Below, piece after piece: positions 1 to 64,000 of a stretch of DNA of 64,000 bases (the first letter of the stretch is position 1; each line of letters starts with the position of its first letter). Both the position numbers and the translations under genes were made by a program. A model generated the notes under the pieces. That model saw only the letters and a list, made by a program, of their open reading frames with translations. It made no database searches and was not told the origin of the DNA. The stretch is from an uncultured Acidobacteriaceae bacterium (GTDB taxonomy: Bacteria > Acidobacteriota > Terriglobia > Terriglobales > Acidobacteriaceae), in NCBI GenBank assembly GCA_903849645.1, contig CAINJJ010000030.1, positions 1 to 64,000 of the forward strand. The letters are read 5' to 3'.

Positions 1-264
1 CGATGGAGAAGCCTCTTCGGCTCCCCCACGCTCAGACCACCGCCCAACTACCCCATCAAGCTCTGCGCGAGCAGGAATCCGCCAACTCCGGCGTCATACC
101 GATTCGCTCGCCTGAAAACGCTATCCCCGACGGTCTCCTAGCCCAGCGGCCGCCAATCAGATTGGAATTTTTTTGCGTTGAAAGAGCACGGCTGCGGCCA
201 CACCGCATACAGAGCAGGCGCTACTCCAAAAGGGCAGGGCTGCGGCCATGCCGATCGAGCCCCC
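1..264. other. No recognisable gene at the left edge
   Basis: I find no supportable gene here. A short open frame runs in from the window edge to a stop near position 139 and could be the tail of a gene whose body lies outside, but its translation is proline/serine-rich and matches nothing I know. The right part holds a short direct repeat and the terminator of the leftward aldo/keto reductase. Confidence 0.5.
181..248. repeat. Two-copy 20-bp direct repeat
   Basis: A 20-bp unit of the form aaagRgcaSggctgcggcca occurs at 181-200 and 229-248, matching at 18 of 20 positions with a period of 48 bp. It lies in non-coding DNA downstream of the aldo/keto reductase and looks like a degenerate member of a dispersed intergenic repeat, which is an inference from the form only. 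Confidence 0.45.
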
Positions 265-265
265 C

Positions 266-290
266 AAAAAATCAACTTGGGAATCCCAAG
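266..290 (-). terminator. Rho-independent terminator of the aldo/keto reductase
   Basis: Read leftward, CTTGGG-ATT-CCCAAG (276-290) forms a 6-bp stem and is followed by TTGATTTTTT, giving a T-rich tail at 266-275. It begins 11 bases after the stop codon of the leftward aldo/keto reductase, the usual place for an intrinsic terminator. Confidence 0.7.
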
Positions 291-300
291 AGCCGCCCGG

Positions 301-1275
301 TCACACCCACACCACAACCTGACCCACTGCCCTGTCGATGCGCTCCAGCGCCTCATCCGGCAATGCCACGCCGACGGCCTTCACGTTGTCCACAATCTGC
401 TCCGGACGCGACGCGCCAATGATCGCCGACGCCACCTCCGGCCTTCGCAGGACCCAGACCAGCGCCATCTGCGCCATGGTCAGCCCCAGGTCCGCGGCAA
501 TCGGCTTGAGCTGCGCTACCGCTTCCAGCAGGTACCCCGACCGGTAGTGCCGCCCCGCCGTCTCCATGAAGGCATTCATCTCCGTGCTGGCCGCCCTGCT
601 TCCCTCGGGAGGCGCCTGCCCCGCCGCGTACTTGCCGGTCAACACCCCATGTGCCAGCGGCGAAAATGCCAGGTTGCCGATTCCATGACGCGCGCAGGCT
701 GCAAAGACCGCCGCCTCCGGCTTGCGCCACAGCATCGAGTACTGCGGCTGGCTCGACGAAAACGCCGTCAGCCCGTCCCGTGCGCACACCGCCGCCGCCG
801 CATCCACCTGTGCCGCCGTCCACTCGCTGAAGCCGATGGCCCGCACCTTGCCCGCTTTCACCGCCCGGTCCAGCGCGCCCATGGTCTCATCGAGCGGCGT
901 CTCCTTGTCGAAACGGTGGCATTGGTAGAGGTCGATGCACTCCACTCCGAGCCGCTCAAGCGAGCGGTCAAGCTGCTTGGCGACCTGCGCCGGCGACAGG
1001 CCCTTGTCCGGCTCATCGCCCACTGGAAAATACAGCTTGGTCGCGATCTGATACCGGTCCCTGGGATAGCTCCGCAACGCCTCGCCCAGCACCCGCTCCG
1101 CCTCGCCGCCGCCGTATTGATTGGCCGTGTCAAAGAGCGTGATGCCGCAGTCGAGCGCCGCATGGATGCAGCGGACGGCCTGCGCGCGGCCAATGCCACC
1201 GGCCACGGTCAGCCACGTCCCAAAGCTCAACTCCGAGACTTCCAGCGGGCCATTGCCCAGTTTTCTGCATTGCAT
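301..1275 (-). CDS. Aldo/keto reductase
   Basis: A 324-residue NADPH-dependent aldo/keto reductase of the (beta/alpha)8 barrel superfamily, close in length to the family norm, which reduces aldehydes or ketones in the cytoplasm. The catalytic tetrad is readable: Asp and Tyr in FDTANQYG (about residues 48-55), Lys in the ATKLYFP strand, and His in LYQCHRFD. The C-terminal cofactor-phosphate segment (AIIGASRPEQIVDN) is intact. The substrate cannot be deduced; the nearest relatives are the general voltage-gated K+ channel beta-like/YghZ-like reductases. The ATG start leaves a 91-bp divergent spacer shared with the toxin-antitoxin pair on the other strand. A terminator follows the stop. Confidence 0.9.
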   Translation of the reverse strand: MQCRKLGNGPLEVSELSFGTWLTVAGGIGRAQAVRCIHAALDCGITLFDTANQYGGGEAERVLGEALRSYPRDRYQIATKLYFPVGDEPDKGLSPAQVAKQLDRSLERLGVECIDLYQCHRFDKETPLDETMGALDRAVKAGKVRAIGFSEWTAAQVDAAAAVCARDGLTAFSSSQPQYSMLWRKPEAAVFAACARHGIGNLAFSPLAHGVLTGKYAAGQAPPEGSRAASTEMNAFMETAGRHYRSGYLLEAVAQLKPIAADLGLTMAQMALVWVLRRPEVASAIIGASRPEQIVDNVKAVGVALPDEALERIDRAVGQVVVWV

Positions 1276-1366
1276 AGTCTTCCTTCGCTGTATGCATCTT
1301 CAATACAAGTGCATCACTTACAGCGTCCTTGCATACTTTGTACAATTGTTGCATCATTTTGGTTGT
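1276..1366. promoter_or_regulatory. Divergent control region with palindromes before the RHH/PIN pair
   Basis: This 91-bp spacer separates the leftward reductase from the rightward antitoxin. It contains the perfect 8-bp palindrome TTGTACAA (1338-1345) and three copies of a GTATGC/GCATAC hexamer (1290-1295, 1331-1336 inverted, 1365-1370 running into the antitoxin start). RHH antitoxins commonly bind such repeats in their own promoter; that use here is inferred. Confidence 0.4.
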
Positions 1367-1771
1367 ATGCGCACCAACTCAGCACCCTCGATGCCCTTCC
1401 GCAACGCCTCGCGCCGCGGCAACGCAAAAACCGGCGACAGTCAGCAGCCATCGTCTCGCCGAACCACCGTAACACTTTCCGCTGCGGCGCAGGAGATTGT
1501 AGAGCGGTTCAAGAGCGCCAGCGGAGCATCCACCAGCGCCGCCATCGACCAGATCATCCAGCGCAGCGAACCGCGGCCTTCGCGCCTCAAGAACGTGAAC
1601 GGCTTTCTCGTCTTGAGCGCCCCTCCGGTCAACCCGCAGGACGTTCGACACGCCACGCTTGAAGACATCAAGCGAATCGAAGACGAGATGGACCGTGAGT
1701 ACGTGGAGCGGCTCATGCATCGCGACCGCGATCTTGCTTCCGCGAAGCGCAAGACTGGCTCCCGGCAATGA
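1367..1771 (+). CDS. Ribbon-helix-helix type antitoxin
   Basis: A 134-residue protein placed directly before a PIN-domain toxin. After a basic, serine-rich N-terminus comes a beta strand and two helices typical of RHH DNA-binding antitoxins (RRTTVTLSAAAQEIVERFK, then ASTSAAIDQIIQRSE, roughly residues 27-62). The C-terminal half, expected to wrap the toxin, is acidic and helical (DIKRIEDEMDREYVERLM). Known antitoxins of this class neutralise the partner RNase and repress their own operon. The open frame continues upstream into the reductase; I chose the ATG at 1367 because everything before it overlaps the divergent promoter, and the ATG at 1391 is an equally good alternative. Its TGA stop overlaps the toxin ATG by 4 bp. 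Confidence 0.7.
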   Translation: MRTNSAPSMPFRNASRRGNAKTGDSQQPSSRRTTVTLSAAAQEIVERFKSASGASTSAAIDQIIQRSEPRPSRLKNVNGFLVLSAPPVNPQDVRHATLEDIKRIEDEMDREYVERLMHRDRDLASAKRKTGSRQ

Positions 1772-2199
1772 CATTCCTGCTCGATGTGAATGTCCTGTTC
1801 ATTCTGCACCAGCCCAGGCACAGCGACTACCGACTTGTCTCCCGATGGCTTGAAGGCCAGGGCGACGGTCGTTTCGCGACCTGCCCGATCACCCAGGCTG
1901 GACTCCTGCGCTTGCTGACGCAAGGCATTGAGGGACTTGACCGCTTTCCGATGGACGAGGCGCGCGACGCTTTGCAGGGCCTCGTTCGACACCCCCATCA
2001 CCAATTCTGGCCGGATGAACCGGCCTATCTTGATGCCACTGCGCCTCTATCCAGGCGCATGCAGGGCCACCGCCAGGTTACCGATGCCTATCTTCTGGGT
2101 CTCGCCAAGCACCATGGCGGCAAACTGGCCACGCTCGATAAAGCCATCCGGAGTCTTGCCGGCCCTGAGCTTGCCGCGCAAGTCGAGTTGGTTGGTTAA
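1768..2199 (+). CDS. PIN-domain ribonuclease toxin, VapC type
   Basis: A 143-residue PIN-fold protein, the expected length for VapC toxins, which cleave tRNA or rRNA in a Mg2+-dependent way. Acidic metal ligands seen are D6 (FLLDVNVLF), D106 (RQVTDAYLLGLA) and D124 (LATLDKAI). The position normally held by a conserved Glu reads Gln (Q43, in ITQAGLLRLL); this Gln variant recurs in one VapC subfamily, so I do not read it as inactivation. The start overlaps the antitoxin stop (ATGA), which implies coupled translation. The pair is complete and likely functional. Mobility is suggested only by the gene type. Confidence 0.85.
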   Translation: MTFLLDVNVLFILHQPRHSDYRLVSRWLEGQGDGRFATCPITQAGLLRLLTQGIEGLDRFPMDEARDALQGLVRHPHHQFWPDEPAYLDATAPLSRRMQGHRQVTDAYLLGLAKHHGGKLATLDKAIRSLAGPELAAQVELVG

Positions 2200-2285
2200 A
2201 AAAGCCAGAGACAGCCATGCATGCTGCAGCCGCGCAGTTCTGGAAGAGGAAGGCCGATCCCGATGAGGCTTCCTGATCTCTGCCC

Positions 2286-5200
2286 CTACCCCACCGCCTG
2301 CACCGTTCCCTTGCCCACCAGTTCCTCCACCCGCTCCACCCAGCCCCGGTCAGCCGCCACGCTCAGCCCTTCCGGCTCCAGAATCACCGCGTACTCGCCC
2401 TTCTTCTCCAACTGCACCAGAAGCTTTCCCGGCCCCGGCGCGGCATCCGCCGCGCTCTTCAATGCCAGGAACATCTCTTCCGTCGCCAGATCGAGATTGA
2501 TGCGGATCCGCACCCCGGCCGGCAGCTTGACCTCAACCTCTTCCAGGGCCACGATCGAGCTGACAGAGATCTTCGGCGCGGCGTCTTCCTCGCCCATCAA
2601 CGTGCCGCGCACCAGCACCGGCGCCTCCATCTTCAACTGGCCTGAGAGCCTTTCGTAGTCCCGTGAAAAGCAGATCAGGTCGATCTTGCCCGTCGCGTCC
2701 TCCAGCGCCGCCTGCGCATACAGCTTCTGGTCCCGCTTGCTCTTCTGCACGCGCAATCCCAAAATCATCCCCGCCACCAGGATCTCGTCCGAGGGGTCCG
2801 ACTGCCGTCCCCACGTCTTCTCCGGGGGCTTGCGCTCCAGCGCCTCCGCGGTTGAAATCACCCCGGTCAGGTTGCGCAGCTTCTCCGCGTACTTGTCCAG
2901 CGGATGCCCCGAGACAAAGAAGCCCAGCACTTCCTTCTCGTTGGCCAGCCGCTCGCCCTCTTCCCAGTCCGCCACGCGCGGCAGCTCGTCGTTACCCCGC
3001 CCGCCCCTGGGCCCCTCGTCAAACATCCCAAACAGACCGCTCTGGCCCTGCGCCGCGTCCTTTTGCGCCTTCTGCGCCCGCTCCATCGCCTTATCCACGG
3101 CGTTCATCAGTTGCCCGCGCTTGCCCAGCGCGTCCAGAGCCCCGGCCTTGATCAGCGACTCGATCACCCGCTTGTTCATCACCCGCAGGTCCACCTTCTC
3201 GCAGAACTCCCAAAAGCTCTTGAACCGGCCGCCCGACTCCTCCCGCGCCTTCAAAATCGACTCGATGGCATTGCCGCCCACGTTCTTCACCGCCGCCAGC
3301 CCGAACCGGATCGCCTGTCCCTCCGGCGTCACATGCGGCGTGAACTGCGCCCGCGACACCTGCACATCCGGCGGCTCCACGGCGATGCCCATCTCCTTGC
3401 ACTCGCCGATGTACTTCACCACGTTCTCCGGCTTTGACGTTTCCGAAGTCAGCAGCGCCGCCATGAACTCCACCGGATAGTGCGTCTTCAGATACGCCGT
3501 CTGGTAGCTCACCAGCCCATACGCCGCCGAGTGCGACTTGTTGAAGCCGTACCCCGCAAACTTCTCCATCTGGTCAAAGACTTCGCCCGCTATCCCCTTC
3601 GGATGCCCCAGCGCCTCCGCTCCGCTCATAAAGCGGTCCCGCTGCTTGGCCATCTCCGCGGCGTTCTTCTTGCCCATCGCCCGCCGCAGCAGGTCGGCTT
3701 CGCCCAGCGAATAGCTGGCCAGCACGTTGGCAATCTGCATCACCTGCTCCTGGTAGACAATCACCCCCATCGTCTCCTTGAGCATCACCTCCATCTCCGG
3801 CAGCATGTACTCCACCTTGCGCCGTCCCCACTTGCGCTCGATGAAGTCATCCGTCATGCCGCCCTGGATCGGCCCCGGCCGGTAGAGCGCCGTCAGCGCC
3901 GTCAGATCCTCGATGCGGTCCGGCTTGTAGCGCCGCAACATATCCCGCATCCCGCTCGACTCAAACTGGAACACCCCCGATGTCAGCGCCGCGTGGAACA
4001 CCTTCTTGTAGGTCTCCTCGTCGTCCAGCGGAATCATGTCGATGTCCACCTTCTCCCCGCGGCTCAGCTCGATCAGCTTCAGGCAGTCGTCAATCACCGT
4101 CAGCGTCGCCAGCCCCAGGAAGTCCATCTTCAGAAGGCCCATCTTCTCCACGGCCTTCATGTCATAGGCGGTCACGATTTCGTCGTTCTTGGTCTTGTTC
4201 AGCGGCACCAGCTCAATCAGCGGACGGGGCGCAATCACCACCGCCGAGGCGTGCACGCCCGACCCCCGCACCAGCCCTTCCAGCTTCTTCGCCGTGTCCA
4301 GCAGCTCGCGAATCTGCGGGTCCGTGTCGTAGGCCTTGCGCAGGTCTGGAACATCCTCCAGAGCCTGGTCCAGCGTCACGCCCACCGTCGTCGGAACCAG
4401 CTTCGCAATTCGGTCCACGTCGCCATACGGCATGTCCATCGCCCGCCCGCAGTCCTTGATCGCCGCCTTGGCCGCCATGGTGTTGAACGTGATGATCTGC
4501 GCCACCTGCTCGCGCCCATACTTGCGCGTCACATACTCGATCACCTCGCCCCGCCGGTTCTGACAAAAGTCCACGTCCACGTCGGGCATCGACACGCGCT
4601 CGGGATTCAGAAACCGCTCGAACAGCAGCCCGTTCTGCAGCGGGTCCACGTTGATGATCTCCATCGCATAGGCCACCAGCGAGCCCGCCGCCGACCCGCG
4701 CCCCGGTCCCACCGGAATCCCGTTGTCCCGCGCATACTTGATGAAGTCCCACACGATCAGGAAGTACCCCGAGTACTTCATCTGCTTGATCACGCCCAGC
4801 TCGTACTCCAGCCGCGCCTCGTAGGCGTGCACCGGCTGCCGCAGCGATCCCCGCAGCTCCAGTTGCCGCACCGCCGTGTCCAGCCGCCTTCTGAACCCCT
4901 CCCGGCACACCTGCTCAAAGTAGCTGTCGATGGTGTGCCCCGGCGGCACCGCAAACTCCGGAAACGGATTGTCCACCGCGTGCAGCTTCAGGTTGCAGCG
5001 CTCGGCCACCTCCATGGTCCGCGCCATCACCCCCGGCGCGCCCGGAAACAGCAGCCCCATCTCGTCCGCGCTTTTGACAAAGAACTGGTCGGAGTCAAAC
5101 CGGAACCGCTCCTTGTCGTGGATCTTCGAGCCCGTCTGCACGCACAGCATCACGTCGTGCGCGTGCGAGTCCTCGCCGCACAGGTAGTGGGAGTCGTTGG

Positions 5201-5807
5201 TGGCCAGCATCGGAATCCCCAGCTCCTTCTCCAGCCGGAAAAGGTCGTTCTGAATCCGCCGCTCGTCCTCCAGACCCTGGTCCTGAATCTCCAGGTAAAA
5301 ATTGCCTTTGCCAAAGATGTCCTGATACCCCAGCGCCGCCGCCTTGGCCTTTTCATACTGGCCGGCCATCAGCTCCTCGCACAGCTCCCCGCTCAGGCAC
5401 CCGGAAAAGCCGATCAGCCCCTTGGAGTTCTCCGCCAGGTACCGCTTGCTCACCCGCGGCTTGCGATAGAACCCGTGCAGCGAAGCCTCCGAGGTCAGCC
5501 GGATCAGGTTCCGGTACCCCTCCTCGTTCTCCGCCAGCACCAGCAGGTGGTTGTACTTGTCGTTGGGCGACTCGGCGCGATGGTCCTCCGCCTTGCACAC
5601 ATACAGCTCGCACCCCAGGATCGGCTTGACCCCCCGCTCCTTCGCCGCGGCAAAAAAATGTACCGCCCCATAGATGTTCCCGTGATCCGTCATGGCGACA
5701 GAAGTCTGTCCCAGGTCCGCCACCCGGTTCACCAGCTTCTGAATGTCACAAGCCCCGTCCAGCAGGGAATATTCCGTATGCAAATGAAGATGCGTAAATT
5801 CAGCCAT
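2286..5807 (-). CDS. dnaE: DNA polymerase III subunit alpha
   Basis: The replicative DNA polymerase catalytic subunit, 1173 residues, a normal length for DnaE1. The N-terminal PHP domain opens with FTHLHLHTEYSLLDGA and contains MTDHGNIYGA. The polymerase palm carries the catalytic carboxylates in SMPDVDVDF, preceded by the GPGRGSAAGSLVAYA signature, and the fingers motif MGKKNAAEM is present. A helix-hairpin-helix region and an OB-fold (ILVAGMILGLRVQKSKRDQKLYA) follow towards the C-terminus. An open frame extends ten codons upstream, but the ATG at 5807 (MAEFTHLHLHTEYS) matches the family N-terminus. The gene ends in TAG, which matters for interpreting the in-frame TAG codons elsewhere in the window. 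Terminal stretches look intact. Confidence 0.97.
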   Translation of the reverse strand: MAEFTHLHLHTEYSLLDGACDIQKLVNRVADLGQTSVAMTDHGNIYGAVHFFAAAKERGVKPILGCELYVCKAEDHRAESPNDKYNHLLVLAENEEGYRNLIRLTSEASLHGFYRKPRVSKRYLAENSKGLIGFSGCLSGELCEELMAGQYEKAKAAALGYQDIFGKGNFYLEIQDQGLEDERRIQNDLFRLEKELGIPMLATNDSHYLCGEDSHAHDVMLCVQTGSKIHDKERFRFDSDQFFVKSADEMGLLFPGAPGVMARTMEVAERCNLKLHAVDNPFPEFAVPPGHTIDSYFEQVCREGFRRRLDTAVRQLELRGSLRQPVHAYEARLEYELGVIKQMKYSGYFLIVWDFIKYARDNGIPVGPGRGSAAGSLVAYAMEIINVDPLQNGLLFERFLNPERVSMPDVDVDFCQNRRGEVIEYVTRKYGREQVAQIITFNTMAAKAAIKDCGRAMDMPYGDVDRIAKLVPTTVGVTLDQALEDVPDLRKAYDTDPQIRELLDTAKKLEGLVRGSGVHASAVVIAPRPLIELVPLNKTKNDEIVTAYDMKAVEKMGLLKMDFLGLATLTVIDDCLKLIELSRGEKVDIDMIPLDDEETYKKVFHAALTSGVFQFESSGMRDMLRRYKPDRIEDLTALTALYRPGPIQGGMTDDFIERKWGRRKVEYMLPEMEVMLKETMGVIVYQEQVMQIANVLASYSLGEADLLRRAMGKKNAAEMAKQRDRFMSGAEALGHPKGIAGEVFDQMEKFAGYGFNKSHSAAYGLVSYQTAYLKTHYPVEFMAALLTSETSKPENVVKYIGECKEMGIAVEPPDVQVSRAQFTPHVTPEGQAIRFGLAAVKNVGGNAIESILKAREESGGRFKSFWEFCEKVDLRVMNKRVIESLIKAGALDALGKRGQLMNAVDKAMERAQKAQKDAAQGQSGLFGMFDEGPRGGRGNDELPRVADWEEGERLANEKEVLGFFVSGHPLDKYAEKLRNLTGVISTAEALERKPPEKTWGRQSDPSDEILVAGMILGLRVQKSKRDQKLYAQAALEDATGKIDLICFSRDYERLSGQLKMEAPVLVRGTLMGEEDAAPKISVSSIVALEEVEVKLPAGVRIRINLDLATEEMFLALKSAADAAPGPGKLLVQLEKKGEYAVILEPEGLSVAADRGWVERVEELVGKGTVQAVG

Positions 5808-5921
5808 GGCTAGACTGATTCTAGTGACCTCCGGCAACTCGCGCCCGCGCCTCCTGTGGAAAGGTCGGGCCGCAATTCAGGCGCAGGCGAGTGGCCAGGA
5901 TTGCCGATCGCTGAATGAAAA

Positions 5922-5966
5922 GGTAGCGCCGGCAAAAGAATCGGTAGCGCCGGCCTCCCGGCCGGC
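5922..5966. repeat. Tandem GGTAGCGCCGGC repeat with hairpin
   Basis: The 12-mer GGTAGCGCCGGC occurs at 5922-5933 and 5943-5954, and the second copy runs into CTCCCGGCCGGC, so that GCCGGC (5949-5954) and GCCGGC (5961-5966) can pair with a 6-base loop. The arrangement resembles a REP-type intergenic element. Copy number elsewhere in the genome is unknown. Confidence 0.5.
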
Positions 5967-6058
5967 AGTTGAGCAGACCTCCCGGTCCACGCCGTACTCC
6001 ACACAAACAGAAGAAATGCCGTAATACTCGAGTTGCAGATTGAAGGTTCCGGAGGGAG

Positions 6059-6109
6059 CAGGGGGTTTTAACCCCCTGAAAGATGGCGAATCGACGTGGC
6101 CTTCAGGCC
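6059..6109. repeat. Two consecutive intergenic palindromes
   Basis: CAGGGGGTTTTAACCCCCTG (6059-6078) is a 9-bp inverted repeat with a 2-base centre, and GGCC-TTCA-GGCC follows at 6098-6109. There is no T-run after either, so they are not obvious terminators. Two strong short palindromes in one spacer suggest a structured dispersed repeat. Confidence 0.5.
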
Positions 6110-6418
6110 CGGACAAAGCTCATCCGAAAGAACTGAAACTGTAGTACCAAGCGCATCTTCAAAAAGCCCCAAGACCGCGACCGTGGACCGGCAAGGACGA
6201 CGGCGATAACAACTGAACGTAAGGAAGGGTAACTCCCCCTTCTGCGGATAACGGACACGCTCGCCATTTCATCGACCGCGAGGATATTCCAGCGGTGAAT
6301 CGATTAGGGAAAGTGGAGTGGCCGCCATCCCCGGTGCCCAAAAGTAAGCGACGGAGGGCACCCTCAGCCGGGCTTGGAATCGCTACCGGGACCGGGGCCG
6401 CCCGCCCCCTGGAGACGA

Positions 6419-6574
6419 ACATTCGCCACCACCGTGCTCTCGAAGGGCGTCCCGGTGTCCGAGGTCAAGGCGATCTTAGGCAATAGTCCGCGCATCGTCG
6501 GGAAGCACTTTTCGCAGTGGATCTCGGCGCGGCAAGCGGCCCTGGAACTCGCCGTTATGGGGACATGGGTCTAA
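6419..6574 (+). pseudogene. C-terminal relic of a tyrosine recombinase/integrase
   Basis: About 51 residues resemble the last part of phage-type integrases: TFATTVLSKGVPVSEVKAIL (the helix after the box II region, normally beginning with an Arg-His pair) then GNSPRIVGKHFSQWISARQ, where the family has LGHSSxxxTxxHYxxW. In intact enzymes the nucleophile is a Tyr a few residues after the H; here that position is Phe (KHFSQW). No N-terminal or core-binding domain is recognisable upstream. I read it as a decayed fragment left by a mobile element, not a working recombinase. Confidence 0.6.
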
Positions 6575-6693
6575 TCGTCCCGCTTAAACTCGCGCTTCAC
6601 ATGACGGAAAAGCCAAAGCACGAGTACGACGGTGGCTGCTACGTGAAGAGCAACAAGTTCTACGATGTTGCAGAGGTCGGCAATTTCATGCAC
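6571..6693 (-). CDS. Small single-pass membrane protein
   Basis: A 40-residue product beginning with GTG. The start is chosen because a perfect AGGAGG lies 4 bases upstream on the minus strand; the open frame extends a further 22 codons but has no comparable ribosome site there. The sequence reads as a short polar N-terminus, a hydrophobic helix (VELVALHVAATVVLVLWLF) and a basic tail (RHVKREFKRDD), so a cytoplasmic-positive tail anchor is likely. I recognise no family. It is convergent with the recombinase relic, sharing 4 bp. It could be a small regulatory membrane protein or a type I toxin-like peptide; neither is shown. Confidence 0.5.
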   Translation of the reverse strand: MHEIADLCNIVELVALHVAATVVLVLWLFRHVKREFKRDD

Positions 6694-6864
6694 GTAACCT
6701 CCTTGGACGAGCCGATAAACGGCGGGCCCGTGGCATCTCTTTTTCGCCGAGGACACCACGACTCAGGCTTATTTGCAACGGTGATCTGTTGCAGCTAGGA
6801 AAACCGTACCACAGTGTTTAAAAATTGCCACTGGTTTTCGCATAGGATTTGAGAATATATCTGG

Positions 6865-7260
6865 ATGAAATCTCTAGGCTTTCTCTCTCTGCTTGTGCTG
6901 GCCGTGGCCGGTGCGCTCTCCACTACCGAATGCCGCGCTGAGTCTACGGAACAAATGCTATCTGCCTGTCGCCAGATTGCAGATGCAAAAATTTCCGGCG
7001 ATACGATTGAGATGGACCATACATTCGATATTGGGCTTTGCTGGGGTGCGTTCTCGGTAATTCAACGCCTGTCTGCCACCGTGGATCACGAAATGAAGCC
7101 GATCCTTTCAAGCTGCGCGCCGTCAGAATCGACGAGAACACAGTTGATTGCGATCTACGTTAGATACGCCGAAAAGCACCCCGAAAAATACCACCAAGAT
7201 TTTGTCTACACTGCGCTCAGTGCAATGAGGGAAGCGTTCCCGTGTCCAGCGAAAAAATGA
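6865..7260 (+). CDS. Rap1a/Tai-family immunity-like protein
   Basis: A 131-residue exported protein with a signal peptide (hydrophobic LGFLSLLVLAVAGALSTT, cleavage near ECRAES). The mature part has the cysteine pattern of the Rap1a/Tai domain: an early Cys in LSACRQIAD, a GLCWGAFSVIQ segment, a Cys-Ala-Pro before a QLIAIYVRYAEKHPEKYHQD stretch, and the family ending AMREAFPC. Characterised members sit in the periplasm and neutralise type VI secreted amidase effectors such as Ssp1/Tae4. No effector or secretion gene lies beside it, so it is an orphan and may serve another periplasmic role. It lies in a patchy accessory stretch between a recombinase relic and a toxin-antitoxin pair, consistent with acquisition by transfer. 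Confidence 0.65.
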   Translation: MKSLGFLSLLVLAVAGALSTTECRAESTEQMLSACRQIADAKISGDTIEMDHTFDIGLCWGAFSVIQRLSATVDHEMKPILSSCAPSESTRTQLIAIYVRYAEKHPEKYHQDFVYTALSAMREAFPCPAKK

Positions 7261-7413
7261 CTTCCTGTCACTTATACAGCAGCCGCGCACCCCATCCAAG
7301 AATCGCACCTTGATTCATGGGTGGGAGACCGCAGACCCCAAGCGCCGCCCATCGGGTCTTTCCCTTCTCCCGCCAGGGAGAACGCGAGAATAGCTCAGCC
7401 TCCCTTTTGATTC

Positions 7414-7442
7414 TTGACTCCAATACGGCGTAGCCGTACCAT
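7414..7442 (+). promoter_or_regulatory. Candidate promoter and operator of the BrnT operon
   Basis: TTGACT (7414-7419) and TACCAT (7437-7442) are separated by 17 bp, a plausible sigma70 pair. The spacer and -10 contain a perfect inverted repeat TACGGC-GTA-GCCGTA (7424-7438). A transcription start would fall at about the GTG of the toxin gene, so the message may be nearly leaderless. BrnT-type operons are autorepressed by their antitoxin; that this palindrome is the site is inferred. Confidence 0.5.
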
Positions 7443-7448
7443 GCAGGT

Positions 7449-7724
7449 GTGCGCTACGTCTGGGACCCGGCGAAAGATGCCCTCAACCGGCGCAAGCACG
7501 GCCTCAGCCTTGCCCAGGGTATCCCGGTGCTGGAAGACCCGCACCGCGATTGCATCGTGGACGACCGGTTTGACTACGGCGAGGAGCGAATCATCACCCT
7601 TGGCATGGCGCGTCAGCATGTCCTCGTCGTCGTCTCAACCGAATGGGATGAGGAAACCATCCGCATCATCTCCGTCAGAAAGGCGGATCCCGATGAAGTT
7701 GAAAGATATGGTCGTAGTAACTAA
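7449..7724 (+). CDS. brnT: BrnT-family toxin
   Basis: A 91-residue protein matching BrnT, a small RelE-fold ribonuclease toxin. Family marks are the N-terminal YVWDPAKDALNRRKHGLSL, the central FDYGEERIITLGMA and the C-terminal IRIISVRKADPDEVERY. BrnT in Brucella cleaves RNA and is silenced by BrnA. The GTG start lies directly after the palindromic promoter region and gives the canonical family N-terminus. The stop is TAA. It overlaps the antitoxin gene by 32 bp. All recognisable conserved segments are intact, so activity is plausible. Confidence 0.88.
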   Translation: MRYVWDPAKDALNRRKHGLSLAQGIPVLEDPHRDCIVDDRFDYGEERIITLGMARQHVLVVVSTEWDEETIRIISVRKADPDEVERYGRSN

Positions 7725-8079
7725 TAACCCCGGCGACCCACCGATCGAGACCGACACCGATTGGGCCGCCATCGACGCCCTCACCGACGAGCAACTCCAC
7801 GCCGCCGCTCTCTCTGACCCCGACTCGCAGCCCATTCCCATCGGCACCGACGAGGAACTGGCCAGACTCGGCCTGCACCGCATCCCAAACGTCAAAAGGC
7901 TTCGCGAACGGCTCGGCCTCACCCAGGAGGCCTTTGCCGCCGCCTACCGTATCCCCGTCGGAACCCTGCGCGACTGGGAACAGGGCCGCAAACGCCCAGA
8001 CGCTCCGGCCCGCGCCTATCTCACCGTCATCGCCCGCGACCCCCAGGCCGTAGCCGGCCTGCTGGGAGAAGCAGCCTGA
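7693..8079 (+). CDS. HTH antitoxin paired with BrnT
   Basis: A 128-residue partner for the BrnT toxin. Instead of the ribbon-helix-helix fold of classical BrnA, the C-terminal half is an XRE-like helix-turn-helix (RLRERLGLTQEAFAAAYRIP, then VGTLRDWEQGRKRPD, about residues 72-107). The N-terminal half is acidic (DTDWAAIDALTDEQLHAAAL) and is the likely toxin-binding part, as in BrnA-related proteins that begin the same way. It should neutralise the toxin and repress the operon. The ATG at 7693 lies inside the toxin gene, giving a 32-bp overlap and coupled translation. Confidence 0.8.
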   Translation: MKLKDMVVVTNNPGDPPIETDTDWAAIDALTDEQLHAAALSDPDSQPIPIGTDEELARLGLHRIPNVKRLRERLGLTQEAFAAAYRIPVGTLRDWEQGRKRPDAPARAYLTVIARDPQAVAGLLGEAA

Positions 8080-8476
8080 CGCCGGGTACCCTAGATACCG
8101 CATTTGAGACCATCGAAACGACCTGCCGCTCGCTCCCCATCGGCTGCCGGTAGCGCAGATGCGGCGAATGCACCCTGCCCTGGTAAGTGTTTTCGGTCCG
8201 CCGCACGGTGCAAAAGACCGGTTTAAGACTCAGCCGAAATCCAGGAAGCGATCCAAGGATAAACTCAATCAACCGCCCCACCCTACCAAATTCTTGCCGG
8301 ACCAAGCCATAAACCTCATGGATTGAGACGCATTGATCTCCGCGAATCACACTGTTGCGTGATACAGCGCACATCGGTCAAGTCCTATTTGCGCTAAATT
8401 GCGTTCACTTTCACAAGCATTCTTGGGCCAGCTGCGTAATTTGCCAGTGAATCCTGATCGGTACCGAGGTGTCTCT
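8080..8476. other. Spacer before a membrane protein; contains a CRP/FNR-like half-palindrome
   Basis: Roughly 400 bp with no gene I can support. The only clear element is CGTGATACAGCGCACA at 8358-8373, which fits a TGTGA-N6-TCACA-like site with two mismatches and is 13/16 identical to a site upstream of the hydrogenase operon. A leftward open frame covering most of this stretch has no recognisable content. Confidence 0.45.
8358..8373. promoter_or_regulatory. Candidate CRP/FNR-family binding site
   Basis: CGTGATACAGCGCACA matches the TGTGA-N6-TCACA class at eight of ten informative positions. It lies 103 bp upstream of the chosen start of the following membrane protein gene, a distance close to that of the related site before hyaA. 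Identification is by pattern only. Confidence 0.35.
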
Positions 8477-10783
8477 GTGTCCCAATCGAAGTTGTTTCCT
8501 GTCCTGGGAGTCGCGCTCCTGGCCAGCCTCCTGGCTTGCGGCCTCCTTCTGATGAGCGCTTCTGCTCCGTACTCCAGTCCTGAAAAGTCAATTGCCGCCT
8601 TTATCGATGCGGAATCGCGGGCCGATCTCACGGCCATGGAGAAGCCGACCAGCCGGGCCCTCTATCAGAACTTCATCGGCCGCTTCGGAGAAGCAAAGTA
8701 CAACGAAGTGCGCAACATATACCAGGAAGCCTATAACCTGGCCGATCCCAAGTGGGAAGAGCTTCGCGAAAAGGCGCGCGCCGCCGCGTGGAAAGAGCAT
8801 CAGAGCCTGGCCGAACAGATTGACAAGCTCGGTCGTAACGCAAAAGACGCCCTTCCCCCCGACCAGCGACTGCAGCTCACCGAAGACCGGGCGCGCTTCA
8901 GCGACTTTGTGTTTGAGGAGGGCCTCAAGGCCCTGCCGGCCAGCGACCGCGCCAAAATCGCCGATCCCCAGGCATTCCGGAAGAACAAGGATCTCAATCA
9001 ATTCATCGAGCGCGACGCCTTCGCCCTGCTCCCTGAGGACGATCAGAAAGCACTGAAATCGCCGACGGCTCTGTCCGCGGCTTTGACGCCCGAACGGATG
9101 GCCTTTCTTGAGAGCATCGGGCTGCCCCAGCTCACGCCGAAACAGCGCCAGATCGTCGCCGAAATCCCGTCTGCCGGGTTGAGCAACCCGCAAGAGTTCA
9201 TGCAGCGCTTTGGTCGCGAGCCGGCGCAGGAGTTCCTGAAGAACTCCGCACTTGCCCCCAAAATCACCCTGGCCAAGTGCGCATACGCCTCGGAAGATTC
9301 GTTTGGCAGCCTCTTCCAGGGATCCGTTGCCAGTTGCTCGTTCACCATCACCGTCCGCGGCGTTCGCTATGACTCCACAGCCGAGTTGCTCAAGCAGGAA
9401 GGGGCCTGGAAAATTGGCTCGCTGGAGCCGCCGCTCATCAGCATTCAATCGGCCTATCCGCCAAGGACTGACCACCACGAGTCCGTCGAGGAGCCTTCCA
9501 TCAGCTCTCCGGAGCCCGAGCAGGAGGCAGTCGCGCCCACTGAGATCTCGGTGCAGCGGGCCAACTTGCAGAGAGCCTTCTGGAACGAGATCGCCGACCC
9601 AGCCACGGGGGCAGTCGAAGGGTACGCCGTGGTCGGATGGCTCTCCGAGCACTTCCCCGGCCCCATCTCCTACCTCGTCACTTTCCTGTTTGTGTTGCTG
9701 GCGGTCGTGCTCTTCTGCATCATCATGACCATTAATTTCCGCCGCCTTCGCCATGAGACATTCCTGCCCGAATGGCTTGAGGGTGAGGTCCAACTCGAAG
9801 AGATTGAGGTCTCGCACTGGTGGTCCCGCGTTTGGCTCCGGCTCACCAACAAGCGCATCGTCCAGGTGCGGCTCAGTTGGTTCTTCTCGCGCCGCAAGAT
9901 CTTCGGCATCACCCTCGATGACATACATTCCGTAACCTGGCGCCGTTACACCAACTGGCTCATCGTCGCCATCGGAATCCTGCTCTTCGGCCGCACCAAC
10001 CCCATTGCACTGCTTCTGTTGATGTGGGGCCTGGAGAGCAAGGTGCTCTCTATACGCTTCAATACTCCGTTGGCCCAGATGCCATTCCCCAGGACGCGAG
10101 CCTCAATCACCTCATTCCGGCGGAAGCAGTTCAATGAGATGGCAACGTTCTATAAAAAGGCCCAGCTTTATCTCGCGCAGGTGCGAACCCAGAAGCAGTT
10201 GCCTGTGTCCCGCGACGTCACCTTCATTCCCGAGCAGGACAAGGACTTCTCCTGGGGACTTCCAGTCTGGGCTTTCGTGGCCATATGGCTTCTTGTCGCC
10301 CTCGGCCAGCGCACTTTGGGCGACCACGTAACCCTGGAAGGAATTTGGGGCGGCCTCCTGCTTGGACTGCCGGTTGCGGCTGCCGTCAGGAGCCTCCGCG
10401 GTGGAATCTGGTCCGGCGTCCTGGGAGCTTTGGCCCTGATCGCGGTCAAATTCCCCGGCTCGATCGGACTCGTGCTTCTGGCCAAAGGCAGCGATGGAAG
10501 GTTCCCAAACCTTTGGCAGTATCTCGTCCTCGTGCTGGGCGCGGTTGCTGTCGCCGCCGCGGCATGGGGCCTTTCCCGCCTGCTTCCCCTCGCTGCTTTC
10601 CTGGCGCCTCTGCTTTGGCTCATTCCATTGGCCATGATGCAGCGGGCTTCGCTTGGAGAGATGCGCACTTACGCGACCATCCTCATCGCCATCGCGTCGG
10701 CCGCGGCATTCTCCCTTCTTGCTGAAGTAATTGCCAGCCAGGTTCCCTCCTTTGCCGTGGAAGCGGAACCCGCTAGTGAATAA
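8477..10783 (+). CDS. Large polytopic membrane protein with a PH-like domain, unknown function
   Basis: A 768-residue protein I do not recognise as a named family. It begins with a signal-anchor helix (residues 7-29), followed by about 360 residues that are probably extracytoplasmic. A helix near 395-421 leads to a segment around 428-541 that looks like a bacterial PH-like fold interrupted by hydrophobic stretches (WLRLTNKRIVQVR, then GITLDDIHSVTWRRY). The last 180 residues hold about five or six membrane helices. The frame is open to a TTG at 8399, but the GTG at 8477 has GAGG 7 bases upstream and gives a clean signal anchor. It is followed after 9 bp by an exported coiled-coil protein, so the two probably form an operon and act together at the envelope. 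Confidence 0.65.
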   Translation: MSQSKLFPVLGVALLASLLACGLLLMSASAPYSSPEKSIAAFIDAESRADLTAMEKPTSRALYQNFIGRFGEAKYNEVRNIYQEAYNLADPKWEELREKARAAAWKEHQSLAEQIDKLGRNAKDALPPDQRLQLTEDRARFSDFVFEEGLKALPASDRAKIADPQAFRKNKDLNQFIERDAFALLPEDDQKALKSPTALSAALTPERMAFLESIGLPQLTPKQRQIVAEIPSAGLSNPQEFMQRFGREPAQEFLKNSALAPKITLAKCAYASEDSFGSLFQGSVASCSFTITVRGVRYDSTAELLKQEGAWKIGSLEPPLISIQSAYPPRTDHHESVEEPSISSPEPEQEAVAPTEISVQRANLQRAFWNEIADPATGAVEGYAVVGWLSEHFPGPISYLVTFLFVLLAVVLFCIIMTINFRRLRHETFLPEWLEGEVQLEEIEVSHWWSRVWLRLTNKRIVQVRLSWFFSRRKIFGITLDDIHSVTWRRYTNWLIVAIGILLFGRTNPIALLLLMWGLESKVLSIRFNTPLAQMPFPRTRASITSFRRKQFNEMATFYKKAQLYLAQVRTQKQLPVSRDVTFIPEQDKDFSWGLPVWAFVAIWLLVALGQRTLGDHVTLEGIWGGLLLGLPVAAAVRSLRGGIWSGVLGALALIAVKFPGSIGLVLLAKGSDGRFPNLWQYLVLVLGAVAVAAAAWGLSRLLPLAAFLAPLLWLIPLAMMQRASLGEMRTYATILIAIASAAAFSLLAEVIASQVPSFAVEAEPASE

Positions 10784-10792
10784 GGTGATTCC

Positions 10793-12127
10793 ATGTCCCG
10801 GATGCTGAAAGTTCTGCTCCTGACCTGCGTGGCCGCTGCTTCGGTAGCGGCCGCGGCGCCCAAAAAAAATGCCGAGGTCGAAAAGGCAGTCAAGTCTGAA
10901 CTGCTCAAAAGGATGTTCACCACAAAGATCCTCGTCGGCAGCTACATTCCGTGTCCGCCGACCGTAAACACCGCGGGTCGGACCGACGCCATCAAGCCTG
11001 TTGACACAGAGCTTGCATTGGATGGGTCGGTCCAGTATCTCGCAAGGGCAAATTGCTTCTATCCAACTACCCCTGGCGTCATCGACCTTGGCGTCTTCTT
11101 TGATGCCAGCAGGTTCTATGTATCAGGACCCTTTGCCGACGAAATTCCCTCCGGCTCTTCGGTTTGGGTGCGAAGCGTGGACTTCAGGGAAGATCGCGTC
11201 GAACTGAACGTGGTTCCCTCAAACAACGCCAGCTACGGGCGCTCAGGCAAGATCAAATACATGCTAGGTGCAGACTACCGAACCTGGCCTGCGGAAAAAC
11301 TCATGGAGGTAATTGCAAGCGGCATTGTCATACCTGCCTATGAAAAGCTCGTCCATGTCAAGTGGGAATTCGAGCAACTCCAGGCAAGCCTTCATGACTT
11401 GGAAAGCAAGTACAACTCCTCGGGAGGAGACCTCCACGCAAAACTTGTCAATGCCATAGCAATGAGGGATGTGCTCCAGAGTCTCCAGAAGAACCGGGCC
11501 GAGTTTGCCTCCCTTGGCAAGAGCGATCCCCAGGCAGGAGCCTATTCGGAAAGGCTCAACGCTCTTGCATCGGAGATCAGCAAGCTTTCCGACGACGTGC
11601 GCAAGGAGCGCATAACTAGCCTCCGGGGCCAATTGCAGGCTCAACTCCAGGAGATCTCACAAGTCCAGTCTCAACTCAGACAGAAGGCTCCGGCAACCCT
11701 GGCGGAGTGGCAGCAGAGAACCAATCTCCTCGTCAACTATTCCACCCTCCTATACGGCCGCCAGAAACTGCTTGGCGAGCTGAAGAATGAGAATGAGATG
11801 CCGTCTGCGGAGGACTATAAGTTCGTCGACGACTCCCTGGCTGAGATTGCAACGCTCCAGAAGTCCCTTGAGCATGGCCAGCAGACGCTGGAACTCGCTG
11901 ATCTAACCTCCCAATACAGCCAGTTGACGAGGAAGCGCGCTCAAATGCTCGACGCGTACTCTCGTGCATTCGCGACTCCAAAAGAAAGAAGCGCTCTGCA
12001 GGACCTGGTCAATGTCCTCGGCCAGATGGCCACAAATCGGGACCGGGCCGCAACGCTTGGCGACAAGGCCGCTCCGGCTCAGCTCGTCAAGTGCAAGGCG
12101 GAGCAGGAAAAGTACAGAAAGAAATGA
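10793..12127 (+). CDS. Exported coiled-coil protein, unknown function
   Basis: A 444-residue protein with a typical signal peptide (MLKVLLLTCVAAASVAAAA). Residues about 40-170 are mixed and beta-rich with two cysteines (YIPCPP and ANCFYP). From about 190 to 430 the sequence is long, charged and helical with heptad-like spacing (for example LRGQLQAQLQEISQVQSQLR), indicating an extended coiled coil. A single Cys closes the protein (QLVKCKAEQ). It starts 9 bp after the preceding membrane protein and should be co-transcribed and exported to the periplasm. I recognise no family; a scaffold or adaptor role for its membrane neighbour is a guess from architecture. Confidence 0.65.
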   Translation: MSRMLKVLLLTCVAAASVAAAAPKKNAEVEKAVKSELLKRMFTTKILVGSYIPCPPTVNTAGRTDAIKPVDTELALDGSVQYLARANCFYPTTPGVIDLGVFFDASRFYVSGPFADEIPSGSSVWVRSVDFREDRVELNVVPSNNASYGRSGKIKYMLGADYRTWPAEKLMEVIASGIVIPAYEKLVHVKWEFEQLQASLHDLESKYNSSGGDLHAKLVNAIAMRDVLQSLQKNRAEFASLGKSDPQAGAYSERLNALASEISKLSDDVRKERITSLRGQLQAQLQEISQVQSQLRQKAPATLAEWQQRTNLLVNYSTLLYGRQKLLGELKNENEMPSAEDYKFVDDSLAEIATLQKSLEHGQQTLELADLTSQYSQLTRKRAQMLDAYSRAFATPKERSALQDLVNVLGQMATNRDRAATLGDKAAPAQLVKCKAEQEKYRKK

Positions 12128-12534
12128 GGATCGGGCAGGGGGCTACGGCGTGTCGCCTTCCTGCTGTTCCTCATAGATTGCCCCCCTTGACGCAACCATA
12201 AAACGTCAAGGAGGGGAGCACCGCACCGGCTCCGTTCCCTCGTCCCTATTGCCTATTGCCCATTGCCTCGTCCCTGGTCGTCCCCCCGCCCGCAGCCAAC
12301 GACCGCCTCCCGCCGCCGTTCTCTCCGGCCTTTGCTTCCGCCCTCCCTGAAATCTCTGGACACAGGCGGCGGGGGCCTGTTAGTTATTGAAACGCAGCAG
12401 GTTCCGCTTCCCCGGAGCTTCGCTGCCTGACGGCACCCATCTCAAAGAACAACTTCCATCGGTCAATCGATCAACGCGCGGCATTTCCCCGTTTCCTGTT
12501 CCGCGCCCCAAATCCTTGCATCGTCAGGAGAGTC
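12128..12534. other. Spacer with a hairpin and short direct repeats
   Basis: About 400 bp without a gene. It contains a strong hairpin (12181-12216) just after the coiled-coil gene and a run of ATTGCC-type repeats near 12245-12270 (cctattgcctattgcccatt). The right end must hold the promoter of the following gene; no convincing consensus is visible. Confidence 0.5.
12181..12216 (+). terminator. Hairpin downstream of the coiled-coil gene
   Basis: CCCCCCTTGACG (12181-12192) pairs with CGTCAAGGAGGGG (12204-12216) apart from one mismatch, around a loop of 11 bases. It starts 53 bases after the stop of the coiled-coil gene. No U-run follows, so it may stabilise the 3' end of the transcript and not act as an intrinsic terminator. 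Confidence 0.45.
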
Positions 12535-13236
12535 ATGCCAAAAGGAACAACGTTTATCCACCCCACCCTGAGGAACATCTTCATCCTCGGCGAAGACGGC
12601 AACTACTACCAGGATTGGGATGACGGAGACTGGGAGCCGGGCATCGAGGTTGTCTACCAGATTCGGCCCACACCCGGCGCGCCTCCAGGGTTCTACTTTG
12701 TAGACAGTGTGGAGATTGCCCCGCCCGAGCCCAAGGTGGTGAAGGTGGAGGAGCCTCCCAAGCCACAAGGCATCTGGGGTGCAAAGCTGCCCGACGCCAT
12801 CACCAAGGGCGGCCCTCCGCCGCAGGTGAACGTGGCCCCCAAGCTCGTCACCCCACCCGCCCTGCCCAATCCGGGCGCTCAGCCCCGCGAGTTGAGAAAC
12901 CGCAAGACCCGCGAGGACTTTGAAGCCATCGCAAAGAAGGTCGACGAACTGGAGTGGGACAGGCAGAAGGGATACGGTCCGTCGCTCCAGGTGGAGACCC
13001 CGCTGAAGTGGGAGGGGGAAGGCAGGGAACTCTACCTCAAGGTGCACGAGGAGTTTCAGGACCAGCCCATTCCCGGAACCAGGCTCTTCTACTACGTGGG
13101 CACCATCGGCATCAACTTCGGCAAAGGCGGATTCCGCATCTCCGCGCACTCCAAGGTGCGGGTGGTCCAGAACGGCGGAAAGAAGGTAGTCCCGCAGAAG
13201 TGCGTCACCTACACCGTGCTGCACATTGAAAACTGA
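12535..13236 (+). CDS. Uncharacterised 233-residue protein
   Basis: A protein without signal peptide or membrane helix. The first 60 residues are aromatic and acidic (GEDGNYYQDWDDGDWEPG), followed by a proline-rich linker (about 63-120) and a C-terminal region of about 110 residues predicted to be beta-rich (TRLFYYVGTIGINFGKGGF, then KVRVVQNGGKKV), ending near a lone Cys. I do not recognise any family. Codon use resembles the neighbours. It stands alone between two spacers and is convergent with the cupin gene. Confidence 0.55.
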   Translation: MPKGTTFIHPTLRNIFILGEDGNYYQDWDDGDWEPGIEVVYQIRPTPGAPPGFYFVDSVEIAPPEPKVVKVEEPPKPQGIWGAKLPDAITKGGPPPQVNVAPKLVTPPALPNPGAQPRELRNRKTREDFEAIAKKVDELEWDRQKGYGPSLQVETPLKWEGEGRELYLKVHEEFQDQPIPGTRLFYYVGTIGINFGKGGFRISAHSKVRVVQNGGKKVVPQKCVTYTVLHIEN

Positions 13237-13245
13237 AGCGCCGCG

Positions 13246-13286
13246 GGTGGCCGTGCCTTGTCGGCCTCACGGCAGGCGCGGCCACC
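13246..13286. terminator. Hairpin between convergent genes
   Basis: GGTGGCCG (13246-13253) pairs with CGGCCACC (13279-13286), and an inner GTGCC/GGCA pairing extends the stem with bulges. It sits in the 60-bp gap between two converging genes and probably terminates both. There is no clear T-run. Confidence 0.45.
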
Positions 13287-13296
13287 GCCAATTCGC

Positions 13297-13896
13297 TCAA
13301 GGTTGCCAGTTCGGGCCGATCAAAGCGCGCAATGTCTCTTCCGTGGCCCACGGAGCCTTGCCTGTGTAGCGCCTGACCCATGCTTGGCCCTCGCCGATTT
13401 TCACGCGGTCCGGGGTGAACTCCGGCGAGAGCGCGTTCGCCATCAGTGCATAGGGGGCGCCCTGGTGCAGGCGCAGGGCCTTCCAGCAGCCGCCGGGCAC
13501 GGCCACCACCGGACGCTCGCCTTTCGCTACGTCCCGGCCGAGCACCACCTTCTCCACGCCGCCGTCCGGATGAAAGATAAAGTAGTCTACAGGCCCGCCC
13601 TCTATCAGAATGTGCGTATCGTCCGGGGCCAGCCAATGCAGGTAATTGATGGGCAACCGGCGCGTCAGCATATAGTAGACCTGGCTCTGAATCCTCAGGT
13701 CGCGCCCGCCAATGGGCGCCCGCTGCGCCGACTCGCCAATCAGCCCCAGATAGCCTGATTCCCTGGCCAGCTCGGCCATATGCAGCGCCTGCATGAGCTC
13801 CCGCACACGCGGCTCCGGTTCTTTTCGGTCGGGGGCTGCCGCTAAAAGGGCCGCACAGGCGGCCAAACAGGTGATTGCTGAAACAATCCGTCGCAT
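13297..13896 (-). CDS. Exported cupin-5 (DUF985) family protein
   Basis: A 199-residue protein with an N-terminal signal peptide (RIVSAITCLAACAALLAAAP). The rest follows the cupin_5 pattern: ESGYLGLIGESAQR, then SQVYYMLTRRLPINYLHWL, the glycine-rich GGPVDYFIFHPDGGVEKVVLG and VPGGCWKALRL, and a C-terminal ALSPEFTPDRVKIG. Related cupins are mostly cytoplasmic sugar-binding or isomerase-like proteins of uncertain activity, so export is unusual. The metal-ligand histidines of canonical cupins are poorly conserved here (only the HWL histidine is obvious). The frame is open 21 codons upstream; I chose the ATG that starts the signal peptide. Confidence 0.7.
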   Translation of the reverse strand: MRRIVSAITCLAACAALLAAAPDRKEPEPRVRELMQALHMAELARESGYLGLIGESAQRAPIGGRDLRIQSQVYYMLTRRLPINYLHWLAPDDTHILIEGGPVDYFIFHPDGGVEKVVLGRDVAKGERPVVAVPGGCWKALRLHQGAPYALMANALSPEFTPDRVKIGEGQAWVRRYTGKAPWATEETLRALIGPNWQP

Positions 13897-14054
13897 ACAC
13901 CCCAGAATAGTGGCACACACCAGAACAGGGCTTCGGATTTGGCCAGAAGGAACAACCAACCGAACTCGCGGCCCTGTACAGAGTGTTGCCAGAGAACTAT
14001 CCTGATGCAGGCAATCTCGTGGGAAAGTTCACTCAAGCCTTGAACCCATTACAA

Positions 14055-14573
14055 ATGAAATCACTCAATCGTTCCGCGGCGGCCATCCTGCTTGCCGCGT
14101 GCGGGCTGGCGTCTTCGGGTAGGGCCCAGGCGCCCCGCGGGCCCGCCCCGGTGGCGGAGAAGCCCGCAAGCCCCACCTATCCCGCGCCCACCAATCTCAA
14201 GGTGCTGCCAAAGGACTCGACTGGGCTGGAGGTGCAGCGCGCGATGGAGCGTTGGCAGCGGTCGCTGGGGACCCACTGCGACTCCTGCCACGCCGAGAAT
14301 GCGGAGGCAGTTGGCCCGGACGGCAAGCCGCTACTCAACTACGCCTCCGACGCCAAGCCCATGAAGGCGGTGGCCCGCGCCATGGTGGCGATGACCGAGG
14401 AGATCAACCGCACCTACCTGGCCAGGATCGATACGTCGGGAGTTCCGGTGACCTGCGGCACCTGCCACCGGGGGCATCTGGGCCCGGAGCCTTTTCCCGC
14501 GCCGCCCGCCCAACTGCCCGCACCGCCGCCGCTGCCGCCGTCCGACCCGGACGAGTCCCGGCCGCAACGATGA
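14055..14573 (+). CDS. Exported di-haem cytochrome c, reaction-centre-cytochrome-like
   Basis: A 172-residue protein with a signal peptide (residues 1-24) and two haem c motifs, CDSCH at 75-79 and CGTCH at 134-138. The layout (a helix before the first motif, then KAVARAMVAMTEEINRTYLA, then VTCGTCHRG) is that of the small acidobacterial proteins related to the photosynthetic reaction centre cytochrome subunit (PF02276). Methionines in MKAVARAMVAM could supply axial ligands. There is no phototrophy gene in the window, so a general periplasmic electron carrier is more likely. The C-terminus is proline-rich. The ATG at 14055 is preferred over an upstream in-frame start because it begins the signal peptide. 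Confidence 0.8.
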   Translation: MKSLNRSAAAILLAACGLASSGRAQAPRGPAPVAEKPASPTYPAPTNLKVLPKDSTGLEVQRAMERWQRSLGTHCDSCHAENAEAVGPDGKPLLNYASDAKPMKAVARAMVAMTEEINRTYLARIDTSGVPVTCGTCHRGHLGPEPFPAPPAQLPAPPPLPPSDPDESRPQR

Positions 14574-14600
14574 GACCCTGAGTGGAGGATAGATAGTAGA

Positions 14601-14630
14601 CAAAAGGCAGCCTGTCAAGGCTGCCTTTTG
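14601..14630. terminator. Bidirectional intrinsic terminator
   Basis: A perfect 12-bp inverted repeat, CAAAAGGCAGCC and GGCTGCCTTTTG, with a 6-base loop. It carries T-rich 3' ends in both directions, and lies between the stop of the cytochrome gene and the stop of ilvE, so it should terminate both convergent transcripts. Confidence 0.85.
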
Positions 14631-14650
14631 TGGGGAGCAGGAAGGAAAAG

Positions 14651-15592
14651 CTAGACCGTGACCGGCTCGCTGGCGCTGACTTTGACCGGGGTGAGCCAGC
14701 CAAAGCGGTCCGGCTTGAGGCCATTGGCGATGCCGAAAAATTCATCGGCAATCTTCTTGGTAATCTCCCCGATCTTGCCGTCGGCGATCACGATTCGGTC
14801 AATGGAGCGGATGGGCGCAACTTCCGCGGCCGTTCCGGTAAAGAAGACTTCGTCAGCAATGTAGAGCATCTCGCGCGGGATGGGCTGCTCGGAAACGGCA
14901 AACCCAAGGTGGCGGGCAATGGTCAGCACGCTGTCGCGGGTGATGCCGCTGAGGGCCGAGTTGGCCAGAAGCGGCGTATAGAGCACGCCGTTGCGGACCA
15001 CGAAGATGTTTTCGCCGGACCCCTCGCTGACCAGGCCATTGACGTCCAAGCCGATGCCTTCGGCGTAGCCGTTGATGTCGGCTTCCATGCGGATGAGCTG
15101 GGAGTTCATGTAGTTGGCGCCGGCCTTGGCCAGGGCAGGCATGGTGTTGGGGGCCAGCCGGTTCCAACTGGAGATGCAGACATCCGCGCCGCCGTGGCCC
15201 GTGACGTACTTGCCCCAGGGGAAGTTGGCGATGTAAACCTCAACCGGCGAGCCCTTGGGGCTTACGCCGATCTCACCGTAGCCGCGCAGCGCAATGGGCC
15301 GGATGTAGCAGGGAGCCACGCCGTTGGCTTCAATCACATCCACCACCCCGGCGCACAGCTCGTCGAGGGTATACGGCAGGTCCATGCGGTAGATCTTGGC
15401 CGAGTCGAGCAGGCGCTGCATATGCTCGGGGAGCCTGAATACCGCCGAGCCCTGCGGCTGCCCGTAGCAGCGAATTCCCTCAAAGACACTGGAGCCATAG
15501 TGGACGACATGGCTCATGACGTGGATATTGGCCTGTTCCCAGGGAATCAGCTTGCCGTTGTGCCAGATATTGGCGGTGGATTGAATAGGCAT
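14651..15592 (-). CDS. ilvE: Branched-chain amino acid aminotransferase
   Basis: A 313-residue fold-type IV PLP enzyme, the standard IlvE length. It transfers the amino group from glutamate to the keto acids of leucine, isoleucine and valine. Visible marks are the N-terminal HVVHYGSSVFEGIRCY, the arginine-containing IRPIALRGYGEIG, the PLP lysine in PALAKAGANYMNSQL, and EGSGENIFVVRNGVLYTP. The C-terminal EVFFTGTAAEVAPI is the usual substrate-pocket motif. The gene ends with TAG and shares a terminator with the cytochrome gene. It is apparently monocistronic, with a 200-bp spacer before the leftward YceI operon. Assignment to IlvE and not to a D-amino acid transaminase rests on the length and the GYGEIG segment. 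Confidence 0.95.
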   Translation of the reverse strand: MPIQSTANIWHNGKLIPWEQANIHVMSHVVHYGSSVFEGIRCYGQPQGSAVFRLPEHMQRLLDSAKIYRMDLPYTLDELCAGVVDVIEANGVAPCYIRPIALRGYGEIGVSPKGSPVEVYIANFPWGKYVTGHGGADVCISSWNRLAPNTMPALAKAGANYMNSQLIRMEADINGYAEGIGLDVNGLVSEGSGENIFVVRNGVLYTPLLANSALSGITRDSVLTIARHLGFAVSEQPIPREMLYIADEVFFTGTAAEVAPIRSIDRIVIADGKIGEITKKIADEFFGIANGLKPDRFGWLTPVKVSASEPVTV

Positions 15593-15792
15593 GGGGGTTG
15601 AATTGCTCCTTCAATCACGCAGCGCGCGATCATGCATCAGGTTACCGCGATTTGGCAGCCGCTGTCACTGAGCGGAGAGGAAAGCAGGCGTGGTGGTTCC
15701 CGCCTTGCCACCCCCAATCGCCCGGCTCAGAGCGGGAGCGATTGGAGATGGGCTGGATCGAGCGGGCCGAACGAGACGCTGCCCCAAGGCTC

Positions 15793-16362
15793 CTAGGAGA
15801 CGCGGCCGACGAGCTTCAGGTCGATTTCCACATCCTTGGCTACCTTGAGGATGAAGATGCTGGGATCCTTGAGCCCCCACTTGACGTACGGGACGTTGAA
15901 CCGGGTTGTTGCGGTGAGAGCGGAGCCGTCCACGTGAATCTGCATGGGGACGGTAAGGTCGTGGGGGGGTCCATGGAGTGTGAAGACGCCGGTGACCTGA
16001 ATGGTGGAGTCGCCCGACGGCGCGATGGCGCCGGTGTAGCTCTTGGGCACGAAGGTGACATCGGCGAAGTGAGGAACATCGAGCACATCATTGCTCATCT
16101 TCTTGTCCCTGCTCGGTTCTCCGCTGTTGCCGCTGCCGGCGGCGACAATGATCGAACCCGAGATGGTCCTCGCGGTACGGTCAAAATCAACGACCCCGCT
16201 TTGAACATGGAAAGTCCCGTTTACGTGGTGGAAATTGCCGCCGAGGGCAAAGGCCACTTCGCTGGCGTCTGGAGTGACCGTGAAAGTCTGATGCTGGGCG
16301 ACAGCGACAGGCGCGAAAGCCAGGGGAAGCGCGAGGAGCAGGGATTGAGCAATGGTCTTCAT
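15793..16362 (-). CDS. YceI-family isoprenoid-binding-type protein
   Basis: A 189-residue exported protein with signal peptide (residues 1-22, ending in VAVAQ) and the lipocalin-like YceI beta barrel: FTVTPDASEVAFALGG near the N-terminus, then SNDVLDVPHFADVTFVP, VTGVFTLHGPPHDLTVPM and a C-terminal VKWGLKDPSIFILKVAKDVEIDLKL. Structurally characterised YceI proteins (TTHA0802 type) hold a polyprenyl chain in the barrel. It is the last gene of the seven-gene operon, 27 bp after the MFS-cytochrome gene, and the first gene of that operon makes an isoprenoid diphosphate, so it may carry an isoprenoid product or quinone in the periplasm. That link is inference. Confidence 0.88.
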   Translation of the reverse strand: MKTIAQSLLLALPLAFAPVAVAQHQTFTVTPDASEVAFALGGNFHHVNGTFHVQSGVVDFDRTARTISGSIIVAAGSGNSGEPSRDKKMSNDVLDVPHFADVTFVPKSYTGAIAPSGDSTIQVTGVFTLHGPPHDLTVPMQIHVDGSALTATTRFNVPYVKWGLKDPSIFILKVAKDVEIDLKLVGRVS

Positions 16363-16389
16363 GATGGATCTCCCGTATCGAGGTTTGCT

Positions 16390-18285
16390 TTATGGATGAT
16401 TTGCCTGGCCGGCAAGTTGCACCAGCCAGAGGCTCAGAGAGGCAATTTCGTTGTCGGACAGGTATTCATGTCCGGGCATATCGGTGCCGGGGACACCGAA
16501 TTTGGCAATCTGGGCCAACCGGGCGGCGCGGATGGCCGGCGGCCCCGAAGGAGGCAAATAAAAGAAGGGCCCAACGGCGAGGTCGGGAGGCTGGCGCTTG
16601 AAGGAGGCCTTCCACTCATTCAGGGTACGCCCGCGGTTGCTGTGGCAGGTAGCGCAATGGCGTTCAAACAGAAGGCGGCCATCGTCGGCATCGGCCTGCG
16701 CGAGAGCTGCCGGGGATGGATGCCAGAGGCGTTGAGAAGCCTGGAGCGCCTCTGCGCCCGGCGTTTTGAGGGTGGCGAGATAGGCGACAAGGTCCTCTCC
16801 GCGGCGGCCGTCAAAGAGGAAGGCGTAGGTAGGCATGATGGAGGCCCCGCTGACCTCGGGCGGGTCGTAGAAGTGGGCCTTGAGCCAGAGGGGCGAGCGG
16901 CGCGCGCCGACTTCGGCGAGGTCCGGACCCTGGCGACGGTTGCCGATGAGGGGCGGACGCTCAAGGTGAATCTGCTCCATGGACCGGACCGGCCCCCACA
17001 TGAGGACGTCTGGAGTGTTGGGGCGGACAAACTGGGAGTGGCAGTTGATGCAGCCCTCCGAAATGTAGACCTGCCGACCTCGCTCGACCTGCGAAAGGGC
17101 TGGGGACGACGGTTCGCGGAGCAGGGTCCGCTGCAGCCCGTATGCGGCGAGGAACAGCGTGAAAATGACGGCCAGTTCCCTCTTGCGGCGCAGGAAGAAG
17201 GCCAGAAGCGCGGGCAGGAGGACCACGGTCCCTGCGGCGACTACAAACAGAGGCGGCACGTAGCCGAGATTCTGCCCCATGCCGATACCGAGGGCGGAGC
17301 CGCCCCATCCTGCGATGGCGTAGATCCAGCCTGCCTGCCGGCCGCGCTGGGCAAGCGAAGCTGCGGGGGCCAGCAGCGAGGGGTAGGCGACAAGCGCAAC
17401 CGAGTAGAGCGAGACGCCGATGGGATAAAAAAGCGACGCCAATAGCACGCGGTTGGGATCAAGCAGGAGCAGGCAGGCTCCGCCGAGAGCCAGAAAGGCC
17501 GCGGAAAGCACAAATGAGAGGCTGCGGCGGCTGAGCAGCCAGGCGCTGAGCAAGGCTGCGCCAAGATGGAGAAGTCCATTGCAATCCAGATGGAGGGCGC
17601 CCTGCCAGGTGCCTGCCTTGAGGGCGGGCGTGCTCTGGATGATGAAGAAGGCAGCGGAATCGAGCCAGACGAGAGCGGCAAAACAGGCCAGGACTTGCAG
17701 GAACGGCAGCGGGGAGGGCTGGGGTTGGCTGGTTTCTTCGGCTTCGGGCTGGGTTGGCAGCAAGGCAATGGCGGCGCCTGCAAGGCAGAGGAGCGCAGCA
17801 ACGGAGGCTTGCACCTCAGCCGGGGCGGTGAAGAGCGCGGGGATGTTGCAGATGAGGTAGCCGCTGCCGGTGCCAAGTCCCACCAGAAGGAGCGGGTTTG
17901 CGTCACCGGTCCAGAGGCGCAGGTGGGTAACCAGGGTGACGGTAAGCAACCCCAGACCGGCGCCGATGAAGAAGGCCACGGCCGCGGCTGCCGGCAAGTT
18001 GAGAGGAAGAAGGGAAAGGAGGGCGGCGGCCGCGGAGCCGAGAAGCCCGGCGCGGAGGCGAAGGGCGGGTGAGGGCCAACGATCAATCCGGGGAGCGAGC
18101 AGGCTGAGGAGGATGCCCCCGGCTGCCATGGCTCCCATGACCGCCTTCAGGTGCGCTCCGGCCACTCCCTGACCCGCCAGGCGCGTGAGAAACGCAAACT
18201 GGGCAAAGATCAGGAAGTAGACGTAGGTGATGGCGACCAGGACCGCGCCGCGCCACCCGGATTGTGCCTGACTACCGCGCGACAT
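16390..18285 (-). CDS. MFS-like membrane protein fused to two cytochrome c domains
   Basis: A 631-residue fusion. Residues about 15-385 hold some 12 membrane helices with MFS-like character, with a charged loop near 178-192 in the middle. Residues 398-510 form a haem domain resembling CcoO: CINCHSQFVRP with CxxCH at 412-416, then RRQGPDLAEVGARRSPLWLKAH and axial Met484 in SIMPTYAF. A second haem domain has CATCH at 544-548 and likely axial Met603 in TDMPGHEYL. The haem domains should be periplasmic. Its start overlaps the small membrane gene by 14 bp, and the operon also encodes a CcoN-like protein, so it probably replaces CcoO/CcoP in a cbb3-like complex. An MFS copper importer (CcoA) is known for cbb3 assembly, but I know of no characterised fusion of this kind. 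Confidence 0.75.
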   Translation of the reverse strand: MSRGSQAQSGWRGAVLVAITYVYFLIFAQFAFLTRLAGQGVAGAHLKAVMGAMAAGGILLSLLAPRIDRWPSPALRLRAGLLGSAAAALLSLLPLNLPAAAAVAFFIGAGLGLLTVTLVTHLRLWTGDANPLLLVGLGTGSGYLICNIPALFTAPAEVQASVAALLCLAGAAIALLPTQPEAEETSQPQPSPLPFLQVLACFAALVWLDSAAFFIIQSTPALKAGTWQGALHLDCNGLLHLGAALLSAWLLSRRSLSFVLSAAFLALGGACLLLLDPNRVLLASLFYPIGVSLYSVALVAYPSLLAPAASLAQRGRQAGWIYAIAGWGGSALGIGMGQNLGYVPPLFVVAAGTVVLLPALLAFFLRRKRELAVIFTLFLAAYGLQRTLLREPSSPALSQVERGRQVYISEGCINCHSQFVRPNTPDVLMWGPVRSMEQIHLERPPLIGNRRQGPDLAEVGARRSPLWLKAHFYDPPEVSGASIMPTYAFLFDGRRGEDLVAYLATLKTPGAEALQASQRLWHPSPAALAQADADDGRLLFERHCATCHSNRGRTLNEWKASFKRQPPDLAVGPFFYLPPSGPPAIRAARLAQIAKFGVPGTDMPGHEYLSDNEIASLSLWLVQLAGQANHP

Positions 18286-18682
18286 GGGCCAGCCAGCAGT
18301 TGCGTAGACCGATCACCTGGAACAGGACGCAGGCGCCGTCGGAGATGCCGACGGTGAGCCAACCCGGCTCAAGGGTATGGCCGAGCACGGCCGCGAAAAC
18401 GAAGAGGGCCACGCAGCCCCTGGTCAGCGCCGTAAGCTGCCAGATGGCCTCGACGCGGCAGGGGCTTTCGCGCTTGAGCATGAGCGAAGCACCATAGAAA
18501 CAGGCCAGGCCCACGGAGAGGACAAAGGCGCCAATAAAGGACTGGAACGGCAGCGTGTCCACGGGCGGATGAAGGCCCATGAGGCCCAGCGTAAAGGCCG
18601 GAGCGACAACCAGCAGCAGCCCGGTGGCGGTGTCAGACAGGCCGATAAGGATCTGGTAGGCGAGAAGAATGGTGCGGTTCAT
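18272..18682 (-). CDS. Small four-helix membrane protein of the cytochrome operon
   Basis: A 136-residue protein with about four membrane helices (near residues 7-32, 46-66, 80-104 and 108-126) and short loops. There are no Cys-His motifs or evident haem ligands. I do not recognise the family; the general form recalls small DoxX-like or oxidase accessory proteins. It overlaps the preceding CcoN-like gene by 4 bp (ATGA) and the following MFS-cytochrome gene by 14 bp, so it is almost certainly translated with them and belongs to the same membrane complex. Confidence 0.65.
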   Translation of the reverse strand: MNRTILLAYQILIGLSDTATGLLLVVAPAFTLGLMGLHPPVDTLPFQSFIGAFVLSVGLACFYGASLMLKRESPCRVEAIWQLTALTRGCVALFVFAAVLGHTLEPGWLTVGISDGACVLFQVIGLRNCWLAHVAR

Positions 18683-20034
18683 GCTGTCTTCTCCTGAGAA
18701 AGCGACAAGTGAAGGGAGACGGGTTCGGGCGGATGCAGCAGGGTGGATGCGTCGATGAGCCAGTCGAGAGAGGCCAGCAGCATGGCGATTCCTGAGACCA
18801 GTCGCAGTGCGTAGAGGCCGTTGCGCGCCACGCCAGGAACGATGGTGAAGGCCGGATCATAGCCCTCCCACCATCCGGCAACCGTCATGATGACGATATA
18901 GCCCACGACGGCAATATTCCATGCATAAAAGGAGCGCGTGCGGTTGAAGATCCATCCGCCCTCGCCCAGTATCTGAACCATGACGAAGATCAGCAGGCTG
19001 GAGGTGAAACCGGCCATGGCGACGAAGGAATGGCCCACGAGCCCGTCGGTGAACTTGAAGTGATCGAGGAGCCCGGGGAGAAAAAGCAGCCAGCCGGTAA
19101 GCACCAGCGCCCCCCACCAGGCGTAGAAGGCCAGTCGCCAGCGGTGGGTCTCCGGGCGCCAGTTGAAGGCTGCAAAGTAGGCGGGGATGAGGGGAATCCA
19201 GACCAGCAAGGAGCCGAGGCTGAGAAACTGCGCGGGGCTGCGATGGCTGATGTCGCGGCGCCCGAGGGCGAAGCACAGCGCGGACTCGGCCAGAAGCACT
19301 GCCCAGCCGAGAACGAGGACGCGGGAGGAGCCTGTCCTGCGCCGGGTAAGCCCGAACGGGAGCAACAGCAGCATGGCCACGACCATCAGTGACGATTCGA
19401 GCTGGCTCTGGCCGGTGGGTCCGCCCGTGTCGGGGTTCACGTAGGGGTAAACCGCGGGGCTGGAGGCGAGATACATCACGACGGGCACGGCCAGCAGCAG
19501 AATCAAGCCAACGATGCGGCCTGAGCGGGCAGCCCATCCTCTGCCGCCAGGCTGGTTCCATTGGCGGAGAAAGGAAAGCGCCAGCAGCAGCCAGAGGGCG
19601 AGCATGGCAAGCGGGAAGACGATGCGCGCAAAGCCGCTCCAGTCAAGAAAGAGCTTGCCGCTGGAGTGGCCGGAGAGCCAGGAAAGCGAGCCCGCTATGA
19701 GGGCGGCGGACCATGCCCACAGGGCGGGGCGGCACCATGCGGCAAGCGGGCCACGCTCTGTCCCATAGACCCTGAAAAGGAAGCCGGCCAGCGGAAGGCT
19801 GGACCATCCGTAGAGCATCAGGTTCATGTGGACCATGATCCAGCGGCCGTAGGTCCACTCGCCGAGCAGTCCGTTGATTCCGGGAAATAGAAGCAGAAGA
19901 GCGATGAGCACGCCGATGGAGTTGGCGACAACCAGCCAGAAGAGGCTGTGCCACGCGGCGCCCGCAAATCCAGGCGAAGTGGGTGAGGAAACGACACTGA
20001 TGTCAGAGGGAAACTGGCTCTTGGATTCTGCCAT
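18679..20034 (-). CDS. CcoN-like haem-copper oxidase subunit I homologue with missing ligands
   Basis: A 451-residue polytopic protein related to cbb3 oxidase subunit I, shorter than a normal CcoN. His69 in GRWIMVHMNLMLYGW matches the low-spin haem ligand of helix 2. FKFTDGLVGHSFVAM near the C-terminus matches the GHxH motif of helix 10, but only the first His is kept (His335); the second is Phe337. In the region of helices 6 and 7 (about 195-260) there is no His pair to bind CuB. As read, it could bind at most one or two haems without forming an O2-reducing centre. It sits between ABC transporter genes and a cytochrome c fusion. The ATG at 20034 has GGAG 7 bases upstream and overlaps the ATPase gene by 32 bp; the ATG at 20037 is an alternative. 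Confidence 0.72.
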   Translation of the reverse strand: MAESKSQFPSDISVVSSPTSPGFAGAAWHSLFWLVVANSIGVLIALLLLFPGINGLLGEWTYGRWIMVHMNLMLYGWSSLPLAGFLFRVYGTERGPLAAWCRPALWAWSAALIAGSLSWLSGHSSGKLFLDWSGFARIVFPLAMLALWLLLALSFLRQWNQPGGRGWAARSGRIVGLILLLAVPVVMYLASSPAVYPYVNPDTGGPTGQSQLESSLMVVAMLLLLPFGLTRRRTGSSRVLVLGWAVLLAESALCFALGRRDISHRSPAQFLSLGSLLVWIPLIPAYFAAFNWRPETHRWRLAFYAWWGALVLTGWLLFLPGLLDHFKFTDGLVGHSFVAMAGFTSSLLIFVMVQILGEGGWIFNRTRSFYAWNIAVVGYIVIMTVAGWWEGYDPAFTIVPGVARNGLYALRLVSGIAMLLASLDWLIDASTLLHPPEPVSLHLSLSQEKTA

Positions 20035-20707
20035 CATGCATCTCCAGTAGGCGGTCGCAACGGCCGGCCAGCCCGCGATCATGGGTGGCCATGACGAGTG
20101 TAATGCCCTCGGTGGCCGCAAGATTGAGCAGCAGGTCAAAAACAGCGCCGCTGGTGTGTTCATCGAGGGAGCCGGTTGGCTCGTCGGCCAGCAGGATTTT
20201 TGGGCGGTTCATGAGCGCGCGGCAGAGTGCCGTGCGCTGGCGCTCGCCGCCGGAGAGCTTTTGAATGCGATGGCCGAGGCGGTGCGAAAGCCCGGTGAGG
20301 CCAGTCAGCTCACGCAGGCGAGCCTGCGCCGAGCTCCGGTCAATGCCCGCGGCGACAGTGGGAATGAGGCAGTTTTCTTCCAGCGTCAGGTCGGGGATGA
20401 GGTTGTGCAGCTGGAAAACGAATCCAACCTCGTGGCGCAGCAGATGGACAAGGTTGCTCTTGCGTGTCATCTCCGCGCCGTTGACGGAAACGCGGCCGCG
20501 GTCAGGCGCGTCGAGCCCGCCGAAGAGATGGAGCAGGGTGCTCTTGCCGCATCCCGAGGGACCGCAAAGCGCCACGGTCTGGCCTTCGACAGCAGCGAAG
20601 TCAACGCCTTTGAGCACGGCAATGGCTCCGTCGTCGTAGCTCTTCCATACATCTTGCGCAGAGAGAACGATGCGCGGCTCAGAGGCATTTTGGGGGGCGA
20701 GGGTCAT
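20003..20707 (-). CDS. ABC transporter ATP-binding protein, LolD/MacB type
   Basis: A 234-residue nucleotide-binding subunit. The Walker A is CGPSGCGKSTLLHLFGG (about 48-64), the Q-loop lies in VGFVFQLHNLIPDLTLEEN, the signature motif is LSGGERQRTALCRAL (about 151-165), Walker B is ILLADEPTGSLDE and the switch His is in MATHD. The sequence class (Q-loop followed by LIPDLT, and the DEPTGSLD form) is that of LolD/MacB/FtsE partners of FtsX-like permeases. Its ATG overlaps the permease TGA by 4 bp, so the two form one transporter. It is not followed by a LolC/E pair; the next gene is the CcoN-like protein. The substrate is unknown, with a lipid or hydrophobic molecule the natural guess for this class. 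Confidence 0.9.
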   Translation of the reverse strand: MTLAPQNASEPRIVLSAQDVWKSYDDGAIAVLKGVDFAAVEGQTVALCGPSGCGKSTLLHLFGGLDAPDRGRVSVNGAEMTRKSNLVHLLRHEVGFVFQLHNLIPDLTLEENCLIPTVAAGIDRSSAQARLRELTGLTGLSHRLGHRIQKLSGGERQRTALCRALMNRPKILLADEPTGSLDEHTSGAVFDLLLNLAATEGITLVMATHDRGLAGRCDRLLEMHDGRIQEPVSL

Positions 20708-21816
20708 TCGAATCGAAGCGCCTCCACCGCACGTACGCGCATGGCATAGGCCGCTGGATAGAGCGCTCCGGTGATGCCGGTGACGAGAGCGAGAAGAATG
20801 ACGATCAGCATGACGGATGGGCGGAGCGTCACGTCCACATAGCCGTGCAGCGCCGGCACCAGCTTGAGGGCAAAGAGCAGGCAGGTCCCGGTGCCCAGGC
20901 CGAGCAAGGCTCCGACGATCGACACCACCGCGGACTCGCCGAAGATCATGGCGGCCACCTGGAGGTTGGAGAACCCATTCACGCGCAGGATGGCGATCTC
21001 GCGAATGCGGGTGAAGACCGACATGATCATGGTGTTGGCCACGCCCAGTCCGCCGAGGAGGAGGCCGCAACCGCCAACCGCCCAGGCCGTGGCCTTGAGA
21101 ATCTTGAACTGGGAGTAGGAGCGGGTGAATTCAGCGTCCTCCAGCCCAATGAGGTTGGCGAACTTCGCCTTGACCATGGCCTTGAAGGCCGGCGCGTCGT
21201 CCTTGCTGCGGAGGCGGATGGTGATGACCGAAGATGTGCCTTCCTTGTGGAAGAAGCTCTGCGCCGCGGCGAGAGGCATGAAGACGCCGCCATCCTCGAA
21301 GCCGTTGGCGGTGCGGAGAATGCCGATGACGTGAAAGACCCCATGGCCGATGGGTACGTGGTCGTCGAATTTGGCGGAGAGAAACTCGGCCGCGCGCTCG
21401 CCCAGCACCACATCGTCGGGGTTGCGGGCAAAGGTGTGACGGTCGCCCGCCACCCAGACGGCGCGCCGGATGCGGGCGTCGGCAGCTGTGACGCCAAAGC
21501 AGGTAATGATGGGGTGATCGGCGCTGGAGACGATTCCGAACAGGACCGGGTCGGCGTGGGCCACCGTGGGCCATGCGGCAATCTCCTCGACCGCCGCCGC
21601 TGGGACGTTGCTGAAGAAGAGATCGGAGACGTTGCGCTCGAAGACAATAACCTGGCTATCGCTGGAGAGGATGCCGGAAAACATGCCGATGGCGCCCTGC
21701 AGGACCGTAACCACGGTGAGCATGGCCGCCACGCTGAAGGCGATGCCGGCGATGCTGATGAGGGAGCGGATGCGGTGACGTAGCAGGTTGGTCAGAATCA
21801 GCTTGAGGAAGATCAC
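20704..21816 (-). CDS. ABC transporter permease, FtsX/MacB type
   Basis: A 370-residue permease with the FtsX layout: helix 1 near the N-terminus (IRSLISIAGIAFSVAAMLTVVTVL), a periplasmic domain of about 200 residues, then three helices (around 250-275, 300-325 and 335-360) with the coupling motif VFTRIREIAILRVNGFS. Such permeases work as mechanotransmitters, moving lipids or lipoproteins or driving periplasmic partners, and need not cross the membrane with substrate. I prefer the second GTG (21816) since GGAGG is 6 bases upstream and it gives a 4-bp GTGA overlap with the prenyl synthase stop; the first GTG, at 21822, abuts the ribosome site. No adaptor protein is encoded nearby. Confidence 0.85.
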   Translation of the reverse strand: MIFLKLILTNLLRHRIRSLISIAGIAFSVAAMLTVVTVLQGAIGMFSGILSSDSQVIVFERNVSDLFFSNVPAAAVEEIAAWPTVAHADPVLFGIVSSADHPIITCFGVTAADARIRRAVWVAGDRHTFARNPDDVVLGERAAEFLSAKFDDHVPIGHGVFHVIGILRTANGFEDGGVFMPLAAAQSFFHKEGTSSVITIRLRSKDDAPAFKAMVKAKFANLIGLEDAEFTRSYSQFKILKATAWAVGGCGLLLGGLGVANTMIMSVFTRIREIAILRVNGFSNLQVAAMIFGESAVVSIVGALLGLGTGTCLLFALKLVPALHGYVDVTLRPSVMLIVILLALVTGITGALYPAAYAMRVRAVEALRFE

Positions 21817-22736
21817 GAACACCCTCCAGCCGGTGTCGCGAACGCATCGCCGGTAACCCGGACAAGCTCCTCTTCCAGGTCCCCGCGCAGCTTGCGCAGA
21901 AACGACAAGCCGGGCTGGGACTTGAGCAGGCGGCAGAGCGTCCGGTCGCCCAGGCGGATGAAGCGGGTGAGCCGCTCGACGGCGGCGGGAATGCCCAGCA
22001 CCGAGGCCGAGTTGGGACGGTCGAGCAGCAGGTCGCGCGCCACGGTTTTGCCCGCCTCAGATGCGCTCTGGAGAACGTCTTTCAGGTCGTCCACCATCTG
22101 GTAACCCAACCCCCAGAAGAGGGCGATGCGCTCCAGCAACTGCACCTGCCGAGCCGATGCGCCGCCCAGCATGGCCGGCAGCACCAGGGTCAGGCGAATG
22201 AGCGAGACCGTCTTGCCGCGCGCAATCTGTTCGGTGGTCTCGCGCGTGGGGGGCAGGGTGGCGTAGTGCAGGTCGAGGCTCTGGCCGTTGAGCAGCCCTT
22301 CCACACCCAGACACTGCTCGATGTAAGCAAGGGCAGTGGACTGCAGAGGGACCGGGGCGGCAGCGACAGCGCGCCAGGTGAGCGCATAGGCGCGATTGAT
22401 AAGAGCCAGGGCGGTGAGAATGGCGCCCGCCTCGCCATAGGCCAGGTGAACACAGGGAACGCCGCGGCGCTCCGTCGCATTGTCCATGCAGGGCAGGTCG
22501 TCAAAGAGCAGAGAGGCTGTGTGGAAGTACTCGAGCGCAACTGCCAGGTCGCGGGCAGGCGCAGGGTCCATTCCGTAGGCGGAGGCCACCTGGAAGACCA
22601 TCCTGGGCCTGACCAGGCTGCCGGCGTTATCAAGCACATGGCGAAGAGATTCCTCAAAATGAGGATCGAGCGTCGCGGGCAGCGGCATACCGGAACTGAA
22701 AGCATCCGCAAACGGCGTTGTGGTCAGACTGTTCAT
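21813..22736 (-). CDS. Isoprenyl diphosphate synthase (polyprenyl synthetase family)
   Basis: A 307-residue trans-isoprenyl diphosphate synthase that condenses isopentenyl diphosphate with an allylic diphosphate. The first aspartate-rich motif is DDLPCMD (79-85) followed by ERRGVPC, and the second is MVDDLKD. The residues four and five before the first Asp are Ser75 and Ala74, small side chains that in characterised enzymes allow chains longer than C15, so GGPP or longer is likely; this is inference. It is the first gene of the leftward operon and overlaps the permease by 4 bp. A housekeeping role in quinone or carotenoid biosynthesis is possible, but its tight coupling to transport and cytochrome genes suggests a dedicated product. 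Confidence 0.85.
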   Translation of the reverse strand: MNSLTTTPFADAFSSGMPLPATLDPHFEESLRHVLDNAGSLVRPRMVFQVASAYGMDPAPARDLAVALEYFHTASLLFDDLPCMDNATERRGVPCVHLAYGEAGAILTALALINRAYALTWRAVAAAPVPLQSTALAYIEQCLGVEGLLNGQSLDLHYATLPPTRETTEQIARGKTVSLIRLTLVLPAMLGGASARQVQLLERIALFWGLGYQMVDDLKDVLQSASEAGKTVARDLLLDRPNSASVLGIPAAVERLTRFIRLGDRTLCRLLKSQPGLSFLRKLRGDLEEELVRVTGDAFATPAGGCS

Positions 22737-23067
22737 GCAGGGCGCAACAAGCGCTCACGACCTCTTTCTGTTTTTCTGGAGCTCTAGAGTCCATTGTAAG
22801 CGCAGGAAGAATCCGCGCGCCGAACTCAGGAGCAAACTTCCGTGAACCCAGGTTCAAGAGTAAGACGGGTTCGGGAATGGTTTGGCGAGCGTGAAACCGG
22901 CCCTGAAACCGTGACAATTCGTTCATCTGTCGCGGCCGGGTGAAGCGGGCGATGCAGGCCAGCCCGGCGGGTAAAAAGGTTGAAGTCTGCCTGCTTTGGC
23001 CGTGAGATGAAGTGGGATCTTTTTAACCTTCGATGAAAATGCCGTTGAAATCTTCTAATATCCACTC
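22737..23067. promoter_or_regulatory. Divergent control region, cytochrome operon / two-component system
   Basis: This 331-bp spacer separates the seven-gene leftward operon from the rightward response regulator. It holds the palindrome TGAACC-CA-GGTTCA (22843-22856) and a tandem direct repeat TGAAACCG at 22892-22899 and 22904-22911. A TAATAT at 23056-23061 just before the regulator start may be a -10 box. No terminators are seen. The layout suggests the two-component system controls the divergent operon. Confidence 0.5.
22892..22911. promoter_or_regulatory. Candidate OmpR-family tandem boxes
   Basis: Two identical copies of TGAAACCG are separated by 4 bp, a 12-bp period close to one helical turn. 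OmpR/PhoB-type regulators bind tandem direct repeats of about this spacing as head-to-tail dimers. It lies between the divergent operon and the gene for such a regulator. Identification is by pattern only. Confidence 0.4.
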
Positions 23068-23745
23068 ATGCGACTGATGCTTGTTGAAGACGAAATCGAG
23101 ATTCAGGGCTTCCTTCGATCTTCTCTCGCCGAAGCTGGTTATGAAGTGAGGGTTGCAGGCGATGGGGCCAGCGCCTTGTAGTTGGCCGTTGGCGGACCCT
23201 TCGAGATCCTGATTGTCGATCTCGGATTGCCGGACATGGACGGGATCGACCTGATTTTGAAGCTACGGAGCCTCGGGGTACGGGCCCCGGTGCTGATTCT
23301 TTCGGCGCGGCGCAGCGTGGATGACCGGGTGCGCGGACTGGAACAGGGCGGGGACGACTACCTGACCAAGCCTTTTGCGCTGGCGGAGTTGCTGGCCCGG
23401 TTGCGCAACCTGGTCCGTCGCAACACTCCGGCGACAGCCGAAGCCACCAAACTGCGCGTGCGGGACCTGGAACTGGACCTGTTTCGCCGGGAGGCCACCC
23501 GCGCGGGACAAACCCTGCAACTGACGCCGCAGGAGTTTGTGCTGCTGGAGTATCTTTGCCGCAATGTGGGCAGGGTGGTGACACGCTCCATGATTCTGGA
23601 GGAAGTGTGGGGTATGCGGATTCAGCCCGATACCAACGTGGTGGATGTGCATATTTACCGGCTAAGGGGCAAGGTGGATGGGAAGGGGCAGGAACCGCTC
23701 ATCCGGACCATGCGAGGTGTGGGCTATGCCATCAACGACAAGTAG
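23068..23745 (+). pseudogene. OmpR-family response regulator interrupted by an in-frame TAG
   Basis: The reading frame from ATG 23068 encodes a normal 225-residue regulator apart from a TAG at codon 38 (23179-23181). The first 37 residues contain the start of a receiver (MRLMLVEDEIEIQGFLR) with its acidic pocket. After the stop come the phosphoacceptor Asp51 in LIVDLGLPDMDG, the LTKPF lysine, and a complete winged-helix domain (LQLTPQEFVLLEYLCRNVG and the C-terminal RTMRGVGYAIND). One base change separates TAG from Gln or Glu codons, which fit the family here. A TTG follows directly at 23182, but no ribosome site is visible; a product from there would lack the acidic pocket. Options are a true nonsense mutation, readthrough or a sequencing error. 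The kinase gene overlaps its end by 20 bp. Confidence 0.8.
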
Positions 23746-25192
23746 AACCTCGATTCGCTCCGCCGCGTGGCGAATCTCCCTGTGGGGCACACTGGCTTTC
23801 GCCTTCGGAACGATGTTCGTGTTTATCTTTCTGCACAGCTTTGTGGCCAGCGACATCGAACGCCGCAGCGACTCATGGCTCTCGGGCGAGGTGGAGGTCC
23901 TGGGCGATGTGGCCAACCGGACGCCCAAGGATGCGCTCTACGGCACGGTAGTGGAAGAAGTGGCCGAACTGGCGGGCAAGGAAGTGCCCCTTTTGTATCG
24001 GGAGAGCCGCTCGGATGATACGGTCTTTTTTCTGCAAACCGGCAGCGATGGAGGATTGAAGCTGTGGGTGGGCGCCGGCAGCGGATTGTCCTTTGTGCAG
24101 GCCATCCGGGGACTTTCCATCGTTCCCGACCAGCCGACAGACCTCCAGGTAAAGGGATTCGGAGTTCCCTATCGCGTTGCGTCCTTCGTGATGAACGACG
24201 GGAGCACAATCTATCTGGGGCTTTCGGAGCGGGACGAACTGAGGGTCTTGAGACAGCTTCGAGTTCGCTTCATCTCGATCTGGGCGCTGCTGGTCTTGCT
24301 CGGCTTCAGCATCGAGTTCTTCACCACACGCCGCATGCTGCGGCCGGTCCGTGAGATCAACGAGGCCGCATCAAGAATTGGCCACTCCGACCTGACGGCC
24401 CGGGTTCCCACCACGCCGCAGAACGACGAGGTGGGACAACTGGCGGGCACCTTGAACCGGATGCTGGACCGCATCGAGAGCTCAGTGCACCAGTTGCACA
24501 CCATCACCGATTCGCTGGCGCACGATCTGCGCAGTCCGCTGACGGCGATTCGCGGCAAGCTGGAGATGTCGTTGACAGGCGCCACGGAGGATGAGCGGAC
24601 GGAAGCCATTATCGGGTCAATCGATGAGCTGGACCGGCTGACCGACTTCCTGAACAAAAGCCTCGATGTGGCCGAGGCCCGGGCCGATGCGCTGCGACTC
24701 TCCCCGGTCGCCGTGGATCTGGACGAATTGTTGCGTGTGATGGTGGATCTGTATGAACCCTCGATGTCGGAGAAGGGCATCTCGATGTGGCTTCGCAGCA
24801 CCGGACCGCTCTACGTGGAGGCGGATGCAGCCTTGCTGCATCGCATGGCCGCCAACCTGTTTGACAACGAGCTCAAGCACCTGAGAGCAGGCTGCACGGT
24901 GAGGATCAGCCTCAGCGACCAGGCGCAGGCAGCGATGATGGTGTTTGAGGACGACGGGCCGGGGTTTGACGCGGAAGTGACGCCGCACTTGTTTGAAGAC
25001 CGAGTACGGGGTAAGAACTCCAAGGGCCACGGGCTCGGTCTGGCGTTCATTGGAGCGGTGGCGCGCGCTCACGGTGGAACGGTCAGCGCGATAAATCGGA
25101 TCGGCGGCGGCGCCCGAATCGAAGTCACCCTGCCCGCACCGGAGAAAAAGGGAGTCGAAGCAGCGGAACAGACCGCAATCGGCTCGCATTGA
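23726..25192 (+). CDS. Sensor histidine kinase
   Basis: A 488-residue HisKA-type kinase. A first membrane helix (about 16-40) and a second (about 181-200) flank a periplasmic sensor of roughly 140 residues. A HAMP domain follows (RRMLRPVREINEAASRIG), then the dimerisation helix with phosphoacceptor His266 (SLAHDLRSPLTAIRGKLE). The catalytic domain shows the N-box (AANLFDNELKH, about 375-385), DDGPGF (409-414) and GHGLGLAF (434-441). The arrangement is that of CusS/CopS-like and related envelope-stress kinases, but no metal-binding motif is evident in the sensor. Its start lies 20 bp inside the response regulator gene, so translation is normally coupled, and the upstream TAG should reduce its expression by polarity. 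It is complete in itself. Confidence 0.9.
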   Translation: MPSTTSRTSIRSAAWRISLWGTLAFAFGTMFVFIFLHSFVASDIERRSDSWLSGEVEVLGDVANRTPKDALYGTVVEEVAELAGKEVPLLYRESRSDDTVFFLQTGSDGGLKLWVGAGSGLSFVQAIRGLSIVPDQPTDLQVKGFGVPYRVASFVMNDGSTIYLGLSERDELRVLRQLRVRFISIWALLVLLGFSIEFFTTRRMLRPVREINEAASRIGHSDLTARVPTTPQNDEVGQLAGTLNRMLDRIESSVHQLHTITDSLAHDLRSPLTAIRGKLEMSLTGATEDERTEAIIGSIDELDRLTDFLNKSLDVAEARADALRLSPVAVDLDELLRVMVDLYEPSMSEKGISMWLRSTGPLYVEADAALLHRMAANLFDNELKHLRAGCTVRISLSDQAQAAMMVFEDDGPGFDAEVTPHLFEDRVRGKNSKGHGLGLAFIGAVARAHGGTVSAINRIGGGARIEVTLPAPEKKGVEAAEQTAIGSH

Positions 25193-25374
25193 GTAGTGCC
25201 TTGTGCCGGGTCTTGCGCAGGGACGGAGAACGACGGAGAGCGCGGTTTCAGGCCAGCCCAGAGCCCCGTTGGCAGGCGCGTATCATGGGTTGACGGCGAT
25301 TAGAGACCGTTCGGACGCCCCCGCGGCTGCAAGGCCCACAAGGCGAATCCCGTAGTCAAGGAAGATTGCATCTC

Positions 25375-26301
25375 GTGAAACCTGACATGAAGGTAAGAGT
25401 GGCGGGGTTGGAGCTGACCAACCCGGTCATCGCCGCCAGCGGCACTTTCGGCTACGGCATTGAATTTGAAGAGATTGTGTCCCTGGAGCGGATCGGCGGA
25501 TTCGTCACCAAGGGCATCTCGATGGCGCCCATGGCTGGTCATGCTCCCCCGCGGATCATTCAGACGGCGGCGGGAATGCTAAACGCCATTGGACTGCAGA
25601 ACGTAGGCGTCGAAGAGTTCATTCAGACCAAGCTGCCAGGGCTGAGGCCTTACCCCCAATGCAAGGTATTCGTCAACGTCTTCGGCTACACCGTGGGCGA
25701 ATATGTCGCGGTGATCGAGCGGCTCAATGATGCTGACGGCATCGCCGCCTACGAATTGAACGTCTCCTGCCCCAATGTTCATGCGGGGGGCATGGCTTTT
25801 GGCGCCGACCCCGGATCGCTGGAATACCTGATCAGCCGGGCAAGGACAGCCTCCAAGAGGCCGCTGATCGTGAAACTGTCGCCCAATGTGACCTCGATTG
25901 CCCACATGGCCCGAGTGGCCGCGGGGGCGGGGGCGGACGCAGTCAGCCTGGTCAACACGTTCATGGCCATGGCCATCGATGTCGAGACCCGCCGGCCACG
26001 GCTGACCAACATTACGGGGGGGCTTTCCGGACCGGCCATCAAACCGATCGCCCTGAGGATGGTCTGGGAGGTGTCCCGTGCCGTCTCTATCCCCATTCTG
26101 GGCATGGGCGGCATCGTCACTGCCGAGGACGCGGTCGAGTTCCTGCTGGCCGGCGCCACCGCCGTGCAGGTGGGTACCGCCAGCTACGCCGACCCGCGCG
26201 CCGTGGAGCGGCTGGCCAAAGGCCTTGAATCCTGGTGCCGCAGTCACGGGGTAACCCAGGTGAGCAGCCTGACCGGGGCCCTGGAGACCCCCAGAGACTG
26301 A
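25375..26301 (+). CDS. pyrD: Dihydroorotate dehydrogenase, class 1B type
   Basis: A 308-residue FMN-dependent enzyme of pyrimidine synthesis that oxidises dihydroorotate to orotate. The N-terminal NPVIAASGTFGYG, the VTKGIS strand, the active-site Cys in ELNVSCPNVHAGGMAFG and the C-terminal GMGGIVTAEDAVEFLLAGA phosphate-binding loop are all present. A catalytic Cys and the VETRRPRL-N-TGGLSGPAIKP segment mark class 1, probably 1B, which usually needs an electron-transfer subunit PyrK; none lies in the window. Three in-frame starts are possible (TTG 25366, GTG 25375, ATG 25387); the GTG has an AAGGA about 10-12 bases upstream. It appears monocistronic. A short hairpin lies 88 bp downstream. Confidence 0.93.
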   Translation: MKPDMKVRVAGLELTNPVIAASGTFGYGIEFEEIVSLERIGGFVTKGISMAPMAGHAPPRIIQTAAGMLNAIGLQNVGVEEFIQTKLPGLRPYPQCKVFVNVFGYTVGEYVAVIERLNDADGIAAYELNVSCPNVHAGGMAFGADPGSLEYLISRARTASKRPLIVKLSPNVTSIAHMARVAAGAGADAVSLVNTFMAMAIDVETRRPRLTNITGGLSGPAIKPIALRMVWEVSRAVSIPILGMGGIVTAEDAVEFLLAGATAVQVGTASYADPRAVERLAKGLESWCRSHGVTQVSSLTGALETPRD

Positions 26302-26712
26302 GGCGGGCTTGCCTGAATCCGTCCTCCCGATGAGCGGAAATCCCGTTTTCAAGAGATGCGGGGATACGCAGAGTTTTGATGCCGCCGCAAAGGGTGGGGC
26401 CCTTTCTGACCTGGTCGTTCAACTCTGAGTCCACCCCGTGGATGTGCAGTTTGGCGTCTTACGCTGCCGAAATTTCGCCTCTTCGGGCTCCAAAATGCGC
26501 TTGCGGAGACTTCAGGTCTCCGGGTTTGAAAGGTTTACTAGTCAAGTCGTTTCATGCCGCGATAGTGACCAATGATGTGTGACGCAGCGCACATCCCATC
26601 GTTGTTTCGGATGGGTAGTTTCCATCCATCCACTGGGAGTCCAGCAAGGCGCCGCCCCTCGCGGGTTGGTTTGCTCGATTGGATTCACCGGTACCCGCAC
26701 AGCGAGGTAGCA
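26302..26712. other. Spacer upstream of the hydrogenase operon
   Basis: About 410 bp without a gene. It contains a small hairpin (AAAGGG 26389-26394 with CCCTTT 26400-26405) that may end pyrD transcription, a CRP/FNR-like palindrome at 26578-26593, and a second 6-bp hairpin CCCATC/GATGGG around 26595-26615. The hya promoter is expected in the right half, but I could not assign its boxes. Confidence 0.5.
26578..26593. promoter_or_regulatory. Candidate CRP/FNR-family site before hyaA
   Basis: TGTGACGCAGCGCACA matches TGTGA-N6-TCACA at nine of ten informative positions and is also flanked by GATG/CATC, extending the palindrome. It lies 119 bp upstream of the hyaA start. Regulation of uptake hydrogenase by an oxygen- or starvation-sensing CRP/FNR protein is plausible; the regulator gene is not in the window. 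Confidence 0.5.
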
Positions 26713-27816
26713 ATGGGTCAATCTATTTGGCAATCGATGGAGCAGAAGGGCTACAGCCGCAGAGACTTTCTCCAGTTCTGCGCCGCAGCCGCAACCGTGG
26801 CCGGCTTTGGTCAAACCGGCGTCGCCCAGGTGGTCTCGGCATTCGAGAAGAAGGAAAAACCTGCCGTCGTTTGGATGCACTTCCAGGAGTGCACCTGCTG
26901 CAGTGAATCGTTCATCCGGGCATCGCATCCGATCGTCGCCGATGCTCTGCTCGATGTGCTGTCGCTGAACTACACCGAAACTCTGATGGCGGCCTCCGGC
27001 TTCCAGGCAGAGAAGAGTCTCAATGACACCATCCGCGACCACAAGGGCAAGTACATCGTGCTGGTCGAGGGCGCTGTGCCCACAAAGGACGACGGCGTCT
27101 ACTGCATGATCGGCGGCAAGACGGCCGAGTCCATTCTGCAGACGGTGGCCAAGGATGCGGCGGCGGTGGTGGCGTGGGGCAGTTGCGCTTCCAACGGCTG
27201 CGTGCAGGCAGCCAAGCCGAATCCAACCGGCGCGACTCCGATTCACAAGCTGATCGACAAGCCGGTCATCAACGTTCCCGGTTGCCCGCCCATCGCCGAC
27301 GTGATGATGGCCGTGGTGACCCACGTGCTGGTTCTGGGACAGATTCCCGCGCTCGACAGCCTGGGCCGGCCAAAAGAGTTCTATGGACGCCGCGTCCACG
27401 ACACCTGCTATCGCCGTCCCAACTACGACGCCGGGCTGTTTGTCGAATCGTTTGACGACGAGAACGCGCGCAAGGGCTATTGCCTCTACAAGATGGGCTG
27501 CCGCGGTCCTGTCACCTACAACGCCTGCTCCGTGGTCAAGTGGAACGAAGGCACCAGCTATCCCATTCAGTCCGGCCATGGCTGCATCGGCTGCAGCGAG
27601 GAAGGCTTCTGGGACAACGGTCCGTTCTATCAGCACCTGGCTTCGTTCCCCGGCTTCGGCATCGAGAGCACAGCGGATACGGTGGGTACAGTGGTGGGAG
27701 TCGCCACCCTGGCCGGCGTTGCGGCTCACGCCGTGGTCACCAATATTCGCAAGCACAAGGTGATTGCGGAAGTGCATGCGGAAGAACATCATGACGCGGA
27801 AAACAAGGAGTCGTAG
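26713..27816 (+). CDS. hyaA: O2-tolerant [NiFe] hydrogenase small subunit
   Basis: A 367-residue electron-transfer subunit that passes electrons from the NiFe site to cytochrome b. A twin-arginine signal (YSRRDFLQFCAAAA) is at residues 14-27, so the folded enzyme is exported to the periplasmic side. The proximal cluster ligands are C60, C62 and C63 (ECTCCSES), C158 and C163 (WGSCASNGC) and C191. The extra C62 and C163 are the two that distinguish the [4Fe-3S] cluster of O2-tolerant enzymes such as E. coli Hyd-1. Distal and medial cluster ligands follow (HDTCYRRPNY, CSVVKW, GCIGCSE), then a C-terminal membrane helix (about 323-342). The ATG at 26713 has GAGG 6 bases upstream. The stop is TAG. 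Confidence 0.95.
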   Translation: MGQSIWQSMEQKGYSRRDFLQFCAAAATVAGFGQTGVAQVVSAFEKKEKPAVVWMHFQECTCCSESFIRASHPIVADALLDVLSLNYTETLMAASGFQAEKSLNDTIRDHKGKYIVLVEGAVPTKDDGVYCMIGGKTAESILQTVAKDAAAVVAWGSCASNGCVQAAKPNPTGATPIHKLIDKPVINVPGCPPIADVMMAVVTHVLVLGQIPALDSLGRPKEFYGRRVHDTCYRRPNYDAGLFVESFDDENARKGYCLYKMGCRGPVTYNACSVVKWNEGTSYPIQSGHGCIGCSEEGFWDNGPFYQHLASFPGFGIESTADTVGTVVGVATLAGVAAHAVVTNIRKHKVIAEVHAEEHHDAENKES

Positions 27817-27822
27817 ACAGCT

Positions 27823-29535
27823 ATGACACGAGTAGTCGTTGATCCAGTAACTCGCATTGAAGGCCACCTCCGCGTTGAGGCAGTGGTGGAAAATGGCGTC
27901 ATCAAGGACGCATTCAGCTCAGGCACCATGGTGCGCGGCCTGGAGAAGATTCTCATCGGCCGCGACCCCCGCGACGCCTGGGCCATCACCGAGCGCGTTT
28001 GCGGCGTTTGCACCACGGTTCATGCCCTGGCCAGCGTACGCGCAGTTGAAGACGCGATCGGCGTCGCCGTTCCTCCAACCGCGGAGTTGATCCGCAACAT
28101 CATGATGGCCACTCTCTATGTACAGGACCACGTGGTGCACTTCTACCACCTGCACGCCCTGGACTGGGTGGACATCGTCAACGCCCTCAAGGCCGACCCC
28201 AAGAAGGCCGCGGAACTGGCGCAATCGTTCTCCAAGTGGGACAAGAACACGCCAGCCTACTTCACCGAAGTGCAGAACAAGATCAAGTCGTTTGCTGCCA
28301 GCGGCCTGGGCATCTTTGCCAACGGGTACTGGGGCCATCCGGCCTACAAGCTGCCGCCCGAGGTGAACCTGATCGGCGTGGCTCACTATCTGGACGCCCT
28401 GGAATGGCAGAAGGAAGTGGTGAAGATTCACACCGTGTTCGGTGGCAAGAACCCGCACCCGAACTACCTTGTGGGCGGCGTTCCCTGCTCCATCGATGTG
28501 GATGAAGTGGCGGCGATCAACAGCGAGCGGCTCAATCTGGTGGCGCGCCTGATCAGCCAGGCGGACGAGTTTGTGAACGAGGTCTACATTCCTGATCTGC
28601 TCGCGGTGGCTTCGTTCTACAAGGACTGGGCGAGCTGGGGCGGCGGGCTGAAGAACTACCTCAGCTATGGCGAGTACCCGACGCAGGGCTACGGCAAGCC
28701 GGAAGCCTTCAAGTATCCGCGCGGCGTGGTGCTCAACCGCGACCTGTCAAAGGTCTACCCGGTCAACCCCAAAGACTCCCAGGAGATCAAGGAATACATC
28801 GCCTCCTCCTGGTACAGCTACGAGGGCGGAGAAAACGTGGGCATTCACCCGTGGGCCGGAGAAACCAAGCTCAATTACACGGGACCAAAGCCTCCCTTCG
28901 AGACCCTGGAAGGCCACGCGAAGTATTCGTTCCTCAAGACTCCGCGCTGGAAAGACAATCCTATGGAAGTGGGCCCGCTGGCCAGGCTTGTGGTTGCCTA
29001 TGCCTCTGGCCACACCGACGTTCAGGAACTGGTGAAGGACACCCTGGGCAAGCTCAACGTGCCGGTCACCGCCCTGTTCTCTACCCTGGGCCGCACCGCG
29101 GCTCGCGGCCTGGATGCGGCGCTTGCCATGATCTGGCTCAAGGAGTTCTTTGGACAGTTGATGGATCGCGTAAAGACCCGCGAGACCTCAACCTTCAATC
29201 CCGAGAAGTGGGAGCCGAAGAGCTGGGCGGCGGAGTGCGAGGGCGTGGGACTGGTGGAAGCTCCCCGCGGTTCACTGGCGCACTGGATCAAGATCAAGGA
29301 CGGCAAGATCGACAACTACCAACTCGTGGTGCCGACCACCTGGAACGGTTCCCCGCGCGATGCCAAGGGGCAGCGTTCATCGTTTGAAGAGTCGCTCATT
29401 GGTACCCCGGTGGCGAACGTCGAACAGCCGGTCGAGATCATTCGCACCATCCACTCCTTTGACCCGTGCCTGGCCTGTGCCGTGCATTTGTACGATCCAC
29501 AGGGAAAGCACCTTAACCAGGTTTCCTTCGAGTGA
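27823..29535 (+). CDS. hyaB: [NiFe] hydrogenase large subunit
   Basis: A 570-residue catalytic subunit that splits H2. The NiFe ligands are present in both motifs: RVCGVCTTVHA with C60 and C63, and DPCLACAVH with C549 and C552. The 15 residues after H555 (beginning LYDPQGK) are the C-terminal extension that a dedicated protease removes after nickel insertion. The N-terminal VVDPVTRIEGHLRVE is typical. It begins 6 bp after hyaA and its stop overlaps the cytochrome b start, so hyaABCD are one operon. Together with the six-cysteine small subunit it indicates aerobic H2 uptake, possibly from low ambient concentrations. Hyp maturation genes are not in the window. Confidence 0.96.
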   Translation: MTRVVVDPVTRIEGHLRVEAVVENGVIKDAFSSGTMVRGLEKILIGRDPRDAWAITERVCGVCTTVHALASVRAVEDAIGVAVPPTAELIRNIMMATLYVQDHVVHFYHLHALDWVDIVNALKADPKKAAELAQSFSKWDKNTPAYFTEVQNKIKSFAASGLGIFANGYWGHPAYKLPPEVNLIGVAHYLDALEWQKEVVKIHTVFGGKNPHPNYLVGGVPCSIDVDEVAAINSERLNLVARLISQADEFVNEVYIPDLLAVASFYKDWASWGGGLKNYLSYGEYPTQGYGKPEAFKYPRGVVLNRDLSKVYPVNPKDSQEIKEYIASSWYSYEGGENVGIHPWAGETKLNYTGPKPPFETLEGHAKYSFLKTPRWKDNPMEVGPLARLVVAYASGHTDVQELVKDTLGKLNVPVTALFSTLGRTAARGLDAALAMIWLKEFFGQLMDRVKTRETSTFNPEKWEPKSWAAECEGVGLVEAPRGSLAHWIKIKDGKIDNYQLVVPTTWNGSPRDAKGQRSSFEESLIGTPVANVEQPVEIIRTIHSFDPCLACAVHLYDPQGKHLNQVSFE

Positions 29536-30266
29536 TGCCCATGAGTGCTCCAGTAATTGGTGCAGGCAAACTGGTTCCGGCAGTTCACAATCATCCGGTC
29601 GAATATCGGCGCGTGTATGTTTGGGAACTGCCGGTGCGCGCCTACCATTGGATCAACGCAATCGCCCTGGTGGCCCTGTGCGTAACGGGGTATCTGATTG
29701 GTGCGCCCATCCGCGCCTTTTATGCGGCTGAGGCCTACCAGCAGTACTGGTTCGGCTGGGTGCGTTTCATCCATTTCTTCTGCGCGTACGTTTACGTCTT
29801 CAACTTCCTGGCGCGTCTCTATTGGGGATTTGTAGGGAACAAGTACTCCCGGTGGAACGCATTCTTTCCGCTCCAGAAGGCGCAGCGGCAGGAGATTGTG
29901 GATGTGATCAAGGCGGATGTGCTCGAGACCAAGCTCCACGGGCCCATCTCTACTGGCCACAACGCTCTGGCGGGATTCATCTACTTCTTCACCTTCCTGG
30001 CGTTTGTGGCGCAGACCGTAACCGGCTTCGCCCTTTACTCCAGCATGAGCAACTCGTGGATGCCAAGGCTCTTCAACTGGATCGTGCCCCTGATGGGCGG
30101 GGAGATGGGCGTTCGCTACTGGCACCACGTTTTCCTGTGGTTCTTCGTCACGTTTATCATCGTCCACGTGTATCTTGCGTTCTATCATGACTACATCGAG
30201 GGTCGCGGCACCATCTCCTCGATCGTAGGCGGATGGAAGTTTGAGCGGGAGAAGAGTGACGACTGA
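29535..30266 (+). CDS. hyaC: Hydrogenase cytochrome b subunit
   Basis: A 243-residue integral membrane protein that anchors the hydrogenase and passes electrons to the quinone pool. Four membrane helices are visible with haem-ligating histidines: VRAYHWINAIALVALCVTGY (about 36-55), FIHFFCAYVYVFNFLARLYW, HNALAGFIYFFTFLAFVAQ and YWHHVFLWFFVTFIIVHVYL. The C-terminal HDYIEGRGTISSIVGGWKFE matches the HyaC tail. The start at 29535 overlaps the hyaB stop (TGATG); the ATG at 29541 is an alternative. It overlaps the protease gene by 11 bp. Confidence 0.93.
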   Translation: MPMSAPVIGAGKLVPAVHNHPVEYRRVYVWELPVRAYHWINAIALVALCVTGYLIGAPIRAFYAAEAYQQYWFGWVRFIHFFCAYVYVFNFLARLYWGFVGNKYSRWNAFFPLQKAQRQEIVDVIKADVLETKLHGPISTGHNALAGFIYFFTFLAFVAQTVTGFALYSSMSNSWMPRLFNWIVPLMGGEMGVRYWHHVFLWFFVTFIIVHVYLAFYHDYIEGRGTISSIVGGWKFEREKSDD

Positions 30267-30750
30267 GACGAATCGTGGCAAGACGCTGGTGCTGGGACTG
30301 GGCAACGTCCTGATGCAGGATGAAGGCGTCGGCGTTTATGTAGTCAGGGCTCTGGAACAACACCCACTGCCAGATGGCGTGGAGTGCATGGATGGCGGCA
30401 CCGGCGGCTTCACGCTGCTGGGGCCGCTCCAGAGCGCAGAGCGCATCATCCTCATCGACGCGGCAGCGGACGGCAACCCGGAAGGGACCGTGACGCGCAC
30501 CACCCCGCGCTTCTCACATGACTACCCTCCCACGCTCACCGCGCACGACATCGGCGTAAAAGACCTGCTGGATGTCTTTTATATCCAGGGCGGCGGCCGC
30601 GACGTGGTGCTCTATGCGATTACCATCAATCCACGCCAGCCCATCGCCATGAGCCTTTCGCCTTTGACGCAGAAGGCCGCCGATGAGGCGGTTGCGCGGA
30701 TTCTGGCGGAGTTGCAGGCCAGCTCATCCCGCGAGGCCGAGCGTTCGTAG
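30256..30750 (+). CDS. hyaD: Hydrogenase maturation endopeptidase
   Basis: A 164-residue aspartyl-type protease (HybD/HyaD family) that cleaves the C-terminal tail of the large subunit after nickel insertion. It shows the family start LVLGLGNVLMQDEGVGVYVV with the Ni-sensing Glu, IILIDAAADGNPEG with the second ligand Asp, and TAHDIGVKDLLD with the His. The start is a GTG with GGGAG about 5 bases upstream, inside the end of hyaC. It is the last gene of the operon; HyaE/HyaF chaperones are not encoded next to it, and the next gene is on the opposite strand. Stop is TAG. Confidence 0.9.
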   Translation: MTTETNRGKTLVLGLGNVLMQDEGVGVYVVRALEQHPLPDGVECMDGGTGGFTLLGPLQSAERIILIDAAADGNPEGTVTRTTPRFSHDYPPTLTAHDIGVKDLLDVFYIQGGGRDVVLYAITINPRQPIAMSLSPLTQKAADEAVARILAELQASSSREAERS

Positions 30751-30793
30751 TATGTATCTGGCCGCGTAGGTCAAGTCACTGTCGGGTTGGTCT

Positions 30794-32029
30794 TCAAGCG
30801 CCCTTCGGTTTCCACTCCAACAGATTCAGCAGCCATTGCCAGGTTGCGTCCGTCGAGTGCACCTCGGGCGGAGGCGGAGGCTGCACGGATGGAAACGCCA
30901 CGGGCTTGCCGCGATAGGCGTCTGCTAGCTGCTTGAATACTCTTCCCTGCTCTTTCACCCTGCCGTCGTTGGTAAGAACGCCCAGGGAGTACTCGAGCGA
31001 GTTGAAGGCGAACTTGCGATGGACGTCGTGACTGTCCCAGTAGGTAAACCAGCTCACCCCTGCCTGAACGGCTGAAGTGACGGCTGTCTCAAGCCACTGA
31101 GCCTGCTGCTTCTCCGGCAGCGCCTCAATGCAGGTGTTGAATTCCCCGGCCCAGACTGGCTTTTGGGAGCTGCCCGCGTAGGCGCGTACGAGTGTGGCCA
31201 TGGCCGCAAGCAGGCGAGTGCTGGGAGGGTCCATGGGTCCGCCGTACTTCAGCGCCTGCGCCCAATAGGGATAGGCATGAATGAGCGGCAGCGGGTTGGC
31301 GGCCAGAGCTCGCGGCGAGAACGTCGCGGGCTGGAACCAGGGATTGTGGTCCACACCATTGACATGGAGCGCTCCCGGAAGCGCCTCATTCATGAGGGCG
31401 AACATCTTCTTCATCCACGCATCGCCCACATCCAGCGGCGCGCTCCAGCAGGTGTTCATTTCGTTGCCGAAGTCGAAGCCGATGAGGTTGTCGTGCGGCT
31501 TCATGGTCCGCGCAAGCTCGCGAATCATCAGTTCCTGCGCCTTCCATATCTCCGCATCGGCATAGAGGGCAGGGTCCGGCTTGTTGAAGGGAGGCAGGAA
31601 GAAGAGGCCGCTCAACTGCCCGGTAAACACGGTGACCAGCGCGTCGAGACGCCGCTCTGCCATCAACGCAAGCAACTGGCCGAGCCGCTCAAGGTGCGCC
31701 GGGCTGACCCACGTGGGGTTGGGCTGAAAGAAGGGCCAGATGAGCATGATGCGCAGGTGGTCCGCGCCGAGCGAGGCAATGGCGTCAAGATCGCGCTCGA
31801 TGGGATCCGTCTTCCAGTCATTCCAGCAGAACCACCAGTTGTTCGACGGGGTGTAGTTGAGTCCGAAGCGGTGCCGCGTGACGTCGTTGCGCGGATTTGG
31901 CCCCGCGGGCGTGGCTGCATTCAACGCAGCGGCGGCAATTCCCGCGCCGGGAGACAGGCCCAGCGCCGGCGCTGAAGACGCTGCCCAGGCCGCGCCCACC
32001 CCGGCGGCGAGAAAGTGACGACGATCCAT
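30794..32029 (-). CDS. Exported cellulase-family (GH5-like) glycoside hydrolase
   Basis: A 411-residue protein with a twin-arginine signal peptide (DRRHFLAAGVGAAWA). The rest reads as a (beta/alpha)8 retaining glycosidase: NWWFCWNDWKTDPIERDL, LRIMLIWPFFQPNP, the acid/base Glu in GFDFGNEMNTCW, aromatic HAYPYWAQAL and the nucleophile Glu in KPVWAGEFNTCI. That pattern fits clan GH-A, nearest GH5 or the related mannanase/glucanase families; the polymer is not determinable. The ATG at 32029 has AGGAG 7 bases upstream; the frame stays open upstream but that part is non-coding in style. It is divergent from a Tat-exported Gfo/Idh protein and belongs to a carbohydrate stretch with a beta-helix protein and an alpha-galactosidase. 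Confidence 0.8.
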   Translation of the reverse strand: MDRRHFLAAGVGAAWAASSAPALGLSPGAGIAAAALNAATPAGPNPRNDVTRHRFGLNYTPSNNWWFCWNDWKTDPIERDLDAIASLGADHLRIMLIWPFFQPNPTWVSPAHLERLGQLLALMAERRLDALVTVFTGQLSGLFFLPPFNKPDPALYADAEIWKAQELMIRELARTMKPHDNLIGFDFGNEMNTCWSAPLDVGDAWMKKMFALMNEALPGALHVNGVDHNPWFQPATFSPRALAANPLPLIHAYPYWAQALKYGGPMDPPSTRLLAAMATLVRAYAGSSQKPVWAGEFNTCIEALPEKQQAQWLETAVTSAVQAGVSWFTYWDSHDVHRKFAFNSLEYSLGVLTNDGRVKEQGRVFKQLADAYRGKPVAFPSVQPPPPPEVHSTDATWQWLLNLLEWKPKGA

Positions 32030-32164
32030 TGAATGCTCCTTGAAGTGCCCAATCCTTGCGAAATCAGCATACATCCGCGGAAGCGGTTGCGCTCCACCCG
32101 GTGAGCCGTGAATAATGGAGCCGCTTTCAAAGAACGGACAATTCCGCAACATGAGGTGCCTCAA

Positions 32165-33517
32165 GTGAACGGTTTGAATCGCAGGAGTTTTCTGAAGTCG
32201 GCAGGAACGGCAACAGCCGCCAGCTTGCTGGGTCCGCGGCTTTATGCCCTGAGTGGTGCACAGACTGACACGGGCCGCAAGATCGGGCCCAATGACAACA
32301 TCCAAATTGCGCTGATTGGCGCAGGCGGTCAGGGCATGGGCGACACCAAGACCGCGCTGCGGGTTCCGGGTGTGAAGCTGCTGGCCGTGGCCGACTGCTA
32401 CAACGGACGACTGGACCACAGCAAGGAACTGTGGGGCAACGACATCTTTACCACCCGCGACTACAACGAGATTCTGGCGCGCAAGGACATTGACGCCGTG
32501 ATCGTGGGCACGCCGGACCACTGGCATATGAAGGCCTCAGTGGACGCGATGAAGGCGGGCAAGGACGTCTATTGCGAGAAGCCGATGATTCACCTCTACT
32601 CCGATGGGCCGGAGATGATTGAGGCATCGCGGAAGACGGGGCGCATCCTTCAGGTGGGCAGCCAGCGGGTCAGCTCACTGATCTATGCCAAGGCCAAGGA
32701 GTTGCTGGCGTCCGGGGCCATTGGGCAGCTCAACATGGTCACCGCCCGGTGGGACCGCAACTCGACCATGGGCGCCTGGAGCTACACGGTTCCGCCTGAC
32801 GCCTCCCCGGAGACGTGCGACTGGCCGCGCTTCCTCGGCACCGCTCCCAAGATTCCCTTCAACGCCGAACACTTCTTCCAGTGGCGCAAATGGAAGGCGT
32901 ATGGCACAGGCGTCGCGGGCGACCTGTTTGTGCATCTGTTCAGCGGCACCCACTTCATCACCGGCTCGCACGGACCTGTGCGCGGCATGGCGACGGGCGG
33001 ACTGCGCTTCTGGAAGGACGGGCGCGACGCCGACGATGTCATGCTCGGCCTGTTTGACTACAAGGAGGGCTTCAACCTCAGCCTGCGCGTCAATTTTGTG
33101 GACGGCGGGGAAGAGAGCGAGGGCCTGATCTTCACGGGGTCGGAAGGCACGATGGAAATTGGCGGCGGCTTTGTGAGCGTCAACCGCGTGCCGCGTGAAA
33201 GCGAGCCGGGATATACGGTGGACACTTTCACCGAGGCAACACAGGAGAAGTACCTGGCCGACTACCACAAGAAGTATCCCAGGACGCAGCCCACGGGCGA
33301 CGCGCCGGTGGGATTCGAGAAGTTTGTCGCGCCAGAGGGATACAGCGACAGCTACGACCACTTCAAGAACTTCTTTGCCTCGGTGCGTTCGCGCCAGCCG
33401 GTGGTGGAGGATGGCGTGTTCGGCTTCCGCGCCGCGGGCGCAGCGCTGCTCTCAAACCTGAGCATCGAGCGCGATGCCATGGTGCACTGGGACCCGGAAG
33501 CGATGAAGCTGGTGTAA
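32165..33517 (+). CDS. Exported Gfo/Idh/MocA-family oxidoreductase
   Basis: A 450-residue NAD(P)-dependent oxidoreductase. A Tat signal (NRRSFLKSAGTATAASLLG) is followed by the Rossmann motif QIALIGAGGQGMGD and the family's EKP motif in DVYCEKPMIHLYSDG (about residues 136-152). The catalytic-side GVAGDLFVHLFSGTHFITG segment carries the D-x-x-x-H arrangement typical of the family. Periplasmic members are abundant in Acidobacteria and Bacteroidetes and are often tied to sugar, polysaccharide or inositol-like substrates, sometimes as redox-active glycosidases. The GTG at 32165 is chosen since GAGG lies 8 bases upstream; a further GTG at 32108 gives an atypical extension. It faces the GH5-like gene across a 135-bp divergent spacer. 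Confidence 0.87.
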   Translation: MNGLNRRSFLKSAGTATAASLLGPRLYALSGAQTDTGRKIGPNDNIQIALIGAGGQGMGDTKTALRVPGVKLLAVADCYNGRLDHSKELWGNDIFTTRDYNEILARKDIDAVIVGTPDHWHMKASVDAMKAGKDVYCEKPMIHLYSDGPEMIEASRKTGRILQVGSQRVSSLIYAKAKELLASGAIGQLNMVTARWDRNSTMGAWSYTVPPDASPETCDWPRFLGTAPKIPFNAEHFFQWRKWKAYGTGVAGDLFVHLFSGTHFITGSHGPVRGMATGGLRFWKDGRDADDVMLGLFDYKEGFNLSLRVNFVDGGEESEGLIFTGSEGTMEIGGGFVSVNRVPRESEPGYTVDTFTEATQEKYLADYHKKYPRTQPTGDAPVGFEKFVAPEGYSDSYDHFKNFFASVRSRQPVVEDGVFGFRAAGAALLSNLSIERDAMVHWDPEAMKLV

Positions 33518-33541
33518 CCCGGCTCCATCGCCTCCCTTGTT

Positions 33542-36352
33542 TTACTTCCGAAGCGCGCTCATCCTGTCGATGGCGCGCTTCAACTCATCGAGCTTCTGCC
33601 CTGCCTCCGCCAGCTTGCCCTGCGAAGTCAACCGCTGGTAGTCGGCGAAATCCTTGCCCGCTTCCCCGATCAGCGCATTGAGATCCCCGGCAGGCGGCTG
33701 CGCGCCTGTCGCTTCGGCAGCGGGCCTTGGCGCCTCCGCGGCACTGAGCGAAGAGACATTCCCGCCAAACAGAGACGCCAGCGCGGCTTCGAATGTGGGC
33801 CCGTAGGCCAGCTTGTCCTGCAAGGCCAGAACAACAAGCCGCAGTTCCGGCATGGGGCTGCGCTCCGCCTGCAGGTAGATGGGCTCGGCGTAAAGCAGCG
33901 CGCGCCCTGAGGGAATCACCAGCAGCGTGCCACGGCGCACGTGCGATCCCTGTTGATTCCAGAGAGTCAACTGGCCTGACAACTGCGCGTTCTGGTCGAT
34001 GCGGGCCTCAATCTGCAAGGGACCATCCACCAGGCGCGTCTTGGGGAAGTTGTAAACCTCTGAGGTCCCGTAGTGTTCGCCGTCGCTGCGCCCTGCAATC
34101 CAGCCGATCAGGTTGTTGCGGTTGGCCGGGGTGAAGGGCAGTATCTCGACGAACTCGACGCCGGTTTCACCGGGCAGCTTCATGAGCACGAAGTTCGGCT
34201 GCATGGGCTGCGTGGTTTGCGCGCCGCCCTCGCCCATGCCGACTTCCGTGGCCACCGTCCACAGGTCTTCGCGGTTATAGAAGACCTCTGGATTGGTCAT
34301 GTGGTAGAGACCGTAGACCTCAGCCTGCAGGCGGAGCAGCAGTTCCGGGTAGCGCACATGCTTGCGCAGCCCGGCGGGCATGGCCGAGGCGTCTTTGAAC
34401 AGGCTGGGGAAGATGCCGCGATAGGCCGCGATGATGGGGTCCTGGTTGTCAAAGACGTAGAACGTGGTGGTGCCGTCGTAGGCGTCCACCACCGCTTTGA
34501 CGCTGTTGCGCATGTAGTTGACCAGGCGGCCATCGAGCGAGTAGTGGGTCGCGTAGGGATAACTGTCCGACGAGGTGAAGGCATCCATCACCCAGGAAAG
34601 ACGGCCATCTTCGCCGAGGACAATATACGGGTCCTGATCGAAGCTCAGGAAAGGCGCGAGGGTGGCGATGCGGTCGCGAACACTGCGGCGCATGAGCAAC
34701 CGGCTCTGCGCGTTGACGTCGTCGCTGAAGGGCAGCTTGGCCAGGTCGCCGCGGTCAAAGGCGATGAAGACGCGGCGCAGAAATCCGCCGAGTTCGATGC
34801 CGCCTGTGCCCTCATATGAGGTCAGGTTGTTGGTGTCGCCCTGTGGGTAGTTGAACTCCTGCTGCCGGGTCTTGACATAGACATCGGTGGTAGTCTGCTC
34901 GCCAAAATAGATCTCCGGCCGGGTGACGCTGAGTCCGGGAACGGTGCTCTGCACCGGCATGTTGCTCAGCAGAAGCGTCGGCAGGCCTTCGGGCGTAAAC
35001 CCGTTGACCGGATTCATGGTGATGCCGTACCCATGCGTGTAGATCAGTTTCTCGTTGATCCAGTTCCGGCTGCTTTCGGGCAGCTTTTCCACGTTGAGTT
35101 CGCGCGCGGCCAGCATCACCTGGCGCACCTCGCCGTTGATCTGGTAGCGGTCAATGTCGATGTCGGGAAAGTCGTAGTAGGTGCGGATCTCCTGAATCTG
35201 GCGCAACGTGTCCTGGAGCGCGTGCCAGTCCCACAGGCGAATGTTCTTGAGCGTCTGCTGATTGTTGGCCGGGTCTGTGGCCTCGACCGTGGTCTCCGCC
35301 GGAAACTCGCGCTGCTCAAAGCGGTCAAGTCCATAGGCCTGGCGCGTCATCTGGATGTTGTTGGCGATGTAAGGCTGCTCGCGCACCAGTTCGTTGGGCT
35401 TGACGAGGAAGCTGCTGACATACCAGCCCACGACGCCCACCCCCACATAGCAGAGGATGGCAGGAAGCACGGCGGCCACAAGCCAGCGCCCACGCGGAGC
35501 AAACAGGCCTGCCGCGGCGGCGACAAGCGCGCCCAGAAGCAGGGCAGCGGCCACCAGAAGCTTTCCCGTGAGGGTGACATGCGCATCGGTATAGGTGACG
35601 CCGTCAAAGATGGTGTGGTGCTCAAAAAGCTGCGCGAAGCGGTCAAGATAGACGCGGAGGGCAACCGTCAGCAGCAGCGCCGCGGCGGCGATGGAGACAC
35701 CCCGCCAGGGCAGCACGCCCGCCCCGAATCGGCCGCCGGAAAGCGCGCGCGACCCGCCGGCAATCAACAAGAAGAAAGCGGCAGCCACGCAGGAGATAAC
35801 AGACAGCGTGAGCAGCCAGCCGAGAATCAACTGCCATGCCGGCAGGGTGAAGAGATAGAAGTCAAGAGACCGGCCGAAGATGGGGTCAGTGACGGCGCTC
35901 GGTATCTTTGGCGCGTACCACCAGAGGGCGAGGGTCTGCCATTCGGCCGCCATGGCGCCGCCGGACACAATGCCAATGACAGCGCTCGCTCCGATGCCAA
36001 CCACCCGAAGAACGGGCTTGACCGAGAGGCTGACTTCCTTGCCCGCAATCATGATCGCGTGTTCCGCCGGCAGATCGTCGCGATGGGAGTGGAGGAGCGC
36101 GGTAAAGACCCCGAAAAGTACGATGAAAGTGGCCAGGGCGAAGGCTGCGAAGATGCCCCACTCCAAACCGCGCGCCTTCCAGAAGACCTCTCCGTAGCCG
36201 AGCGACCTGTACCAGAGCAGGTCAACCCAGTAGGACAGCGCGGTCCGGCCGAAGAGGAGAATCACGGCAATTACGGCAATCAGGAAAAGGAACCTGCGAC
36301 GTTTAGGCCTCTGCCCCGTCGTCAACTTTGGCCAATCGATGGTATCCGGCAT
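33542..36352 (-). CDS. UPF0182 family membrane protein
   Basis: A 936-residue protein of the UPF0182/COG1615 family, of standard length. The N-terminal third contains seven membrane helices (from RRFLFLIAVIAVILLFG, about residues 20-36, to about 310), and the remaining 600 residues are a large extracytoplasmic domain with the conserved SSFLVKPNELVREQPYIANN, RLWDWHALQDTLRQIQEIR, YTHGYGITMNPVNGF and YFGEQTTTDVYVKT motifs. The C-terminal 70 residues are Ala/Pro/Glu-rich with a short coiled coil. The function of the family is unknown. It is transcribed leftward, apart from its neighbours by a 189-bp spacer, and is convergent with the Gfo/Idh gene. Confidence 0.92.
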   Translation of the reverse strand: MPDTIDWPKLTTGQRPKRRRFLFLIAVIAVILLFGRTALSYWVDLLWYRSLGYGEVFWKARGLEWGIFAAFALATFIVLFGVFTALLHSHRDDLPAEHAIMIAGKEVSLSVKPVLRVVGIGASAVIGIVSGGAMAAEWQTLALWWYAPKIPSAVTDPIFGRSLDFYLFTLPAWQLILGWLLTLSVISCVAAAFFLLIAGGSRALSGGRFGAGVLPWRGVSIAAAALLLTVALRVYLDRFAQLFEHHTIFDGVTYTDAHVTLTGKLLVAAALLLGALVAAAAGLFAPRGRWLVAAVLPAILCYVGVGVVGWYVSSFLVKPNELVREQPYIANNIQMTRQAYGLDRFEQREFPAETTVEATDPANNQQTLKNIRLWDWHALQDTLRQIQEIRTYYDFPDIDIDRYQINGEVRQVMLAARELNVEKLPESSRNWINEKLIYTHGYGITMNPVNGFTPEGLPTLLLSNMPVQSTVPGLSVTRPEIYFGEQTTTDVYVKTRQQEFNYPQGDTNNLTSYEGTGGIELGGFLRRVFIAFDRGDLAKLPFSDDVNAQSRLLMRRSVRDRIATLAPFLSFDQDPYIVLGEDGRLSWVMDAFTSSDSYPYATHYSLDGRLVNYMRNSVKAVVDAYDGTTTFYVFDNQDPIIAAYRGIFPSLFKDASAMPAGLRKHVRYPELLLRLQAEVYGLYHMTNPEVFYNREDLWTVATEVGMGEGGAQTTQPMQPNFVLMKLPGETGVEFVEILPFTPANRNNLIGWIAGRSDGEHYGTSEVYNFPKTRLVDGPLQIEARIDQNAQLSGQLTLWNQQGSHVRRGTLLVIPSGRALLYAEPIYLQAERSPMPELRLVVLALQDKLAYGPTFEAALASLFGGNVSSLSAAEAPRPAAEATGAQPPAGDLNALIGEAGKDFADYQRLTSQGKLAEAGQKLDELKRAIDRMSALRK

Positions 36353-36541
36353 CTCTTTAACCCACTCTTTCTGTTTTCAGTCGATCCGCGTTCAGACAAG
36401 CCTGATCAAGCGGCAGCGCACGGCGCCTGCGGCTTGTGCCTGGAATGTCAACCAAACGCTCCACATCCACTCTAGTCCTGCCGGTTCGGTTGCGCTGTTC
36501 CGCAGTGGATGAAAGGGGCGCAGAGTCCGGCCGCTCCACTT

Positions 36542-38323
36542 TTACGGGTAATCCGCAACCCTGGGCGTGACCCTGGGCTCGATCGAGGTTGGACCGCCCG
36601 CATTGTTGATCACGTTGCTGATTTCGCCCTTGTCGTCGAGCGCCACGGTAATCAAGTGATGGAAGCGGACGCCGGGCCTTTGCGGGACCTCGACGGCGCG
36701 GGAGAGCACTACGGCCGGATGGCGGAACACGCTGTAAATGCCCAGTCCCCATGCCTCGTGGCGGGTGACCGTGTCCGCCACCTTGTACGATGCCCATCCG
36801 TTGACGCCGAGCGCGCTGCGAAAGCCTTGCTGGTCAGGCGGGTCGTAGGGAATCTCGGACTGGTAGAAATAAGTGCGGCCGCCGTTGCCATTCCAGAGCA
36901 CCTGAAACTGCTGGTGATGCTCGACGAACAGGCCATAGATGGTCACGTTGTCGCCGTTCACCACCAGTCCGTTGGCGCTGGTATTGCTTTCCCAGCCCAC
37001 CCCCGCGCCATGGTCGGCGCGCCATATCCAGGTGTGATCGACGATGGTGTCGCGGCTGTTGATGCGCAGGCTCACCGCTGCGCGTCCAACGCCGGCCCCT
37101 CCCACCCGAAAGAATATGTCATGGAGCGAGATGGGATTGGCGGCATGGGGGGCACTGCTTCCCTCCTGGCCAATCTCGAGCAGCACCGGCGACTCGGTGG
37201 CTCCCGCATCGAAGAGCAGCCCCGCAAGGATGACACCGTCCACATCCGCCGTGGTCATGGCCGGTGTGCCGCGTACAGGCTTCAGCGTGGCAAAACCAAG
37301 CCCAAGAATGACCGTATCGGGCCGCGTGACGCGAAGAGCGTCGGTGAGCTCATAGACGCCGGGGGTAAGAAGCAGGTTCATGCCGCGGGCCAGTTGCACG
37401 TTGAGTGTGGCGGCGGTGTCTGCGGAGGGGTGAGCGACGTAAAAGCGGCTCAGTGGGATGGAGCGGCCGGGCGTTACGCCCCCATGCCAGGTGATACCTG
37501 CACTGTCTCGGACTAGCGCCGGAATGCGAACGGAGTAGTTTCCGCCGCCATCCACTTCAAGGTAAGGCTTCTCGCGAACTACGGGTGTCGCGGCGATCTT
37601 GGTGTAGGGCGGCGAAGGCCACTCGCCGGTGGGCGGATGGGGCACGCCCAGGAAGACCATGTTCCAGTTTGCACCGGTCCAGCTTCCCCACTCGCTGTTG
37701 CGCGCGATCCACTGCTGCTGCGGGCCGGCGCCGACGTTGCCGTCCACCAGGGAATCCGACATCCAGCCGCCGCTGGCCCACCCGCCGTTCTGGTGGAGCA
37801 CGATGTTTCCCTCGATATGCATGCGGCGGAACGGCGCGGCCTGCGAAACTGCCCATTGCATCGTCCCCCCGGCGGGGGTCACGGAGAACCCTTCGGCGGC
37901 CCTCCAGAACGTGCAGGTGGCGTTATTGTGGTCGAGACTGGCGTCGGCGTGCACGTTGCCACGGATGCGGACGCTGTCGGGAGACGCGCCCAGGCCGAGC
38001 ACCTGTGTGTAAAAACCTATCGGAATGTCAATCGCGTAGGTGCCGGGAGCGAAGAGAACCGCATTGCGCTCCGAACCAAACTCATTGTGGCGCTGCACTG
38101 CGTAGACCTGATCGATCTTCCGCTGGATCTCGCTCGACGTCATTGAGGAGTTGAAGAGGAGGACATTGGGTCCAAAATCCGGCTTGGGCGCAATCCCAGG
38201 TTTGCCGCCGGCCATGGCGGAGGCGGAAAGGCACGCCAGAGACACCCAGACCCATGCGATTGTGGCCAAGCATCTGCCAGGGGCGAAATCGGCTATTGCT
38301 CCTTGCTTCAAGCTCTCCATCAT
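36542..38323 (-). CDS. Exported right-handed beta-helix (pectate-lyase-like) protein
   Basis: A 593-residue protein with an N-terminal export helix (LATIAWVWVSLACLSASAMA). The body looks like a parallel beta-helix of the pectate lyase/GH55 type: a start segment in which SEIQRKIDQVYAVQRHNEFG precedes AVLFAPGTYAIDIPIGFYTQ, then short repeating Val/Ile/Asn-rich turns such as VDHTWIWRADHG and NGLVVNGDNVTIYGLFVEHH. Several actinobacterial homologues are labelled adenylyl cyclase in databases; I see no cyclase motif and consider that label wrong. A polysaccharide lyase or glucanase role is likely from fold and from the adjacent alpha-galactosidase, but no catalytic residues can be assigned. There are two adjacent ATGs at the start. 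Confidence 0.7.
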   Translation of the reverse strand: MMESLKQGAIADFAPGRCLATIAWVWVSLACLSASAMAGGKPGIAPKPDFGPNVLLFNSSMTSSEIQRKIDQVYAVQRHNEFGSERNAVLFAPGTYAIDIPIGFYTQVLGLGASPDSVRIRGNVHADASLDHNNATCTFWRAAEGFSVTPAGGTMQWAVSQAAPFRRMHIEGNIVLHQNGGWASGGWMSDSLVDGNVGAGPQQQWIARNSEWGSWTGANWNMVFLGVPHPPTGEWPSPPYTKIAATPVVREKPYLEVDGGGNYSVRIPALVRDSAGITWHGGVTPGRSIPLSRFYVAHPSADTAATLNVQLARGMNLLLTPGVYELTDALRVTRPDTVILGLGFATLKPVRGTPAMTTADVDGVILAGLLFDAGATESPVLLEIGQEGSSAPHAANPISLHDIFFRVGGAGVGRAAVSLRINSRDTIVDHTWIWRADHGAGVGWESNTSANGLVVNGDNVTIYGLFVEHHQQFQVLWNGNGGRTYFYQSEIPYDPPDQQGFRSALGVNGWASYKVADTVTRHEAWGLGIYSVFRHPAVVLSRAVEVPQRPGVRFHHLITVALDDKGEISNVINNAGGPTSIEPRVTPRVADYP

Positions 38324-38353
38324 GCAGCAATACTAACTTGGCGTGGGAGGTGT

Positions 38354-38391
38354 TGGAGCGTTGGCGGCAACCCTGTACCGCCAACGCTCCA
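38354..38391 (-). terminator. Terminator hairpin of the alpha-galactosidase gene
   Basis: A perfect 14-bp inverted repeat, TGGAGCGTTGGCGG and CCGCCAACGCTCCA, with a 10-base loop, lies 5 bases beyond the stop codon of the leftward GH27 gene. The T-content afterwards on the minus strand is low, so termination may be assisted. Confidence 0.75.
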
Positions 38392-38396
38392 GTGTT

Positions 38397-39923
38397 CTAT
38401 TTCGCCCAGACGCGCAAGAGGAGCACGCCGTGCGATGGGACTGTTGCCGTGTACTTGCCGTCGGCAAACTTCACGTCCTGGTGCGCCCAGAGGTCCCGCG
38501 CCTTTTTGACTTTTCCGAGTTTGAGATCGGCGGCGCTCACCGTGGCCGGGGCCGCGGCGGAGCCGAGATTGACCACGCCCACTGCCACGCTGCCATCGGC
38601 CATTGGCTTGGCCCAGGTTTCGAGGTCGCCGTTCTTGACCGGCGAAGCCTGCTTGCCCAGCGGATCCTGATCGATGGCGATGACTTCCTTGTTGAGCAGG
38701 ATGGCCTTGGTGGCATCGGACATCTTGCGGATGTCGTTGCCCGCCAGGAGAGGCGAGGCAACCAGCGACCAGAGACTCATGTGGGTGCGATACTCATCGT
38801 CGGTCATGTGACCGTTGCCGATTTCGAGCATATCGGGATCGTTGAAGTGGCCGGGGCCGGCCCAGGGAGCGGTCGGCACCTGCTTCTCGACATTCTCGAT
38901 CATGCTCGCCCAACTGTCGTTGATGTCGCCAGTGGTGCGCCAGACGTTGCCGCCCACCTCCGGGCCCCATTTTTCAACGGCGCCCATGCCGTACTCGCAG
39001 AGGCTGTAGAGAATCGGACGGCCCGTTGCCTGCAAGGCGTCGCCCATCTTCTGATAGATCGGCTGCAGGGCTTCGTTCTTGTAGATGTTGCCGGCGCTGC
39101 ACCAGTCATACTTCAGATAATCGATGCCCCAGGCGGCAAACGCCTTGGCGTCCTGGTCCTCGTGGCCATAGCTGGCCGGATAGCCGGCGCAGGTGCGCGG
39201 CCCAGGCGAGGAGTAAATGCCGATCTTGAGGCCCTTGGAGTGCACGTAATCCGCGAGCGCCTTCATGTCTGGGAACTTGTGGTTGGTCTGCAGGTTGCCC
39301 TGGGCGTCGCGCACGCCTTCCCAGGTATCGTCGATGTTGACATAGATGTAGCCGGCATCGCGCATGCCGCTCGAAACCATGGCGTCGGCAATGGCCCGCA
39401 CGGTCTGGTCATCGATCCTGGTCTCAAAGAGATTCCAACTGTTCCAGCCCATGGGCGGAGTCTTCGCCAGGCCGTTGTAGGGCACCTTGTGCAGCGCCGG
39501 GGGATCGAGGTAGGGCAGTTTGGGAAAATCATCGGCCGCCGTGGCCGGCTTGGCGACAAACGTGTCGCTCCACTGCTTGCCGTGAAGCTCTCCATTGACG
39601 AGGTCGCCCACCACAAAGGGCGCTTTCTCGTCCCAGCCAACGCCGAAGAGTTCAAAGTGGTTCCCCGTGGCTGTTCCCTTGACCTCCACGCCAAATCCGA
39701 GCCCGGTGAGCCTGCCGGAAAGGTCGTTGCCGGACTGCTTCAGGTCCAGGATTGCCTTCTGCTGTTCTCCGTTCTCCATCGTCTTGCCCAGAGCCATCCA
39801 TTTTCCGGTCAAGCCCTGGCCCAAAGCGGGCGCGGCAAGGAGCGTCAAACACAGGAACAGCCCCAAAACGCCAGCGGCCAACGAGGCCGGCGTCAGTATT
39901 CTTCTGCGCGATTGATCCATCAT
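38397..39923 (-). CDS. Alpha-galactosidase, GH27 family, exported
   Basis: A 508-residue retaining alpha-galactosidase. A signal segment (GVLGLFLCLTLLAAPALGQ) is followed by an extra N-terminal domain of about 100 residues, then the GH27 catalytic barrel: TPPMGWNSWNLFETRIDD, YVNIDDTWEG, DYLKYDWCSAGN with the nucleophile Asp, and GHFNDPDMLEIGNG with the acid/base Asp. A C-terminal beta domain (about 430-508) closes the protein, as usual. It should release terminal alpha-galactose from plant oligosaccharides or galactomannan in the periplasm or outside the cell. The start is set at the ATG at 39923, since GGAG lies 7 bases upstream; an ATG at 39938 is also open. Confidence 0.92.
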   Translation of the reverse strand: MMDQSRRRILTPASLAAGVLGLFLCLTLLAAPALGQGLTGKWMALGKTMENGEQQKAILDLKQSGNDLSGRLTGLGFGVEVKGTATGNHFELFGVGWDEKAPFVVGDLVNGELHGKQWSDTFVAKPATAADDFPKLPYLDPPALHKVPYNGLAKTPPMGWNSWNLFETRIDDQTVRAIADAMVSSGMRDAGYIYVNIDDTWEGVRDAQGNLQTNHKFPDMKALADYVHSKGLKIGIYSSPGPRTCAGYPASYGHEDQDAKAFAAWGIDYLKYDWCSAGNIYKNEALQPIYQKMGDALQATGRPILYSLCEYGMGAVEKWGPEVGGNVWRTTGDINDSWASMIENVEKQVPTAPWAGPGHFNDPDMLEIGNGHMTDDEYRTHMSLWSLVASPLLAGNDIRKMSDATKAILLNKEVIAIDQDPLGKQASPVKNGDLETWAKPMADGSVAVGVVNLGSAAAPATVSAADLKLGKVKKARDLWAHQDVKFADGKYTATVPSHGVLLLRVWAK

Positions 39924-39978
39924 TCCATTTCTCCACATACGGTTAGGTATTTCGGTTGAGCCAGTTCGGCCATCTGTG

Positions 39979-41658
39979 CTACTCGTGTTGAACCTGCGTC
40001 CCTTCGGGACGAATCTCGAGGATGCGCATCATGGCGCGGTCCTTTTCTTCCTTCTTCTCCTTGATTTCGTCAAATCGGCGGGACTGCTGTTCGCGGCGCG
40101 GGTCTGCCGTGCGCGCAAAGAGTTGTAGCAGTCCGAAGTTGGCCCCGTAGTTGTCGGGGTCGAGCTTGATGGCTCGTTCCAGGAACAGAGCCGCTTCCTT
40201 GAAGGCTTTGGTGGTGACGGACAGTTGCCCAAGCTCTGCCAGCACATCGGCCTGGTCAGGGCGCAGGGCGAGGGAGCGCTTCAACTCGGCCGCTGCCTCT
40301 TCAACCTTGCCCTCCTGGCGGGCGATGCGCCCGAGGTAGTAGTGCGCTTCGGCCGAGGTCTTCTCATTGGCCGCAGCCTCCCTCAGCCACTTCATTGCCG
40401 CTTCATCGTCCCTGGCCCGGAAGTAGGTTGTGCCCAGCGCCAGAGCCGCCAGCGGGTCGGATGGACGCAGGGATCGATACTTGTTGAGAAACGGCAGCGC
40501 CTCCGCGGCGTCCTGCCCGAGCGATGCCACCATGCCCATTCCATAGTTGTAGTCGGGATCATCCGGAGCAAGCTTCACCGCCTCTGCAATTGCCTTGCGG
40601 CCCTCTCCATAGAGCCCCATCTTGAGGCAGATCGTTCCAAACTCATAAGGCAGGCTGGCGTCGGCTGGTTGCATGGCCCGCGCGTGGGCAAGGTAGCCCA
40701 ATGCCCCTTCATGGTCGCTGGCAGCTTCCGCAACGCGCGCGAGGTCCACCAGCACCAGGGTTGAGGTGCTGTCGGCAGTGAAGGCACTCTCCAGCGTCGC
40801 GCGCGCCGTGGGGAGCTTCCCTTCGGCCTCCTGAGCCAACCCGAGGATGCGCAATCCCGGAGCGGAGAGGGGTTGGCGAACAGCCGCGGCGGCGTAAATG
40901 TTCTCAATCAGGTCAGCGCGGCGAGCTGACTGCAACGCAGGCAGGCAAACAGCTGCGTCCTGCTCGGTCAGTTCACTACTGGCAGCCAAGGTAGTGGCCG
41001 CCTCCGTGGTCTCTGCCCGGTGCCCGAGCCAGGCTTCATCCGCACACGCAAGCCCCAGCGCCCCTATCTGCCTGCGCGCCTGCGCACTCAGCTTCATCAA
41101 GTGATCGAGGGAACTCCGATAGGCCTTGTCCCAGGCAAGCAGGGTGGCCGCCTGATAATGGGCCTCGTCGCTTGCTGGCTCAAGCAGCGCGGCCTTCTGG
41201 CTCAAGCGCAGCGCTTCTGCGCGCACGGCAGGGTCCGTGGCGGCTGCGCGCATGTCGAGGCGGGCCAGATTGAGATAGGCTCCGCCCAGTCGCGGGTTGT
41301 GGCGGATTGCGGCCGAAAACGCCTGCCTCGCTCCGGCCTCATCTCCCTGCTGAACTTTAACGACGCCCAGCAGGTTTTCAAGTCCCCCGTCCGCCGGAAA
41401 GCGCTTGGTCGCTGCCGCAATCTGCGTCGCTGCTGCATCCAGTTGCTGATTCTCGATCAGTTGCTGGATGGAGAGAACCATCTGGCGGTAGGCAGCTTCC
41501 GGGCCTTGCGCATGGGCCGGCACGCTGAACAGGAACAGGAGCGGCGCGAGCAGAGTCACCATCAGGGCGCGCTGCCAGCGGCCCGTCTGGCGCCTGCTGG
41601 TCAAGCTGCTGATCGCACCTATCGCTTCCCTGCTCTGCTCCACTAGACTTGTCTCCAT
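39979..41658 (-). CDS. Exported TPR-repeat protein
   Basis: A 559-residue protein with an export helix (LMVTLLAPLLFLFSVPAHAQ, about residues 32-51) and tetratricopeptide repeats over most of the rest. Clear units include DGGLENLLGVVKVQQGDEAG, EAHYYLGRIARQEGKVEEAA and DVLAELGQLSVTTKAFKEAA. It is probably a periplasmic scaffold. The start is uncertain: the ATG at 41658 uses the same CATG as the ATG of the opposite gene, no ribosome site is visible, and an ATG at 41562 just before the hydrophobic segment is possible. In Acidobacteria such TPR proteins often accompany ASPIC/UnbV proteins and Oar-like receptors, as here. The C-terminus is charged (EIKEKKEEKDR). Confidence 0.82.
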   Translation of the reverse strand: METSLVEQSREAIGAISSLTSRRQTGRWQRALMVTLLAPLLFLFSVPAHAQGPEAAYRQMVLSIQQLIENQQLDAAATQIAAATKRFPADGGLENLLGVVKVQQGDEAGARQAFSAAIRHNPRLGGAYLNLARLDMRAAATDPAVRAEALRLSQKAALLEPASDEAHYQAATLLAWDKAYRSSLDHLMKLSAQARRQIGALGLACADEAWLGHRAETTEAATTLAASSELTEQDAAVCLPALQSARRADLIENIYAAAAVRQPLSAPGLRILGLAQEAEGKLPTARATLESAFTADSTSTLVLVDLARVAEAASDHEGALGYLAHARAMQPADASLPYEFGTICLKMGLYGEGRKAIAEAVKLAPDDPDYNYGMGMVASLGQDAAEALPFLNKYRSLRPSDPLAALALGTTYFRARDDEAAMKWLREAAANEKTSAEAHYYLGRIARQEGKVEEAAAELKRSLALRPDQADVLAELGQLSVTTKAFKEAALFLERAIKLDPDNYGANFGLLQLFARTADPRREQQSRRFDEIKEKKEEKDRAMMRILEIRPEGTQVQHE

Positions 41659-42643
41659 GATGCTACGCAACGGGAAGATGCTCTGCGGGCCGCTGCTGGC
41701 CCTTGCGCTGTTCGAGCTTCCCGCATTCTGTGCTCGCGGCCAATCGACTGCGGATGAGCCTGCTCGGGAGGTTGCCCCAGCCCGCTCTCTCGAACTCGCG
41801 CCCCAAATCGCATTGCAGTTGCAGCAGGCGATCGACGCGCACGACTATCTTACGGCGGAGAAGCTGCTGCTGGCGGAGATCGATCACGACCCCCACTCCG
41901 CGGCTGCGGCACGGCTGCTGAGCTTTGCGGGCAGCGTCTACTTTCTCAACCACGACTACGTGAACGCCGCCATTGCGTGGAAGAAGTCGGAGGCCATTGC
42001 TCCGCTTGACGCTTCCATTCGCTTTTCGCTCTCGATGGCCTACATTCGCATGGGCCATCCCGACTGGGCCCGCAAGGAACTCGAATCGCTGGCCGCGGCG
42101 AATCCGCGGGAGTCGCTGTACCCCTACTGGCTCGGCCGGCTTGACTACGACGGGCACGAGTACAACGGCGCCATCCGCCACTTTCAGCGCGCAATCGAAC
42201 TGGCCCCCCAGGTGGCGCGAGCCTATGACAACCTCGGGCTCTGCTACTACTACCAGAATCAAAATGCGCTGGCCGTTGAAAGCTACAAGAAAGCTATCGA
42301 GCTTGGGCGCAACGCGCCGCGTCCTTCTGCCTGGCCCTATCTGAACCTGGCGATTACGCTGCAGTTTCTCAACCAGCTCACGGACGCCGAAGCCAACTTG
42401 CGCGAGGCCATTCGCCTTGAGCCGGGGCTGGCACAGGCGCATTTTCAGTTGGGGACCGTGTTGGAAGACATGAGCAAGCCGGAAGAGGCCGCCGGGGAGT
42501 TGCGCGAGGCCGCGCGCTTGAATGCCACTTACCCCGAGCCGCACATGGCCCTGGCGCGCATCTATCACAAACTCGGGCAGGAAGCTGCCGCCCGCGAAGA
42601 GGTTCAGACCTATCTCCGCCTTCACCCTCACTCGACTCCTTAG
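41657..42643 (+). CDS. Exported TPR-repeat protein
   Basis: A 328-residue protein with a short signal peptide (LLALALFELPAFCARGQ) and about six tetratricopeptide repeats, for instance ASIRFSLSMAYIRMGHPDWA, GAIRHFQRAIELAPQVARAY and LAQAHFQLGTVLEDMSKPEE. Its ATG at 41657 overlaps the ATG of the divergent TPR gene within one CATG, leaving no promoter between them unless starts are internal; an ATG at 41678 would also keep the signal peptide. It is probably a periplasmic protein-interaction partner of the neighbouring secreted proteins. A strong hairpin lies downstream. Confidence 0.82.
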   Translation: MMLRNGKMLCGPLLALALFELPAFCARGQSTADEPAREVAPARSLELAPQIALQLQQAIDAHDYLTAEKLLLAEIDHDPHSAAAARLLSFAGSVYFLNHDYVNAAIAWKKSEAIAPLDASIRFSLSMAYIRMGHPDWARKELESLAAANPRESLYPYWLGRLDYDGHEYNGAIRHFQRAIELAPQVARAYDNLGLCYYYQNQNALAVESYKKAIELGRNAPRPSAWPYLNLAITLQFLNQLTDAEANLREAIRLEPGLAQAHFQLGTVLEDMSKPEEAAGELREAARLNATYPEPHMALARIYHKLGQEAAAREEVQTYLRLHPHSTP

Positions 42644-42734
42644 GCCACTCATCGCGCTCAAGAAGATTTCCCGTGGACCGCATCGCGAGAGCAAATTTGC
42701 CGCACGTGCGGGTACTGGCTGCCTGCAAAAGACT

Positions 42735-42771
42735 GCGCCATCCGGCCGAAGCGAGGCCGGCCGGATGGCGC
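42735..42771. terminator. Terminator hairpin between convergent genes
   Basis: A perfect 14-bp inverted repeat, GCGCCATCCGGCCG and CGGCCGGATGGCGC, with a 9-base loop, lies between the end of the rightward TPR gene and the end of the leftward TonB receptor. It should act in both directions. Confidence 0.75.
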
Positions 42772-42799
42772 GGAAGCAAAGACAACAGTTGACTACAAG

Positions 42800-45700
42800 T
42801 TAGAACTCAAAGCGCCCTGAGAACTGGATCGTACGCGGAGTGCTGACCGCCTTGTTCCAGGTTCCAAAGGTATTGGACGAGGCGGCCACGTCGGTGATGA
42901 AGGCAACTGCCGGTCCACCGTAGTTTCCACCCTGTGAGTTGATGAGGTAGTGGGTGTTGAACGCGTTGAAGAAGTTGGCGGAGATCTTGAGGACCGCCTT
43001 CTCCGTGATCTTCGTGTTCTTTGTCAGGGAGATGTCATAGTTCTTGAACGAAGGTCCGTAGACCGTGGTCACTGCCTTGCCCGTGCCTGTGTAACCGAAA
43101 GTGGAGAAGTCGGTTTCAAAGGCCGAGGGGTTGATGAACTTGGCGCTGGTGGCGGGATTGAATCCGTTGCGGCCATGCAGCAGGACCTGCTGCCCAGGCA
43201 GAATGCCGGGGACGCAGTACTCACGGAACTGGGGTACCAGCGAGTGAGTCTTGCACGACGAACCGGAAGAGATGAAGGAGAACGGCGAACCGTACTCATA
43301 GCGATAGAGCGGGCTGACTTGCCATCCGCCGAGAAGGTAATTGCCCACTCCAGCGGAGTTCAAAAAGCGCTTCTTGTCACCGAAGGGCAGGTCATAGACC
43401 ATGGCGACCTGACCGGTGACAGGAACGTTGTCAGGAGCAATGGCCCACGCCCGCGGGAACTCGTTGAAGGGCGAGAATGCGCCGTTGTTGCCCTGGTTTC
43501 CTTCGCCCGCCGTGTTGCCGGCCTGCGTGGTATCCGATGCGTCGGTCATCAACTTCTGCACCGTGATGGAGCCCAGCAGGTAGAGCCCGTTGGACATGTG
43601 CCGTTCAACGCGACCCTGGAACGAGTGATAGATGGAGGTTGCGTGCTGCTCGTTCTCACCCTGCAACACGCCGCAGTACTGCGGATAGGGCAGGAGAGCC
43701 TGAGCGATGGTAGCGTTGCAGCCGCCACCATTCTGGGTGTTGACCTGGTTTTCCCAGCCTACATACGGGGTCTTGACCCCATAATGGGCAAAGGTCGCCG
43801 GACCCTCGGCAGAGTTGTAGTCCACCGCGAGGTCTGTGCCGATTCCCATGATGCTGGGGTTGTTCGGGTTGAGCACGTTGAGCGGGCTCATGGCGGAGGG
43901 CAGGTGCGTTCCCTTGGTGCCAACATAGCTGACGGCGGCAAAGAAGTTGCGCGGCAACTGCCGTTCGATGGTCAGGTTCCACTGCGAGGAGTAGGGCCTC
44001 TTGTTGCCGTCGAGCGGACGGTAAAGGGGCGACTGGCCGTTGTCAAAACCTGAATTGATGGACTGCGTCGGGCCAACCTGCGAGGGGCTGATGCCAGACG
44101 AAAGGTAGAGCGCGGGAATCTTGAAGCCGCCGGACGAAGACTCGCCGAGGCTCAAGCTCTTGTTGAAGCCGTCCTGGCCCATGCCGCCGGACCAGCCGGG
44201 ATAGAACGCCTGGCCGTAGTAGATGCCATAGCCGGCGCGAACCACGGTCTTGTCATTCAGGGTGTAAGCCACACCGACGCGTGGAGCGAGGGCGGACTTG
44301 AACGGGGTCTCGGGATATTCCGCGCCGTAACTGGCCGCGCCAAACTTCTTGCCGGCGAAAGCCAGACGTCCCTTGAGGGCGGTGCCGTCGGCGCGAAGTG
44401 CAGCAGGATTATCGCCGTTCGGGTCGAAGAAGGAGAGATTATTGAACTTTTCCTTGAAGGGGGTGATGTAGTCCCAACGAAGGCTGTAGTTCAGGGTCAG
44501 CTTGGGGCTGAAGCGCCAGGAATCGCCCAGGTGAGCCGCATAAGCGTACTGCCGTGGATATTCCGCGTGGACGTTGTAGTAATTGACGCTGGCTGAAGAA
44601 ACCGCGCCCAAATAGAAGGTTGCCATGGCGTTGCCGGGGCAACCGGGCTGCGGGCAGGCAGAGTTGCCGGTGGTGTCGGCGTCAAAGTGGAAGCTGCCAC
44701 CCTGGCCGTTGCCGGTATGGATGGAGGTTCCGGCCAGGCGCCACTCAAAGCCGGCCTTGAGGGTGTGCTTGCCCACCACGCGCGTCAACACATCGTTGAA
44801 GGCGTAGGTGCCGCGGGTGGTTCCGTCTTCGGCAGAGTTCGGCACAGTGGCGTTGCCCAGGCCGCGGTAACCGCCGCTGAAGTTCATCTCCGGCAGGTAG
44901 TTGGGGTTGGCGACGCCGGCCACCTTGGGCAGGTTGGCATGACCGTTGAGGGCATAGTAGCCTTCGTTGCGGTTCAGGTAACCAAGCGTGAGGTGGTTGG
45001 TCATCACGTCAGAGAAGTTGTGCTCCCAGTTGAGACGCTGAATGGGCGCGTTCTCCGGGTTGGCGGGACTGGCGTCTGAAAGGGCAATGGGAAGATCGCT
45101 GCCCGTATTGATGCCTGCATACTGCCACCAGTAGGTGTAGTAGAGATGATCCTTCTGGCCGATGTTCCAGTCGGCGCGGGCAAAGTACACGTTCTCGCTG
45201 TTGGTCAGCGAGCCCTGGCCGGACTTGGGAACGAAGTAGTTGCTGGTTTCCGCGCTGTTGGTCGGGGTGGGAAGAGCGGCCATCCAAGCCTTGGCAATCG
45301 GATCCTCATACTTGGGGTCGATCACGTTGTTGGGGACCGGCTTGCCGGCGTCCGCGCCATACTTGACCGGATCGTTGGGGTAGTAGATCTGGGTGCCCGT
45401 GCCGGTGAAGTCGCCGGCGCGGTTCTTGAGTGAAGCGATCGACAGAGTTGCCGAGTTGGCGCTGCCGTGATCCTGGAAGCCTTCCCAGTTGAAGTAGAAG
45501 TAGCCCTTGAGGAAGGACTTGTCGCCGTGGAAGCCGGGGATGTAGATCGGCCCGCCCACATTGGCGCCAAAGTCGTTTTCCTTGTCGCCTGGCTTCTTGA
45601 CGCCCGAACCTGCGCCGTACTGGAAGGCGTTGAAAAATTCGTTGCGGATATATTCATAGCCGGCGCCGTGGAAGTGCTCGCCGCCGCTCTTGGTGGAGAT

Positions 45701-46453
45701 GATCAGTTGGCCTGAGGTGGTGTTGCCGAACTGCGCATCGTAGTTCGCGGTCAGCACCTTGACTTCACTGGTGATGTCAGGGGACATGCCGAAGTCGGTC
45801 TGCAGGCTGACCATGCCGCTCTGGTTCATGAAGCCTTCAATGGCTGTTGCGCCGTCGACCAGGGCCTCATCGCCTGTTACCAGGCCGCCGTTGATGCGGG
45901 CATTGAATGCGTTTCCGCCGCCGCCCGTGGTTACGCCGGGCATCATGATGGCCACAGCCACCGAGGAGCGAGGCGCACCGGAAACCGTCAATGGGAAGCT
46001 TTGCAGCGTCTCGGGAGCGACACCGCCCTCCAGAGTCTAGTTTTCATAGTTGATCAGCGAAGTGTCGCCAATCACGGTAACCGTCTCATCCGTCTTGCCG
46101 ATGGGCAGGTGGACATCCACGCGCGCTGACTGGTTGACGGCCAACTCGATACCCTTCTGCGTGGTCGACTTGAAACCGGTCGCCGTCACGGAGAGGGTGT
46201 ACTTTCCGGGGGTGAGATTGCGGAAGGTGTATTGACCCGTTCCGTCAGAAACGAAGTTCGACTGGAACCCGGTCGCCTCGTTGGTCAGCGTGAGCTTGGC
46301 GCCTGGAATGGAGGCACTGCTTGGGTCTGAAACCGTTCCACCGAGCGAGGCGTTGGTATCTTGCCCGAAGCTCTGGTTGGTCACGGCCAACAGAAATACC
46401 CCAAGAAATGCCAGCAAGAGGCTGTATATGAATCCTGATCGCCTGTTCTGCAT
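42800..46453 (-). pseudogene. Oar-like TonB-dependent receptor interrupted by an in-frame TAG
   Basis: The frame from ATG 46453 (GGGAG 5 bases upstream) gives a signal peptide (FIYSLLLAFLGVFLLAVTNQ), a carboxypeptidase-regulatory domain (ASLGGTVSDPSSASIPGAKL, then GQYTFRNLTPGKYTLSV) and a linker ending SLINYEN. A TAG at 46037-46039 stops translation, and the same frame then continues without shift for about 1080 codons through the plug (VLTANYDAQFGNTTSGQL) and a full beta-barrel ending in the family-typical phenylalanine (FSGRFEF). Such receptors import large substrates or act in outer-membrane assembly. Nothing else is missing, so a single base change breaks it, or the base call is wrong. 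The downstream ATG at 45991 would give a barrel with no signal peptide. The gene is convergent with the TPR gene. Confidence 0.85.
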
Positions 46454-47127
46454 AGCGTCTCCCTTGAAATGCATTAACATTTGCTCTCCAGTGTCTCGGC
46501 TGTGAGAGCAGCTCGCATTGCGTGAGTTGCGGAGTGTGTTCGCCACTCACAACTGAGCCGTGAAAACTCACGGCCCTCTCCGGCCGGCGGTTGCCGGCCC
46601 AAAAACCCTTTGAAGGAACGAGGGCCTGCCTACCGGCCGTCGTCTGGTGAGACAAACGCTTTGGAATGCTGCGTTTGCCTGTGAAATCCGCCCCTTGAGC
46701 CGTCTCAACGGCCCGTCCTTAGCGGCCCACATAAAGTTGGATGCCGCAAATCGAACCTGAGGGGAATGGAGTGGGAGAATGATTACGTTTACATCAAATC
46801 GCTCTTCAACTCTTGCCTATCTAGCCATTTCCCCGGGATTCAAAACGAACGCGGGTCCAAAGAAAATTCCCTCAAAGCTTATTCGCACCTGGGGGCGCTG
46901 TCAATGCATTTTTTGGATTCGAACCAGGGCAACTTACACTCTTGATTCCGCTTCCGCAGCCTTTCTCCACCCGCCGGTTTTTAGCCAATCTGCGTGGCAG
47001 TCCCCACAACACTCAAGTAAAACGTTTTCGCAATGAACCCAGGGCGCCCAGCCCGCTGGAACATTCTCAACTTCTCTGGCCATAAGGCCGCTGCCAGGGA
47101 GTGCCTGAACCCTGTAAAGTGAAAAAT
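46454..47127. other. Long divergent spacer between the TonB receptor and an ASPIC/UnbV gene
   Basis: About 670 bp without a gene. It holds a GC-rich hairpin (GGCCGGC-GGTT-GCCGGCC near 46578-46595) and, in an AT-richer right half, a candidate rightward promoter TTGGAT (46915-46920) with TACACT (46937-46942) and 16-bp spacing. Both divergent genes must be driven from here. Confidence 0.5.
46915..46942 (+). promoter_or_regulatory. Candidate promoter for the rightward ASPIC/UnbV gene
   Basis: TTGGAT and TACACT separated by 16 bp, in an AT-rich setting, about 185 bp before the start codon. Match to consensus is 4 of 6 in each box, so this is tentative. Confidence 0.3.
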
Positions 47128-48894
47128 ATGCCGCCGCTGTCTCGAAGAAGTCTGCTCGCTGCGCTTGGCGTCGCCATGCCGGGCGCCGCGTTCCCGGGCC
47201 TGGTTCCAGGCATGGTCCGGAACCTGGCCTTCCAGCAGTCCTCCGCGCCACTCGACCTGCAAAAGCGGCAGCAAAATCCCCTCCAGGACCCTGCCGGATG
47301 GTTTACCAACGTCGCCGGGCGCTCCTCCTTCTCCTATCGCACCAACAACGACTACTCGGGGAGAAAGTACTTTCCGCAGCCCATGTGCGGGGGCGTGGGC
47401 GTCATCGACTACGACAACGACGGAAAGATGGATCTGTTCTTCACCAACGGAGCGAGCCTGCCGGGGCTGGTCAAGACGTCGCCCGCCTTCCACAACTGCC
47501 TGCTCCGCAACCATGGAGACGGAACATTCGAGGATGTCACAGCAAAGGCGGGCCTGACCGGCGCAACGCTCGGCTATTGCTTTGGCGTTGCCGTCGCCGA
47601 CTATGACAACGATGGCTGCGACGATCTCTTCATCTGCAACGCGGGCAGGAACACCCTTTATCACAACAATGGAAACGGAACCTTTACTGACGTCACGCTC
47701 GGCTCGGGACTCGAACGAAAGCCGGAGAGTGTTCTCAGCGTCGGGGCCGCATGGTTTGACTACGACAACGACGGACTGCTCGACCTGATCGTAACCAACT
47801 ACACCACCTGGACCCCGCAGACGGACAAGCAGTGCTTCATGGACGCAAAGCGGGAGGAGTACTGCAGCCCCACGGTTTACAAGAGCGTGGAGTCAAGGCT
47901 CTATCACAACCTCGGCCATGGCCGCTTTGAGGACGTGACCGAAGCAAGCGAGATCGGCAAGGCGCTGGGCAAGGGCATGGGAATCTCCATTGCTGACTTC
48001 AACGGCGACGGTCTCATGGACGTCTTCATCGCCAACGACACCGAGCCCAACTTCCTCTTTATCAACCAGGGCAATGGGACATTCAAGGAGCGCGGGCTGG
48101 AGTACGGAGTCGCCTATAACCCGCAAGGATTCGCGGTATCGGGCATGGGCTCCGACGCCAAGGACTTTGACAACGACGGCTGGGTGGACATTCTCTACAA
48201 CGACCTTGCGGGACAGGTCTTCGGCCTGCTCAAGAACGACGAGGGAAGGTCCTTCAGCGACATTACCTGGACCAGCAAACTTGGCGCCCTGAGCCGCAAC
48301 CTCTCCGGCTGGAGCACCGGCTTCATTGACTATGACAACGACGGCTGGAAGGACATCTACTCCGCCAATGGCGACGTGGACAACCTGGTCGCGTCCTCCC
48401 GGCAGCACGATACCATGTTCCGCAATCTTGGGGGCAAGAGCCTGGTCGATGTGACAGGTCAAATGGGCCCTGACTTTCAATTCATGGGCTACCAGCGGGG
48501 ATCGGCCATTGTGGATCTGAACAATGACGGATTCATGGATCTGGTGGTCACGTCCCTGGGAGAGCGGCCGCGGATTCTGATCAACAATGCGCTTGAAAAG
48601 AATCACTGGATCATGTTTGACCTGCGCGGCAACAAGAGCAATCGTAACGGAATCGGGGCCACGATCAAGGTGACCACCACTTCCGGGCGTACACTCTTCA
48701 ATCACGTCACGACGAGCGTCGGGTTCATGTCCTCGAGTGATCGCCGCGCTCACTTTGGACTGGGGTTCGAGACAAGCGTGGATCATGTCGAAATACGCTG
48801 GCCGAGCGGAATCAGGCAGAGGATCCAACGTCCCGCCGTCGATCAGATTCTGAGGGTCGACGAGTCGGCGGAGAGCAAACCGCCCATCCAATGA
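47128..48894 (+). CDS. Exported FG-GAP/VCBS repeat protein with ASPIC/UnbV domain
   Basis: A 588-residue protein with a Tat-like signal (LSRRSLLAALGVAMPGAAF). The body carries multiple calcium-binding FG-GAP/VCBS repeats with the motif DYDNDGxxDLF, as in VIDYDNDGKMDLFFTNG, VADYDNDGCDDLFICNAG and IDYDNDGWKDIYSANGD, predicting a beta-propeller. The C-terminal 70 residues match ASPIC/UnbV (NGIGATIKVTTTSGRTLFNH, SSSDRRAHFGLG, HVEIRWPSGIRQRIQ). It is a paralogue of the next, leftward gene. Such proteins are common next to Oar-like receptors and TPR proteins in Acidobacteria, and are thought to be secreted adhesion or substrate-handling proteins. The start is uncertain, with GTG codons at 47101 and 47119 possible. 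Confidence 0.88.
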   Translation: MPPLSRRSLLAALGVAMPGAAFPGLVPGMVRNLAFQQSSAPLDLQKRQQNPLQDPAGWFTNVAGRSSFSYRTNNDYSGRKYFPQPMCGGVGVIDYDNDGKMDLFFTNGASLPGLVKTSPAFHNCLLRNHGDGTFEDVTAKAGLTGATLGYCFGVAVADYDNDGCDDLFICNAGRNTLYHNNGNGTFTDVTLGSGLERKPESVLSVGAAWFDYDNDGLLDLIVTNYTTWTPQTDKQCFMDAKREEYCSPTVYKSVESRLYHNLGHGRFEDVTEASEIGKALGKGMGISIADFNGDGLMDVFIANDTEPNFLFINQGNGTFKERGLEYGVAYNPQGFAVSGMGSDAKDFDNDGWVDILYNDLAGQVFGLLKNDEGRSFSDITWTSKLGALSRNLSGWSTGFIDYDNDGWKDIYSANGDVDNLVASSRQHDTMFRNLGGKSLVDVTGQMGPDFQFMGYQRGSAIVDLNNDGFMDLVVTSLGERPRILINNALEKNHWIMFDLRGNKSNRNGIGATIKVTTTSGRTLFNHVTTSVGFMSSSDRRAHFGLGFETSVDHVEIRWPSGIRQRIQRPAVDQILRVDESAESKPPIQ

Positions 48895-48915
48895 ATCCGC
48901 GATTGCTGTGAGCCC

Positions 48916-50727
48916 TCACTGTGTGCGCTCCACCACAGTCAACACCTGGTCTGCCTTGATTTGAGTCAACACCTGGCGGACGCCGGTTGGCCATGCGAGT
49001 TCAATCCTATCCACAAGGGTCGCCTTACCAAGCCCAAAGTGCACGCGCTTGTCGCTCGAAGAACTGTAGCCCACGGCGGTCGTAGCCTCATTGAACTGCG
49101 TCCCTTCGCTGGTCGTCAGCTTGATCCGCGTGCCCAGGCCATCCCGGTTGTCTTGGGTCCCGACAAGATTCACGATGAGCCAATGATTTCCATTCGATGT
49201 CCGGTTCATGAGCAGCTCGGGACTCTCGTTGAGCGCGGTGACGACCATGTCGATGTTTCCATCGTTGTTGAAGTCGCCAAACGCCGCTCCGCGATGGAGC
49301 CTCGGAACGCCAAAACCCTGACCCGCAGTTGAACTCACGTCCATGAACCTGAAGTTGCCCATGTTGCGAAGGAGCCCATTGGGCAGGCGGGCGGGGCGAT
49401 GGAGGACCTCCATCTCATTGTCAAGAATTGCGCCGCCGGCAGCGAATAGATCCTTGAGGCCATCGTTGTCGAAATCGAAGGCGCCGGTGCCCCATGCTGT
49501 GATGCGGCGGCTGAAGGCGGTGACACCAGAGGTCTCTGTAACATCCTCAAACTCGCTGCCAAGGTTCTTGTACAGCGGAAAGGTATCGCCGAACATGGCA
49601 GTGTGAAAGATGTCGGGCAGACCATCATTGTTGAAGTCACGGAACTCAGCGCCCATTCCCGCCACCACGCTTCCATTCGACCGGTAAGCAACTCCCGCCT
49701 CGAGCGCGACATCCTTGAACGTCCCATCGCCGTTGTTATGCAGCAGAAAGTTTGGCGACGTGTCGTTGGAGACAAAGACATCGGTAAATCCGTCGTTGTC
49801 ATAGTCGGCGAAGGCCAGCCCCATTCCCTTCCCCACATACTGCGCGATATGCGAAGGGACGGACACATCCGTGAAAGTCCCATCGCCGTTGTTGCGGTAG
49901 AGGATATTGGGAGTGCCCTTGAAATTTCCCGGCGCGCAATAGGTGCGAACGCTTTCTATGGCGCACAGCTTTGCATCCTCGATGTTGTAGTCGAGATAGT
50001 TGACAACGAGCAGGTCGAGCAGCCCGTCGTTGTTGTAGTCAAACCAGCCGGCGGCCACGGCCCAGACTTTGCCAAGCTTTGAAACCTTGCCTTCGACCCC
50101 AGCCTTGGCCGTGACGTCGGTAAATGTTCCATTGCCGTTGTTGTGCAGAAGCTGGTTGTGGTTGACTCCAGTGATGTAGAGATCGACATAGCCGTCGTTG
50201 TCGAAGTCCCCGGCTGCCACTCCCATGGAGTAGCCGAGGCCCTGCACTCCCGCCTTCTCCGTCACATCCGTGAATGTGCCATCGCCGTTGTTGCGGTAGA
50301 GGCGGTTATAGAAGCGCGGGTCCGATTTTTCAAGAGAAGGAATGGACGCGCCGTTGGTAAAGAAGATGTCCGGCTGTCCATCGTTGTTGTAATCGAAGAC
50401 TGCTACGCCGCCAAGCATCGTCTCGATCGAATAGCGCTGAGGACTGATGCTGTTGTTGAGCTGGAACTTGATGCCTGAACGACCGATTGCATTCTCAAAC
50501 ACGATGGTTCCATCTTGTTTGAGTGCGTCTCCCGGAGCCCCGGCTTTCTTGATTGACTGAGCGGGCTGCGCTTCGTTCGGCTTGGCGGTCCCGCTGACGG
50601 ACTGTGCCGTGAGAAGCATTTCGGTGTCTGCGCAAAGACCAAACAAGAGCAGAGTGGCTGCGCCTCTCAACGCACCTCGCGCCAACCATCCGATCCAATC
50701 GCAATCTTTGCTCCATGGGCGCTTCAT
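48916..50727 (-). CDS. Exported FG-GAP/VCBS repeat protein with ASPIC/UnbV domain (paralogue)
   Basis: A 603-residue paralogue of the facing gene. A hydrophobic export segment (WLARGALRGAATLLLFGLCA) is followed by FG-GAP/VCBS repeats with DYNNDGxxDIF calcium loops (VFDYNNDGQPDIFFTNGAS, AGDFDNDGYVDLYITG, FADYDNDGFTDVFVSNDT) and a C-terminal ASPIC/UnbV domain (RDGLGTRIKLTTSEGTQFNE, SSSDKRVHFGLGKATLVDRI). Against the facing gene, motif order is identical throughout, suggesting an inverted duplication. The start is uncertain: the ATG at 50727 has GAGG only 3 bases away, while a TTG at 50772 and other ATGs are open. Secreted, Ca2+-binding beta-propeller of unknown ligand. Confidence 0.87.
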   Translation of the reverse strand: MKRPWSKDCDWIGWLARGALRGAATLLLFGLCADTEMLLTAQSVSGTAKPNEAQPAQSIKKAGAPGDALKQDGTIVFENAIGRSGIKFQLNNSISPQRYSIETMLGGVAVFDYNNDGQPDIFFTNGASIPSLEKSDPRFYNRLYRNNGDGTFTDVTEKAGVQGLGYSMGVAAGDFDNDGYVDLYITGVNHNQLLHNNGNGTFTDVTAKAGVEGKVSKLGKVWAVAAGWFDYNNDGLLDLLVVNYLDYNIEDAKLCAIESVRTYCAPGNFKGTPNILYRNNGDGTFTDVSVPSHIAQYVGKGMGLAFADYDNDGFTDVFVSNDTSPNFLLHNNGDGTFKDVALEAGVAYRSNGSVVAGMGAEFRDFNNDGLPDIFHTAMFGDTFPLYKNLGSEFEDVTETSGVTAFSRRITAWGTGAFDFDNDGLKDLFAAGGAILDNEMEVLHRPARLPNGLLRNMGNFRFMDVSSTAGQGFGVPRLHRGAAFGDFNNDGNIDMVVTALNESPELLMNRTSNGNHWLIVNLVGTQDNRDGLGTRIKLTTSEGTQFNEATTAVGYSSSSDKRVHFGLGKATLVDRIELAWPTGVRQVLTQIKADQVLTVVERTQ

Positions 50728-50815
50728 CGTCCTCGGCATGGTCATGAGCATACTCGTCTGGGCGTGATTCAATCGGACAACGTCTGCGCCAGTATAGCTC
50801 TCGCCGCTCCACTGC

Positions 50816-53800
50816 TCACGCGACAGGTTGCCTCTTCATTTCCCTTTCCCGCAACCAGGTAAAGATGACCGGAGTAACGATGAGCACGTGGACGAGCGAA
50901 CTGAGCATTCCACCCAGCACGGGCGCGGCCAGCGGCTTCATGAACTCGGCGCCGGTGCGCGTGGACCAGAGCAGGGGCAGCAGACCGGCAACAACCGTGG
51001 CCACGGTCATGACCTTCGGGCGCAGACGGAGCAAAGCGCCCTCCATCACCGCCGCGTGCAGGCCTTCGCGGGTGAGGCGCCCATCGGCTGCCGTGCGACG
51101 CGCAACCGCCTCTTCAAGATAGATGACCATCACCACTCCGGTTTGCACAGCAGTGCCGAACAGGGCGATGAAGCCGACCCATACGGCGACGGAAAAGTTG
51201 AGCCCCATGGCTTTGACCAGGAAGACTCCCCCGGTCAGCGCAAAGGGAACCGCGAGCAGGACATGCGCCGCTTCCTTGACGGAGCGATAAGTTCGATAGA
51301 GCAGCACGAAGATCAGCAGCAGCACCATGGGGATGACGAGTTCAAGCCGCTTGCGCGCGCTGATCTGGTTTTCGTACTGGCCGCTCCACTCGAGGTAGTA
51401 GCCGGCGGGCATCTTGACGCGGGCCGCCACTTCTTTTTGCGCCTGCTCGACAAACCCGCCCACGTCGCGGCCGCGCACATTCAGCAGCACAGTGCCGCGA
51501 AGAAGGCCGTTCTCGCTTGAGATCATGGATGGGCCCATGGTGGTGGTAAAAGAGACCACCTTGCTGAGCGGGACCTGCGCCCCGTTGCTGCCCATCACAA
51601 GCACGTCGGCAAGCTGCTGCGGATTTTGCCGGAAGTCGCGCGCATAGCGAACGCGGACCGCGAAACGCTGCCGTCCCTCGATGGTCGTGGTCAGATTCTT
51701 GCCGCCGATGGCCGCCTCGATGGCATCTTCCACATCGGCCACGTTGAGGCCGTAGCGGTCGGCTGCAGGGCGGTCCACCGTCATCTCAAGATAAGGCGAA
51801 CCAGTGGTGCGTTCCGCATAGAGGTCAGTGGAACCCGGAATCTGGCGGACCACTTCCTTGATCTCTTCCGACTTGGCTTCAATGACGCGCAGGTCTGGCC
51901 CGAAGACCTTGATGCCGACCTGCGTGCGAATGCCGGTGGAGAGCATGTCGATGCGGTTGCGGATGGGCTGCGTCCAGATGTTGGTGACGCCGGGAATCTG
52001 GAGCTTCTCATCGAGGCGCGCGAGGATGGCGTCCTTGGTCAAGCCCTTGGGCCATTGATCACGGGGCTTGAAGGTGATGGTGGTCTCCGACATGTTGATG
52101 GGCGCTGGGTCAGTGGATGTCTCGGCGCGGCCCACCTTGCCCACCACCATGGCCACTTCAGAGTCGGTGGCAATGATGGCGTCCTGCTGGCGAAGGATTT
52201 CGGTTGCCTTGGTGAGCGAGATGCGCGGGTCGGTGATGGGCATGAAGACTGCCGTCTCTTCGTCCAGGGGAGGCATGAACTCGGACCCGATGGTGGTGGC
52301 TGTGTAGACAGCGGCGCCGAACAGCGCAAGCGCCGAGGCTATTGTGATGATCCGATGACGCAGCGCCCAGGAAAGCACTGGCTTGTAAATGCCTTGGAGC
52401 AGGCGCATCACCGGGTTCTGATCCTCGCGGTGCAACTTGCCGCGGATGAGAAAGGTGCACAGAACCGGGACGAGAGTGATGGCGAGAATGGTGGAGCACA
52501 CCATGGCGAAGGTCTTGGTGAAGGCTAGAGGATGAAACATCTTACCCTCCATTCCGGTGAGGGCAAAGACGGGAACAAAGGCCAGGATGATGATGACCAT
52601 GGCGAACGAGATGGGGCGGCCCACAAGCCGCGCGGCCTTGAGCGTAATCTCCCAGATGTGGTCGCGATAGTTGCCGTGCTCTTCTTCATATTGCTCAGCC
52701 TGGCGAATCACGTTCTCGGTCATCACGATGCCCGCATCCACCAGCACACCGATGGCGATGGCGATGCCGCCCAGCGACATGATGTTCGAGGAAATGCCGA
52801 CTCCCTTCATCATGAGAAAGGCACCCAGCACCGCAAGCGGGAGCGGGATGGTGACCACAAGGATGCTGCGGAAGTGCCACAGAAAAAGTACATGCGCGAG
52901 AGTGACGAGAACGATCTCTTCAATGAGCGCATGGCGCAGCGTATCGACGGCATGATCGATGAGGACGCCGCGGTCATAGAAGGGGACGATCTTGACGCCG
53001 GCAGGAAGGCCCGGCTGGATCTCGCCAATCTTCTTCTTGACGGCTTCAATGGCTTCGCGCGCGTTGGCGCCATAGCGGATGATGACCACGCCGCCGACGG
53101 CTTCCTTGCCGTCCTTGTCGAGCACGCCGCGGCGAAAGTCGGGACCTAGCTGCACGCTGGCCACATTGCCCACCGTGACCGGCGTGCCGTTGTAGGCGCC
53201 CAGCGATATGTTCTCAATATCCTTGAGACCGCCGATGAGACCGATGCCGCGCACCAGGTCTTCCGTGCTGCCAACCTCAAGCACCTTGGCGCCCACGTTG
53301 TTGTTGCTGCGCTCCACCGCCGACACCACGTCTTTGAGCGCCACGTTGTAGGCCCGCAGTTTGATGGGGTCGAGATCGATTTGGTACTGCTTGACGAAGC
53401 CGCCGACGCTGGCTACCTCCGCAACGCCGGGCACGGAGTTGAGCTGATACTTGATGAACCAATCCTGGATGGAGTGAAGCGTTCCGCTGTCGTAGGGGCC
53501 CTCGACCGTGTACCAGAAGACCTGCCCCACGCCGGTAGCGTCCGGGCCCATCATGGGCGTTACGCCCGCGGGCAAAAAGCTGCCGGCCAGGCTGAGCCGC
53601 TCAAGAACCCTGGTGCGTGCAAAGTAGATGTCGACCGAGTCCTCGAAGATCACGTTGACCATCGAGAAGCCAAAGGCCGAGGCAGAGCGCACGGTGCGCA
53701 CATGCGGCAGGCCCTGGAGATTGGCCGTGAGCGGATAGGTGATCTGATCTTCGACCTCCTGTGGGCTGCGTCCCGGCCAGTCAGTAAAGACGATGACCTG

Positions 53801-53935
53801 GTTTTCACTCAGGTCGGGAATGGCGTCGATGGGCGTATGCAGCAGCGCCCAGTAGCCCCATGCCGCAAGCGCGGCATAGATGGCCACAATCAGCCAGCGG
53901 TTCTTCATCGAGAGTTCAATGATGCGGTCGATCAT
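50816..53935 (-). CDS. cusA: Heavy-metal RND efflux pump inner-membrane subunit, CusA type
   Basis: A 1039-residue proton-driven pump of the HME-RND class. The usual 12 helices and two large periplasmic loops are apparent. Class motifs include [25 protein letters not shown] (first helix exit), [20 protein letters not shown], which resembles the Cu(I)/Ag(I) subgroup (MVDAAIVMIEN in E. coli CusA), and the periplasmic methionine-bearing segments VFMPITDP and [11 protein letters not shown]. The match to Cu/Ag is from these motifs and from the Cys/His-rich protein in the operon; Zn/Co/Ni exporters have different helix-4 signatures. It follows cusB by 19 bp and ends the operon. No CusF is present. 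Confidence 0.93.
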
Positions 53936-53954
53936 GTCGATTCGTTCCCCCCTT

Positions 53955-55538
53955 CTACCGGGCGTTGATGTGGGTATGGGAGGAAGCGATCACGTTGCCG
54001 CCTCTGCGTGCTTCCGCGAGAACAATCCATGAGCCGGCCATGGGGGCCTGTCCGGCGCCCGTATACATCTGGCTCGCGGCCACCCACTTGAGTTCGAAGG
54101 AACTCTTCATCTCCGGCATGGACATGGAAGGCATGGCGGGCATGACAAGGGTCACGGCGACCTGCGCGTCGGCGATGGGCTTGCCCGCGCCGTCGGCCAG
54201 CTTGACCTGAAACTGGTTGTTCTGGCCGGCTTTCATGGGGTTGGGGTCAACCAGCAGGTCGATCTTTGCCGCGCCTGCTTCGTCCCTGGTTGCGGTCGAA
54301 GTGCCTGCGGACTGCGCCTGCTGGCCGCCCGCGAATTCTTTCGAGCCGCCATAGAGGCCGGCCATGCCGGAGCTGAGGTGAGCCTGCGAGTCGATGAGGA
54401 AGTTGCCGTTGAGCACCACCTTGTCTCCGGTGCTGAGACCTGCGACAACCGGATACAACTCCTCCGATGGCGCTCCCACCTGCACTTCGCGCGCCTCAAA
54501 GACGCCGTTGGCCCTGGCGAGATAAACAATCTTGCGGGTGCCGCTGTCGATGACCGCGGAACGCGGAATCACGATGGAAGGATGCGCGGACGTGCTTACA
54601 AAACTTGCGCTGATGAACATGCCGGGCAGCAGGTGCATCCCTGGGTTGGCCACGTGGACATGGACGGGCACGGTGCGGGTCTGCGGATTTGCCGATGGCT
54701 CGATGAAGTCCACGTGGCCGTGCAGCGTGCGGCCGGGAATGGCTTCCGCGGTGATGTCGACCTGCTGGCCTGAGCGGATTGCGGCCAACTGCTCCTCATA
54801 GACATCGGCCTTGATCCAGACCTGGCTGAGATCAGCCACGGTGAAGAGCATGTCTCCGGCGTTGACATATTGGCCCTGGGTCACCTTGCGCTCCACCACG
54901 GTGCCGGAGGCGTAGGCGTAGAGGGTAACGTGGGGAATCGCCGCGGAATTGGCGGCATCGGCATCCTTGCCGGCAACGCCCCAGAGTTCGAGTTTCCTGC
55001 GGCTGGCATCCACCAGTGCCTCGGCCTGGGCGCGGGCGTCCGCGTTGGGCGAGGGGCGCAGCCGGTCGCGGGTCTGTTGGGCGAGGTTGTACTCCTCGAC
55101 AGCCGTGGCGACTTCGGGGCTGTACAGCTCCGCAATGGCCTGGCCGCGCTGCACGCGCTCGCCGGTGTACTGGACGAAGAGCTTGTCCACGCGTCCGCCG
55201 ATGCGCGCGCTGACGGCGGCGAGTTGCGCCTCTGGCTGCTCCACGCGGCCAAAGGCGTCAATGCCGGTCTTGAGCAGGGCGGTGCGCACCTCAGCCACCT
55301 GCACGCCCGCGGCGGTGATCTCAGCGGGGCTGAGATCAACCGTGGAGCCGGGCTGAGTTCCCTGGTCGACCGCGCGGGCGGGGGCAGGCGGGGCGGCTTC
55401 AGGCCTTGAGGAGAGCATCGCCACGCCGGACGCGAAAGAAGGGCGCTCTCGAACGAGGATGATGCCAACGGCAAGAGCGGCGGCCAGAATTCCCGCTCCG
55501 GCGCCCAGGGCAAACAGCTTCTTTTCACTCGTGGTCAT
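53955..55538 (-). CDS. cusB: RND efflux periplasmic adaptor with C-terminal YtkA-like Met-rich domain
   Basis: A 527-residue membrane-fusion protein. An N-terminal helix (residues 8-30) is followed by the lipoyl and hairpin domains ([37 protein letters not shown]) and beta-barrel domains ([30 protein letters not shown]). The last 100 residues form an extra beta-sandwich like YtkA/FixH ([20 protein letters not shown]) carrying a methionine cluster, [14 protein letters not shown]. The cluster is consistent with binding Cu(I) or Ag(I) for delivery to the pump, in place of a separate CusF; this is inference. The stop is 19 bp before the pump, and its start overlaps the cusC stop by 4 bp. Confidence 0.9.
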
Positions 55539-56845
55539 TTGCTTTTCCTTTCAGTGCCCTGCTCGTGTGCGAGAGGAGCGCCAATGGTGCGCTCCAGCAT
55601 GGCAACGCCGGCGTCGGCGGCCGCCTGCGCCTTGTAGGCGGCAGTTTCAATATCGAGCAGAAGGTTCTGGCTATCGATGAGGCTGAGGAAGTCGCCGCGG
55701 TTGTTGCGATACGCGGCGGTGGATGCCTGGAAGGAGGCTTCGGCCTGGGGCAGAAGCGTTTCGCGATAGAGGCGAACGCGGCGTTGCGCGGCGAGCACCT
55801 CAATCTGGGCCTGGCGCACCTCAAGGAAAACGCTGGAGGTGCGCGCCTCAAGCTCAGCACGCGCAACGTCGGAGGCGGCGTCGGCCTGGTGGGCTTCGCC
55901 ATCGTGACGGTCGCGATTGAGCCGGGGCAGGTTGATGGTGAGCTCGGCCATGTAGGCGCTGCGGGCGAAGGAGCCGGTAGGCATGAGCATGTAGCCCAAA
56001 GCGGCGGTGAAGTCGGGTTTGGTGGCCAAGCGAGTGAGCAGGCCTTCGTCCTGGGATTTGGTGATCTGGCGGCGCAGGGAGGTCAGCTCGGGGCGGTTTT
56101 CAATAGCCAGGCGCTCCAGTTCTTCGATGGAGGGAATCGCGGAGGGCGCGGCGTAGCCTCCGGCCACATCGATGGGCTCGCCGGGGCGGCGGCCGAGCAG
56201 CGCGTTGAGGCGGGCGCGGGCGTCGTCACGCTCCTGGTCCAGCTCAATCATGTGTTCGCCGAGGCGGGTGATGGCCATCTGGGCGCGGAGCACGTCGGCC
56301 TGGGGCACCTTGGCGGCCGAGTACTGGGCCAGAGCAGCCTCATAGGCCTCCTTGAGAAGCGCAGCCTGGCGGTCGTGGAGGACCATCTCCCCGGCGTTGC
56401 GGGCCAGATCAACACAGGCCTTGCGCACCTCCGCGGCCACCTGCTGGCGGACGGTCTCCACGTCGATGGAGGCGGTGTTGGCGTCGTCGGAGCTGATGCG
56501 GGCGCGCATGTCGCGCTTGTCGCGGCTCACGAAGGTCTGCTGGAGGCTGACCATGACCTGCGCCTGGTTCAGGTCCCATGGCTTGCGCAGCGGAGTGGCC
56601 CAGTCGCGGACCATGAGCATGGGATCCTCGAGGCTGCGTGCGGTTCCGGTCTTGAGCTGGGCCAGGGAGAGGCGGCGCACGGCGGCGCGAATCTCCGGGT
56701 TGGCCTGGAGCGCTTCGGCGACCAACTGGTCCACAGTCAATGGCAGGGTCATAGGTACGGGCGCGGGAATGGCGGACGGCTCCGACTGCCCGGCCGAGGC
56801 AAGGGAAAACGCCAGCAGCAGCGCTGGAACAAGGATGGATTTCAC
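55535..56845 (-). CDS. cusC: Outer-membrane efflux protein, TolC/CusC family
   Basis: A 436-residue outer-membrane factor forming the exit duct for the RND pump. It has a signal peptide (LVPALLLAFSLASAGQ) and the duplicated TolC-type helical repeats (LTVDQLVAEALQANPEIRAAV; SIEELERLAIENRPELTSLRR; SIDVETVRQQVAAEVRKACVDL). It is in the usual order cusCBA, separated from the Cys/His-rich small protein upstream by 82 bp. No lipobox Cys is apparent at the mature end, unlike CusC of E. coli. Confidence 0.9.
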   Translation of the reverse strand: MKSILVPALLLAFSLASAGQSEPSAIPAPVPMTLPLTVDQLVAEALQANPEIRAAVRRLSLAQLKTGTARSLEDPMLMVRDWATPLRKPWDLNQAQVMVSLQQTFVSRDKRDMRARISSDDANTASIDVETVRQQVAAEVRKACVDLARNAGEMVLHDRQAALLKEAYEAALAQYSAAKVPQADVLRAQMAITRLGEHMIELDQERDDARARLNALLGRRPGEPIDVAGGYAAPSAIPSIEELERLAIENRPELTSLRRQITKSQDEGLLTRLATKPDFTAALGYMLMPTGSFARSAYMAELTINLPRLNRDRHDGEAHQADAASDVARAELEARTSSVFLEVRQAQIEVLAAQRRVRLYRETLLPQAEASFQASTAAYRNNRGDFLSLIDSQNLLLDIETAAYKAQAAADAGVAMLERTIGAPLAHEQGTERKSK

Positions 56846-56927
56846 TCTTCAACTCCGAGACGGTGGTCGCGATGAACGGACGGGCGCGCGCGAGCGCAGC
56901 CGGGTCAACCAGGAAAGGAGAAGAGCG

Positions 56928-57263
56928 TCAGATTCTGAGGATGAAGAGGCCGCCGGGCGGAGAGTGCGGGGGAACGAGCGAGCGGGCCCAGGAGCGCGCG
57001 GGCCGGGTGGCCGGGAGCACGGAAAGGTCCGTGTGCTGAGCGGCCATGGGCGCGGCGGCGGCGAGGCTTGAGGGCTGCGGCACGGCCGGCAACTGAGGGC
57101 GCACGATGCAGCAGTTGCCCTTGACAGCAGCGGAGCCGGAGGCGCGGGAGCAGCAACTGTGGCCGGCCTTGTGGGCGTGCGGCAGGCAGGTTGAGAGCGG
57201 AGCAAGAAGCGCGGCCATCAGAAAAATGGCCACGACGGCGCGCGAAAAGATGCCTCTCAACAT
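56928..57263 (-). CDS. Small exported Cys/His-rich protein before cusCBA
   Basis: A 111-residue protein with a signal peptide (AVVAIFLMAALLAPLSTCLP). The mature part begins with a probable metal site, CLPHAHKAGHSCCSR, followed by GNCCIVRPQLP, so five Cys and three His cluster in about 35 residues. The rest is Ala/Pro/Ser-rich. I know no named family; similar small proteins lead heavy-metal RND operons in Acidobacteria and may buffer or deliver copper or silver in the periplasm. It is the first gene of the leftward efflux operon, with a candidate CRP-like site 33 bp upstream. Confidence 0.6.
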   Translation of the reverse strand: MLRGIFSRAVVAIFLMAALLAPLSTCLPHAHKAGHSCCSRASGSAAVKGNCCIVRPQLPAVPQPSSLAAAAPMAAQHTDLSVLPATRPARSWARSLVPPHSPPGGLFILRI

Positions 57264-57295
57264 GGGGTCAGATTAGCACGGATGCAGATTCCGGC

Positions 57296-57311
57296 GGTGA
57301 TTTGGGTCACA
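57296..57311. promoter_or_regulatory. Candidate CRP/FNR-family site before the efflux operon
   Basis: GGTGATTTGGGTCACA fits TGTGA-N6-TCACA with one mismatch. It lies 33 bp upstream of the first gene of the leftward efflux operon, close enough to overlap the promoter, so it could act as repressor or activator site. Pattern-based only. Confidence 0.4.
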
Positions 57312-57376
57312 ACTGTGCGCAAAAAGGCGAATATAAGACGAATTTTAGAGGGCGATCAGGCGGGAAATGACTATGA

Positions 57377-57416
57377 GGGGGGTGGGGTGGGGGGTGGGTA
57401 GGAGGGGGGTGGGGGG
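57377..57416 (+). other. Strong G-quadruplex-forming motif
   Basis: Six runs of three or more G (lengths 6, 4, 6, 3, 6, 6) are separated by one to five bases within 40 bp on the plus strand. This far exceeds the four-run requirement for a G-quadruplex. It lies about 110 bp upstream of the leftward efflux operon and about 230 bp beyond the end of the leftward lipoprotein gene. Whether it folds in vivo is unknown; a low-complexity or assembly cause is also possible. Confidence 0.6.
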
Positions 57417-57608
57417 TGGTGTCCGAGAAGGGGGCGGAGGTGCGGTTGCGCTGCGGAAACGAACCGAAGATGCTTTTCTGGACTCACATCTATGATTGTG
57501 CGCCAAAAGGGTTTAATTATCGGCAAAAAGTCCGGCGGGCTGGCGTGTTTTCTTTCGATGCTCATTTTGGCGATTTCTGCGGCGGCTGAGGCGAGGGATT
57601 GGCTGGAC

Positions 57609-57634
57609 GGAAGGCCGGGTGTGCGCGGCCTTCC
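57609..57634 (-). terminator. Hairpin downstream of the lipoprotein gene
   Basis: A perfect 9-bp inverted repeat, GGAAGGCCG and CGGCCTTCC, with an 8-base loop, starting 16 bases after the stop of the leftward gene. No T-run follows, so it is only a possible terminator. Confidence 0.5.
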
Positions 57635-57650
57635 GGTGGATTTGCGAGGG

Positions 57651-60035
57651 TCAGCCGGCGAAGGGGGCGGCTTTTTTGGTCCAGGGGCTGGAGGCGTAGC
57701 GCTGGCGGAGGAGGCGGGCGGCGGATTTGCGGATGCGGTCGATCTTCGTCTGCGGACTGTCTGCGTCCAGGGTGCCGGAGCCGCCATGAAAGCAGCCATA
57801 GCGGATCATGCGCAGGACGAGGAAGAGGGACTCCGGGGCGTCAGGGTCGGCGGGATGGGCCTGGACAAAGTCCAGAACCTGGGTTCCGAGGGTCACCTCG
57901 GCTGGCCCCTGTTCGCGGAGTGCGGCGATTTCGCGCTGGACGGTGGCTTGTTGGTCGAGGGGAAGAAAGGCCAATGGCTGGCCAGCCACTGGGGTGACGT
58001 CTTCGCGGTCGCCGTCAGCGTCCAAGCCACCACACCACCAGTTATCGGCGAAGCTCTCGACAAAGTCGTACGAGTCATTGCGCTGGACGCCGGATTCGAG
58101 ATAGGGACGCAAGCCGGGGTTGCGAACGAGGGTGAGGAGTGCGTGGAAGCCGGTGGGGGCGCCGGCCTGCTGCTGAAGTTTGGCGGGCAGGAGGGGAAAG
58201 AAGCGCGCGGCGGCGGCATCGTCCTTGAGCAGCACGCTGCGCGTCCAGCCCATCAAGGCCACGGAACGGCGCAGATGCTGGGGCAACTGCGGCGAAGCAG
58301 CCATGTCGGCCAGGGTGGTGAGCGGGGTTTGGGCGTTGAGGACACCCGCGGCGTCGTCGCTGAAATGGAGGAGACTCGGGTCCTGGCTGCAGTCGTACAG
58401 GCGTTTGGTGTTCTTGACGATGTAAAGGCACTCGCGGCGGGAGTTTGCCGACTCCGACTCGGCGGCCAGCATCTTGCGCGGGGCGTAAGAGAGGAACTCC
58501 TCCAAGCTGGGAGATGCGCTCATGCGCAAGCCGAGATAGGCGTTGAGGGAGGAGTCGCGGCCGGTGGCCTTGATCTGGGGCAGGAACTGGTCGAGGAGGG
58601 CGCGGGCCTCGGCGGCGCGGCCGAGCAGGATGAGCAGGCGCAGGCGGTGGTAGGTGATGGACTCCCAGGCGGGGGAATCGGGCTGGATTTCAGCGGCGGC
58701 GGCGACCAGAGCGGGGGCGGCGTCCTTGTCATTTGCCTTGGCGATGGCGGCCAGGAGCCAGGGGAGCTGATGCGATGTTCGCCACTCGGCAAGGGCGTGC
58801 GCTGCAGCTTCCTTCGCGGGCGACTGGAAGGTGATGAGCCAGTCGATGAGGGCGGAAGAGGAGCGGAGGGCGGCGAATTCGCCATAAGCATTGCTGAATT
58901 CCTGGTCTTTTGTCGGTTCGTCCAGGTTGCCGTAGTCCTCGCGCACGGGTTGCTCATCGAGTTTGGCGTTGAGGTACCAGTTGAGGTCTTTGAAGTGCTG
59001 GTCAAAGGCGGGGTCAGGCTGAGGCCCGGCCAGGGCGGAGGCGATCTCATGCGCCCGAGCCTCGGGCTCGATGCGAAGCCGGACAAGGTCGAGTTCGTTC
59101 TGGATGGCGCGGCGGGAGACGCCGGAAGGCCTGGTCTTGAGCAGGACGGCAAGAAGGTCAGCGGCCTGGCGTAGGAGCGCGGGGTCGAAGCCCGCCTGGT
59201 TGCCCTGGCCATTGACGCCATTGGCAAGAAAAGCCTGGCGGACGAGACACCGCGCCGCGAGGTAGCCAGCGATTCCCTGCCAGGGCGAATCGCTGTCCTG
59301 CGCGACGGCCTGGAAGTGCTTGCGGGCAGATTCGAAGCTGGCGGAGTAGAACTCGGCGGCGGCCGTCTGATAGGCACGGTCGGCGCGCAACAGGGGAGAG
59401 GCGCCGGCCGGCACGGGGCCGGGAATGACCGGAGAGCTGCCGCCGCAGTTGGAAAAGACAGCGTCCTGCCCCTTGAGCCAATCAGCGAGGTCAACGCTCC
59501 GGGGGCCCCAGGACTTCTCACGCGCATGCATGGTCTGGAGGGCATTGCGGAACGCGTCGATGTTGCAGTTCTGGTAGTCCGCTCCGTATTCAGAGCCGTT
59601 GGGCCCTTTGACGCGGAGTTCACGGTTCTGCTCGATGGCAGGCAGGGATGGGCCGTAGTGCTCCCTGGCTGCGCGCCAGTCTTCGAGGGGTTGGACGTCG
59701 AGTTTTTGTGCGGCTTCCTCCTTCTGCCAGCGCGCGCTGTCCTCTTCTTCCTCGTGGGACTGAGCATTTCTCCACAGTCCGTCAAACGACCGGTAGGCGG
59801 CCTGCTCCTGCGCGGTGAGGCTGCCGCCGCTGAGGTAACGGTATGCGACGGTGAGGTCGGCGCGGGGATAGGTGGGGAGGAGGACGCCGAGCTTGCCGGC
59901 GGCGAAGTCACTGGGGGTGTCGGGGCGCATCTTGCGGACGAAGACATCGGGATAGAAACCTGGGCTGCAGGCCTGGGCAGTGACGAGCAAGAGGAAGGCG
60001 ATGAGCAGGGCGGACGGGATGAAGCGGCGATTCAT
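57651..60035 (-). CDS. Large putative lipoprotein with helical repeats, unknown function
   Basis: A 794-residue exported protein. The signal region ends LLIAFLLLVTAQACSPGFYP, where the Cys could be lipidated. The mature protein is mostly helical with paired-helix units (FYSASFESARKHFQAVAQDS; LLILLGRAAEARALLDQFLP), suggesting TPR- or SEL1-like solenoids from about residue 220 to 640. The N-terminal part begins FVRKMRPDTPSDFAAGKLGV. I do not recognise a named family. Its ATG overlaps the stop of a DUF3142 protein by 4 bp (ATGA), so the two are produced together, and both are exported. It has no visible catalytic motif. Confidence 0.7.
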   Translation of the reverse strand: MNRRFIPSALLIAFLLLVTAQACSPGFYPDVFVRKMRPDTPSDFAAGKLGVLLPTYPRADLTVAYRYLSGGSLTAQEQAAYRSFDGLWRNAQSHEEEEDSARWQKEEAAQKLDVQPLEDWRAAREHYGPSLPAIEQNRELRVKGPNGSEYGADYQNCNIDAFRNALQTMHAREKSWGPRSVDLADWLKGQDAVFSNCGGSSPVIPGPVPAGASPLLRADRAYQTAAAEFYSASFESARKHFQAVAQDSDSPWQGIAGYLAARCLVRQAFLANGVNGQGNQAGFDPALLRQAADLLAVLLKTRPSGVSRRAIQNELDLVRLRIEPEARAHEIASALAGPQPDPAFDQHFKDLNWYLNAKLDEQPVREDYGNLDEPTKDQEFSNAYGEFAALRSSSALIDWLITFQSPAKEAAAHALAEWRTSHQLPWLLAAIAKANDKDAAPALVAAAAEIQPDSPAWESITYHRLRLLILLGRAAEARALLDQFLPQIKATGRDSSLNAYLGLRMSASPSLEEFLSYAPRKMLAAESESANSRRECLYIVKNTKRLYDCSQDPSLLHFSDDAAGVLNAQTPLTTLADMAASPQLPQHLRRSVALMGWTRSVLLKDDAAAARFFPLLPAKLQQQAGAPTGFHALLTLVRNPGLRPYLESGVQRNDSYDFVESFADNWWCGGLDADGDREDVTPVAGQPLAFLPLDQQATVQREIAALREQGPAEVTLGTQVLDFVQAHPADPDAPESLFLVLRMIRYGCFHGGSGTLDADSPQTKIDRIRKSAARLLRQRYASSPWTKKAAPFAG

Positions 60036-60805
60036 GGGAGATTCCTGTCGGCGAGAAGGGAGAGGTCGTGATGCCAGCCAAGGTCGGGGAAGACGTAGAC
60101 GCGCTTTCCGGCGAGATTGGCCGGCCAGGGCTCGTGGGTGGAGATGCCGGCGCTGGCGAGGCAGAGGGGTTCGCGAATCTGGAACTGGGGCAGGTCGGCC
60201 GGGGCGCGGCGGCGGTCCGGCTCCATGCGGAAGAGCATGGGGACGGCCTCGTCGACGGGGAGGCGGGCGATCCAGTCGTCGTTGGAGCACCAGGAGGCGA
60301 GGGCGGTGATGGAGAGGGGCAGGTCCGGGGGCATCTGGCGGCGGAGGGTGGCGAGCAGGCCGGCGTAGAAGGCGCGCTGGGAGCGGGTGGCGTCAAAGTC
60401 CACCTGGAGGGCGGCGATGCCGGGGCGGCGGGCTGAGCGGAGCAGCGCCGTGGCTGCTTCGCGCTGGCGGGGCTCGTCGAGCACGGCGCCGGGAAGGGTC
60501 TGAATGCGGACGACAGCGATGAGGGTGGCGGAGGGGGGCCAGGCGAGGGGCTGGCGGCGGGGCTGGATGAGGAGTTGCGGACCGATGAGGAGGGTCTGGT
60601 CAAGATAAGCGACGGCGGTGGAGGCGGGGTTGATGGAGCGCAGGTCTTCCGGCCGCTCCCAGGCCCAGAGGGTGCGCAGGGGGAGGCGAGCCATGCGGTG
60701 GGAGAGGCGCGGGGTGGGCAGGGCGTCCGATTGAAAGGCGAGACAGGGGAGGGCCATTGCCGCGAGAAGGGCGACCTTGCTCCACCGGGATTGTTGCGGG
60801 GACAT
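60032..60805 (-). CDS. Exported DUF3142 protein
   Basis: A 257-residue protein with a signal peptide (SKVALLAAMALPCLAFQS). The central part matches DUF3142: LWAWERPEDLRSINPASTAVAYLDQ, the beta-strand segment IAALQVDFDATRSQRAFYAGLL and LPLSITALASWCSNDDWIARL, a pattern that reads as a TIM-barrel fold with acidic residues (Asp in VDFDATRSQR). Family function is unknown. It overlaps the downstream lipoprotein by 4 bp, and the two may form a two-gene operon that acts in the envelope; the promoter lies in the 150-bp divergent spacer shared with ispG. Confidence 0.72.
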   Translation of the reverse strand: MSPQQSRWSKVALLAAMALPCLAFQSDALPTPRLSHRMARLPLRTLWAWERPEDLRSINPASTAVAYLDQTLLIGPQLLIQPRRQPLAWPPSATLIAVVRIQTLPGAVLDEPRQREAATALLRSARRPGIAALQVDFDATRSQRAFYAGLLATLRRQMPPDLPLSITALASWCSNDDWIARLPVDEAVPMLFRMEPDRRRAPADLPQFQIREPLCLASAGISTHEPWPANLAGKRVYVFPDLGWHHDLSLLADRNLP

Positions 60806-60956
60806 GGCTGCGGATTCCCCCTAACAATGGAGCAAGCGGGGCGGCAGGTCAAGCTGTGGATAAGTGCGTTGCGGGAGTGGGAGTTAGCGGGGGGCGCGGG
60901 CGGGGCGCGGGAATGGGGGGTTTGCCGGGAGCGGAGGTGCGGATACACTAGAGGGC

Positions 60957-62207
60957 ATGGCGGAGATCAATCGCAGGAAAACCGGCACGGTAAAGATTGG
61001 GCAGGCGAGCGTGGGCTGGGCTGTCCCGGTGTTGGTGCAGTCGATGACCAATACGGACACGGCGGACATCGCGGGCACGATTGAACAAGTGGCGGCTCTC
61101 GCGCTGGCGGGCTCAGAGATTGTGCGCGTGACGGTGAACAACGAGGAGGCCGCCGCGGCGGTTCCCTACATTGTGGAGGGCCTGGACAAGCGCGGCCTGC
61201 GGGTGCCGATTGTGGGCGACTTCCACTACAACGGCCACCTGCTGCTGAAGAAGTTTCCCGCGACGGCGCGCTCGCTGGCCAAGTACCGCATCAATCCGGG
61301 GAACGCGTCGATTGGCAAGAAGGACAACGACAACTTCCAGGTGATGATCGAGTGCGCGATCGAGAACCAGAAGCCGGTGCGCATCGGGGTCAATTGGGGT
61401 TCGCTGGACCAGCAACTGCTGACGCGGATGATGGACGAGAACAGCAAGCTGGCGCAGCCTCTGCCGGCGCGCGAGGTGATGATGGAGGCCATGGTGCGGA
61501 GTGCGCTGGACTCGGCGGAGGCCGCGGAGCGCTACGGACTGGGGCACGACATGATCATTTTGTCGGCGAAGGTGAGCGGCGTGCGGGACCTGATCGACGT
61601 GTATACGAACCTGGCGGCGCGCTGCGACTATCCGCTGCACCTGGGGCTGACCGAGGCGGGGATGGGGTCGAAGGGGCTGATTGCCTCCGCGGCGGGGCTG
61701 GCTCCGCTGCTGCTGGCGGGCATTGGGGACACAATCCGGGTGAGTTTGACGCCGAAGCCGGGCGGGGACCGGACGGAAGAGGTGCAGGCGGCGCAACAGG
61801 TGCTGCAGTCGCTGTCGATCCGGAGCTTTATGCCGCAGGTGACGAGTTGCCCTGGGTGCGGACGAACGACGAGCACTTACTTCCAGGAGTTAGCCGAGCA
61901 GATACAGAGTTATCTGCGGACTTCGATGCCGGAGTGGCGGAAGAGTTATCCGGGCGTGGAGGAGCTGAAGCTGGCGGTGATGGGCTGCGTGGTGAACGGA
62001 CCGGGCGAATCGAAGCACGCCAACCTGGGAATCAGCCTGCCGGGTACGTTTGAAGAGCCGAAGGCGCCGGTGTATGTGGACGGCAAGCTGTATACGACGC
62101 TGAAGGGCGACTCGATTGTGGCGGAGTTCAAGCAGATTCTGGACAAGTACGTGGAGAGCCACTACGGGCAGGGGGCGAAGAGCGGGGAGCTGGTGGGGGC
62201 GCGGTAG
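60957..62207 (+). CDS. ispG: 4-hydroxy-3-methylbut-2-enyl-diphosphate synthase
   Basis: A 416-residue iron-sulfur enzyme of the MEP pathway that converts MEcPP to HMBPP, upstream of all isoprenoids in the cell. The TIM-barrel half starts [16 protein letters not shown] and [16 protein letters not shown]. The three [4Fe-4S] cysteines lie in TSCPGCGRT and [11 protein letters not shown]. The tail [14 protein letters not shown] is conserved. It is divergent from the DUF3142 gene and ends in TAG. It presumably feeds, among others, the isoprenyl synthase of the operon at 15.8-22.7 kb, but there is no linkage in the window beyond pathway logic. Confidence 0.95.
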
Positions 62208-62277
62208 GGGCGGGGTAGCGCGGACGGCTTCCGCCTGCGCCAGTTCCTCCAAGGCAGGTTACCCTATCCGCCCGGAA

Positions 62278-62304
62278 CGGATATACAATAGTCATGTATA
62301 TCCG
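62278..62304. promoter_or_regulatory. Operator-like palindrome of the AbrB/PIN operon
   Basis: A perfect 9-bp inverted repeat, CGGATATAC and GTATATCCG, with a 9-base centre. The motif TACAAT at 62284-62289 could be a -10 box, so the palindrome covers the promoter, and the right arm ends 9 bp before the antitoxin start. MazE/VapB antitoxins characteristically bind such repeats with their toxin. The role is inferred from position and symmetry. Confidence 0.65.
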
Positions 62305-62313
62305 GAGGCGCGC

Positions 62314-62544
62314 ATGAAGTTCGCAAAATGGGGGAACAGCATTGCCGTTCGCATTCCCGCGGACGTGGTGGCAAAGCTCGGAATCTCTGCCGACGACGAG
62401 GCTCAGATCAGGGTCACCGGGGAGAGTTCCTTTGAGATCAGCCGTGACCGCGGCCGCGAGGAAGCGATTGAAAAGATGCGCAAGCTGAGATTCGCCGTCC
62501 CAGAGGACTACGTCTTCAATCGCGACGAAATCTATGACCGCTAA
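62314..62544 (+). CDS. AbrB/MazE-type antitoxin
   Basis: A 76-residue DNA-binding antitoxin. The N-terminal swapped-hairpin motif MKFAKWGNSIAVRIPADVV is diagnostic of the AbrB/MazE/VapB family. The middle (EAQIRVTGESSFEISRDR) completes the barrel, and the acidic C-terminal tail (PEDYVFNRDEIYDR) should occupy the toxin's groove. The ATG at 62314 follows GGAGG by 5 bases. It overlaps the PIN toxin gene by 11 bp, and a palindromic operator lies just upstream. Confidence 0.85.
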   Translation: MKFAKWGNSIAVRIPADVVAKLGISADDEAQIRVTGESSFEISRDRGREEAIEKMRKLRFAVPEDYVFNRDEIYDR

Positions 62545-62962
62545 GGCATTCTTCGATACGAATATACTGGTGTATGCGCTTGCGGTTCGAGCGGGGGCAG
62601 ACTCTGATCCTCGAACCGAGTTGGCGGAGAAGACGCTGAGCCTCGGCGGGGTGGTGGGCGTTCAGGTGCTGAATGAATTCGCTGACGTTGCCACCCGCAG
62701 GTTCAGGCTGGGCTGGGACCTGGTTGAACAGTATCTTTCCATCATTGATGCGCTTTGCGGGCGCGCCATCCCTTTGACCGCGGATACGCACGCGGTAGCG
62801 ATTGAACTTTCAAAGCAATACGGCTATCGCATCTACGATTCGCTCATTCTGGCTGCCGCCGGGCAGGCAGGGTGCACGACGGTTTACAGCGAGGATATGC
62901 AGCACGGCCAGACAATCGGGAAACTCACCATCGTGAATCCGTTCCTTGCGGCCGGGGGCTGA
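62534..62962 (+). CDS. PIN-domain toxin
   Basis: A 142-residue PIN-fold ribonuclease with all four acidic ligands of the active site: D8 (FFDTNILVYA), E48 (QVLNEFADV), D102 (RIYDSLILAAA) and D121 (YSEDMQHG). The pattern and length match VapC-like toxins that pair with AbrB-type antitoxins. Translation is coupled to the antitoxin by an 11-bp overlap. It is the second PIN system of the window and only distantly similar to the one at 1.8 kb, so they are separate acquisitions and not a duplication. Confidence 0.87.
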   Translation: MTAKAFFDTNILVYALAVRAGADSDPRTELAEKTLSLGGVVGVQVLNEFADVATRRFRLGWDLVEQYLSIIDALCGRAIPLTADTHAVAIELSKQYGYRIYDSLILAAAGQAGCTTVYSEDMQHGQTIGKLTIVNPFLAAGG

Positions 62963-63013
62963 TCTCTGTTCGTTTCGGCGCGTATGATGGGGCTTCGCAT
63001 TTTGTGAGGGTCC

Positions 63014-64000
63014 ATGAACAAATCCATTCGTTTGCTGGTTTCCACGCTGTTCCTGCTGGGCTGCACAAGCATGGCGCAGCAGGCTGCACGTTCGTTCAAG
63101 ACGCCGTATTACTCCATTGCATTGGCGCAGGATGTGCCGAAGGTCCTGGTGCTGTCCGTCGATTCGCTGGGACAGGGGCGGTTCCGGCCGAGCGCGCTGT
63201 TTGCGCCGGAGGGCGCGATCGAGGCTGGCCCGGCGAAGGGTTCGGGCGAGGCGGTGTATCCGGGCTGGCGGTTCCGGTTCAGCGCGCAATCCTTTGAGAT
63301 TGAGAGCGTCTATCGCGAGGGCGTGCTGTCGCCGCCGATTGTGCTGCGCTTTGACCCGGAACAGACCCATGCCACGCTGCTGGCAATGGACGCGGGAAGC
63401 CAGGCGAGCCTGCCCGCGGTGCTGCACCTGCCGGAGCAGGGGTCGCTGCGGATTGAGGCGGCGAGCGCGGAGCCGGTGAGCCTGGGCTACGACGCGCATC
63501 GCAAGGGCAAGGGCTATGTAGAGGTGAGTTTTCCGGCGGCGACGAAGGCCAATCCGCGGATTGCCTACACGCTGACAGCGGCGGCCATTTATCCGGCGCT
63601 TGCGGGCGTTGCCGGGGATGCGCGGTATGACGGGTTCCGCAGGAACTACTTGAACGCGCTGCAGGTGCATGCAGAGTACGGGGTGCTGGCGAATCATGCG
63701 GCGAGCGACCCATGCGCGTTTGTGATGCACATGTACTCCGAGGTGGCGAAGCATGCACCGCCGCTCGCCAAGGGGCTGACGGCGATGGACCTGGTGCGGG
63801 CGTCGCTGGACCGCTACCTGGGTGGATTCATCGGCTATGGGCTGCCGGGATTCAAGGGCTTTGACGCCGACAGCAGCGGACCGGATGAGGCGACGATCAC
63901 GTATCTCGACACCTACCCTTCCCTGCTGGTTGCGGCCGGGGACTACGTGGATACGACGCACGACACCAAGTGGCTTGCGGCGAACTACAAAGGGCTGCGG
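63014..64000 (+). CDS. Secreted putative glycosidase or related protein, truncated by the window end
   Basis: The first 329 codons of a gene that runs off the window. A signal peptide with lipobox-like end (LLVSTLFLLGCTS) suggests a lipoprotein. Residues about 25-170 are a beta-rich domain, after which a mostly helical region begins (DARYDGFRRNYLNALQVHAE, then LDTYPSLLVAAGDYVD and WLAANYKGL). A beta-sandwich followed by an (alpha/alpha)6 barrel would fit six-hairpin glycosidases such as GH78 or GH95, but the barrel's catalytic part is not in the window, so the family is open. The ATG follows GAGGG by about 4 bases. Confidence 0.65.
   Translation, partial: MNKSIRLLVSTLFLLGCTSMAQQAARSFKTPYYSIALAQDVPKVLVLSVDSLGQGRFRPSALFAPEGAIEAGPAKGSGEAVYPGWRFRFSAQSFEIESVYREGVLSPPIVLRFDPEQTHATLLAMDAGSQASLPAVLHLPEQGSLRIEAASAEPVSLGYDAHRKGKGYVEVSFPAATKANPRIAYTLTAAAIYPALAGVAGDARYDGFRRNYLNALQVHAEYGVLANHAASDPCAFVMHMYSEVAKHAPPLAKGLTAMDLVRASLDRYLGGFIGYGLPGFKGFDADSSGPDEATITYLDTYPSLLVAAGDYVDTTHDTKWLAANYKGLR

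Follow-up and report, generated by a model that had tools for sequence, protein, structure and literature searches.

A probable recent nonsense mutation in the CusR-like response regulator gene of an Acidobacteriaceae genome

When a regulator gene that otherwise looks sound carries one stop codon inside its frame, what has happened to it? The question is raised by an OmpR/CusR-type response regulator gene (23068..23745, forward strand), identified by its homologue, domain, and family matches, in an uncultured Acidobacteriaceae genome of 4.54 Mb in 56 contigs, rated 100% complete. The stretch of DNA that we analyzed, which we call the window, is 64,000 bases long and comprises bases 1-64000 of a 244,750-base contig. 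An earlier note on this stretch had offered four readings of the interruption: a recent loss of control over a divergent cytochrome operon, a truncated regulator blind to phosphorylation, readthrough of the stop, or a base error.

When translated, the frame at 23068-23745 has 225 codons, zero frameshifts, and a terminator of its own, the TAG at 23743-23745. As the note had described, it is an OmpR-type frame whose sole interruption is the TAG at 23179-23181 (forward strand), which is codon 38, and this TAG falls in the interval between the acidic pocket and Asp51: E7, D8, and E9 come before the stop, and D51, S79, Y98, and K101 come after it, all of them kept. In this family, E7/D8/E9 correspond to the acidic pocket and Asp51 to the phosphoacceptor, and S79, Y98, and K101 to further residues with known roles. 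The TTG that had been seen immediately behind the TAG is indeed there as codon 39. It begins a downstream frame (23182..23745, forward strand) of 187 open codons, which covers the remainder of the receiver domain and the complete winged-helix DNA-binding domain (Trans_reg_C). The intact orthologues have the receiver with Asp51 and the winged helix in one frame, as an OmpR-type regulator should; in the window, both domains are encoded, but TAG38 splits the frame. Because a Response_reg match found by profile search of the own genome spans the stop (E-value 1.4e-23), and because the read-through frame is 76-83% identical to 18 same-genus orthologues among the matches listed, this frame, as judged from these similarities, is a true homologue and not a chance open frame.

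The gene that follows was said to be a kinase gene that overlaps the regulator's end and is intact, and we agree on both points. The sensor histidine kinase (23726..25192, forward strand, with a longer ORF from 23678) has HAMP, HisKA, and HATPase_c domain matches; it starts at an ATG at either 23678 or 23726, it ends at 25192, and its frame and motifs are kept. Its best NCBIfam match is TIGR01386 (E-value 8.7e-57). In an alignment of 49 rows we see four kinase stops, all at query positions 473-485 of 488 (including the TAA of G063), which are natural ends. A search with the kinase finds relatives chiefly among Acidobacteriaceae and other Acidobacteria, Terracidiphilus and Granulicella included.

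Is the stop shared with any relative? Comparing the same locus in related genomes was a check proposed with the original observation, and none of the 67 regulator frames that we read has an internal stop. These frames come from 71 scanned loci, one of which is cut at a contig end and three of which lack the gene. The stop is thus absent from the orthologues, which is one of the marks of a pseudogene. After removing two distant homologues (about 50% identity), one assembly-gap locus, and 12 duplicates, 52 distinct orthologues remain. The assembly-gap locus, L044, shows an apparent deletion of 22 residues, which we set aside as it adjoins residues that translate to X and cannot be read. Another two loci are intact as well, one of them probably from the same assembly as L042. 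Within the genus, a close orthologue is present in 18 of 35 relatives, and all are free of stops among the matches listed. In the own genome, we did not find a backup copy of the regulator, the next best match listed being 47% identical (G000:C41), and a search of a plasmid collection gave zero matches.

Regulators of this kind seldom contain a stop, yet this is not the sole case: two of the 150 regulator matches listed do, the window's own and an unrelated regulator of another genus member. The latter (L131 8317-8979, minus strand, in genome G012) is an OmpR-type regulator whose codon 9, within the acidic pocket, is TAG; its frame is otherwise open and a kinase-like frame adjoins it.

A stop that is seen only once, in a gene with intact orthologues that has kept its active-site residues, its promoter, and its operator, is also just what one expects of a sound gene in which a base was miscalled or misassembled, so that the organism itself would have an intact regulator. 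We think this unlikely. The assembly is not visibly rich in errors, since the 138 domain matches in the own genome contain no further stop (see below), although this weighs little. The codons around the stop point weakly the same way. Codon 38 varies freely among the orthologues (R, Q, L, S, K, E, A, T, and others), and codon 37, which is L in the window, is E in 43 of the 52 orthologues and L in none of them. Since the spot differs from its relatives by more than one base, a single base error gains no special support from it, and the codon 37-38 difference would fit a diverged stretch of sequence; as an argument against a base error it is a weak one.

Alternatively, the stop could be real but not respected, by readthrough or suppression of the TAG, which would yield some full-length regulator. 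In favor of this, in-frame stops have been argued to be widespread in bacterial genes, many of which are under purifying selection, according to PMC7918605. Yet in this genome TAG is an ordinary stop. It ends the regulator gene itself, and at 27814-27816 it separates the in-frame genes for the small and large hydrogenase subunits. When we look for stop-bearing domain matches in the own genome, we find one in 54 receiver matches, which is the interrupted regulator, none in 45 ABC ATPase matches, and none in 39 HATPase matches, that is, 1 in 138. ARAGORN reads no CTA anticodon among 42 genomic tRNA matches, a set that is incomplete, as it lacks Asp and Ile. Genome-wide recoding or suppression of TAG was rejected on these two results, the single stop in 138 domain matches and the missing CTA anticodon. 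The stop is seen in one genome only. Readthrough is left without positive support here, with no TAG-reading tRNA among the 42 matches and with TAG ending other genes normally, and we regard it as highly improbable.

We also searched 224,000 bases (the window and eight stretches of 20 kb) for further split genes by their coding potential. Both versions of the scan missed the known case; the stricter one reported one site and the looser one 18, whose lengths suggest that they are mostly neighboring genes that share a frame. The hydrogenase genes belong to a [NiFe] hydrogenase-like group at 26572-30750, downstream of a pyrD-like gene, with a small and a large subunit, a cytochrome b-like gene, and a maturation protease-like gene; hydrogenase and pyrD-like are names that we assigned from reading the translations.

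What would this regulator have controlled? On the minus strand, divergent from it, an operon opens with a polyprenyl synthetase gene (farnesyl diphosphate synthase-like, 21813..22736), followed by a MacB/LolC-like permease (20704..21822), a LolD-like ABC ATPase (20003..20755), a conserved membrane protein in a 494-codon ORF (18679..20163), a conserved small protein to which we assign no function (18272..18682), a protein of 631 residues with FixO-like mono-haem and cytochrome c domains behind a membrane N-terminal part (16390..18285), and, at its end, a YceI-family protein (15793..16362). So the "divergent cytochrome operon" of the earlier note is a divergent operon with a cytochrome gene in it, but its first genes encode a polyprenyl synthetase and the two proteins of an ABC exporter, with the cytochrome late. 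The YceI-family gene adjoins the FixO-like gene in all four relatives that were fetched with long flanks. The 494-codon membrane protein has no sequence match in Pfam, NCBIfam, or PDB, one PDB match at an E-value of 0.24 being taken as chance, and we propose that it may be a relative of oxidase subunit I. Its true start is probably some 40 codons further in, because most of its relatives have stops ahead of codon 42, where nearly all the stops in the compared rows fall (one is at 484 of 494). Among the domain and NCBIfam matches of the operon, no metal efflux gene was recognized.

Between the divergent genes we find a putative operator, CGTGACAATTCGTTCATC (22910..22927, forward strand), a CusR-box-like sequence that is conserved at orthologous loci, where the consensus from other species is GATGACGATTTGTTCATC. 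The consensus was read by eye from the orthologues and not produced by a motif finder. Of 47 orthologous upstream regions, 40 have a site within four mismatches of it. The window's own site has four, and when its intergenic stretch is shuffled by dinucleotides, 4 of 500 shuffles do as well. There is, then, a dyad candidate operator between the regulator and the divergent operon, as expected of a CusR-like system. Allowing up to three mismatches, the 17-base core of the operator has a single site in the window, while at least one such match occurs in 10 of 100 shuffled windows. We infer that this regulator would bind the operator at 22910-22927. Elsewhere in the genome, there are three operator-like sites with one mismatch, compared to zero for a reversed control pattern; the lists of ORFs that neighbor these three sites have no common theme.

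The regulator gene also has a promoter-like element. A -10-like hexamer, TAATAT (23056..23061, forward strand), is located six bases upstream of the regulator ATG, and a hexamer with at most one mismatch to it is found at the exact same position in 27 of 48 upstream regions, the window included. This position just ahead of the ATG, and its being shared, suggests that the regulator messenger may be leaderless. Both control elements, operator and hexamer, are kept in the window.

The genes at this locus travel together. Of the 49 loci L029-L077, 27 carry regulator and kinase together with the divergent genes for polyprenyl synthetase, permease, and ATPase, the remaining ones being short contigs or lacking the operon nearby. 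Four relatives were inspected as longer stretches (eight pieces), with the module within one piece in two of them and across two pieces in the other two. In a set of 40 genus genomes that includes the own one, we count 21 with the kinase and 18 with the permease. Every one of the 18 permease-bearing genomes also has the kinase, and the 19 that lack the kinase all lack the permease too. Three genomes (G015, G033, and G035) carry the kinase but no permease; not all of the genomes are complete. Among the 35 same-genus relatives, regulator and kinase occur in the identical 18 genomes, as far as the regulator matches listed go. We did not find the divergent operon without the regulator/kinase pair in the 40 genus genomes, some of them incomplete. 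Because many genus members do without regulator, kinase, operator, and operon, the whole module, judging by this distribution, is dispensable.

If the regulator has been lost, selection on its sequence should tell. We fitted a two-ratio codon branch model with our own script (F3x4, one tree) to the 16 of 26 taxa that have all five genes. For regulator codons 1-217, omega is 0.081 on the window branch and 0.048 elsewhere, with a likelihood ratio of 2.84; for the full gene it is 0.092 vs. 0.049 (likelihood ratio 4.09). By itself the rise is not significant, or at best borderline. These values come from a tree in which the position of the window has modest support, and from a codon model without a saturation correction; the branch lengths indicate that synonymous sites are probably near saturation. 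On the same branch, omega compared with elsewhere is 0.042 vs. 0.113 for the polyprenyl synthetase, 0.035 vs. 0.072 for the permease, and 0.049 vs. 0.115 for the ATPase (likelihood ratios 14.72, 9.45, and 9.40), and the kinase is unchanged (0.00). The regulator is the only one of the five genes with a raised omega on the window branch, and this contrast is clearer than the rise by itself.

How unusual is this rise? When each of the 16 terminal branches is taken as the focus, the window ranks fifth: L034 goes up (3.56), and L036, L045, and L030 go down (7.51, 4.06, and 3.40). Swings in omega are common in the regulator gene, as four other branches depart more than the window does. An omega of 1 over the whole window branch is rejected (likelihood ratio 70.6), and at about the 95% level the data allow values from slightly above 0.04 to slightly below 0.15. 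Since an omega of 1 is excluded for the branch as a whole, decay, if there is any, is confined to the last small part of it. We also counted departures at sites that are at least 95% conserved. The regulator has six (median 1), the second highest of 46 rows; in a wider set of 53 rows it has five, behind two rows and level with two. The kinase has five (median 2, rank 10 of 47), the 494-codon membrane protein three (median 2, rank 8 of 25), and the polyprenyl synthetase, permease, and ATPase one each, against medians of 2, 2, and 1. Such departures do not date the stop. A slight rise in omega is predicted by a recent nonsense mutation and not by a base error, so that the pattern of regulator up and three operon genes down leans weakly to a real recent nonsense mutation, and the raised omega counts a little against the base error discussed above.

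The stop could also be real and the gene still be of use, if translation restarts at TTG39 or further down and gives a fragment that keeps the DNA-binding domain but is indifferent to phosphorylation. The long downstream frame with its full Trans_reg_C allows for it, and the point estimates of omega speak for it, being highest before the stop (0.147 vs. 0.051) and least raised in the DNA-binding part (0.053 vs. 0.041). However, none of the three parts comes near significance (likelihood ratios 2.37, 1.06, and 0.32), and a strong ribosome-binding site is absent before all internal starts: the best duplex energies are -6.4 at codons 75 and 112 and -4.7 at TTG39, taken as absolute values. Nor is TTG39 special, as 5 of 45 other rows also have TTG there. 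In the OmpR family, the product of a restart at TTG39 would be without the first receiver strands and not phosphorylatable, and what is left of the receiver is not expected to fold. Taken further, this reading would have the stop turn an activator under phosphorylation control into a DNA-binding protein that has no receiver and is constitutive, with the operon uncoupled from its sensor and not silenced. A precedent for acting unphosphorylated is AgrR, a silver-resistance regulator, but one of full length, as reported in PMC7380067. For the truncated, phosphorylation-blind regulator of the earlier note we found no convincing restart signal; we consider such a piece improbable, and a constitutive DNA-binding protein of this kind quite doubtful.

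What we favor, and think probable, is a real and recent nonsense mutation in a CusR-like regulator gene, with a dead product and with signal control of the divergent operon lost. We infer all of this, the reality and the recency of the mutation as well as the operon's loss of control. Of the four alternatives offered at the outset, recent loss of control is the best supported, because the module and the operator are conserved, the orthologues are intact, and the window branch has a slight excess of unusual changes; readthrough is the one without positive support. Under this nonsense mutation, translation would end after 37 residues, ahead of Asp51 and of the entire DNA-binding domain, and lacking both, the product would be inactive. 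A product of 37 residues is not expected to function in the OmpR family. Signal-dependent switching of the polyprenyl synthetase, ABC exporter, and cytochrome operon through the putative operator at 22910-22927 would be lost. The kinase, though intact, would be left without a partner. It may also be poorly made, because about 545 bases ahead of its overlapping start would go untranslated.

A single nonsense codon in a regulator is an ordinary kind of event, and one such codon in one regulator of one environmental genome is alone of little weight. If true, it would be a small clean example of how the loss of a dispensable regulatory module can begin with the regulator, the operon, kinase, promoter, and operator still being in place when the regulator goes. 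The by-product of the comparison may be more useful: a conserved CusR-like pair with its operator and a little-understood divergent membrane/cytochrome operon, common to many Acidobacteriaceae.

How does the locus compare with known systems? Among the papers that our literature search listed, nothing concerned this particular gene; related work concerns in-frame stops and CusR-type or silver regulators. The best NCBIfam match is the CusR/CopR-type family TIGR01387, both for the window's downstream frame (E-value 6.5e-58) and for the intact orthologue L010 (E-value 4.5e-69), but neither reaches the family cut-off of 279.2, with 195.9 and 232.4 bits, respectively. The window kinase likewise stays below the TIGR01386 cut-off (193.1 vs. 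292.55). In E. coli, CusR reportedly binds AAAATGACAAnnTTGTCATTTT, which lies between cusRS and cusCFBA in the same divergent layout with a TGAC-type dyad (PMC11195947); the left half of that site is alike in the window's putative operator. The window differs from the CusR/CopR type in that its operon is without a recognized metal efflux gene and in that its regulator copy is interrupted. AgrR of Cupriavidus metallidurans, as described in PMC7380067, is active unphosphorylated and has an inverted-repeat operator; it is full length with a receiver, while the receiver of the window regulator is cut. Finally, in-frame stops in bacteria are reported to be widespread, many of the genes still being under purifying selection, to be artefacts in what may be a substantial fraction of cases, and to tend to persist only briefly (PMC7918605). 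Like those nonsense-interrupted genes, the window regulator resembles its orthologues apart from one in-frame stop, which is seen in a single genome.
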